From the IMG/VR virus record IMGVR_UViG_3300033148_005795, positions 1 through 30,753 of that record: a stretch of DNA of 30,753 bases; one strand, written 5' to 3'. The notes under the pieces are model-generated. The model had not been told where the DNA came from and did no database searches. It saw only the letters and a list, made by a program, of their open reading frames with translations. This DNA is from a virus. The position numbers and the translations under genes are program-made. This document shows, one piece after another, positions 1 through 30,753 of the stretch. Within the stretch, counting starts at the first letter, position 1. Each line of letters starts with the position of its first letter.

Positions 1-31
1 CCCTGGGAGGGCTGCAACCTAGAGGGTGACA

Positions 32-178
32 ATGACGGCCCTGAGTAGATGCCGGAGATACCACCGGCGCCAGCCTCACATCGTGATCTACTGCACTGCC
101 TGCTGGCTCTGCGGGCGCGAATCCTGGGGCCGGTTTCTGTGCTGCGAGTGCAGACGCCACGCCACCAAGGAGAGGTGA
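32..178 (+). CDS. Small zinc-ribbon-like protein, 48 aa
   Basis: Function is not recognised. The 48-residue product is basic at its N-terminus and has two Cys-x2-Cys pairs (C24/C27 and C37/C40) about ten residues apart, the spacing of a small zinc ribbon or knuckle. The ATG follows a purine-rich GAGGGTGAC. The stop codon lies five bases before the next start, and the ribosome-binding site of the next gene overlaps its end, so the two are probably translated together. Seen: the cysteine spacing. Inferred: zinc binding. It opens a run of five or six tiny genes, three of them with cysteine pairs. Confidence 0.55.
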   Translation: MTALSRCRRYHRRQPHIVIYCTACWLCGRESWGRFLCCECRRHATKER

Positions 179-183
179 ACGAG

Positions 184-312
184 ATGGACCTGGCAGACAA
201 AGCTCTTGCTGTACTCGCGGGCATGATGTTGGGTATATGCGGCGTCCTCATCTTCCTGGCAGCCTATCTCCTTGGGCTGATCGTTTACCTCCTGGCCACA
301 GGCAACTGGTGA
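184..312 (+). CDS. Small single-pass membrane protein, 42 aa
   Basis: A short N-terminal segment with two acidic and one basic residue (MDLADK) is followed by about 30 strongly hydrophobic residues, enough for one membrane helix or a tight hairpin, and it ends in NW. AAGGAGAGG lies seven to eight bases upstream of the ATG and fixes this start; a longer in-frame reading from 49 would have no such site. Role unknown. Small membrane proteins of this kind are common among phage accessory genes. Confidence 0.6.
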   Translation: MDLADKALAVLAGMMLGICGVLIFLAAYLLGLIVYLLATGNW

Positions 313-506
313 GCACCACCTATTCCTTCTTCGCCATGCAGCCAGACGGCCGCACCAACTGGACGCTGTTCCGCGGCAGCCCGGTGCTCGCTCAAATGTC
401 GTTCCAGGATCTCCTGATGGGGCGAGAAGCGCTGGATGAGCTGCGTGAGGCAATGGGCACCTCACGAGTCTGGCTGCCTATGGACGCCCGTTTGGCCGCC
501 TGGTGA
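309..506 (+). CDS. Hypothetical protein, GTG start, 65 aa
   Basis: It begins with a GTG that overlaps the TGA of the previous gene (GTGA), the coupling pattern used throughout this window. The 65-residue product has a short N-terminal beta-like half (TTYSFFAMQPDGRTNWTLF) and a charged helical C-terminal half (FQDLLMGREALDELREAM). No family is recognised. The GTG is chosen because an earlier in-frame ATG at 237 would force a long overlap with the upstream gene. Confidence 0.5.
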   Translation: MSTTYSFFAMQPDGRTNWTLFRGSPVLAQMSFQDLLMGREALDELREAMGTSRVWLPMDARLAAW

Positions 507-510
507 CCTG

Positions 511-726
511 ATGCCGGACGCCATCATTATCACCTGCTCAAGCCACGGTTGTTCGGCACAGGTATGCCTCGGGGATCTGACCATCGAAAGTAGCTGGGAC
601 GATTGCATCGACGCCGCATTGATCCGCGGCTGGGCTATTGGCCCCAAAGTCTGCTACTGTCCCACCTGTCACAATGCCATGACCGACGCGGTCGTAGATG
701 ACCTCTTTGCTGAGGAGCCCCCATGA
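511..726 (+). CDS. Small Cys-rich protein, 71 aa
   Basis: The 71-residue product has cysteines at its N-terminal end (CSSHGCSAQVC) and a CYCPTCH motif near residue 50, together resembling a split zinc ribbon. The segment between them (TIESSWDDCIDAALIRGWAIG) resembles the 'discolumn' region of small phage zinc-ribbon proteins, in which an alpha helix separates the two metal half-sites. It starts four bases after the previous stop and ends in an ATGA overlap with the next gene. Specific function unknown; zinc binding is inferred. Confidence 0.55.
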   Translation: MPDAIIITCSSHGCSAQVCLGDLTIESSWDDCIDAALIRGWAIGPKVCYCPTCHNAMTDAVVDDLFAEEPP

Positions 727-959
727 GCGACAAGCCCGAGTGCCTCAAGTTCCAGGTCTGTCCCCAGTGCGGCAAGCTCTTCCGACTCGTGTGGAATGAC
801 CACACCAAGGTCCGCTTTGATGACGACCGCGGACAGGCAACCGCCGTCCCAGGCGATTACGGCATCAGCCAGACCCTCAACATCCGCGGTTGTCCCAGTG
901 GTGGCGTCTACGATGTCAGCATCAGTTGTCCCCACTGCGACTACGAGGAGGGGCTGTAG
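723..959 (+). CDS. Zinc-ribbon protein, 78 aa
   Basis: Residues near 13 to 16 read CPQC and residues near 70 to 73 read CPHC, a classic pair of zinc-ribbon knuckles, with a further CPSGG between them. The start overlaps the previous stop (ATGA). The product ends with an acidic tail (DYEEGL). Such isolated ribbons occur in phage genomes as nucleic-acid or protein adaptors, but no particular partner can be named here. Confidence 0.6.
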   Translation: MSDKPECLKFQVCPQCGKLFRLVWNDHTKVRFDDDRGQATAVPGDYGISQTLNIRGCPSGGVYDVSISCPHCDYEEGL

Positions 960-1118
960 GTGCCTGAGGTTGCTCTGACCCTCCTCCACTGCTACTGGCT
1001 GGGCTTCCTCAACGGTGCCCTGTGCGCCGTCGTCGGCTACCTCTGCGGCCGGCAGATCGCCAAGCATCTGGCCAGGGCCCGAGACGTCCGCGCTGCTGCC
1101 CGAAAGGACGCTCTGTGA
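960..1118 (+). CDS. Small membrane protein, GTG start, 52 aa
   Basis: A GTG start follows GAGGAGGGG with good spacing and lies immediately after the stop of the zinc-ribbon gene. The 52-residue product has a hydrophobic helix (about residues 5 to 30, including GFLNGALCAVVGYLCG) and then a basic tail rich in Arg and Ala, so the tail is expected in the cytoplasm. No family recognised. Confidence 0.5.
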   Translation: MPEVALTLLHCYWLGFLNGALCAVVGYLCGRQIAKHLARARDVRAAARKDAL

Positions 1119-1245
1119 AGGCCTCCTGTGGCGCCGACTTGCTCGAAAACAGCGTGGTCAACTCGCCCTTGAAATCACCACGTGAAAAGCTCTGCACAAT
1201 GACCCCTGTTGCTGCACTTTTGACTGTCCCAGACCCCCAAAACGT

Positions 1246-1278
1246 GCAGAGACTTTGCAGAAACACTGCAGAAACACC
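1246..1278 (+). repeat. Three tandem 11-bp iterons
   Basis: Three head-to-tail copies read GCAGAGACTTT, GCAGAAACACT and GCAGAAACACC, with no spacer. The period is 11 bp, about one helical turn, so a protein could bind all copies on one face of the DNA. They could be operator, replication or packaging sites; the sequence does not decide. Confidence 0.6.
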
Positions 1279-1452
1279 GCCCCTCGTTGTCCCTCTCGGC
1301 GTCTCTGCAACAATGCCCCAACCACTTTTCCCGGTGGCGGCCAAAACCCGGGGAGGTTATCTTCCACTACAGCAACTACTTGACGCAGCCAGAACCCCGA
1401 GGACAACCGGAAGGGCGAAAATGCGCCTTTTTGGACCCAATTTGCAAACTCT

Positions 1453-1467
1453 TGTCCCCGAGGGACA
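1453..1467. promoter_or_regulatory. Inverted repeat TGTCCC-CGA-GGGACA
   Basis: A perfect 6-bp inverted repeat with a 3-base centre lies 35 bases upstream of the GTG start at 1503. Its size and position fit an operator for a dimeric regulator. It is too short to be a terminator and no T-run follows. Confidence 0.35.
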
Positions 1468-1502
1468 GAAAACGCAACCTGCGGTAGACAAAGGACTTAG
1501 AC

Positions 1503-2216
1503 GTGGCGAAAATCAAGAAAAAGCGACCCAGGTACGCAAAGTCTAAGTGCCTGCATATGAATAAGCGCCCAAAGGGGCGCTGCAGGATCAATGCGGGGCC
1601 TTCTGGGTACTGTTTGAGGCACGAAAAGGTGCATTTCCCGGACGGTTACCCACCTCCTGCACTAATTGAGCCCGATCCTGCACCGAATGCAGAGGCTGCG
1701 GAGGCCGATTTCTACCGTACTTGCTACACCGAAGACGAGTTGGAAGGGGTCGATCTGAAGGACCTCGCAGCGAAGCAGCTGGACGCGGAGACTAGGCTGC
1801 TTCGGGTGCAGCTCAAGCGGGTAGCTGAGCAGATCAAACAGGAGGGCGAGGACCCAAATTTCTCGCTGTTGCGACCGTTCAGCACGGAGCAGGAGATCGA
1901 CGATGTAGACGTAGAGCTCGACGCGGACGGTAGGCCACTACCGGTCCGACGGCGCGGACGGCCACGGAAGAAGGGACAGGAGGCAGACGACCAGCGCAGA
2001 GGGACACTGAAGCGACGGACGACCCAGAGGGCACCGGATCTGTATCGCCGTCAGGACAGCCTCCTGGGACGCTTGGCGCAGTATATCAAGATCAGGGACG
2101 AGATGGACACGGGCGGGGGTGGTGGCGCGTCCCCGGACGACAAGGCTCGGATGGTTCGGAAGATGCAGGACGAGATCGTGGGGTTGATGCACGGGAAGAA
2201 TCTCGAGGAGGAGTGA
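1503..2216 (+). CDS. Zinc/AT-hook DNA-binding protein, candidate small terminase
   Basis: The 237-residue product starts at a GTG preceded by AAAGGA. Residues 16 to 40 contain C16, C27, C37 and H40 in the pattern seen in phage proteins of the 'C..G..C...A..G..C..H' type, which often sit in small-terminase or HNH-linked proteins. Residues 80 to 112 are charged and probably helical. Residues 149 to 157 (RRRGRPRKK) are a textbook AT-hook, which binds the DNA minor groove. A helical stretch near 187 to 200 (LLGRLAQYIKIRDEM) resembles a region common in small terminases, and a Gly-rich linker precedes the last helix. Small terminases bind the pac or cos site and hand DNA to the large subunit. DNA binding is well supported; the terminase role is inferred and the gene is unusually far (5.8 kb) from the large subunit. 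Confidence 0.5.
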   Translation: MAKIKKKRPRYAKSKCLHMNKRPKGRCRINAGPSGYCLRHEKVHFPDGYPPPALIEPDPAPNAEAAEADFYRTCYTEDELEGVDLKDLAAKQLDAETRLLRVQLKRVAEQIKQEGEDPNFSLLRPFSTEQEIDDVDVELDADGRPLPVRRRGRPRKKGQEADDQRRGTLKRRTTQRAPDLYRRQDSLLGRLAQYIKIRDEMDTGGGGGASPDDKARMVRKMQDEIVGLMHGKNLEEE

Positions 2217-2217
2217 G

Positions 2218-2370
2218 ATGGTGACAGTGATTCAAGCTGCGATCCTGGGCGTTATCGGCGGGGCGTGCCTCTTTGCCTTCTTTGGCTGGATCATCTGGCT
2301 GATTACTGAGCACGACGAGCTGCAGAAGTACCGTGCGCAGTTTGGTGACCTGCGCCACAAACCGCGATGA
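2218..2370 (+). CDS. Small membrane protein, 50 aa
   Basis: The ATG lies one base after the previous stop, with GAGGAG about eight bases upstream inside the preceding gene. Residues 5 to 29 form one hydrophobic membrane helix ending in aromatic residues (FAFFGWIIWLIT), followed by a charged, probably cytoplasmic tail (EHDELQKYRAQF). No family recognised. Its architecture matches the other tiny membrane proteins of this region. Confidence 0.6.
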   Translation: MVTVIQAAILGVIGGACLFAFFGWIIWLITEHDELQKYRAQFGDLRHKPR

Positions 2371-2426
2371 AACAGAGAGTGACGGGCAATCATGCCCGTA
2401 ATACCCGCAACCATAGGAGGTGCATT

Positions 2427-2849
2427 ATGCGGGGTAAGTTTGTTCTCATGACCATCCTGTTAGCCGCCGCTTTCGCGGTGCTGCCGGTGATGGCCTATGA
2501 GGCGGGATCGCCGGAGCCGTTCGGGCCCGGCGCAACCGCACTGTGCGTGGCTGACAGCATGGTCGAGGTCGAGGTCGCGCTGCTGGGGGCAGAGATACCC
2601 CAGGCACCGTCGACCTGCGATACCCTTGCGTCAGTGCAGAGCCTGCTGGATGTGAGTGTGAATGCCGTGGCCGACTCCGTCTACGTGGGCGACCAGGTAT
2701 TCGACATGAGCGGGAGCGTTGTCCGCCGTGACGATCGGGAGCTGGCTCGGGGTGCCAACATCGGGTTCAGCGTGGTCGTCAACTGTGTGGCGATATTGGG
2801 CGACTCCGTGACCACCGACGGCGGGACCGAATACCACCTCCTGCTCTGA
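2427..2849 (+). CDS. Exported protein with signal peptide, 140 aa
   Basis: The start at 2427 is chosen because AGGAGGTG lies at ideal spacing upstream; an earlier in-frame ATG at 2367 overlaps the previous stop but would place 20 charged residues before the signal peptide. Residues 1 to about 22 (MRGKFVLMTILLAAAFAVLP then VMA) form a standard Sec signal with cleavage likely after VMA. The mature part is acidic, probably beta-rich, with three cysteines (CVAD, STCD, NCVA). It should be exported or periplasmic. No family recognised. An exported protein in a phage could act at the host surface, for example in superinfection exclusion; that is speculation. Confidence 0.6.
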   Translation: MRGKFVLMTILLAAAFAVLPVMAYEAGSPEPFGPGATALCVADSMVEVEVALLGAEIPQAPSTCDTLASVQSLLDVSVNAVADSVYVGDQVFDMSGSVVRRDDRELARGANIGFSVVVNCVAILGDSVTTDGGTEYHLLL

Positions 2850-2870
2850 GGGCGCCCGTGGGGTAAGCTG

Positions 2871-2898
2871 CGCGGGGCCTGGGGTTCCGGGTCCCGCG
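2871..2898 (+). terminator. GC-rich hairpin before the tRNA
   Basis: CGCGGGG at 2871 pairs with TCCCGCG ending at 2898 (seven pairs including one G-T). No T-run follows, so it may be a processing site or a weak, factor-dependent terminator instead of an intrinsic terminator. It lies between the exported-protein gene and the tRNA. Confidence 0.3.
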
Positions 2899-2927
2899 TA
2901 TGCCGAACAGATTGAGCAGGAGTGAGT

Positions 2928-2999
2928 GTTGGCCGTGGTGTAGGGGTCGCACGCCTGACTGTGGATCAGGAAGAGGGGGTTCGAGTCCCCTCGGTCAAC
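2928..2999 (+). tRNA. tRNA-His (anticodon GTG)
   Basis: A full cloverleaf can be drawn. The acceptor stem is TTGGCCG with CGGTCAA (one G-T pair), preceded by an encoded G at position -1 that faces C73, the identity element of bacterial tRNA-His. The D stem is GTGT/ACGC. The anticodon stem CCTGA/TCAGG encloses the loop CTGTGGA with anticodon GTG at 2961-2963. The T stem-loop is GGGGG-TTCGAGT-CCCCT. CCA is not encoded. It is the only tRNA found in the window. Phage tRNAs can supplement host codon supply or replace tRNAs cleaved by host defences. Confidence 0.93.
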
Positions 3000-3020
3000 C
3001 TTCCAAAGAAAGGAGCAGTA

Positions 3021-3218
3021 ATGCAGCCGATGAGACGAGCGCGAATCCGGGAGCCCTACCCCGAAGCGGGTGAAGACTTTGAGTGGTGGTACTTCGGCAC
3101 CGAGAGCGTTGCAGGCGGGGTTATGGTCATACTCGTGAGCATGACGGACGGTCGGATGAAAGCCGTCCCGATCGAGCACGTGAAGATAGAGATCACGGGC
3201 GACCTGTGGCCTGACTGA
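3021..3218 (+). CDS. Small hypothetical protein, 65 aa (paralogue of 3544 gene)
   Basis: AAAGGAG lies five bases upstream of the ATG; the open frame extends back through the tRNA, so this start is required. The 65-residue product begins with a basic patch (MRRARIRE at residue 4), then an aromatic patch (FEWWYFG), then two beta-like strands (VMVILVSMTDGRMKAVPIEH). The same order appears in the product of 3544, which begins MRRARLRG, so the two look like diverged duplicates. Function unknown. Confidence 0.55.
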   Translation: MQPMRRARIREPYPEAGEDFEWWYFGTESVAGGVMVILVSMTDGRMKAVPIEHVKIEITGDLWPD

Positions 3219-3229
3219 GGAGGACTGCG

Positions 3230-3547
3230 ATGAGACGCGTACTGATCTTTCTGGGACTGAAGGCCAAAGAGGTTGGCAAGGCCGTTTGCATTCTCCTTGG
3301 CATTACCGGGGCGTATGCGTTACTCTCATGCGCCGTCGCCATGATTGGAATACTCGCCATCGACACGTTACCAGAGGCATGGCTACAGTGGTTAAATGTC
3401 ACAGATGCACCTAAGCACTACACAGGAATGGGAGCCCTGTGTGTTGGTTGCGTGGTACTGTTCGCTGTGTTCCTGTATGGCTGCTACCGCCTTCCTGGTT
3501 GGGTCCGCAGCAACTGGGAAGAGGCTGGGAGGAGAGCCGAGCAATGA
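3230..3547 (+). CDS. Membrane protein with two or three helices, 105 aa
   Basis: AGGAGG precedes the ATG by six bases. Hydrophobic segments lie at about residues 18 to 46 (long enough for one or two helices) and 68 to 85 (MGALCVGCVVLFAVFLYGCY); the C-terminus is charged and probably cytoplasmic. No catalytic motif is visible. The gene ends in an ATGA overlap with the next one. Role unknown. Confidence 0.6.
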   Translation: MRRVLIFLGLKAKEVGKAVCILLGITGAYALLSCAVAMIGILAIDTLPEAWLQWLNVTDAPKHYTGMGALCVGCVVLFAVFLYGCYRLPGWVRSNWEEAGRRAEQ

Positions 3548-3789
3548 GACGCGCGAGGCTGAGAGGCGCACAGCCGGAGGACTACACCCATTGGTTCCAC
3601 GGCATCGTGAGTGACAGCAAATGGCCGCGGGCGGTGGTTGAGGTGATAGGCACGGGGGAGTTGCGGTCATACGACGTGCAGCAGGTGATTCTGGAGCCCA
3701 CGGCAGTTGTGCGAGCTGAGCGGGTGCGGCGTAGCTCCGAGTCGATAGCCAGATGCGCAAAGGGCCCGTACGATGGAGAGGTTACATGA
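3544..3789 (+). CDS. Small hypothetical protein, 81 aa (paralogue of 3021 gene)
   Basis: The start overlaps the preceding stop (ATGA) and GGAGAG lies just upstream. The product starts MRRARLRG, continues with an aromatic patch (YTHWFHG) and then alternating beta-like strands (RAVVEVIGTGELRSYDVQQV). The same order of elements in the 3021 product suggests a duplicated small SH3- or beta-barrel-like domain; the fold is inferred. The C-terminal 25 residues are basic and unique. Confidence 0.5.
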   Translation: MRRARLRGAQPEDYTHWFHGIVSDSKWPRAVVEVIGTGELRSYDVQQVILEPTAVVRAERVRRSSESIARCAKGPYDGEVT

Positions 3790-4037
3790 CTGACCTGGAA
3801 TACCCAACACGCTGTGTAATCAGGGACATCGAGGGAGATCCCCTTGACGACACTGGCCTCGTCGCCCGCACACCCGAGGTGAGCCGGCAGTATATCGGCC
3901 AACGCGGGCTTGCGGAAAAGGTTCCTGACTCGGACAGCATCTTCGGTGAGTCAGTGCGCATCACGCTGGATAGTGGCGACGTGATATGGGGCTACGAGTG
4001 CTGGTGGTCCCCGTTGCCGGAGGAACGGAATGACTGA
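3786..4037 (+). CDS. Small hypothetical protein, 83 aa
   Basis: The ATG overlaps the previous stop (ATGA), with GGAGAGG upstream. The 83-residue product is acidic. Its C-terminal third (VRITLDSGDVIWGYECWW) resembles the strand-turn-strand with aromatic residues seen in the 3021 and 3544 products, so it may be a third, more diverged member of that group. Function unknown. Confidence 0.5.
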   Translation: MTDLEYPTRCVIRDIEGDPLDDTGLVARTPEVSRQYIGQRGLAEKVPDSDSIFGESVRITLDSGDVIWGYECWWSPLPEERND

Positions 4038-4215
4038 AGTTGTGAGAGTCCACATCGACGCACCGGCACCACTTACCGCTTGTCAGAGACAGCAACTGGT
4101 GGATGCCGCAGTGCGCGTGTTGGAAAGGAGACGGTGTGCGCGGGTTGCTGCCTCTGCTACCGATAGGATGCTTCGTGCCAAGGGCGAGCAGCTGACACAG
4201 AAAGGAATCCGATGA
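4030..4215 (+). CDS. Small basic protein, 61 aa
   Basis: It overlaps the previous gene by eight bases and is preceded by GGAGGAACGGA, a good ribosome-binding site. The 61 residues are basic and mostly helical (TACQRQQLVDAAVRVLERRR). It might bind nucleic acid but no motif proves this. The next gene starts with an ATGA overlap. Confidence 0.5.
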   Translation: MTEVVRVHIDAPAPLTACQRQQLVDAAVRVLERRRCARVAASATDRMLRAKGEQLTQKGIR

Positions 4216-4376
4216 GTGAAGGGTTGCAGCTTCTCTTCGATCTTTCTGTCACCGTGTTTCTCTTCGCCAGCATAATCTGGACCCAGAAGCTGCAACGTCG
4301 TATCGAGCAACTGGAGAGCAAGGCCTCTGATGCCCAACTCGATGTTCACCTGAGTGACGACCCGCAGCCCTTCTGA
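4212..4376 (+). CDS. Small membrane-anchored helical protein, 54 aa
   Basis: Translationally coupled to the preceding gene by ATGA. Residues 5 to 24 form one membrane helix (LQLLFDLSVTVFLFASIIW), followed by a short coiled-coil-like helix (QKLQRRIEQLESKA) and an acidic tail. This layout, a membrane anchor plus a short coiled coil, recurs in the gene at 5047 and is common in small phage inner-membrane proteins of unknown role. Confidence 0.6.
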   Translation: MSEGLQLLFDLSVTVFLFASIIWTQKLQRRIEQLESKASDAQLDVHLSDDPQPF

Positions 4377-4389
4377 TGAGGAGTCTCGT

Positions 4390-4803
4390 ATGATGGACCG
4401 CATACTACTCTGGCTTGCGTGGCGACTACCGCGGCGACTCGTCTACCATTGCGCTGTTCGTCTCAGCTCGCACGCACACCCGCGCTTTGGAAAAGACGAA
4501 GTGGTGCTGCTGACGATGATGGAAGCACTGAGGCGATGGGACGTTCAATATGTGGTGTATCGAGCGAAACTTGATAGTTATACGTGCCCCAATTGCGAAG
4601 CCCTGGACGGCATGGTGTTCAGGATAGGAAGTGACGAGTACGGGAAGCACAAGCCGCCGTTACCCAACTGGAGTCCTCGCCACGGGTGCTTATACTTGAT
4701 CTGTCACGCGGAATATCCTGGGCAAGTAGCGAATGAGGACCAAGCCTGCCGTTGTGTCTATGTGCCATGCAACAAGCAGGGAGTCCCATATGAGCCTTCC
4801 TAA
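4390..4803 (+). CDS. Stand-alone MuF-like zinc-motif protein, 137 aa
   Basis: GAGGAG lies upstream of tandem ATG codons at 4390 and 4393; the first is used here. Residues 1 to 55 are basic and helical. Residues 59 to 101 read AKLDSYTCPNCEALDG, then KPPL and a later RHGC. This matches in order the C-terminal motif of MuF minor head proteins (ATLDSRTTPICQRLD, then PPxH and GC in the 17208 product of this window), in which a Cys-rich turn is followed by a PP-H-x-C segment. It therefore looks like a MuF tail domain lacking the MuF helical body. Two further CxC or CxxC groups follow at the C-terminus (QACRC, PC). Role in the virion is inferred only; it could also be an unrelated treble-clef protein. 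Confidence 0.55.
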   Translation: MMDRILLWLAWRLPRRLVYHCAVRLSSHAHPRFGKDEVVLLTMMEALRRWDVQYVVYRAKLDSYTCPNCEALDGMVFRIGSDEYGKHKPPLPNWSPRHGCLYLICHAEYPGQVANEDQACRCVYVPCNKQGVPYEPS

Positions 4804-5047
4804 GCCCGCTCAGAGCGCCAACGGCGTGGAGGTCTCTGTACACACGTCGCCCCATCAAGACTGCCCACGCGGCTCCCTACAGGTCGAGGTGCGCTATGGA
4901 CGCGGTGGTGGTAAGCGCTCAGCCTGGTTCCCCTACTCGGAAAGCTGCTGGGATGCAATCGAGCACACGCGCTGTCTGTTCCTGGAGGATCGGGATTCCA
5001 TCGGCCGAGTTAGGATGCAGCGGCCTGAGATGAGGAAGGAGAAGTGA
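4790..5047 (+). CDS. Hypothetical protein, 85 aa
   Basis: It starts within the last 14 bases of the previous gene, with GGGAG upstream. The 85-residue product contains a likely beta hairpin (LQVEVRYGRGGGKRSAWFPY) followed by a helix with Cys and Trp residues (SCWDAIEHTRCLFLE) and a basic C-terminus. No family recognised. Stop and next start share bases (TGATG). Confidence 0.5.
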   Translation: MSLPKPAQSANGVEVSVHTSPHQDCPRGSLQVEVRYGRGGGKRSAWFPYSESCWDAIEHTRCLFLEDRDSIGRVRMQRPEMRKEK

Positions 5048-5247
5048 TGATTGAGTTTCTGATCTGTATCGTGCTTGGTCTCTGTTTCGCGGGTGCTTTT
5101 TTGGCATCGCAGGTCGGGCGTCTCGCGAAACGACAAGACGAGCACATGTCGATCATAAAGGAGCTGACGAGCATACTCAAGGGCCATATAAACCAGGCCA
5201 ATGCCCACAAACCCAAGGGCGCGGAACTACCAACCAAGGAGAAGTGA
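5047..5247 (+). CDS. Small membrane-anchored protein, 66 aa
   Basis: AAGGAG lies about six bases upstream of the ATG, which shares a base with the preceding TGA. A membrane helix covers residues 2 to 21 (IEFLICIVLGLCFAGAFLAS), followed by a charged helix (RLAKRQDEHMSIIKELTS) and a polar tail. Similar in design to the 4212 product. Function unknown. Confidence 0.6.
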   Translation: MIEFLICIVLGLCFAGAFLASQVGRLAKRQDEHMSIIKELTSILKGHINQANAHKPKGAELPTKEK

Positions 5248-5249
5248 CT

Positions 5250-5540
5250 ATGGATGCATTTGCACTTGGTATCGCGCTCATCGCTCTCTGCATCGCGGTC
5301 ATCGGTATGTATATTGCGTGGCACCCATCGAAAGATAAACCATATCCCGAGGGGCCAGCAAAGACACCATACGGGATGGCGCTTGAAGCGATGGGCCCCC
5401 TTTCGGATAGGCTATTTAGCGTGCCCAATGTGGCGAGCGTGGAGATTACGGTGTTCAAGATCGACGGAGAAACCCCCATGAGAATTTGGGCTGGGAAGAA
5501 AGGGCAGAAACCCCCTGAGCAACCACCCAAGGAGTCGTGA
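5250..5540 (+). CDS. Small membrane-anchored protein, 96 aa
   Basis: AAGGAG upstream fits the ATG at 5250; the in-frame GTG at 5244 is less well placed. Residues 4 to 24 form a membrane helix (FALGIALIALCIAVIGMYIAW). The rest is a soluble domain with a beta-like stretch (VASVEITVFKIDGETPMRIW) and a Lys/Pro-rich end. No family recognised. Confidence 0.6.
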   Translation: MDAFALGIALIALCIAVIGMYIAWHPSKDKPYPEGPAKTPYGMALEAMGPLSDRLFSVPNVASVEITVFKIDGETPMRIWAGKKGQKPPEQPPKES

Positions 5541-5542
5541 CG

Positions 5543-12713: not shown

Positions 12714-12907
12714 AGCTGGTGACACTGGAGAAGCTGGTCAATCTGACGAACGGGCCGTACCTGTGCCCAGGAGGCGCGAGGGAGAAGAAGCTGGCCGAGC
12801 TGTCGATGGGTCTATTCCGAAAAGAGCTGGACAAGCAACTCCATTGCCGGTGGCGCCGGCGCATGAAGAGACTTGGTGAGATGCTAATCCGTTGGAGCGA
12901 AGCATGA
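12710..12907 (+). CDS. Small hypothetical protein, 65 aa
   Basis: AGGAGG in the end of the preceding gene precedes the ATGA overlap. The 65-residue product has a hydrophobic start (MKLVTLEKLVNLTNGPYLCP) and a basic helical body (WRRRMKRLGEMLIRWSEA). No family recognised. Confidence 0.5.
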   Translation: MKLVTLEKLVNLTNGPYLCPGGAREKKLAELSMGLFRKELDKQLHCRWRRRMKRLGEMLIRWSEA

Positions 12908-13329
12908 TGAATCGATTGCTTCCGTGGAGATGGGTCGTAGGAATGGGGCTGCTATGCCAGCCGATGCCGCCGTGGTGGGTCAGGGTGCGCGCCCACCCAA
13001 CGTGCGACCGGATCCTCTTCGTGATCTGGGGCACGCGCTGGCTGGTCAATGCCGCAGTTGGCAGGGACGGCGTGTGGGAGAGGGTGCGCAGGTGCTTCAG
13101 GCCGCGTCTTGATCGCCTTCCACAGATAGGATCGCGTGGGATTCGGGGTCGTCTTCCTCGTGCCCCCAATGGCTATGGTCCTCACTGGAACGTAGAGAAT
13201 GAGATGTGGCTGTCTGGGTACGCAAGGCCCGGGGACAACGGCAAGTTCGTGGTTGTCGAAAGTGACAAGCACGGATGGATCATTGAGAAGATCGCGCCGT
13301 ATACGAGCCTGCAGGGAGACCGAAGATGA
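12904..13329 (+). CDS. Trp-rich protein A, 141 aa
   Basis: It starts at tandem ATG codons overlapping the previous stop. The N-terminal 50 residues contain LPWRW, MPPWW, then C and IWGTRWLVNA, in the same order and spacing as in the 13594 product (VPWRW, VPPWW, C, LWGTRWLVKA). The two are therefore paralogues sharing a Trp-rich module of about 50 residues. The remainder here has a basic stretch and a beta-like C-terminal part (KFVVVESDKHGWIIEKIAPY). The module could be membrane-associated. Function unknown. Confidence 0.6.
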   Translation: MMNRLLPWRWVVGMGLLCQPMPPWWVRVRAHPTCDRILFVIWGTRWLVNAAVGRDGVWERVRRCFRPRLDRLPQIGSRGIRGRLPRAPNGYGPHWNVENEMWLSGYARPGDNGKFVVVESDKHGWIIEKIAPYTSLQGDRR

Positions 13330-13592
13330 TTGAGATAGCGATCCTTGTTGGCAAGATTGTGGTAATATCCTGGCTGGCAGTCGTGGCAATCCATCTGTGG
13401 TCTCTCAGCATGAGGTGTCACAAGAAGCACCAGCCGGTCTCGGGTGTGATCTTCATGTGTGTTGGCATCAGCTTCGGGCTCATAGCCTTCCTGATGGCAA
13501 CGCAGCTGGTTTGTGAGGAGTTTTGGAGGGCCGCTGCTCTGCAGAGCATGGAAGAGGCGCGAATCTGGCAGAACACCACCGGGGGACAATGA
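13326..13592 (+). CDS. Membrane protein with two helices, 88 aa
   Basis: ATGA overlap with the previous gene and GGGAGA upstream. Hydrophobic helices cover about residues 3 to 27 and 39 to 62 (VSGVIFMCVGISFGLIAFLM), with a basic loop between them (MRCHKKHQP), predicting both ends outside and the loop in the cytoplasm, or the reverse. It lies between the two Trp-rich paralogues and may act with them; that is inference from position only. Confidence 0.55.
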   Translation: MIEIAILVGKIVVISWLAVVAIHLWSLSMRCHKKHQPVSGVIFMCVGISFGLIAFLMATQLVCEEFWRAAALQSMEEARIWQNTTGGQ

Positions 13593-13593
13593 C

Positions 13594-14040
13594 ATGAAGC
13601 AGCTCTGGAGCTGGTGGACGCAGAGGCCGGGCTGGTCTGTCCGGCAGTGGATGAAGGCGAACAATGTCTGGGTCCCTGAGCCGACAAAGGTCGTGTTCTG
13701 GCCCCACTGGGGGATCTGTCGGCGCTGGTGCAAGAAGGCGATCCAGGGGCGCCAGGTTGGATATCGAAACTGGTCGGTATTCGAGGGGCCCACTATCGGC
13801 TTCGTGGAGGCCTTGTATTTCCCCGTGCCGTGGCGCTGGATCAATGGGGAGTTCGACAGGAACCGCTATGTGCCGCCATGGTGGGCCAGTACGAGTATCA
13901 TAGATGTCTGCCGTGATAGCCGCCTATATGCGCTCTGGGGGACAAGGTGGCTTGTCAAGGCCGGGTATGCCGTCGTGCTGTGGTTCAGTGTGACCTGGCG
14001 GTTCGTCACCAAGGAAAGGGAGGTGCCATGGGACTTGTGA
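13594..14040 (+). CDS. Trp-rich protein B, 148 aa
   Basis: It begins one base after the previous stop. The product is exceptionally rich in Trp. An N-terminal part (QLWSWWTQRPGWSVRQWMK) is followed by a second Trp-rich section and then, at residues about 77 to 125, the module shared with the 12904 product: VPWRW, VPPWW, DVC and LWGTRWLVKA. The C-terminus has a hydrophobic stretch (AGYAVVLWFSVTWRFV). The shared module argues for duplication. No characterised family is recognised; a peripheral membrane or cell-envelope role is possible. Confidence 0.6.
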   Translation: MKQLWSWWTQRPGWSVRQWMKANNVWVPEPTKVVFWPHWGICRRWCKKAIQGRQVGYRNWSVFEGPTIGFVEALYFPVPWRWINGEFDRNRYVPPWWASTSIIDVCRDSRLYALWGTRWLVKAGYAVVLWFSVTWRFVTKEREVPWDL

Positions 14041-14249
14041 TCGGTATCGTCGTCCTGGTGGCCTTGTGCGTCCTGGCTGTCGCTGTATGGAGGATCTTCA
14101 GGAAGCCCCTCACGCTGGCGCCCAGGCCGGAGTGCCGAGGGCCGCTCGGCGTGGCGGACTGGCCGTTCCTTGTCGTCACCCCGGATGGCCTCCGATGGAG
14201 CAAGAGCAGCGGGGACACCCAATACGAGACAGGAGAACCAGATGGATGA
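14028..14249 (+). CDS. Small membrane protein, 73 aa
   Basis: AGGGAGG precedes the ATG by five bases, fixing the start; the frame also runs upstream inside the previous gene. Residues 2 to 22 form a membrane helix (GLVIGIVVLVALCVLAVAVW), followed by a basic cytoplasmic boundary (RIFRKP) and a short soluble tail. Role unknown. Confidence 0.6.
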   Translation: MGLVIGIVVLVALCVLAVAVWRIFRKPLTLAPRPECRGPLGVADWPFLVVTPDGLRWSKSSGDTQYETGEPDG

Positions 14250-14586
14250 GCTGCACATGGGCGCCTTCGACAGGATGGTCTGGTGGTGGCAGAAGCCCGG
14301 GGACACCTCGGTGTCTAGTCCTGAAAAGCAGCGCGAGATAGATGAGCTGAATGCTCGCTATCTTGTGTTGGGGCATGACGCCGTAGTAGACGGGAAAGTG
14401 CGGGTCATATGTGACGGGCACTTTCTGGGCGCGACTCCCAAGCATTGCATCATCCGCAATTCAGCAGGGGACAGATTCACCGTCAAGACGCAACTTGTGG
14501 ATCGGATCGAGTTCATCCCAGGGGCGCACGCCGGGGACACCTCCCTCAAGGGGCAAGAAGCGGGCCATGGCAGCCCTGACGGGTGA
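14242..14586 (+). CDS. Hypothetical protein, 114 aa
   Basis: It overlaps the previous gene by eight bases and is preceded by AGGAGAA. The N-terminal part has a Trp run (FDRMVWWWQKPGD) and a helix; residues 45 to 90 look like a small beta domain (KVRVICDGHFLG, then RFTVKTQLVDRIEFIPG) similar in style to the small beta proteins at 3021 and 3544. The C-terminal 20 residues are low complexity. Function unknown. Confidence 0.5.
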   Translation: MDELHMGAFDRMVWWWQKPGDTSVSSPEKQREIDELNARYLVLGHDAVVDGKVRVICDGHFLGATPKHCIIRNSAGDRFTVKTQLVDRIEFIPGAHAGDTSLKGQEAGHGSPDG

Positions 14587-14705
14587 AGTAGGACGCCGAA
14601 TAGCCTGGAGGATGGGCTGGTCCTGCCTTTGGGCGAGCCTCCCCCACAGCGCCATGGACACGTTCCTGCGGGTCCCGCCTCCGGGGACACCAGCGAAGAT
14701 TCCCC

Positions 14706-14735
14706 TTGACAACCAAACCCCCAATCTGGTACATT
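14706..14735 (+). promoter_or_regulatory. Promoter-like sequence, TTGACA-18-TACATT
   Basis: TTGACA at 14706-14711 is a perfect -35 box and TACATT at 14730-14735 matches four of six -10 positions, spaced by 18 bases. It lies just upstream of GAGGAG and the ATG at 14753, in a 166-base gap. It may start a transcript leading toward the head genes. Confidence 0.5.
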
Positions 14736-14752
14736 GTCCCCGTGAGGAGCAT

Positions 14753-14959
14753 ATGTCCCCGACGCAGCCAGGACAGAAGGTCACGAGACTCGCTGATATC
14801 AGCGTAGGCCAGGGAGCCGATTCGGTCTTTTTCCTGTCGCGTGTCCCCGGAGGAGCCTCATTCCAGCACCAGAGTATCGAGCGCTGGGAGGGTCAAGACG
14901 AGGATGGCAACCTGCAGAAGTGGGTCAAGGGGATGAATACCTGGGAGCGGGTGGCGTAG
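14753..14959 (+). CDS. Small hypothetical protein, 68 aa
   Basis: GAGGAG lies three bases before the ATG and a promoter-like sequence lies just upstream, which supports this start over an in-frame ATG at 14567. The product (VTRLADISVGQGADSVFFLS early, then GNLQKWVKGMNTWERVA) resembles a small beta domain with a Trp-rich end. No family recognised. The next gene starts directly after the stop. Confidence 0.5.
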   Translation: MSPTQPGQKVTRLADISVGQGADSVFFLSRVPGGASFQHQSIERWEGQDEDGNLQKWVKGMNTWERVA

Positions 14960-15202
14960 ATGGACCGTCGTCGGCTTCCGTATCAGTTCTGGGCTCCTGT
15001 GGAGATCGTCTGGGGCGCCTCTGATGCAGCCCCTGTCCCCAGCAACACAGACCGAACGGACGATCGCATCGACATCGAGCACAACGGCGCCGCCCCCCAA
15101 TGCGGGCCATCCAGGGGCATGCTGAACCCGAGGGCCCCAGTCTACCGGCCAGAAGTGGACCAGGCGGCCGTCAACGAAGCAATGAGAGCATGCAGAGCAT
15201 AG
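14960..15202 (+). CDS. Hypothetical protein, 80 aa
   Basis: The ATG follows the previous stop without a gap. The 80-residue product has a basic aromatic start (MDRRRLPYQFWAPVEIVWG), an acidic centre and a helical end (VDQAAVNEAMRACRA). No recognised family. Coding status rests on the tight packing and the regular composition. Confidence 0.45.
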   Translation: MDRRRLPYQFWAPVEIVWGASDAAPVPSNTDRTDDRIDIEHNGAAPQCGPSRGMLNPRAPVYRPEVDQAAVNEAMRACRA

Positions 15203-15206
15203 AGAC

Positions 15207-15398
15207 ATGGGCATCACCTACGTCAGCGGACCGTGTGAGGCTGCCGCGGTTCACAATCGAGAGATGCGGGAATACGTTGAGCGCGTGTCCCGACAGGCGG
15301 CCGAGCTGCGCCAACTGGCCGACAGCCTGACGATGGCGATGCAGATACGAGATACAACCCGAGAGGTTGAACCAAAGGTGCTCGACCTCCTGGGATAG
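15207..15398 (+). CDS. Small helical protein, 63 aa
   Basis: It starts four bases after the previous stop. After a short beta-like start (MGITYVSGPCEAAAVHN) the product is one long amphipathic helix (REYVERVSRQAAELRQLADS). The ribosome-binding site is weak. Function unknown. Confidence 0.45.
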   Translation: MGITYVSGPCEAAAVHNREMREYVERVSRQAAELRQLADSLTMAMQIRDTTREVEPKVLDLLG

Positions 15399-15411
15399 GC
15401 TGGCCCCCTTT

Positions 15412-15540
15412 GTGCGCCGCCTCACGGCAGACATGCCGATTACGGGGCGGGAGGTGCTTAGGGAGCAAAATGGGCGCAACTACGGGATTGGAGCCGCCCT
15501 TGCCCGCGCCCCGTTGGTTCAGTCGTATGGGCTGAATTGA
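15412..15540 (+). CDS. Possible small protein, GTG start, 42 aa
   Basis: The frame reads VRRLTADMPITGREVLREQN, then a segment NYGIGAALARAP, which looks protein-like and could be a small helical DNA-binding unit. However, no ribosome-binding site precedes the GTG or the later ATG at 15433, and the frame stays open upstream, so it could instead be a fragment of a frameshifted gene. Low confidence. Confidence 0.25.
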   Translation: MRRLTADMPITGREVLREQNGRNYGIGAALARAPLVQSYGLN

Positions 15541-15613
15541 CGATCGGACCGCTGAGTCGAGCCCGCTGCACGTCGTAGCGGAGACATAGTAGTCCCGGGA
15601 CACTGCTTAAAGC

Positions 15614-15685
15614 ACCCCGGTTCGAGTCCTTCCTTGGGATGGAATGCTCCCATCTCTGAGGTCGGGCCCGAGCCGGGGTTTTTTT
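15614..15685 (+). terminator. Long hairpin with T-run upstream of portal
   Basis: ACCCCGGTTCG at 15614-15624 pairs with CGAGCCGGGGT at 15669-15679 (11 pairs, one wobble), and seven T bases follow (15679-15685). The 44-base interior folds further: GATGG at 15638-15642 pairs with CCATC at 15650-15654. This is a plausible intrinsic terminator or attenuator, only 20 bases before the portal ATG. It could also be the 3' end of a small structured RNA. Confidence 0.6.
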
Positions 15686-15705
15686 GGTTCTGGAGCAAGC
15701 TGAGT

Positions 15706-17208
15706 ATGGCAGCCACCACAGGTAGTCGCGCCAAGAGTTACATCGAGACCAGCAAAGGCAAGACTGGTGCCGAAGCTGATGTCGGTACTCCGAACGCGTC
15801 GTATCTGGAAATGCTTGAGCGCTGGCAGCTCGTTAACGATCTCATGGGCGGCACCCCCGCTATGCGCGCCGCGGGGCAACTGTGGCTCACGAAGTTCCCC
15901 AACGAGAACACAGCTCTATACAAGGCTCGTCTCTACAAAGCCACCCTGTTCAACGTCTTCCTGGGCACCCTTCAGCACCTCGTCGGCCGTGTCTTCCGCG
16001 AACCCATCGAGCTAACCGAAGCGACCGACCCGAGAATCAAGAAGTGGGCCCAGGACATCGACCGTTCCGGCCGCGATCTGACAGCATATGGTCGCGACTG
16101 TTTCACCGATATGCTGGCGTTCGGGAAGTGCCATACAATGCCGGAGTTCCCCGACGCAGAGCGCGTGAAACGGGAGCTCGGCAGGACACAGCTAACGCTC
16201 GAAGATCAGCACGCCTACAGCCTCAGGCCGTATTTCGCCAAGGTCAACCCCATGAATCTCTTCGCCTGGGACGGGGCGATGATTGCCGGGGCCGAGGTAC
16301 TGGAGCGGATCCGGATCTATGAGTCGTCTTGGGTCCGTGAGGGTGAATGGGGCCAGGTGCAGCAAAAGACCATCAGGGTCGTCGAACCCAACTCCGTGAG
16401 AATTTACACCTGGAACGGTGAAGAGTGGGTCGCCGGCCAGGAGGACGTAACGACGCTAGGGGTGGTCAATCTCACCACGGGATATGCGAGGCGCACCGGG
16501 TTCCTTATGGCAGCGCCGACGCTTGAGGATCTGGCATGGCTCAACCGCAAGCATTGGGACAGCCAGAGCGATCAGGACAATATCCTCCACGTCGTGCGCG
16601 CCGCTATCCTGCTGGTCCAGGGCTTCAGCGAAAAGGAGATGGCCTACGTCAACGTGGGCCCATCGATTGCCCTGCGGACTGACAAGCCCCCCTCTGAATC
16701 GGCGGTCGGATACGTCGAGCACTCAGGCGAGGGCGTGGATGCCGGTCAGCGGTCCCTGGACAACCTGGTGAACCAGATGCAGGCCAGCGGCGCCGGCGAT
16801 CTCATGGTGTCCCAGCCAGGGACAGAGACGGCCACGGGGCGCTCGATCGAAGAGGCCAAGTCCCTCAGTCCTCTCGGTGCTGCCGCTCTGGCCCTGCAAC
16901 TTCATCTTGAGGAGAGTTTCAAGATGGCGGGGCGCTGGGAAGGCGACCTGGACATCTCCGTCGGCGTGCGAGTCAATACCGACCTGGGCACCTGGAGCGA
17001 AGTCACCAAGGAGATCGAGCTGCTGCAGGCCGACGCCACGGCCGGACGTATCAGTGACCGCGACTACCTCGACGAAGCGCAGCGCCGCGGTCTGTATGAC
17101 TCAGAGAAGGACATCGACGAGATGTTGGAGAGCGCCGAATCTGAGGCCGATAGCGACTTTCCGGCTATTCCCTTTGAGCCCACCCCAGAGCCGCCAGATG
17201 AAGACTGA
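15706..17208 (+). CDS. Portal protein, DUF4055 type (500 aa)
   Basis: The portal is the dodecameric ring at one capsid vertex through which DNA passes and on which the terminase docks. The product matches the DUF4055 portal-like family by its N-terminal region (about residues 27 to 105): RWQLVNDLMGG, AAGQLWLTKFP, YKARLYKATLFNVFLGTL, VGRVFREP. A helix-rich C-terminal part with QLHLEESF and WSEVTKEIELLQ is typical of portals, and it ends with an acidic tail. The ATG at 15706 is chosen over an in-frame ATG at 15634 because the latter would translate across the hairpin and T-run. The stop shares a base with the next start, as in many portal-MuF pairs. Confidence 0.85.
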   Translation: MAATTGSRAKSYIETSKGKTGAEADVGTPNASYLEMLERWQLVNDLMGGTPAMRAAGQLWLTKFPNENTALYKARLYKATLFNVFLGTLQHLVGRVFREPIELTEATDPRIKKWAQDIDRSGRDLTAYGRDCFTDMLAFGKCHTMPEFPDAERVKRELGRTQLTLEDQHAYSLRPYFAKVNPMNLFAWDGAMIAGAEVLERIRIYESSWVREGEWGQVQQKTIRVVEPNSVRIYTWNGEEWVAGQEDVTTLGVVNLTTGYARRTGFLMAAPTLEDLAWLNRKHWDSQSDQDNILHVVRAAILLVQGFSEKEMAYVNVGPSIALRTDKPPSESAVGYVEHSGEGVDAGQRSLDNLVNQMQASGAGDLMVSQPGTETATGRSIEEAKSLSPLGAAALALQLHLEESFKMAGRWEGDLDISVGVRVNTDLGTWSEVTKEIELLQADATAGRISDRDYLDEAQRRGLYDSEKDIDEMLESAESEADSDFPAIPFEPTPEPPDED

Positions 17209-18335
17209 TGCCGAGCGTAAACGACGAGCTGCTGGAGCGGACCATACGTCACCAGCTCTACCTCACGAGGCTGCAATCTCACGAGGCGGCGCGGGTACGG
17301 TCGTTCCTCAACACCGTCATTCCGGATCTACTCGAACAGGTACAGCGGCGCCTGGATTTGATAACGGCCCGAGGCTTCGACGCCGGGCCTGTGACGACGC
17401 AGCGGCTGCGCGACTTGAGTATAGCGATGGCCGAGTTGGTCGACCCACAGATGAGTCGTGCGACCCAGATGTTCACGAAAGAGATGGGACGAGTCGCAAC
17501 GCAGGAAGCGCAATGGGCCGCAGGCGTAGTCGAGCAGGTGATGCCGATCAAGGTCGATATGCTACTGCCAGCGCCGGAAACACTGCGGGCAGTAGTGACC
17601 ACCGAACCCATCGTGGGGCAGACGCTGGAGCAGTGGTACGGCAATCTGGGGGAGACCACACGCCGCAATGTGACGAAGGCCGTACAGCTCGGGGTGGTCG
17701 AGGGACAGACGACGCAACAGATCGTCCAGAGGCTGCGACAGGACGTGTTCGGGCTGGTCAAGGGGCAGAAGGCCAGGGGCATGACCCGACAGGCAGAGGC
17801 TATCGCCAGGACGGCCACGAACCATGTGAGCAACCAGGCCCGGGTGGCGACGTACCAGGCCAACCAGGACATCGTGAAGGGTATGCAGTGGGTCGCGACG
17901 CTGGACAGTCGCACAACGCCCATCTGTCAGCGCCTCGACCAGACCATGTACTATTTCGACCGCGGGCCCAGGCCCCCAGGCCCCCCAGCTCATGTCGGGT
18001 GCCGGAGCTCGCTGAACCCAGTCACAAAATCCTGGAGGGAGTTGGGCATACCTGCCAAAGAGCTCACTCCAGGGACTCGTGCTTCCATGAACGGCCAGGT
18101 CCCCGCTGGTACGACCTACAACTCGTGGTTGAGAGGTCGCGTACAGGCTGGCGACATGGATACGGTCAGAGAAGCACTCGGGCCTTCGAGAGCGAAACTG
18201 TTCGCTGCCGGGGGTCTCGATGTCACGTCGTTCACGGACCGACGTGGCCGGTTGTTCACGCTTGCCGAATTGCGTCAGAAAGAGCCCGACGTATTCGCCA
18301 GGTTCGACATCCGGGTTCCGAAACCTCGGAGCTGA
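17208..18335 (+). CDS. MuF-like minor head protein (375 aa)
   Basis: Phage Mu F-like proteins sit inside the head near the portal and are needed for head assembly or DNA ejection. Residues 1 to 190 are helical. Residues 196 to 268 carry the family signature: AEAIARTATNHVSNQARVAT, GMQWVATLDSRTTPICQRLD with C240, then GPPAHVGCRSSLNP with C265. The C-terminal 100 residues (TTYNSWLRGRV, then RAKLFAAGGLDVTSFTDR) are a common extension of this family. It directly follows the portal and precedes the scaffold, the usual order. Confidence 0.88.
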   Translation: MPSVNDELLERTIRHQLYLTRLQSHEAARVRSFLNTVIPDLLEQVQRRLDLITARGFDAGPVTTQRLRDLSIAMAELVDPQMSRATQMFTKEMGRVATQEAQWAAGVVEQVMPIKVDMLLPAPETLRAVVTTEPIVGQTLEQWYGNLGETTRRNVTKAVQLGVVEGQTTQQIVQRLRQDVFGLVKGQKARGMTRQAEAIARTATNHVSNQARVATYQANQDIVKGMQWVATLDSRTTPICQRLDQTMYYFDRGPRPPGPPAHVGCRSSLNPVTKSWRELGIPAKELTPGTRASMNGQVPAGTTYNSWLRGRVQAGDMDTVREALGPSRAKLFAAGGLDVTSFTDRRGRLFTLAELRQKEPDVFARFDIRVPKPRS

Positions 18336-18502
18336 GTTCGTGACCGGGCCCAGGGGATCTGGACCGGTTGTCTCGCGCGCTGCTGGAGTGATTCCTCAGT
18401 GTGCGACTCACCAGACGCGACTTGCCGGCTGCCGGAGGGATTCCGAAGTCGGGGACTCGCTGAAGTCCTGGGGCGACCCAGGCCGTTACGGGAGGTAACG
18501 AG

Positions 18503-19312
18503 ATGGCCAAAGCACTGATCACCGCCGAGGAACGCACCGCACTGCCTGAGATCCTTCAGGGAGAGTACAACCCCGAGCCGATCGACAAGGAGGGAGAACC
18601 GATCCATGGGTTGTTCAAACTCATCGTCGATCCGGTGCACGGGCTCGAGTTGGAAGACGTAGCCAGCCTCAAGACCACTGTCGGCGCTGCCCGCACTGAG
18701 GCGGACACCCTCAAGGCGGAACTCGGCAGATCGAAGGCTTTGGTCGAGACGCACAGTGCACGTGTTACCGAACTCGAGAAGATCGATCCGGAGATCGAGT
18801 CCGATCGTCTCGCTGAGCAGAAGGCAGAGAGTACCGTTCGGCAGATGAAGGAACAGCATCAGGCGGTGCTCGTTACAGAGCAGGAGAAGAGCAACAAGCT
18901 CCAAGCAGGACTCGAACGGGCCCTGATCAGGTCCGAGGCCATCGCCGCAATCGCAGAGCTCAAGGGGGCGCCCGATCTGCTCTTGAGCACCATCATGGCT
19001 CAGTGCCGGCTGAAGGAAACGCCACTAGACGGCGGTGAGACTGAGTATAGCGCCGTGGTTCTGGACGAAGCCCGGAATACCCGTATCGGGGACGCCAACG
19101 GCAAGGACATGACGATTGCTCAGCTCGTGGGGGAGATGAAGGCGAGCGACAAGTACGCGCGCGCCTTCGATGGCACGCAAGAGTCGGGGGGTGGGAAGCC
19201 CAGTGAGCGGGGACAGCCGCAGACGCCCCAAGCGCCCACCGGGGACAAGTCCAAGACGGAGAAGGTCAGAGCTGGCCTTCTGGCAATGCGCGAAAAACGA
19301 GGTGGAGCATAA
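18503..19312 (+). CDS. Head scaffolding protein (269 aa)
   Basis: Scaffolds guide procapsid assembly and are then removed. The product begins with a short conserved-looking region (ALITAEERTALPEILQGEY), continues with a coiled coil (about residues 55 to 135, e.g. AEADTLKAELGRSK style heptads), and ends in a Gly/Pro/Lys-rich flexible tail with a basic C-terminus, a layout typical of scaffolds that bind the capsid protein through the last helix. GGGAGG lies eight bases before the ATG. Position between MuF and capsid strongly supports the call. Confidence 0.75.
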   Translation: MAKALITAEERTALPEILQGEYNPEPIDKEGEPIHGLFKLIVDPVHGLELEDVASLKTTVGAARTEADTLKAELGRSKALVETHSARVTELEKIDPEIESDRLAEQKAESTVRQMKEQHQAVLVTEQEKSNKLQAGLERALIRSEAIAAIAELKGAPDLLLSTIMAQCRLKETPLDGGETEYSAVVLDEARNTRIGDANGKDMTIAQLVGEMKASDKYARAFDGTQESGGGKPSERGQPQTPQAPTGDKSKTEKVRAGLLAMREKRGGA

Positions 19313-19378
19313 GCAACGGGACCGAGCGAGCGCCGACCGACGGTGACGGGCAAGGTTCTGGCTACAGGAGGATGAACA

Positions 19379-20308
19379 TTGGCTAGTGTAACGCTCGTCG
19401 AATCGGCGAAGCTCAGTGTGAACGAGCTCGTAAGCGGGGTGATTGAAAACGTCATCACCGTGAACCAAATGTTCCAGATGCTGCCTTTCGAGGGCATCGA
19501 CGGCAACGCCCTGCAGTACACCCGAGAGAATGCCCTGGGTGCCGTGCAGCTCGGAACGGTAGGTACCGTGATCAGCGCCGGCAAGGCCGCTGCGACCTTC
19601 ACCAGCGTCACCAGCGCGCTGACGACCATCATCGGCGACGCCGAGGTGAACGGCCTGATCCAGGCCACCAGAAGCAAGGAGACGGACCAGACCACGACCC
19701 AGGTCGAGAGCAAGGCCAAGAGTGCTGGGCGCCAGTACCAGGACATGCTCATCAACCAGGACATGCTCATCAACGGGACCGGCGCAGGGCTGCAGTTCAG
19801 CGGACTGCTCAACCTGGTCGACGCCACCAAGCTGATCGCCCACAACGGCAATCTCTCCTTCGCCATCATGGACGAGCTCATCGACCTGGTGACGGACAAG
19901 GACGGAGAGGTCGACTACTTCGCCATGAACGGTCGGACGGTGCGTGCCTACCTGGCGTTGCTCCGAGGCCTCGGTGGGGCCGCCATCGGCGAGGTCATAA
20001 CGCTGCCGAGCGGACAGGATGTCCCCGGGTACCGTGGGGTGCCGATCTTCACCAACAACTGGATCCCGGTGAACCAGACGACCGGGAGTCTGACGAACAC
20101 CACCACGATCTTCGCCGGCAACTTCGACGATGGCTCCCAGAGCATCGGCATCTCGGGCCTCACAGCGGCCGAGGAAGCGGGGATCGTCATCGAGGACGTG
20201 GGTATCCACCAGACACGGGACGAGTACATCACCCGTGTGAAGTGGTACTGCGGTTTGGCCTTGTACAATCTCAACGGTCTGTCCGCGGCCAGCGGTGTGT
20301 ATGACTGA
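19379..20308 (+). CDS. Major capsid protein, HK97-like (309 aa, TTG start)
   Basis: This should form the head shell. It starts at TTG: AGGAGG ends seven bases upstream, whereas the ATG between them reads only four codons before a stop. N-terminal residues 1 to 30 are helical; residues 30 to 75 (MFQMLPFEGIDGNALQYTRE) and the later region (VDYFAMNGRTVRAYLALLRG, then DVPGYRGVPIFTNNWIP) resemble the P- and A-domains of HK97-fold capsids of similar length. It ends YITRVKWYCGLALYNLNGLS, typical of the C-terminal strand. Residues 121 to 132 are a perfect tandem duplication QDMLIN-QDMLIN. Two hairpins follow the stop codon. Confidence 0.85.
   Translation: MASVTLVESAKLSVNELVSGVIENVITVNQMFQMLPFEGIDGNALQYTRENALGAVQLGTVGTVISAGKAAATFTSVTSALTTIIGDAEVNGLIQATRSKETDQTTTQVESKAKSAGRQYQDMLINQDMLINGTGAGLQFSGLLNLVDATKLIAHNGNLSFAIMDELIDLVTDKDGEVDYFAMNGRTVRAYLALLRGLGGAAIGEVITLPSGQDVPGYRGVPIFTNNWIPVNQTTGSLTNTTTIFAGNFDDGSQSIGISGLTAAEEAGIVIEDVGIHQTRDEYITRVKWYCGLALYNLNGLSAASGVYD
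19739..19774 (+). repeat. Perfect 18-bp tandem duplication in capsid gene
   Basis: CAGGACATGCTCATCAAC occurs twice head-to-tail (19739-19756 and 19757-19774), keeping the frame and adding six residues (QDMLIN) to the capsid protein. The absence of any difference between copies suggests a recent event or an assembly artefact. Confidence 0.95.
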
Positions 20309-20314
20309 GATCCC

Positions 20315-20338
20315 CCGCGCCTTCTGCGAGGGGCGCGG
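20315..20338 (+). terminator. Hairpin 1 after capsid gene
   Basis: CCGCGCC (20315-20321) pairs with GGCGCGG (20332-20338), leaving a 10-base loop, six bases after the capsid stop codon. There is no T-run, so it may stabilise the capsid mRNA or act with hairpin 2. Confidence 0.45.
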
Positions 20339-20358
20339 CTGATCTGCAAACTCATGGT

Positions 20359-20395
20359 ATGCGGGACCCGGTTCATCCGGAGTCGGGTCCCGCAT
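20359..20395 (+). terminator. Hairpin 2 after capsid gene, 12-bp perfect stem
   Basis: ATGCGGGACCCG (20359-20370) pairs perfectly with CGGGTCCCGCAT (20384-20395) around a 13-base loop. It is very stable but lacks a following T-run, so it could be an RNA-stabilising or processing hairpin, or a terminator that needs a factor. It separates the highly expressed capsid gene from downstream genes. Confidence 0.6.
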
Positions 20396-20424
20396 CCTGA
20401 ACCCTCGCAGAGAGAGGATCTGCA

Positions 20425-20724
20425 ATGGCCAAGAAGCTCTCCATGCCTTCAGAGGTGCGTGATACGCGTACCTCTGTTTCCCGTTCCAGATCCACCTCCA
20501 AACCGGCGCAGCCCAGGGTTCGCTCTGCAGCGGCGAAGGCGAGTGAGATCGTTGTCCCTTCGCCGAAAGAGGGGGAGACCGTCAGCCTGAGTATCAAGCG
20601 GGCTGAGGGAGGGCACATCGTCGAGCAGCACACCACGGACAAAAACTGGCGCACCAAATCGGAGCGCACCAGGGTGGTGACGGGCGACCCCAAGATCACA
20701 GTCGAGACCGAGACCGAGGAGTAA
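20425..20724 (+). CDS. Small capsid-proximal protein, 99 aa
   Basis: GAGAGAGGA precedes the ATG. The first 45 residues are basic, Ser/Arg-rich and probably disordered (VSRSRSTSKPAQPRVRS); the rest is a short beta-like domain (GETVSLSIKRAEGGHIVEQH, then RTRVVTGDPKITVETETEE). Position directly after the capsid gene suggests a head decoration or minor head protein, but no family is recognised. Confidence 0.5.
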   Translation: MAKKLSMPSEVRDTRTSVSRSRSTSKPAQPRVRSAAAKASEIVVPSPKEGETVSLSIKRAEGGHIVEQHTTDKNWRTKSERTRVVTGDPKITVETETEE

Positions 20725-20746
20725 CCAGAGACGGAGCTAACCTGCG

Positions 20747-21913
20747 ATGAAGACGTTTATCTCAACTGGACCGCTCGAAGGGCACACTGGCATGATCGCC
20801 AGTTGGATGTTCACGGACGGTCGCCTGGAGCTGCCCGATGACGATGCTGATGCTGCCAGCCGAATCCTGTGCAGATTCCACGGCTGCAAGATCCTGGAGA
20901 CCGGGGACATGATCGTTGCTATCTGGGGACCGAAGCGGGATGGCGCCTGGCGCACCAGAGCCCAGCAAGTCGCCCGGGAGCGATGGCCAGGGCGTGCCCT
21001 TCAAGTGAGGCATCCGAGCCAGTGGAAGCCCCTGTCCAAGGAAGAGGCAGCCCGCATTGACGGCGTCCTGGTCACCGAAGGCTGCGAACAGGTGGTCGAT
21101 GGCTGCTACGCCGGGGGCATCAGGCCAATACAGGTCGTCACCATTCCGCTCAACCCCGGCGTGCCGGATCCAGGCCGCAGTGCGTCCGAGACGCAGGGGA
21201 AATCGCGGACAGGAACGTACCTGGCAGACCCGAATGATGATGATCCGACCAACCCGGAAGACCCACCCGTTACGGATCCAGGGCCCGGGGCGCCTGGTGA
21301 GGTGCTGGCTCCGGCTGGTGTCCCCGCGACCGATCCGGACGCCGACGAGCGCGCGACGAAGACGGCGGTGGCAGAGCGATTCATCGAGAAGGACCTCGAA
21401 GAGATCGTCGGGCTGCTGAAGGACGGGGACATGGCAACCGTCCTGACGGACGAATTGCTTGAGGAAGCTCTCAAGATTGAACTGGCCTCTGGGGAACCGA
21501 GGGGAGAGGTGGTGGAGGTGTTGAGTCTGCGCGTGGGCAAGCCGGTCGACGCGGTGGTGGAAGCAGCTACCGGCGCGGTGGCCACCGACGAGACAGCGGA
21601 TAACGTCCCGGATGAGGCCCAGGTTGAGGCTCAGGTTCAGGATGGAGATCAGAGCCCGGACGCTGCAGAGCCTCCCGACGATAGCGGGAAGGTGACGCCG
21701 GCAACGGTCTCGCCAGAGACGTTCGTCAGGATGTCGGTACGTGCAGTGCGCGACGCGCTCGGGTCGGACGAGTACCGGCCTATCCTGACAGCCGACTTCC
21801 TGCGGGACGCGATTGAGGCAGAACAGGAGAAGGCCAGGCCGCGTGAGGACACGTTGCGGAAGCTGCGCATGCGCATGCACCGAGAGCAATCGAACCAGAA
21901 GACGTCACCCTAA
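20747..21913 (+). CDS. Capsid-proximal protein with shared N-terminal module (388 aa)
   Basis: Residues 1 to 50 (starting MKTFISTG, with FTDGRLELPDDDADAA and RILCRFHGCK) are clearly the same module as residues 1 to 50 of the glycosyltransferase at 25348. Residues 50 to 135 are a second small domain. A Pro/Asp-rich linker follows. Residues 216 to 263 and 327 to 376 are two copies of a helical unit with the pattern (V/I)LT..(L/F)L..A......PR......LR.R. This layout suggests a head-associated protein, for example a head-tail connector accessory or a scaffold for other proteins. Function unknown. The N-terminal module might be a capsid-binding domain; that is inference. Confidence 0.6.
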   Translation: MKTFISTGPLEGHTGMIASWMFTDGRLELPDDDADAASRILCRFHGCKILETGDMIVAIWGPKRDGAWRTRAQQVARERWPGRALQVRHPSQWKPLSKEEAARIDGVLVTEGCEQVVDGCYAGGIRPIQVVTIPLNPGVPDPGRSASETQGKSRTGTYLADPNDDDPTNPEDPPVTDPGPGAPGEVLAPAGVPATDPDADERATKTAVAERFIEKDLEEIVGLLKDGDMATVLTDELLEEALKIELASGEPRGEVVEVLSLRVGKPVDAVVEAATGAVATDETADNVPDEAQVEAQVQDGDQSPDAAEPPDDSGKVTPATVSPETFVRMSVRAVRDALGSDEYRPILTADFLRDAIEAEQEKARPREDTLRKLRMRMHREQSNQKTSP

Positions 21914-21939
21914 CTGCGAATCTGCGAAGGAGTCCTGCG

Positions 21940-23232
21940 ATGAAGTGGTGCATACTCGGAATTGACGGCTACCTCGGCTGGACGCTGGCGTGCCATCTGG
22001 CATCCCTGGGAGAACAGGTGTGCGGAGTGGATGCGTTCCTTCGCCGGAAGTGGGTCGAACGCGTGGGCTCCAGATCGGTGATTCCCATTGCGTCGATGCC
22101 TGATCGGCTGGCGACGTTCGCTGCGGCGTTTCCTGATCACGGGCCGCTGCCGTTCACAGAGCTGGATCTGCTGGCGTACACGAAGATGCGGGACTTCCTG
22201 AAGGGGCAGGAGCCGGATGTGATCGTTCACCTGGCAGAGCAGCCGAGCGCGCCGTATTCGATGATCGACCAGGAGCCTGGCGCTGTGACGATCACCAACA
22301 ACATCGTCGGAACCTACAACGTGCTGATGGGGATGCGGGAGGTGTGTCCGGAGGCGCATCTGATCAAGATCGGAACGATGGGCGAATACGGAACCCCCGG
22401 TATCCCGATCCCTGAAGGGGTATTCCCTCCTCTTGCGCTTTGGGAGCACGGCACGCCAGAGGGGGAACAAGTATCAGGCTGTGAGCCGGTCTGGCCTTCG
22501 TTTGTCGGGAGGCTCTCCGGTCTCCAGTTCCCCCGCTGCCCAGGCTCGACGTACCATGCTGCCAAGTGCATGGACACCGTCATGGTTGAGTTCGCCTGTC
22601 GCATGTGGGGGCTGACTTCAACGGACATCATGCAGGGCGTTGTGTATGGGACAAGTATCCCGGCCTTCGATGACCCCGAGCTGCGCACACGGTTCGACGT
22701 AGACGAGTGCTTCGGCACCGCCATCAATCGCTTCGTTGCCCAGGCCATCATCGACGAGCCGATCACGCCATACGGGGCTGGCCACCAGAAGCGAGGCTTT
22801 CTGCCGCTTATCGACTCGATGCGGTGCATCACCCTGTTGGGCCAGAATCCACCTGCTGCTGGAGAGTACCGAACGGTCAACCAGCTCGAAGCCGTGTACG
22901 ACATCACCGACCTGGCGCTGAAGGTGCGGGCTGCAGGGAAGCGCGCTGGCCTGTCCCCGCGCATTCGCAACTGGACCAACCCGCGGACAGAGCAGGAGGA
23001 ACACACGTACGAAGTCATACACGACAAGCTGACGGCGCTGGGCTACGAGCCGACGCGGGACATGGACTCGGTGCTGGATGGAATGTTCGCCGATCTGCTT
23101 CCCCACAAGCGCCGCATCGAGAGCGTGGCGAAGCTCATTCGTCCGCGTACGAGATGGCAATCCATAGGACCATGTCAGGAAGAGCTGGGGCCGCTTGATG
23201 GACCGGAAGAGGCAGAGGCCGTAGAGGCATGA
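21940..23232 (+). CDS. sqdB: UDP-sulfoquinovose synthase-like enzyme (SQD1/SqdB family, 430 aa)
   Basis: The family makes UDP-sulfoquinovose from UDP-glucose and sulfite, using NAD. The sequence follows plant SQD1 closely: GIDGYLGW (Rossmann NAD loop, residues 7 to 14), IASMPDR, EQPSAPYSMID (100-110, SQD1 has EQRSAPYSMID), NNIVGTYNVL, KIGTMGEYGTP (143-153), Y205-x3-K209, QGVVYG and CFGTAINRFVAQAI. T146, Y205 and K209 correspond to the catalytic Thr, Tyr and Lys. A 20-residue insertion before the Tyr and an acidic C-terminal tail are differences. In bacteria and plants the product feeds sulfolipid; archaeal Agl3 feeds a protein glycan. Here it leads a cluster of glycosyltransferases and sulfotransferase-like genes, so glycan use is more likely. 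Next gene overlaps (ATGA). Confidence 0.85.
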   Translation: MKWCILGIDGYLGWTLACHLASLGEQVCGVDAFLRRKWVERVGSRSVIPIASMPDRLATFAAAFPDHGPLPFTELDLLAYTKMRDFLKGQEPDVIVHLAEQPSAPYSMIDQEPGAVTITNNIVGTYNVLMGMREVCPEAHLIKIGTMGEYGTPGIPIPEGVFPPLALWEHGTPEGEQVSGCEPVWPSFVGRLSGLQFPRCPGSTYHAAKCMDTVMVEFACRMWGLTSTDIMQGVVYGTSIPAFDDPELRTRFDVDECFGTAINRFVAQAIIDEPITPYGAGHQKRGFLPLIDSMRCITLLGQNPPAAGEYRTVNQLEAVYDITDLALKVRAAGKRAGLSPRIRNWTNPRTEQEEHTYEVIHDKLTALGYEPTRDMDSVLDGMFADLLPHKRRIESVAKLIRPRTRWQSIGPCQEELGPLDGPEEAEAVEA

Positions 23233-24665
23233 GCGCACCGCTCGTTACCGTTATCGTTGGGGTGCGCTTTCCTCCAGATGAACCAGAACGCAAGCGCAAT
23301 GCTTTGGCGACAATGCGTGCGCTCAACCGCCAAACGCTGCCGCGCGACCAGTACCGGCTCATCCTTGTCGAAGAGTCGGATAAGGCACGGTCGTCTGCCA
23401 AACTGACTGCGCTCGCGGACAAGACGTTCTGGCGCAAGAGCGATCAGCCGTACAACCGAGGCGCGGTATTCAACCACGGCGTGGAGAAGGCCGCGCTGGA
23501 TCCTGGCGACGTAGTCTGCCTGATGGACTCGGACCTGGTGGTGCCAGAGGACTTCCTGTCTTGCTGTGTCGAAGAGATGGCCAATAACGAAGTGATGATT
23601 GCCTTCGACGAGATTCGGTATCTCGATACAGAAGAGAGCGGTAGTGTATGCCGCGCTCTTGAAGACGACCACCCGAGTCTGCTGGAGTTCAGTGCCGATA
23701 GCAGCGATACCCTCAAGAAAAGGACCCGGAAGTTTCCTGGCGTGGGCGGGGCAATGTGGATTCGCGTCGACTTATACAACGAAATAGGCCGTCACGATGA
23801 AGAATACATCGGCTGGGGCTGCGAGGACTCTGACTTGTACCTGCGGCTCGAGCTGCGGCTACAGAATCCGATTCTCAGGGCTCATCTACAGGTAGCCCAC
23901 CTGTGGCATGTAAACGCCGAGCGTGGCGAGACGTATGAGCGCAATCTGCGGCGGTACAGGTACAAGCGAAAACCGAAGCTGAACTATGGGCAAACGAAGG
24001 ATCAGGAAGGCGTAATCTTTGCCGCGAACGGAGCGCGGGTCTTCCACTTCGGACCCAAGGCCCAGAAGTTCGGCCGATACTGGACAGTGATGACCAGAAA
24101 GAAACACACGCTGTCGGAGCCGGATATGCTTGCTGCCATTGGCAAGCTGAACCTGCAGGGGACATACGTTGACGTAGGGGCGCACGTGGGCAACCACACG
24201 GCGTTCTTTGCCGGGTGTTGTCCGAGTACGCGGGTTGTCGCAATTGAGCCGGACCAGGACCGCATGGCGGCCCTGATGGAAACAGTAACTCTCAATCGGC
24301 TCAAAGGTGTCAAAACGCTGCGAATAGGAGCGTGGTCAAAGCGCGGGTTTATGGTACCGACAAATACGCTGAAGTGCACATTCTCAGAAATATCTGTACC
24401 CCTGGCGGCTGAGGCTAGGACGCTGGATGAGGTTCTACAGAAAGACAAAGATGTCATTCTGATCAAGATTGACACGGAGGGTTCGGAGCGCGAGATATTG
24501 CTTGGGGCGCAGGACGTATTAGCCAGGTGTCAGCCGCACCTGTTCGTCGAGACGATCGACCCGCGCGAGAAGGGCAGAATCGGAAAGATGCTGCACGGCA
24601 AGTACCGATTCGTCGCCACCTACAACGCGACCCCAACGCATCACTGGGCGCCGATAGCAAGTTGA
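23229..24665 (+). CDS. GT2 glycosyltransferase fused to FkbM methyltransferase (478 aa)
   Basis: Residues 1 to 260 are a GT-A glycosyltransferase: VTVIVGVRFP strand, LILVEESD, D100-x-D102 in MDSDLVV (metal and nucleotide sugar binding), GGAMWIR and the GWGCEDSDLYLR motif (195-206), as in galactosyltransferase/GT27-like enzymes. Residues 300 to 478 are an FkbM-type SAM methyltransferase: VDVGAHVGN (314-322), IEPDQD (339-344) and IKIDTEGSE (412-420). FkbM enzymes O-methylate sugars or other hydroxyls, so one protein may add and then cap a sugar. It overlaps the SQD1-like gene by four bases. The acceptor is unknown. Its GT domain is similar to that of the 25348 protein. Confidence 0.82.
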   Translation: MSAPLVTVIVGVRFPPDEPERKRNALATMRALNRQTLPRDQYRLILVEESDKARSSAKLTALADKTFWRKSDQPYNRGAVFNHGVEKAALDPGDVVCLMDSDLVVPEDFLSCCVEEMANNEVMIAFDEIRYLDTEESGSVCRALEDDHPSLLEFSADSSDTLKKRTRKFPGVGGAMWIRVDLYNEIGRHDEEYIGWGCEDSDLYLRLELRLQNPILRAHLQVAHLWHVNAERGETYERNLRRYRYKRKPKLNYGQTKDQEGVIFAANGARVFHFGPKAQKFGRYWTVMTRKKHTLSEPDMLAAIGKLNLQGTYVDVGAHVGNHTAFFAGCCPSTRVVAIEPDQDRMAALMETVTLNRLKGVKTLRIGAWSKRGFMVPTNTLKCTFSEISVPLAAEARTLDEVLQKDKDVILIKIDTEGSEREILLGAQDVLARCQPHLFVETIDPREKGRIGKMLHGKYRFVATYNATPTHHWAPIAS

Positions 24666-24670
24666 GTCTG

Positions 24671-25351
24671 ATGGCCACACTCCCTACTGGCAAGCGCCTC
24701 ATCATCGGGCTCGGGACCGGGCGCTGTGGGACGGTGACGCTGTCTCGCTTCCTGAGTGCCCAGCAGGACGTGGATGTAAGCCACGAGGGCCGAACTATCA
24801 AGGCTCCTGTTGCCCTGCTGCCCTGGGAACGCAATCGGCGTTCCTTTGAGAAGGTGCTGGCGCGTGTCTATGAGTGCGGCGCCGGGGCAACCTACATCGG
24901 CAACGTTGGGTTCTACTGGCTGAACTATGTGCGCTGGTTGATGGAGGATGCCGGTAATCGAGTACGATTTATTTGCTTGCAGCGAGACCGCGCCGAGACC
25001 GTTGACAGTTTCCTGCGACGTTGCTACCGCCGGAATCGCGACCATTGGACACTGGACAGACATGAGCGCGGCTGCCAAGTGAGTCCGCTGGCCGACAAGG
25101 CTTTCCCAAAGTTCCCAGGAACGCTAAAGCAGGCTCTTGGCTGTTACTGGGACCAGTACTACAAGATTGCTGCCCAGTTGGTGGCTGAGTTTCCTGACAG
25201 CTTTCGCATCTTCCCGACTAGTGCACTCAATGACCAGTCGGAATACAGCGGCATTTTGGACTGGGCTCAGATACCGAAGGAACAGCGACGCACCTGGAAG
25301 CCACGGCGATTCAACTCGTGCCCGGCGTGGGGGAATTTGAAGAAGAGATGA
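24671..25351 (+). CDS. Sulfotransferase-like protein A (226 aa)
   Basis: Sulfotransferases move sulfate from PAPS to a hydroxyl. GLGTGRCGTVTLSRFL (residues 13 to 28) matches the 5'-phosphosulfate-binding loop, and VRFICLQRDRAETVDSFLRR in the middle matches the strand and Arg of the 3'-phosphate-binding motif. Residues near 155 (YWDQYYKIAAQLV) match the typical W..YY helix. The C-terminal part is similar to that of many bacterial sulfotransferase-fold proteins. A paralogue is at 28675. The ATG at 24671 is used because the gene starts five bases after the previous stop. The substrate is likely a glycan from the neighbouring enzymes; this is inferred. Confidence 0.7.
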   Translation: MATLPTGKRLIIGLGTGRCGTVTLSRFLSAQQDVDVSHEGRTIKAPVALLPWERNRRSFEKVLARVYECGAGATYIGNVGFYWLNYVRWLMEDAGNRVRFICLQRDRAETVDSFLRRCYRRNRDHWTLDRHERGCQVSPLADKAFPKFPGTLKQALGCYWDQYYKIAAQLVAEFPDSFRIFPTSALNDQSEYSGILDWAQIPKEQRRTWKPRRFNSCPAWGNLKKR

Positions 25352-27291
25352 AGACCTTCACACTTACAGGTGAGCAGCGGGGGTATACTGGCAAGGTTGG
25401 CGGTTGGGACTTTGAAAACGGATCCCTCGATCTGTCGGATGCAGACGGTGGGCTGGCTGAGAGGATTCTGTGTCGTTTCCACAACTGCAAGATGCAGGTG
25501 ACGGAGGATGGTGGTGGCAGCGCACGGCTCATTGTCGTCGTAGGCTTCAGGGTGAATGATGAACAGCCAGAGCGGGCCACCAATGCGTTGCATTGCCTGC
25601 GCGCGCTCGCTGACCAGTCGATTGAGCGGGACACATACCAGATCATTCTCGTCGAAGAAGACAAGAAGACGCGCTGTCCCAAGGAGCTGCTGGAATACGT
25701 AGACCAGCATGTGTTCTGTCAATCGACGGCAGCGTATAATCGGAGCCGAGCGTTCAACACCGGGGTGGAACATACTAAGGCAGGTGGCGATGATCTCCTG
25801 TGCCTGATAGATGCCGACATTCTTGTTGATCGCGAGTATCTAAGTCGCTTAGGACTGCACCTGCGTAATGCAGATGCAGTGTTGCCCTATCGGTCAGCTT
25901 TGTATCTACACCAACTCGCTACCCCCCTCGTTATTGAGGGACGGTTTGGGACTGACCCGGACCTGGCAGAGGCGGCCAGATATTCAGGCCGAACATGGGC
26001 GGCCTTGGGTGGGGCTCTGTGGATCAAGGCATCGTTGTACAAGAACCTCGGCGGCTATGACAAGCGGTTCGTAGGTTGGGGCTGTGAAGATCGGGATATG
26101 TGGCACCGTCTCAATGCGGTCACGGAAGTAGAAAGAGTGCCAAGGATAATGTACCATCTGTGGCACCGGAGAAGTGACCCGGGACCTGAGCACAAAGTGA
26201 ATCGGAAGCTATTGAAGAAATTGCACCCCGGTATGCGCGGCCGGCAGAGCAACAAGACAGGCGTCACCGTAGGAGAGAAACCAGAACGGCCACCCCGGCG
26301 AGAGGGGAAACTGCAGATACTCTGGCTTACCATCAACCGCGATCATCGGGTTGCGCGCATCTTCCAGCCGGTCATGGAGCAAATCAGGCGGCGTGAAGAT
26401 GTCACGGTGTACTGTCACGACCGGTTCCGTTGGGATTTCTCAACCGTTATGGGACCGAACCCCAAGCCACAGCCACCGGAGCTTGATGTTGCCTGGGTTA
26501 ACGAGTTCGACATTGTATTCACCGATGCGGTTTTCGGGTACCTCGGCGACGACTGGCCCGCGGTGACCGCGTATAAGTGCTGCCTGATAGAAGATTGCCA
26601 CTGTGAGATGCCGGAGCGGTACGTCAGGCAAGCGTACGAGCAATTCGGGTTCGACGCTTTCTTCTACCGCTACCAGGAAGGCTTCGAGAAGCACCATAGC
26701 TATGTCGATGTTCCGACACGATGGCTGCCGCACAGTATCGACCCGTTAATCTTCCGTGTAGGAGATGCCCACAGTTTTACCGAAAGGGAGCATACAGCAC
26801 TGTCGGTAGGAGTAGACGTACAGGCGACCTATCCGCTGCGGTTTCAAGCGAGTCGAGAGCTGAGGGGCCTGGATGGCTACAAACGGATTCAACGACCAAT
26901 AGAGAACGATGGGAACGCGTGGCCCGTAGGGGAGGACTATGCAAACCTCCTCCGTGCGTCAAAGATCGTTGTGAGTGGGTGTAGTATCTACCATTACCCA
27001 ATCCTGAAGACGTTCGAGATCCCTGCCTGCGGCGCCGTCCTGGCTTGTGATGCGATTCCCGACTTAGACGAACTCGGGTTTGTGCCAGAAGTGAACTACC
27101 TCCCGTTGAAAAAAAACGTCCCTGGTCATATCCGCGAAGTGATAGAACACTGGCTGGCAGAAGGTCAGCGAGATGCACTTGAGACAATTGCGAAAGCTGG
27201 CACCAAACTCATACTGAATAAACACACCGCCGCCATTCGTGCTGGGGAACTATCGGCTCAGCTCAGAGAACTATTAGAGGTGAAGACATGA
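25348..27291 (+). CDS. Three-part glycosyltransferase: shared module, GT-A and GT-B domains (647 aa)
   Basis: Residues 1 to 50 (MKTFTLTG, FENGSLDLSDADGG, RILCRFHNCK) are the module also found at the N-terminus of the capsid-proximal 20747 protein. Residues 60 to 300 are a GT-A domain like that of the 23229 protein, with D155-x-D157 in LIDADI and GWGCEDRDMWHR (243-254). Residues 321 to 647 are a GT-B domain (ILWLTINRD, WLPHSIDP, HYPILKTFEIPACG) closely related to the whole 29337 product, reminiscent of CgeB-type glycosyltransferases. The ATG is preceded by GAAGAAGAG and overlaps the preceding stop. Two transferase domains could add two sugars in turn. The N-terminal module may direct the enzyme to the head; this is inference. 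Confidence 0.8.
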   Translation: MKTFTLTGEQRGYTGKVGGWDFENGSLDLSDADGGLAERILCRFHNCKMQVTEDGGGSARLIVVVGFRVNDEQPERATNALHCLRALADQSIERDTYQIILVEEDKKTRCPKELLEYVDQHVFCQSTAAYNRSRAFNTGVEHTKAGGDDLLCLIDADILVDREYLSRLGLHLRNADAVLPYRSALYLHQLATPLVIEGRFGTDPDLAEAARYSGRTWAALGGALWIKASLYKNLGGYDKRFVGWGCEDRDMWHRLNAVTEVERVPRIMYHLWHRRSDPGPEHKVNRKLLKKLHPGMRGRQSNKTGVTVGEKPERPPRREGKLQILWLTINRDHRVARIFQPVMEQIRRREDVTVYCHDRFRWDFSTVMGPNPKPQPPELDVAWVNEFDIVFTDAVFGYLGDDWPAVTAYKCCLIEDCHCEMPERYVRQAYEQFGFDAFFYRYQEGFEKHHSYVDVPTRWLPHSIDPLIFRVGDAHSFTEREHTALSVGVDVQATYPLRFQASRELRGLDGYKRIQRPIENDGNAWPVGEDYANLLRASKIVVSGCSIYHYPILKTFEIPACGAVLACDAIPDLDELGFVPEVNYLPLKKNVPGHIREVIEHWLAEGQRDALETIAKAGTKLILNKHTAAIRAGELSAQLRELLEVKT

Positions 27292-27902
27292 TGCACCGTG
27301 CAAGTCTCAACCACTGGCTCAATGAGGACAACCCCGTGCCGCGCGAGCTAAAGCGGCTCATGGAATTGCGCTACAACTTTGCCGTCCAGCACGTCAGCGG
27401 GGTAGTCTACGATGCCGGGTGTGGGCATGGCTTCGGTACCAATATCCTGGCCAATTCGCCGTCAGTGACGCAGGTAATAGCACGAGACATTGACGACGAA
27501 GCCGTCGCCATCGCGGGAACCCAATTGCAGAGCCGCTATAACGTCGATCTGGGGGTGATGGATATTGAGGCCGAACCAATTCCCCGGGGCGTTGATTACG
27601 TTGTCTGCACTGAGGTGATCGAGCACCTTCAGAACGCCGGTGCATTCATACGGAAGATCAAGCGGAGCACGTGCGCTGGGGCTGTATTGTCTTGGCCCCT
27701 AGACCGGTCCGTCAACCCTTTCCACTTGCGTAAATTCGAGGCAGGAGAGATGGAGAGGCTCATGGGGGGCTGGGATGGCGAGGTTCGCCAAATGGTCCAA
27801 CGAGTTCCCACACGCAACAAGCTGCGCCTGTATGAGTTGGGAGTGTTCCACCGTCGCACACGCAAAGCAAGCGAGGTAAGTCATGGCACTGTCGAAAGGT
27901 GA
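27288..27902 (+). CDS. SAM-dependent methyltransferase A (204 aa)
   Basis: Class I Rossmann methyltransferase. VVYDAGCGHGFGTN (residues 39 to 52) is motif I, ARDIDDEAV is the acidic motif II, and DYVVCTEVIEHL is the typical post-II segment. Similar proteins methylate sugars, quinones or small molecules. The 30277 product is a paralogue (VVYEPGCGHGYGT, ARDTDANAI). The gene overlaps the glycosyltransferase by four bases, suggesting joint expression. The target is unknown; a glycan hydroxyl or carboxyl is most consistent with context. Confidence 0.8.
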   Translation: MMHRASLNHWLNEDNPVPRELKRLMELRYNFAVQHVSGVVYDAGCGHGFGTNILANSPSVTQVIARDIDDEAVAIAGTQLQSRYNVDLGVMDIEAEPIPRGVDYVVCTEVIEHLQNAGAFIRKIKRSTCAGAVLSWPLDRSVNPFHLRKFEAGEMERLMGGWDGEVRQMVQRVPTRNKLRLYELGVFHRRTRKASEVSHGTVER

Positions 27903-28662
27903 GTTTCTGCGAATGTACCCCAATCTTCCGGCGTTACCGGAAGTAGAGGTCCCGCTCGACTGGAACACCCACGAGTTCTACACGGCGTCAGGGGACAATC
28001 CAGATATAGACACAGCGGATGCCCCGGAGGACGTCTGGGACGCTGGTGGTGAGTGGCCAGGCTACGTCGGCGCTGGTGATGTGACCGTTGTCTCTAACAG
28101 CGGGCAGGACGCAGCAGGAGGGACCGGGGCGACAGGCACACGGTTCTGGGGCACGAACGATGCCGGCGTAATCACCACCGGCGCTGTGACACCGACTGGG
28201 GTCGTTGCTGCGGCTAGTGGTGTCGATCTCATCGCAGTATTTGAGGCCTGGGTCAATGCCGCAGGCACAGATGAGTCCAACGCCGGTACGTTGACATTCA
28301 CCATCGGCGGTGTGACGGTCGCGGAGATTCAGCCTCTTGCAGGTCGCGCTCAGTCCGCTATCCGCCCGGTGCCGCCAGGGTACCAAGGTTTCATCATTGG
28401 AGTCGAGGTATCGGCTTCGGAGATCGGGACGGGCGTTGGGCATACGGTGGCTGAACTGAAGACAGCAGTCACGGGGAGCGCGTGGCAGAGGCGACTGTCC
28501 ATGAGTATCGAGGGCACTGGTGGCCCGTACATAGCCCCGCTCCGAGTTGCCATACCTCTCCAAGCGGATGCAGTGGCGAAGGTTTCATGCGCTCAGGTCA
28601 TGTCCAATAACATCCATGTGAGCGCTCTCCTGACGATGCTGCTGGTGGCACACCAGAACTAG
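27883..28662 (+). CDS. Probable virion surface protein, beta-rich (259 aa)
   Basis: The product has a Gly/Ala/Thr/Val-rich, strand-and-turn composition. DAPEDVWDAGGEWPGY (residues 45 to 60) followed by VTVVSNSGQDAAGGTGATG strongly resembles the start of phage structural proteins with a 'DVWdgGG...vS.s..D...GTGa.t' pattern found in decoration or fibre proteins. The rest is a likely beta sandwich (GTLTFTIGGVTVAEIQPLAG, then VPPGYQGFIIGVEV). It overlaps the methyltransferase by 20 bases and lies inside the modification island, so it could be the protein that is glycosylated. No signal peptide, which fits a virion protein. Role inferred. Confidence 0.6.
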   Translation: MALSKGEFLRMYPNLPALPEVEVPLDWNTHEFYTASGDNPDIDTADAPEDVWDAGGEWPGYVGAGDVTVVSNSGQDAAGGTGATGTRFWGTNDAGVITTGAVTPTGVVAAASGVDLIAVFEAWVNAAGTDESNAGTLTFTIGGVTVAEIQPLAGRAQSAIRPVPPGYQGFIIGVEVSASEIGTGVGHTVAELKTAVTGSAWQRRLSMSIEGTGGPYIAPLRVAIPLQADAVAKVSCAQVMSNNIHVSALLTMLLVAHQN

Positions 28663-28674
28663 GACCAGAACGAT

Positions 28675-29355
28675 ATGAGACTTCTCTTCGGTTGCGGTTC
28701 GGGACGGTGTGGCACAAAGTCGCTATCGAGGCTGCTACAGGCTCAGGGCGCCAAAGTATCTCATGTGATGGCCCACTGCCCTCCTGGAACTGGCTATCCT
28801 GGCTTCGACCTCAAGCTGCCGTGGGACGGCGTTGACAATCCCATCTTCCGCGAGGCCGTGTTCCGCATCTGCAGCCGAGATGGGGACGTGGCCGGCGATG
28901 TTTCGCCGTTCTGGCTCAACTACGTACCGCTAATTCTCGCTGAGTATCCCGACTGCCGGGTGATCTGCCTTCAGCGCGAGCGTGGTAAGTGCATAGCGTC
29001 ATTGCTGGAAATGCAAACCGGGATCGGACGCAATGACTTCTCTGAGGATGTCGGCGAGGATACGAGGGCAGCCAGGCTGACGCCGAAGTTTCCGCTGAGC
29101 CGAGAGGACGCCACGGCACGCTTTTGGGACTGGTACTACACTCAGGCGCAGCTTATTCAGAGCGCCTATTCTCGACGCTTCCGGATCTACCAGACGGAGA
29201 TGGTCCTCAACAACCCACACTATCAGATGGGCATGCTGATGTGGGCAGGCTTTGACGTCCCGGTGGTCGAACCGGGTATTCATTGCAATACGATGGTTGA
29301 GATTCGAGCAAAACGTGCGCGCAAGGCAGCGGGGCTATGCGAATCCTCTGGTTGA
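28675..29355 (+). CDS. Sulfotransferase-like protein B (226 aa)
   Basis: GCGSGRCGTKSLSRLL (residues 6 to 21) is the phosphosulfate-binding loop and VICLQRERGKCIASLLEM the second binding motif, both parallel to the 24671 product. The two proteins have the same length (226 residues) and share DWYYTQAQLI / DQYYKIAAQL, so they are duplicates that have diverged. ATG lies eight bases after AGGA. The end overlaps the next gene by 19 bases. Substrate unknown; probably a glycan or a peptide side chain in the same system. Confidence 0.7.
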   Translation: MRLLFGCGSGRCGTKSLSRLLQAQGAKVSHVMAHCPPGTGYPGFDLKLPWDGVDNPIFREAVFRICSRDGDVAGDVSPFWLNYVPLILAEYPDCRVICLQRERGKCIASLLEMQTGIGRNDFSEDVGEDTRAARLTPKFPLSREDATARFWDWYYTQAQLIQSAYSRRFRIYQTEMVLNNPHYQMGMLMWAGFDVPVVEPGIHCNTMVEIRAKRARKAAGLCESSG

Positions 29356-30290
29356 CAATCGACCGCGCAACGCGAATCCAGCTCATCCACCAGCCTATTA
29401 TGGAGGAGATGAAGAAGCTGGAGGACGTGACCATCTATTCACATGCGCGGTGCTCTCGAGAGGCGCCCGAGGGTGAACAGATACGCTTGCTGGGCGCTAC
29501 CTGGGTAAACACGTTCGACGTGGTATTCACTGACGCAGTATTCGGGTATATGTGTGAGGAGTGGGACAAGGTAACGGTCCTGAAGTGCTGTTACCTCCTG
29601 GACCTTCACGCCCTGCCATTTATCAAGCAGGTCTGTCTCAACTTCAACTTTGATGTCTTCTTCCACCGGACACGTGCTGCATGGCGAAAGGTTTCCCGCA
29701 AGTGGGGCCAGTACGGTATTTGGTTGCCGCATAGCTTTGACCCCGTGATATTCCACCCATTGGCAACAGCAAAGAAAGAGTATCAGGTCTTGTCCATAGG
29801 TGAGATCGCTGGTTCGTTCTACCCGGTACGCCAACAAGCTCATCTAGAGATGAAAGGCACAGAGGGGTATCGCCGCATTGAGAGACCTGCACGGAAGGCA
29901 CTCAAGCCGTGGCCGGTTCGCGATGACTACGCTGAGCAACTCGGTATGGCCCGTATCGCCATCAGCTCGTGCTGCACCAAAGGCTATCCAGTGATGAAGA
30001 CTTTTGAGATACCTGCCTGTGGAACAGCACTCGCAACGAATACGATTGCCGAGTTTGCGGACCTGGGGCTCGTCGAGGGCGTAAACTACATCGGGCTGGA
30101 CGACCGGTCGCGCGGGGCGATCAGGAAAAAACTGAAGTGGTGGCTGGCTCCGCAGCAGGAGTCCGCGCTTGCAGCACTAACCGCGGCTGGCACGAAGCTG
30201 GCCCACGAGCGCCACACGGCGGCGGTGCGGGCGCGCGAGCTGCAAGTTCATCTACGGAGACTACTGGAGGAACGTAATGGCAAAGGCTAG
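29337..30290 (+). CDS. GT-B glycosyltransferase (317 aa)
   Basis: It corresponds to the GT-B half of the 25348 protein along almost its full length: RILWLTIDR / QILWLTINR, FDVVFTDAVFGYM / FDIVFTDAVFGYL, WLPHSFDPVIF / WLPHSIDPLIF, YPVMKTFEIPACGTALA / YPILKTFEIPACGAVLA and KHTAA / RHTAA. The lower-case family resemblance is to CgeB-type group 1 glycosyltransferases. The missing GT-A and shared modules show that only the GT-B portion was copied, or that the 25348 protein gained its extra parts. It ends 14 bases inside the next gene. Confidence 0.8.
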   Translation: MRILWLTIDRATRIQLIHQPIMEEMKKLEDVTIYSHARCSREAPEGEQIRLLGATWVNTFDVVFTDAVFGYMCEEWDKVTVLKCCYLLDLHALPFIKQVCLNFNFDVFFHRTRAAWRKVSRKWGQYGIWLPHSFDPVIFHPLATAKKEYQVLSIGEIAGSFYPVRQQAHLEMKGTEGYRRIERPARKALKPWPVRDDYAEQLGMARIAISSCCTKGYPVMKTFEIPACGTALATNTIAEFADLGLVEGVNYIGLDDRSRGAIRKKLKWWLAPQQESALAALTAAGTKLAHERHTAAVRARELQVHLRRLLEERNGKG

Positions 30291-30753
30291 TCGAAATCAC
30301 TGGTATGCTCCAACCGATCACTACACCAGGGAGCTGCGGCGGGTACTTGAGGAACGATATATCCTGGCCATCGACAACGTGAAAGGCGTGGTGTACGAAC
30401 CTGGCTGTGGCCACGGTTACGGGACCTTCATGCTGGCCGGCTCGCCCAGGGTGACGCGCGTCATTGCCAGGGATACAGACGCCAATGCCATTGCTACAGC
30501 TTCCGTTCACTTGGCCGGCATTCCCAAGGTGCGGATCGCCGTCGGTGACATCTTGCAATTCCCGGTGCCCGAGTGCGACTGGATTGTGTGTTTGGAGACG
30601 ATGATGTATCTCCACGATCCGGAGGCCTTCCTGAAGAAGCTCAAGGATGCCGAGCCTACCGGGATCGTGCTGGAGTGGCCGCTGGGGAACCAGAATGGGC
30701 CCTTCGGTAAGCACAATTTCAAGGCGGGGGAGATGGCCCCGCTCATGGCCGAC
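30277..30753 (+). CDS. SAM-dependent methyltransferase B (partial, cut by window end)
   Basis: GGAGGAACGTA precedes the ATG. The first 159 residues are visible: VVYEPGCGHGYGT is motif I, ARDTDANAI the acidic motif, and DWIVCLETMMYLHDPEAF the post-II region; the last visible residues (FKAGEMAPLM) align with FEAGEMERLM in the 27288 product. It is a paralogue of that gene and completes the second sulfotransferase-GT-methyltransferase cassette. The C-terminus lies outside the window. Confidence 0.82.
   Translation, partial: MAKASRNHWYAPTDHYTRELRRVLEERYILAIDNVKGVVYEPGCGHGYGTFMLAGSPRVTRVIARDTDANAIATASVHLAGIPKVRIAVGDILQFPVPECDWIVCLETMMYLHDPEAFLKKLKDAEPTGIVLEWPLGNQNGPFGKHNFKAGEMAPLMAD

Follow-up and report, generated by a model that had tools for sequence, protein, structure and literature searches.

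Mycobacteriophages glycosylate their capsids and tail tubes (PMC12619734, PMC12363180), and virion glycosylation is reported for Che8, Corndog and Myrna (Freeman et al. 2023, as cited in both papers). The portions of PMC12619734 and PMC12363180 consulted here offer no explanation of how phage-encoded glycosyltransferases locate virion proteins, and mention no head-protein domain on such an enzyme. In the Mesyanzhinovviridae and their relatives, the proteins YuA gp58, Ab18 ORF55, PaMx11_16 and RcSimone-Hastad gp73 carry an N-terminal module and are encoded one or two places past the major capsid gene; in these phages the module is single-copy, and behind it the protein continues with linkers and further C-terminal regions. 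Here we analysed a stretch of 30,753 nucleotides of viral DNA (IMG/VR record IMGVR_UViG_3300033148_005795, hereafter the window), in which this module stands both behind the capsid gene and at the head of a glycosyltransferase. In the reading that we propose, phage-encoded glycosyltransferases would act on virion proteins as in Che8, Corndog and Myrna, whereas in the window virion glycosylation is predicted from the genes. We found no fusion of this kind described in the open-licence literature searched.

Two copies of one N-terminal module

The genes and domains from the capsid gene to the end of the record are as follows.

19379-20308 (+): major capsid protein (phrog_212; the Pfam profiles Phage_capsid and encapsulin SrpI-like narrowly miss the cut-off)
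20425-20724 (+): small protein between the capsid and module genes, weakly like PaMx11_17 ('virion structural protein'; phmmer E 1.8e-4, 11-sequence set)
20747-21913 (+): post-capsid protein, 388 aa, predicted to comprise module, alpha/beta domain, disordered linkers and two helical units (AF2, mean pLDDT 79.6)
20747-20908 (+): module copy 1, residues 1-54 (BLASTP, family occurrence, predicted fold)
20909-21151 (+): alpha/beta domain of the post-capsid protein, residues 55-135 (block pLDDT 77-93)
21335-21571 (+): helical unit 1, residues 197-275 (AF2 model; part weakly matches phrog_311)
21713-21904 (+): helical unit 2, residues 323-386 (AF2 model)
21940-23232 (+): NAD-dependent epimerase/dehydratase (PF01370, 61 bits)
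23229-24665 (+): GT-A glycosyltransferase plus FkbM methyltransferase, without module (PF00535, PF05050; paralog of the 25348 GT-A half, 32% over 269 columns)
24659-25351 (+): sulfotransferase-like protein (PF13469 below cut-off; 33% identical to 28675)
25348-27291 (+): fused enzyme, 647 aa, of module, linker, GT-A and GT-B (Pfam, paralog comparison)
25348-25509 (+): module copy 2, residues 1-54, then a GGGS-containing linker (BLASTP, profile, paralog comparison)
25519-26289 (+): GT-A domain, residues 58-314 (PF00535, PF02709 above cut-off; paralog of 23229)
26311-27279 (+): GT-B-like domain, residues 322-644 (PF13524, 44.8 bits; 43% identity with the free-standing GT-B at 29337)
27288-27902 (+): methyltransferase (PF08241; 45% identical to paralog 30277)
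27883-28662 (+): phrog_8198 protein inside the island (E 1.6e-10, function unknown)
28675-29355 (+): sulfotransferase-like protein, second copy (PF13469, PF17784 above cut-off)
29337-30290 (+): free-standing GT-B without module, paralog of the 25348 C-terminal half (PF13524, blastp)
30277-30753 (+): methyltransferase, continuing past the record end (45% identical to 27288)

The first-pass annotation had proposed an N-terminal module of 50 residues common to the 20747 and 25348 products. The module is real but extends to residue 54: BLASTP aligned residues 1-54 of both products ungapped, with 28/54 positions identical (52%) and 33/54 positive, at 60.5 bits and E 1e-19 in a single pairwise comparison. 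In an all-against-all blastp of ten island proteins the match between the two was confined to the same residues (E 6e-14), and the only copies returned by a search of the window record were the two at 20747-20908 and 25348-25515. Chance similarity is ruled out by a Smith-Waterman shuffle test, in which the pair scored 148 and 10,000 shuffles gave a mean of 20.9, a standard deviation of 4.1 and a maximum of 52; an assembly copy artefact is ruled out by the wide divergence of the two copies at the DNA level (dS 2.16). The 20747 gene had also been described as following the capsid gene. It does lie in that neighbourhood, 448 nt past the capsid gene at 19379-20308, with one small gene (20425-20724) intervening, and its product has a 46% identical ortholog in a sister genome, L003.

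The two-domain glycosyltransferase predicted behind the second copy is present as described, each GT domain having a separate paralog in the island. The 25348 product is, by sequence comparison, a three-part chimera of module, GT-A (compare 23229) and GT-B (compare 29337) with a GGGS-containing linker; by blastp each of the three parts has its own paralog in the window. Its GT-A domain occupies the place that the alpha/beta domain holds in the post-capsid protein. The catalytic halves resemble GT2-type GT-A or galactosyltransferase (PF02709, PF00535) and PF13524-type GT-B enzymes, scoring above curated cut-offs; in contrast to known GT-A and GT-B enzymes, the two halves form one polypeptide together with a phage head-region module. 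That the module might be an integral part of the GT-A fold, which would have undermined the idea of a separate docking domain, is ruled out: residue 2 of the module-less 23229 paralog aligns to residue 58 of the 25348 product, outside the module, and the isolated module is predicted to be a complete, compact and independently folding domain (pLDDT 94).

The module family behind the capsid gene

The module has no Pfam name and instead matches phrog_6213, a family of unknown function, which was hit by 39 of 43 aligned modules (best E 1.3e-20) and by window copy 1 at E 9.7e-4; a profile from which the four window and L003 copies were left out still detected the window pair, each at an E of about 3e-5. 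Profile searching also upheld the expectation that the module occurs mainly in head-region proteins. Among 80 viral loci with capsids 58-75% identical to the window capsid, the two window pieces (L001 and L002) being excluded from the locus counts, 73 have the module just behind the capsid gene. The seven loci without a module match were retained in the denominator: in L005, L006, L010 and L064 the sequence runs on for no more than some 430 nt past the capsid, and in L039 for about 950 nt, while L021 and L049 have enough sequence past the capsid and apparently lack the module at the sensitivity of the search. When loci were sought by the module, independently of the capsid, a capsid gene lay 82-398 nt upstream in all 32, eight of which are contigs outside the capsid-led set. 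The module is carried by 76 of 83 whole records, not all of them distinct (G005 and W01 are probably one phage), and a second copy was found only in G001 among these records and in the window.

Scans of viral contigs with a two-sequence module alignment or with the full enzyme found nothing, and those with a four-sequence module alignment or the full post-capsid alignment found only the lineage of L003 and L004; a module scan of genome contigs also gave nothing. Against phages, tblastn of the module gave only matches at E of 3 or more and tblastn of the full post-capsid protein gave no match; the enzyme matched four records, all inside query residues 58-307, so that the module was never reached.

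In mass spectrometry of purified ZC01 virions, 18 proteins exceeded 20% coverage and gave three or more peptides each; one of them is ZC01_056, the neighbour of the major head protein ZC01_055 (PMC11619397). Because 51 of the 78 ZC01 ORFs were detected overall in the same preparation (PMC11619397), presence by itself is weak evidence. The gene order of ZC01 agrees with Ab18 ORF54-57, where ORF55 bears the module, and by this order ZC01_056 appears to be the module-bearing ortholog and a virion protein. The YuA record labels gp52, 55, 57, 59, 63, 64 and 65 'phage particle protein', and its module protein gp58 is not so labelled. On sequence and gene position, the module is best explained as the N-terminal domain by which proteins of the post-capsid family phrog_6213 (YuA gp58, Ab18 ORF55) are addressed to the head, though other domains could be what holds the family proteins in the head. 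Through the module the fused enzyme might itself be virion-borne, as a particle enzyme or a glycan-binding protein acting on the host; the ZC01 protein with the same module is, going by gene order, present in virions, but the epimerase, methyltransferase and sulfotransferase-like genes of the island fit intracellular glycan synthesis, and we regard this reading as very unlikely.

The glycan island and the possible role of the module

The glycosyltransferases, with PF00535, PF02709 and PF13524 above cut-off, lie near structural genes, in an island behind the capsid and post-capsid genes. Within it the stop codon of the 24659-25351 gene overlaps the fused-enzyme start (ATGA), and a trio of sulfotransferase, GT-B and methyltransferase genes occurs twice. 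The second module copies, at 25348 in the window and at L003:9985, are not next to a capsid gene; both are inside the glycan island. L003 has the second module, GT-A and GT-B each as a gene of its own. The second module is found in only two related genomes and its fusion to an enzyme in one, and the second module and the fusion may go back to one event. Among 46 records (the larger ones plus the window), PF00535 and PF13524 occur in only two, and only the same two have a second module; this co-occurrence is only suggestive, because both records are close relatives.

DNA and host serotype antigens are further reported targets of phage glycosyltransferases (PMC12619734), and the island could in principle modify host surface glycans or phage DNA, the module having some other intracellular target. 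This we consider most improbable: the L003 island sits between the post-capsid gene and neck-type genes (roles read from sequence), the window island includes the phrog_8198 gene, for which a structural role is deduced, and the module is otherwise tied to the capsid gene. The 27883 product is possibly a structural protein and, we infer, a glycan acceptor.

An island so full of paralogs and rearrangement, with its repeated trio and a fusion seen in one genome only, also suggests that illegitimate recombination among paralogs may have supplied the enzyme with a ready-made start and first domain that plays no part in glycosylation. Several observations make such a passenger rather unlikely. By profile score the enzyme copy is undecayed, scoring like the post-capsid copy (28.7 and 28.9 bits) against a profile built without either; dN between the copies is 0.40, well below a dS of 2.16 that is itself near saturation; the 54-residue domain has been retained in frame; and the sister's island holds an unfused second copy. 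Columns identical between the copies were not significantly enriched in family-conserved columns (p = 0.07).

The similar profile scores and the fold signature retained by both copies would also suit self-association, the enzyme pairing module-to-module with the 20747 protein, which would then be the acceptor or a bridge to the head. In the best four-taxon module tree (window and L003) the two copies of each genome group together, as expected of co-evolving or recently duplicated partners; the preference for this order of the four modules is weak, the alternative of one old duplication having a p-AU of 0.30. We hold self-association to be unlikely.

On balance we lean towards the reading that the module recruits the glycosyltransferase to the assembling head, so that virion proteins become glycosylated; the docking-domain proposal of the first-pass annotation is partly supported. 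The module would have been duplicated in this phage and joined to a glycosyltransferase of two domains by way of a flexible linker, and the enzyme would bind whatever the virion protein binds, the capsid or the assembling head, the module itself doing the binding. Virion proteins (the capsid, the 20747 or the 27883 product) would be glycosylated during particle formation, and the sulfotransferases and methyltransferases would complete the glycan. More tentatively, and with the doubt on the larger side, a head-addressing domain of a virion protein may have been turned into a targeting tag for enzymes, a shared structural address thereby directing post-translational modification to the virion, with the separate module protein of the sister genome serving as scaffold or adaptor for its unfused glycosyltransferases. 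If recruitment by the module is correct, the shared head module would be a concrete address tag on an enzyme, the unnamed phrog_6213 family would gain a candidate function, a small domain would be at hand with which cargo might be attached to the capsids of these phages, and virions of the lineage would be predicted to bear a phage-made glycan, possibly sulfated and methylated.

Structural relatives of the module

A sequence search of the PDB gave no credible relative of the module, the capsid, Ab18 ORF55 or YuA gp58, and among the matches listed by a fold search of the PDB, neither the module nor the full 20747 model had one at E<=0.001. The best named matches in BFVD were proteins of phages MW2, Xoo-sp2 and Xp15. 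The profile of the YqbF family, PF14553, finds nothing in the window record up to an E of 10. As a structural lead, the N-terminal 45 residues of Bacillus subtilis YqbF (PDB 2hjq) superpose on the module with a Foldseek TM of 0.52; VIA aligned 44 residues at an rmsd of 3.0 A with a Z of 3.4, a Z tied with unrelated 50S ribosomal chains. The YqbF gene lies downstream of the capsid gene in the skin prophage of B. subtilis.

Module copies and the chimeric enzyme

In the complete linear virus record (G000), the first 54 residues of the products of the post-capsid gene 20747 and of the enzyme gene 25348 are 52% identical without a gap, a similarity far exceeding all 10,000 shuffles, which confirms the common N-terminal region claimed by the first-pass annotation; a third copy was sought in this record and not found. 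All-against-all blastp of the island, the glycan gene cluster downstream of the capsid gene, matched residues 1-54 of the 25348 product to 20747, residues 58-314 to 23229 (its GT-A domain, 32%) and residues 322-644 to the free-standing GT-B 29337 (43%), with no similarity between the 20747 and 25348 products outside residues 1-54. The enzyme is a three-part chimera of module, GT-A and GT-B, with a GGGS-containing linker joining the first two. Since the 23229 alignment begins at residue 2 of that protein, its GT-A is complete without the module, ruling out that the module is part of the GT-A fold, an arrangement that would speak against docking.

Around 25348 lie an epimerase, methyltransferases, a phrog_8198 protein and two sulfotransferase-like genes:
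24659-25351, sulfotransferase-like gene with a G[TS]GRCGT loop
28675-29355, second sulfotransferase-like gene with a G[TS]GRCGT loop
In the same blastp an ST/GT-B/MTase trio appeared twice (24659-27902 and 28675-30753), flanking the phrog_8198 gene, and successive island genes share a few bases at their junctions, resembling a translationally coupled operon. Sulfotransferase-like genes inside a head-gene island were also seen in the sister phage contig L003, which has two more; their products could possibly sulfate a virion glycan.

Distribution and constraint of the module

A profile seeded with the two window copies was searched in repeated rounds against 80 loci that had been picked solely by capsid gene and translated in all six frames; 73 of them contained the module. 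Significant matches lay on the capsid strand, 81 to ~1,370 nt downstream, except for the second copies in the window and L003. To remove the bias of capsid-based sampling, the search was repeated with only the module as query, in the form of two subgroup alignments; it returned 32 loci, all (32/32) with a capsid gene 82-398 nt upstream, eight being contigs absent from the capsid-picked set. Among 83 whole records, 76 had the module in a single copy each, the exception being G001 (the L003 contig) with two. Thirty-nine of 43 members match phrog_6213, which has no function annotation, and no Pfam family matches the module. Named carriers are YuA gp58, Ab18 ORF55, PaMx11_16 and RcSimone-Hastad gp73.

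Against a reference profile excluding all window and L003 sequences, the enzyme copy scored 28.7 bits and the post-capsid copy 28.9 bits, the top shuffle reaching 8.8 bits (3,263 reported of 4,000 made). Between the window copies dN was 0.40 and dS 2.16, a ratio similar to that of the ortholog pair with L003 (dN 0.35, dS 1.46), with dS near saturation. Enrichment of copy-to-copy identities at family-conserved columns was not significant (p = 0.07). A less likely explanation is that the module is a passenger domain on the enzyme.

In L003, the closest relative (capsid 75% identical), the island lies between the post-capsid gene and putative neck genes, GT-A and GT-B are separate genes, and the second module is its own gene, overlapping its neighbours and ending in a helical-type segment:
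L003:9985-10452, separate second-module protein, GTG start inside the 3' end of a methyltransferase gene, 10-residue insertion within the module
Of 46 larger records, only G000 and G001 encode the glycosyltransferase families PF00535 and PF13524, and exactly these two have a second module (naive Fisher p 0.001, which ignores the kinship of the two carriers); because the two are related, they count as perhaps one event. A four-taxon module tree gives a slight preference to each genome having duplicated the module on its own, or to co-evolution, but a single old duplication is not rejected.

Structure and a putative head address

AlphaFold2 on 43 aligned modules predicted a compact domain (pLDDT 94.2) with strands at 2-6, 15-17, 20-23 and 26-29, a helix at 31-44 and a strand at 47-50. 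R43 on this helix is Arg in all four window and L003 copies and in 21 of the 30 other members having a residue there, and it is presumably exposed. In the full 20747 model the module is accompanied by an alpha/beta domain, a disordered linker and two helical units predicted with confidence. The top named BFVD matches of the module were proteins of phages MW2, Xoo-sp2 and Xp15; matches in the PDB were weak, and B. subtilis YqbF offers a possible lead through its N-terminus.

The ZC01 genome is reported as 96% identical to Ab18 across 98% (PMC5418858), and its gene order matches Ab18 ORF53-57, of which ORF55 bears the module; by gene order alone this corresponds to ZC01_056. This hypothetical protein, next after the major head protein ZC01_055, was reportedly detected by proteomics in purified particles, as one of 18 proteins with three or more peptides and coverage above 20%; however, 51 of 78 ORFs were detected in the same preparation, which lessens its weight (PMC11619397). 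Also against a head protein, several neighbours of gp58 in the YuA record are labelled phage particle proteins, while gp58 itself is listed as hypothetical.

Most likely, a shared head address directs the glycosyltransferase to the assembling head: the module would be the address of a head-associated protein, which the phage placed on an enzyme that then acts there, with the capsid, 20747 and 27883 as candidate acceptors. Less probably, the enzyme would pair with 20747, module to module, be carried in the virion, or have a non-virion target. This kind of process has precedent, since phage enzymes are cited as glycosylating virions in mycobacteriophages (PMC12619734, PMC12363180); a search of open-licence papers found no enzyme carrying a shared head module. 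The docking originally proposed is partly supported and better founded than before, capsid binding being putative.

Other features of the window

The terminase large subunit ORF (8049-9779) contains, between Cys (CFRGDTLVRTPAG) and VGN-Ser, an insert (~9280-9710) which we take to be mini-intein-like; as Pfam Intein_splicing matched with E 0.13 only, this reading relies mainly on motifs. The capsid (19379-20308) resembles the encapsulin SrpI shell protein, with PF19307 just under cut-off, a resemblance likewise described in phage Lydia (PMC11946847). A tRNA-His (GTG) gene lies at 2929-3000.

Follow-up and report, generated by a model that had tools for sequence, protein, structure and literature searches.

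Sulfoquinovose is a major organosulfur sugar of photosynthetic membranes and of some archaeal glycoproteins. Characterised UDP-sulfoquinovose synthases include SQD1/SqdB of sulfolipid biosynthesis and Agl3 of Sulfolobus acidocaldarius, which serves protein N-glycosylation. The SQD1/Agl3 enzymes carry an [ST]MG signature (PMC8987622), and mutagenesis of Agl3 yielded an inactive R101A and a less active T185A variant (PMC4388408). In 2020, a Mu-like virus of the Cariaco Basin was described as encoding a putative UDP-sulfoquinovose synthase, which was read as modulating or helping host N-glycosylation under pressure; the sections of that report drawn on here present a single case and describe neither a glycosyltransferase cassette nor a residue analysis (PMC7785012). 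Phage glycosyltransferases modify capsid and tail-tube proteins of the mycobacteriophages Che8, Corndog and Myrna, and no sulfosugar synthase is described for these systems (PMC12363180, PMC11256854). In a literature search of partial coverage, we came across no account that combines an SQD1-type gene with a phage glycan cassette.

The window, by which we mean the whole stretch of DNA that was analysed, comprises 30,753 bases; it is a linear virus record of IMG/VR and probably a fragment. Compared by description with the Cariaco report, it likewise holds a virus-encoded SQD1-type gene for which a role in glycosylation is proposed (PMC7785012). The gene (21940-23232, + strand) is an intact ORF of 430 aa starting with ATG. 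A sequence-only reading had named it an SQD1 relative, and the ORF limits as well as all quoted motifs were confirmed (EQPSAPYSMID, GTMGEYGTP, YHAAK as the YxxxK motif, and QGVVYG). In a sequence search of PDB chains the sole strong matches were SQD1 entries (E 7e-86 to 4e-85), the next families reaching only E ~2e-4, and the aligned identity to SQD1 is 41%. Across 161 relatives, 87 columns reach a conservation of 90% or more, and the protein agrees with 86 of them. The structural comparison that the same reading had suggested agrees with this assignment: an AlphaFold model built from a 60-sequence alignment (pLDDT 90.9) retrieved SQD1 first in Foldseek (E 1e-48, next 2e-22) and superposed on SQD1 in VIA-align with Z 57 and 1.4 A over 384 residues, compared to Z 35 for the next family. 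A search of the BFVD structure library with the model returned ordinary dehydratases and epimerases only. Sequence and predicted fold firmly place the ORF in the SQD1/Agl3 family, with homology over the full length and a predicted SQD1 fold that differs from those of GalE and RmlB. An identity as GalE-type epimerase or RmlB-type dehydratase was rejected on the same E values and Z scores.

The window protein has kept the GxxGxxG NAD motif (G7/G10/G13), the [ST]MG signature (T146-M147-G148) and, as had been claimed, the catalytic Thr, Tyr and Lys (T146, Y205, K209). By alignment, His95, Thr144, Met145, Glu147 and Tyr148 of Agl3 correspond to H97, T146, M147, E149 and Y150, and Ser180, Tyr182 and Lys186 to S203, Y205 and K209; H206 is kept too. 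Among these, the residues needed in Agl3 besides the catalytic Thr, Tyr and Lys (His95, Met145, Glu147, Tyr148, Ser180) are all retained. However, Arg101, which is present in SQD1, SqdB and Agl3, is replaced by Pro102, a difference that the sequence-only reading had missed: its assignment to an SQD1/SqdB-type synthase stands for family, predicted fold and the Thr/Tyr/Lys set, but not at this position. The alignment of Arg101 with Pro102 is confirmed by the mutagenic primers used for Agl3, which put Arg101 in EQ-R-SAP (A-E-Q-A-S-A-P in the mutant; PMC4388408). In 161 relatives, a set ranked by likeness to the window protein so that shares are no census, the column holds Pro in 130 (~80%), Arg in 30 and Ala in one, and no other column separates Pro-bearing (P-type) from Arg-type rows completely. 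The window protein further differs from Agl3 by Ala (A208) in place of Thr185, by a longer loop, and by being encoded in a tailed phage, whereas family, predicted fold, the equivalents of His95, Met145, Glu147, Tyr148, Tyr182 and Lys186 and a glycan rather than lipid context are common to both. The loop from GTMGEYG to SxYHxxK counts 51 residues compared to 29 in nearly all Arg-type enzymes, and T204 and A208 occur in no other of the 161 relatives. We know of no P-type enzyme that has been assayed.

Trees of 90 and 43 rows were built for the SQD1/Agl3 family. Both show Arg at position 101 in the SQD1/SqdB clade and in an Agl3-like clade of Sulfolobales and Thermoplasmata, and Pro elsewhere. 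Two changes suffice to explain the switch between Pro and Arg, and the AU test rejects a tree in which all Arg-type rows form one clade (p 4e-100), which weakens the notion that P-type proteins are a different enzyme family. The window protein groups with two viral proteins (L002, L007) and with proteins of Aminicenantes and Geothermarchaeum (support 99/94) in a supergroup on the Agl3 side; SQD1, from which it also differs by the Arg101 replacement and the lack of any visible lipid context, lies across a well-supported branch (100/99). A position among ordinary epimerases or dehydratases, against which the sequence-only reading had wanted its proposal checked, was not seen, since the protein falls inside the SQD1/Agl3 family. 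The first tree holds 85 distinct viral sequences, 79 of them P-type and six Arg-type. The two clades that flank the P-type enzymes contain characterised UDP-sulfoquinovose synthases; this position, inside neither clade, favours, but does not prove, the same chemistry. The curated cut-off of the NCBIfam equivalog model for UDP-sulfoquinovose synthase (NF041015, 575 bits) is not decisive here. The window protein scores 449 bits. SQD1 itself, with 477, and an SqdB-like protein from Sinorhizobium, with 332, fall short of the cut-off as well, while an Agl3-type Thermoplasmata protein (602) and one P-type archaeal protein (607) exceed it. The cut-off therefore fits Agl3-like proteins only, and the argument that a score below it speaks against a UDP-sulfoquinovose synthase was dropped.

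Judged from residues and phylogeny, the window enzyme most likely works like a UDP-sulfoquinovose synthase, and sulfonation by P-type enzymes is plausible. We do not list it as a proven synthase, because it lacks the Arg that the characterised enzymes have in common and that Agl3 requires. Our best explanation, held tentatively and at a little below even confidence, is that a P-type SQD1/Agl3 enzyme would provide UDP-sulfoquinovose or a close nucleotide-sulfosugar for a phage glycan pathway. It is somewhat unlikely that the P-type enzymes are instead non-sulfonating dehydratases or epimerases with an SQD1 fold, such as UDP-hexose 5,6-dehydratases, giving an unusual deoxy- or ene-sugar, and that sulfur would come from sulfotransferase-like proteins. 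This would fit the fact that the one residue fully separating P-type from Arg-type enzymes is the Arg essential in Agl3 (PMC4388408), and that SQD1/Agl3 enzymes behave as 5,6-dehydratases when sulfite is lacking (PMC8987622). Moreover, PAPS reductase (PF01507), a source of sulfite, was found in none of 49 virus records with an SQD1-like gene; sulfite, if used, is therefore probably host-derived. However, Agl3 R101A lost all activity, so that the mutation does not single out sulfonation, and both the position of P-type enzymes between two sulfonating clades and the retention of 86 of the 87 conserved family columns argue against a non-sulfonating enzyme.

The neighbours of cellular P-type genes do not point to a single function. 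In Anaerolineae loci (L082-L085 and others), the P-type gene lies between genes for a semialdehyde dehydrogenase and a histidinol-dehydrogenase-type protein. The Pfam family of the latter also includes the sulfopropanediol dehydrogenase HpsN, through which there could be a link to sulfonates. Prephenate dehydratase is a further neighbour in Anaerolineae, and epimerases and GT2 proteins are found next to P-type genes elsewhere.

Upstream of the SQD1-like gene, and on the same strand, the window encodes a terminase large subunit (8049-9779, phrog_2, E 2.6e-20), a portal protein (15634-17208, phrog_145, E 4.6e-95), a head morphogenesis protein (17208-18335, phrog_241, E 1.7e-113), a head scaffolding protein (18503-19312, phrog_206, E 1.3e-20) and a major head protein (19379-20308, phrog_212, E 6e-63). 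The terminase gene contains an insert of 135 aa (nt 9294-9698) that is intein-like (CFRGDTLV ... VGN|S), lies just ahead of the SDAVGYY motif and is backed by a weak match to an NCBIfam intein-containing family. A tRNA-His gene (anticodon gtg) is present at 2929-3000. The Pseudomonas phage PaMx11 (NC_028770, Mesyanzhinovviridae) has the same order of terminase, portal, head morphogenesis, scaffold and major head genes, and its major head protein shares 66% identity with the one encoded in the window. The head-tail adaptor gene of PaMx11 starts ~0.8 kb past the major head gene, where sugar genes fill more than 9 kb in the window. The SQD1-like gene had been placed directly after the head genes, which holds with two ORFs intervening between it and the major head gene (20425-20724 and 20747-21913). 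The second ORF (+ strand) encodes a post-capsid protein that is acidic and of low complexity past an N-terminal domain of 54 aa. This domain (20747-20908) recurs at the N-terminus of a glycosyltransferase fusion further downstream (25348-25509) with 50% identity and a score of 148 compared to a shuffled maximum of 44, and has no match among named phages. The common domain hints that the transferase and the virion-region protein may share a binding partner.

The genes following the SQD1-like gene are all on the + strand and show stop-start overlaps in an operon-like arrangement. The first encodes a fusion of a GT2-type glycosyltransferase and an FkbM methyltransferase (23229-24665; PF05050 E 4.9e-17, PF00535 E 6e-8, TIGR01444), whose start overlaps the stop codon of the SQD1-like gene (ATGA). 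It is followed by an ORF (24668-25351) that appears sulfotransferase-like from its P-loop-like N-terminus (GLGTGRCGTVTLSRFL) and had no significant Pfam match. The glycosyltransferase fusion that carries the 54-aa domain (25348-27291) combines it with a GT2-like part (PF02709) and PF13524, and has relatives in seven viral loci with an SQD1-like gene. Next come a SAM-dependent class-I methyltransferase (27288-27902, PF08241 E 4.3e-12) and, in the middle of the cassette, a possible virion protein (27883-28662, phrog_8198), which shares ~31% identity with a protein of Synechococcus phage S-SCSM1 annotated as a virion protein. A sulfotransferase-like protein (28675-29355) matches PF13469 (Sulfotransfer_3) above its cut-off with E 5.8e-7 and has a relative in another virus record (L031:7021-7665); its model, made without an alignment, reached a pLDDT of only 38.5 and gave no usable fold. 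A PF13524 glycosyltransferase (29337-30290, Pfam match), with relatives in the vicinity of the SQD1-like gene in L002, L004, L007, L010/L011 and L076, and a methyltransferase-like ORF truncated at the end of the contig (30277-30753), of the same cluster as the class-I methyltransferase, complete the cassette. The cassette of glycosyltransferases, methyltransferases and sulfotransferase-like proteins described in the sequence-only reading was thus recovered for glycosyltransferase, FkbM, class-I methyltransferase and one Sulfotransfer_3 protein, whereas the ORF at 24668-25351 is sulfotransferase-like by its N-terminus. The glycosyltransferases are encoded in the phage genome itself, as expected of a virion-glycosylation system.

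The sequence-only reading knew of no described phage system of this type. This can no longer be maintained in view of the Cariaco virus and of the 110 and 190 IMG/VR stretches (overlapping sets) encoding relatives that were found with alignment queries. The relatives surfaced only in this way, as a scan of IMG/VR with the window protein alone gave nothing. Searches of named phages yielded no match to the window protein (tblastn, 50,697 INPHARED phages) and only distant dehydratases with the N-terminal half of SQD1. Since the gene occurs in many uncultured viruses but in none of the named phages searched, it has for the most part escaped annotation. The expected association with glycosyltransferases recurs in phage late operons. 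In L011, portal, head morphogenesis and major head genes are followed by glycosyltransferases, an epimerase and the SQD1-like gene; in L076, the SQD1-like gene lies between two glycosyltransferase genes ahead of the head-tail adaptor Ad1; and in L004 and L007 it precedes the tape measure gene. The site between capsid and tail genes is used in independent contigs. Members of the PF13524/GT2 cluster of the window are located no more than seven genes from the SQD1-like gene, both in the window and in eight other viral loci, and GT2 domains are present in 36 of the 49 virus records with an SQD1-like gene, a share that has no background rate for comparison. SQD1-like genes also occur in very large virus records (L003, 227 kb; L009, 301 kb; L174, 241 kb), surrounded by other sugar-related genes in L003 and L009.

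A glycan role of the cassette is likely. For substrate, sulfonation, product, acceptor and benefit to the phage we infer the following scheme. UDP-glucose would be oxidised at C4 by the P-type enzyme with its tightly bound NAD and dehydrated to the 5,6-ene, to which host-derived sulfite would be added at C6, and re-reduction of C4 would release UDP-sulfoquinovose or a close nucleotide-sulfosugar. The co-transcribed phage glycosyltransferases may then transfer the sulfosugar to an acceptor, and the methyltransferases and sulfotransferase-like proteins may decorate it to a phage-specific acidic glycan. The acceptor would be a virion protein or, less likely, the host surface. That the cassette alters the host cell surface during infection instead of the virion, by receptor masking, superinfection exclusion or an O-antigen-like conversion, we regard as unlikely. 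Phage sugar genes commonly serve serotype conversion, and some relatives adjoin NeuB-like/NeuA-like genes, which are typical of surface glycans. However, the cassette sits among head-tail genes in several phages, a glycosyltransferase and the post-capsid protein have a domain in common, and no flippase, polymerase or membrane anchor was recognised in the window. The NeuB-like/NeuA-like (nonulosonic acid) genes, clusters 19 and 11 named from sequence, were seen near the SQD1-like gene in L060, L164, L172, L173, L177, L179, L181 and L211.

A different setting was found in ~40 other viral contigs (L042, L019, L017, L020, L013 and ~35 more), where the SQD1-like gene occupies a constant position within a replication module made up of apparent ATPase and Cas4-like genes, a dCMP deaminase gene (PF00383), the SQD1-like gene, a small ORF, and ParB/methyltransferase-like and family-A DNA polymerase-like genes. 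From this neighbourhood, a link of these genes to nucleotide or DNA modification is possible. For the window, a sugar nucleotide serving hypermodification of DNA or nucleotides is very improbable despite the deaminase and apparent polymerase genes in those contigs, since its SQD1-like gene belongs to a structural operon that also encodes FkbM and glycosyltransferases of protein or glycan type, and no such replication gene is near. Host DNA mis-assembled onto phage DNA, or a non-functional passenger, is hardly credible even for a metagenomic fragment without a sequenced close relative in which G+C falls from 0.62 to 0.55-0.58 past the SQD1-like gene, given one strand throughout with stop-start overlaps, a GC3 of 0.745 for the SQD1-like gene compared to 0.75 for the portal gene, the same arrangement in independent contigs, and an intact ORF with conserved sites. 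The concern about a host-phage chimera raised in the sequence-only reading is met by these observations together with the head genes on the same strand, and the SQD1-like gene is firmly regarded as native to a tailed phage.

In its widest form, which we consider rather unlikely, our proposal is that diverse tailed phages, including the Mesyanzhinovviridae-like phage of the window, would themselves convert UDP-glucose and sulfite into a sulfonated, methylated and possibly sulfated virion glycan, by means of a P-type synthase subfamily whose active site is unlike that of SQD1/Agl3 and which possibly makes a new sulfosugar. If phages make sulfoquinovose or a relative for glycans of the virion or the host surface, a carbon-sulfur sugar would join phage chemistry, and a source of sulfosugars beyond photosynthesis would be added. 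The P-type enzymes, with Pro at the position of Arg101, provide a natural set for asking which residues govern sulfite addition.

Follow-up and report, generated by a model that had tools for sequence, protein, structure and literature searches.

A phage gene island for sulfur, sugar and methyl chemistry behind the capsid gene, and a head-module domain carried by one of its glycosyltransferases

The locus and its genes

The window, by which we mean the whole stretch of DNA analysed here, is a linear IMG/VR virus record of 30,753 bases. Its head module leads from the capsid gene through two small head-module genes (at 20425 and 20747) to a tightly packed run of nine island genes (21940-30753, all on the + strand) and the right end of the contig (Table 1). 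The original prediction had described a run of at least nine modification genes behind the capsid gene, with a sugar-sulfonating enzyme, GT-A and GT-B glycosyltransferase (GT) domains, FkbM and two other methyltransferases, and two sulfotransferase-like proteins, and Pfam and NCBIfam searches recover these domains at that place. The overlapping stops and starts are likewise present: from the SqdB-like gene onwards the gaps between neighbouring genes range from -20 to +12 bp, and three island genes begin with a 4-bp overlap with the preceding stop. The right end of the island lies outside the window, and an exact 24-mer scan found no contig overlapping the window end.

Table 1. Features of the window. 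For the first four rows a single position is given.
Feature	Position	Strand	Evidence
Terminase	8049		PHROGs
Portal	15634		PHROGs
MuF-type head protein	17208		PHROGs
Scaffold	18503		PHROGs
Major capsid protein, slot anchor	19379..20308	+	phrog_212 E 6e-63; 66% identity to Pseudomonas phage PaMx11 major head protein
Small head-module protein	20425..20724	+	46% to same-place G001 gene; PaMx11 gp17-like by eye, unscored
Post-capsid protein, aa 1-54 = post-capsid domain (PHROG 6213 type)	20747..21913	+	blind HMM E 7.4e-6
SqdB-like UDP-sulfoquinovose synthase	21940..23232	+	NF041015 449.2 bits, cut-off 575 not reached; SQD1 E 6.7e-86
GT-A glycosyltransferase + FkbM methyltransferase fusion	23229..24665	+	PF00535 33 bits, PF02709 27 bits, PF10111 also matched in GT-A part (Pfam); PF05050 63 bits (cut-off 22.7), TIGR01444 83.1 bits (cut-off 37.7)
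Sulfotransferase 1 (ST1), P-loop-like GTGRCGT	24671..25351	+	Sulfotransfer_3 (PF13469) 16.0 bits, below cut-off 27; 33% to sulfotransferase 2
Post-capsid domain (aa 1-52) + GT-A + GT-B fusion	25348..27291	+	PF02709, PF00535, PF13524; BLASTP 51% over 53 aa to 20747 protein
SAM methyltransferase 1	27288..27902	+	PF08241 47 bits
Virion-like protein (putative), possible acceptor	27883..28662	+	phrog_8198 (unknown function) E 1.6e-10
Sulfotransferase 2	28675..29355	+	PF13469 30.4 bits, cut-off 27
GT-B glycosyltransferase 2	29337..30290	+	PF13524 29.6 bits; 43% to GT-B part of 25348 protein
SAM methyltransferase 2, cut by contig end	30277..30753	+	PF08241 E 4.5e-10; 45% to methyltransferase 1

The order sulfotransferase, GT-B, methyltransferase occurs twice in the island, with copies that are 33%, 43% and 45% identical, respectively; part of the island is therefore probably an old internal duplication. 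Chance packing of the genes was rejected in view of the domain scores, the overlaps and this repeated order. The virion-like protein that had been reported among the island genes is indeed there (27883, phrog_8198), its role in the virion being putative; it has no domain in a Pfam search, and a scan found no relative. The small head-module protein at 20425 resembles gp17 of PaMx11, annotated as a virion structural protein, a likeness judged by eye and unscored.

The capsid-connector slot in related phages

A scan with the capsid protein returned 143 relatives, the best 80 of which were retained. In the nearest (IMGVR_UViG_3300025117_000638, hereafter G001; capsid 75% identical) the capsid and connector genes are 10.4 kb apart. 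This slot holds a methyltransferase, a second protein with the post-capsid domain, a PseB-like dehydratase, a NeuD-like acetyltransferase and a LegC-like aminotransferase as well as two sulfotransferases, GTs and an epimerase, most of these sugar-enzyme names resting on matches below NCBIfam cut-offs. After the island follow connector, tail-tube, chaperone and tape-measure genes (open reading frames read by eye, without family search). A search with the G001 connector detected a counterpart in 34 of the 80 relatives; capsid gene and connector lie 661-4604 bp apart there (median 944). The remaining loci are too short or too divergent to tell, and the connector of G001 itself lies outside the piece searched. 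In the window the distance exceeds 10.4 kb.

None of the 54 other loci with at least 3 kb downstream holds a match to any of the 18 island proteins of the window and G001; a short locus (L003) is a near-copy that matches G001 itself. Within the best 80 of 143 capsid relatives the island is thus carried by two contigs only, plus this near-copy. Sulfotransferases, GT-B and the post-capsid domain are common to both islands, and the other sugar enzymes differ. Since no match occurs in the 54 loci and the two islands differ, the island is confined, within this sample, to one small branch, its content varying between the two members.

The G001 island upholds the prediction that linked modification genes form a phage-borne island within the structural module. 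Two observations had been named that would speak against it, namely that related phages carry the genes unlinked in other places, or that the right part maps to a bacterial polysaccharide locus. The island of G001 occupies the same slot, and the bacterial locus was rejected because G001 resumes phage genes (connector and tail) after its island; the window itself ends before that point. The suggested exchange of the island as a cassette is seen in the pair formed by the window and G001 (same slot, mostly different enzymes), and in that one pair only.

Sulfur and sugar chemistry

The first island gene encodes a protein that matches the full NCBIfam model for UDP-sulfoquinovose synthase; it is called SqdB-like here because the equivalog cut-off is not reached (Table 1). 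Two stretches of it (aa 4-161 and 189-411) align with SQD1, and it keeps the catalytic motifs, namely the GxDGYxGW cofactor loop, TMGEYG and YHxxK (Tyr-His-x-x-Lys). The Thr of TMGEYG is the residue altered in SQD1 entry 1i2b. Between the motifs the protein has about 22 extra residues, which the cellular rows that cover this place lack. The closest cellular sequences are mostly from Chloroflexota (48-52%), with one cyanobacterial MAG at 49%, and in the SqdB tree the phage row forms a long branch among sequences mostly from one class, that of genome G002. A capsid search of 199 genomes of the same class gave a single distant match, and no host is called. No viral relative of the SqdB-like protein was found in the viral contigs (8-mer scan) or in the phage collection (tblastn).

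The predicted sulfur chemistry divides into two: the SqdB-like enzyme would supply, ahead of any transfer, a sulfonated nucleotide sugar, and the sulfotransferases represent a chemistry of their own.

No membrane-like segment was found in the sugar enzymes of the window, hence no lipid-linked export route is seen. Scores were borderline for the 27883 protein (1.66) and for four G001 enzymes (1.67-1.72), whose segments we take for buried rather than membrane-spanning. Among the window proteins scanned with Pfam no flippase or polymerase was seen, and the ten proteins scanned from 20747 on (Pfam and NCBIfam) include no nucleotide-modifying gene.

A post-capsid domain on a glycosyltransferase

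The protein behind the capsid gene carries a domain of about 50 residues in 73 of 76 loci (those with at least 500 bp downstream, counting the window, G001 and PaMx11 and leaving out six shorter ones); it went undetected in L020, L038 and L048. The set holds near-duplicates and comprises 52 distinct domain sequences outside the window, G001 and L003. PHROG 6213, a family of unknown function, is matched by 42 of 51 aligned copies. Pfam gave no match for the small domains, and PDB sequence searches with the domain profile and with the capsid protein returned nothing useful. Gene order leads us to infer a position of the domain on or near the capsid.

The window holds two copies, one in the 20747 protein and one at the start of the GT-A/GT-B protein (BLASTP E 7e-14 between the two). 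A blind HMM built from 71 copies, excluding the window, G001 and L003, was searched against 1153 six-frame segments of the window and G001. It ranks the GT fusion first (E 6.1e-7) and the 20747 protein second, followed by two G001 copies (0.009 and 0.014) and then by noise, the first unrelated match having an E of 1.6. The second G001 copy is a separate protein inside its island. At E 0.01, the GT-borne copy has no match to PHROG 6213. The GT fusion most likely starts at ATG 25348, which overlaps the ST1 stop by 4 bp, and the domain is in frame with the GT.

The predicted structure of the whole fusion has a mean pLDDT of 48, with poor GT domains and only about aa 1-52 good: the domain reaches 83-96 within the fusion and a mean of 88 when predicted alone, and its predicted fold runs through four strands and a helix to a final strand. 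Proteins of Xanthomonas phages Xp15 and Xoo-sp2 and of Bordetella phage MW2 are among its best viral matches. The best match to a solved fold, ranked by E-value, is weak, namely the N-terminal part of B. subtilis YqbF (2hjq; Foldseek E 0.58, TM 0.51). VIA against YqbF 2hjq gave Z 3.9 and an rmsd of 2.9 over 49 residues; among the families on the VIA list, ribosomal L30 and PII proteins score equally well. We take YqbF to be a prophage head-module gene.

A parallel layout in Salinibacter-type phages

Sulfotransferase 2 of the window matches 184 of 50,697 phage records, all of them Salinibacter ruber M8 phages, which we count as one lineage because their GTs are 95-100% identical. The gene order here is capsid protein (TIGR01554, phrog_10), sulfotransferase, GT2, small protein and connector region. 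A stretch of the GT matches the adjoining small protein (54% over 39 residues, E 2e-10), and PHROG 2616 matches both proteins.

A scan with five sulfotransferases yielded 47 viral loci, in 8 of which a capsid gene of the Salinibacter type directly precedes the sulfotransferase. Pairing of near-copies (L123/L124, L144/L145, L151/L157) leaves five lineages including the cultured Salinibacter phage, with capsid identities down to 34%. Each of the five has a GT that bears the domain of the small protein following it, the GTs being 45-82% identical between lineages. As the HMM of the small domain was built from nine of these rows, BLASTP serves as the independent evidence; it left out the small protein of L146, and for L151 the match of the GT to its own small protein is weak (E 0.024). 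No capsid gene of this type was seen near the sulfotransferase in the other 39 loci, whose contexts are mixed; when 111 of the 260 listed neighbour proteins were scanned, no PHROG occurred more than 5 times, the commonest being GT, aminotransferase, methyltransferase and major head protein.

The layout of capsid gene, sulfotransferase, GT with head-module domain and small protein, seen in the Salinibacter ruber M8 phages (OR896xxx) and in L123, L146, L150 and L151, thus resembles that of the window. It differs in that the capsid family is another one, only two enzymes are present, the proteins are annotated as hypothetical, and the domain lies within the second half of the GT rather than at its N-terminus. 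HHalign detects no homology between this domain and the post-capsid domain of the window, and the blind post-capsid HMM finds no match in the 47 sulfotransferase loci; because the two putative docking domains are not detectably homologous, the parallel is one of layout only. The capsid-associated domain on the GT, the internal repeat and the Salinibacter parallel did not figure in the original prediction.

Proposed function and alternatives

That the island decorates the virion, in whatever form, is in our judgement likely. We also lean, with less assurance, towards a specific version in which the head is decorated and the post-capsid domain brings the glycosyltransferase there. The genes would form a virion glycosylation cassette, most likely expressed late together with the head genes. 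Homology and the kept catalytic residues suggest that host UDP-glucose and a sulfite donor are turned into UDP-sulfoquinovose by the SqdB-like enzyme. In the cytoplasm, a short glycan may then be assembled on a head protein by soluble GT-A and GT-B transferases, with FkbM and the two other methyltransferases capping sugars and the two sulfotransferases adding sulfate from PAPS; the sugar attached would bear sulfur and methyl groups. The acceptor is most likely a head protein, either the capsid protein, the 20747 protein or the 27883 protein. With its second copy of the post-capsid domain, the GT-A/GT-B enzyme may dock at the place of the 20747 protein, on or near the capsid, and modify heads as they assemble; the identity of the domain is a direct result of the comparison, and the docking is what we read from it. 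The capsid-connector slot appears to take different sugar cassettes, and related phages would therefore wear different sugars. As to the benefit, the originally suggested mimicry of host surface glycans or evasion of receptors or defences would fit the data no better than particle stability or adhesion.

Virion glycosylation could also proceed with the domain on the GT being incidental, a relic of duplication at the insertion edge that provides only a translation start and no docking. The G001 island, too, holds a second copy, as a separate protein, so that the domain gene seems to duplicate readily in this slot. Against this, the domain on the GT is intact, predicted to fold and read in frame, its start being coupled to the stop of ST1, and a GT with the small head-module domain of its own phage recurs in five lineages with GT identities of 45-82%; we regard an incidental domain as rather unlikely. 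Phage GTs often modify host surface glycans, and the island might act there during infection or lysogeny, in the manner of serotype conversion and superinfection exclusion, instead of on the virion. Of 111 scanned proteins encoded beside related sulfotransferases, 5 do have GtrB-like PHROG matches. The genes of the window lie within the head module, however, one GT bears a head-module domain, and the sugar enzymes lack both membrane-like segments and an accompanying flippase or polymerase among the proteins scanned, which makes a host-surface role quite improbable.

Phages also glycosylate DNA bases, and a role of the enzymes in modifying phage DNA, or as auxiliary metabolic genes (AMGs) for host sulfolipid or N-glycan production, has to be weighed as well. 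One study interpreted a phage SqdB as an AMG serving host N-glycosylation (PMC7785012). Protein glycans account better for FkbM, sulfotransferases and two-domain GTs beside a capsid gene, and the proteins scanned from 20747 on include no nucleotide-modifying gene; we consider these roles very improbable.

Returning to docking on the head, we offer a broader proposal tentatively, and it may well prove too wide: tailed phages would at least twice independently have made a small head-module domain the address tag of a GT, with the head decorated on the assembling capsid and the post-capsid slot serving as a swap site for coat cassettes, here anionic (sulfoquinovose plus sulfate). Phage heads are usually viewed as bare protein. 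If a capsid-addressed GT does lay down an exchangeable anionic sugar coat, this would account for the choice of the capsid by a soluble enzyme, would constitute a modular means of addressing enzymes to capsids, and would offer a sequence signature (a domain shared between a GT and the gene that follows the capsid gene) by which other sugar-coated phages could be found. The question would be directly testable in a cultured system, the Salinibacter ruber M8 phages.

Relation to known systems

Phage capsid glycosylation and GT and methyltransferase genes in structural operons (PMC4351075, PMC11256854) as well as a phage SqdB (PMC7785012) are already in print. In the available parts of the open-licence literature, including PMC11806900, PMC9599517 and PMC8402811, neither a fusion of a capsid domain with a GT nor a capsid-linked sulfur cassette was found. 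Mycobacteriophage Corndog (cluster O) has a methyltransferase and three GT-type genes (gp35-gp38) in its virion structural operon; detected in infected cells, they have been proposed as capsid-modifying genes (PMC4351075). By gene order the GT genes of the window and G001 likewise lie inside the structural operon, as in cassettes of the Corndog and Che8 kind. The Corndog genes are located between portal and protease, whereas the island of the window follows the capsid gene, and the accessible text on Corndog mentions no sulfur chemistry or capsid-associated domain on a GT (PMC4351075). In mycobacteriophages Che8 and Rita, glycans are covalently bound to the major capsid proteins and phage GTs are held responsible (Freeman et al. 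2023, cited in PMC11256854). Unlike the window, the related phage Maravista has its GT genes close to the 3' end of its genome, and the sections available on Che8 and Rita mention no sulfotransferase or SqdB (PMC11256854). A Mu-like virus from the Cariaco Basin shares with the window a gene of the SqdB type, a putative UDP-sulfoquinovose synthase; the portion of its description at hand includes no sulfotransferase/GT island or capsid tag (PMC7785012).

Pseudomonas phages PaMx11 and Ab18 (Mesyanzhinovviridae) have capsid proteins 64-66% identical to that of the window and the same domain in the post-capsid protein; decoration proteins are not mentioned for this family in the available text of PMC11946847. 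PaMx11 lacks the island and has only two small genes between the capsid gene and the head-tail adaptor.

Sugar-nucleotide enzymes and accessory features

The SqdB-like protein, a UDP-sulfoquinovose synthase homologue, carries an insert of about 22 residues (aa 162-183) that is absent from the cellular homologues covering that place. Three consecutive genes of locus L002, for a predicted dehydratase, acetyltransferase and aminotransferase, would form a phage-borne nucleotide-sugar set of the bacillosamine type.

Features of the window and of locus L002.
Feature	Coordinates
tRNA-His gene	2929-3000
Short second MuF-like protein	4354-4803
Terminase large subunit	8049-9779
Small ORF with tandem repeat	10114-10380
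ORF with isochorismatase-like stretch	10918-12354
Capsid protein	19379-20308
Post-capsid protein	20747-21913
SqdB-like protein	21940-23232
Dehydratase, acetyltransferase and aminotransferase, consecutive	L002:13442-16208

Against the model of the SrpI-like family 2A encapsulins, the capsid protein scores a borderline 22.7 bits (cut-off 22.8); this similarity is reported for the Mesyanzhinovviridae in PMC11946847. In the post-capsid protein, inspection by eye suggests two helical repeats of ~40 residues towards the C-terminus, one of which was found again, likewise by eye, in the second domain protein of the nearest relative, G001.

The terminase large subunit seems to harbor a small intein close to its C-terminus, near the nuclease motif, with borders judged by eye as ...SHL|C...GN|SDAVGYYV; TIGR01445 scores 16.3 bits on this protein, under the cut-off of 24.5. 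Upstream of the terminase, the second MuF-like protein does not reach the cut-off of PF04233 (26.1 versus 29.6 bits). Two further ORFs were inspected by eye: the smaller contains the motif CSxNNxxxSSxREExxYTGL in tandem repeat; the other, for which a Pfam search returned no match at 0.1, contains an isochorismatase-like stretch (VVVDMQVDY ... VCGVNLGACVRDTA).
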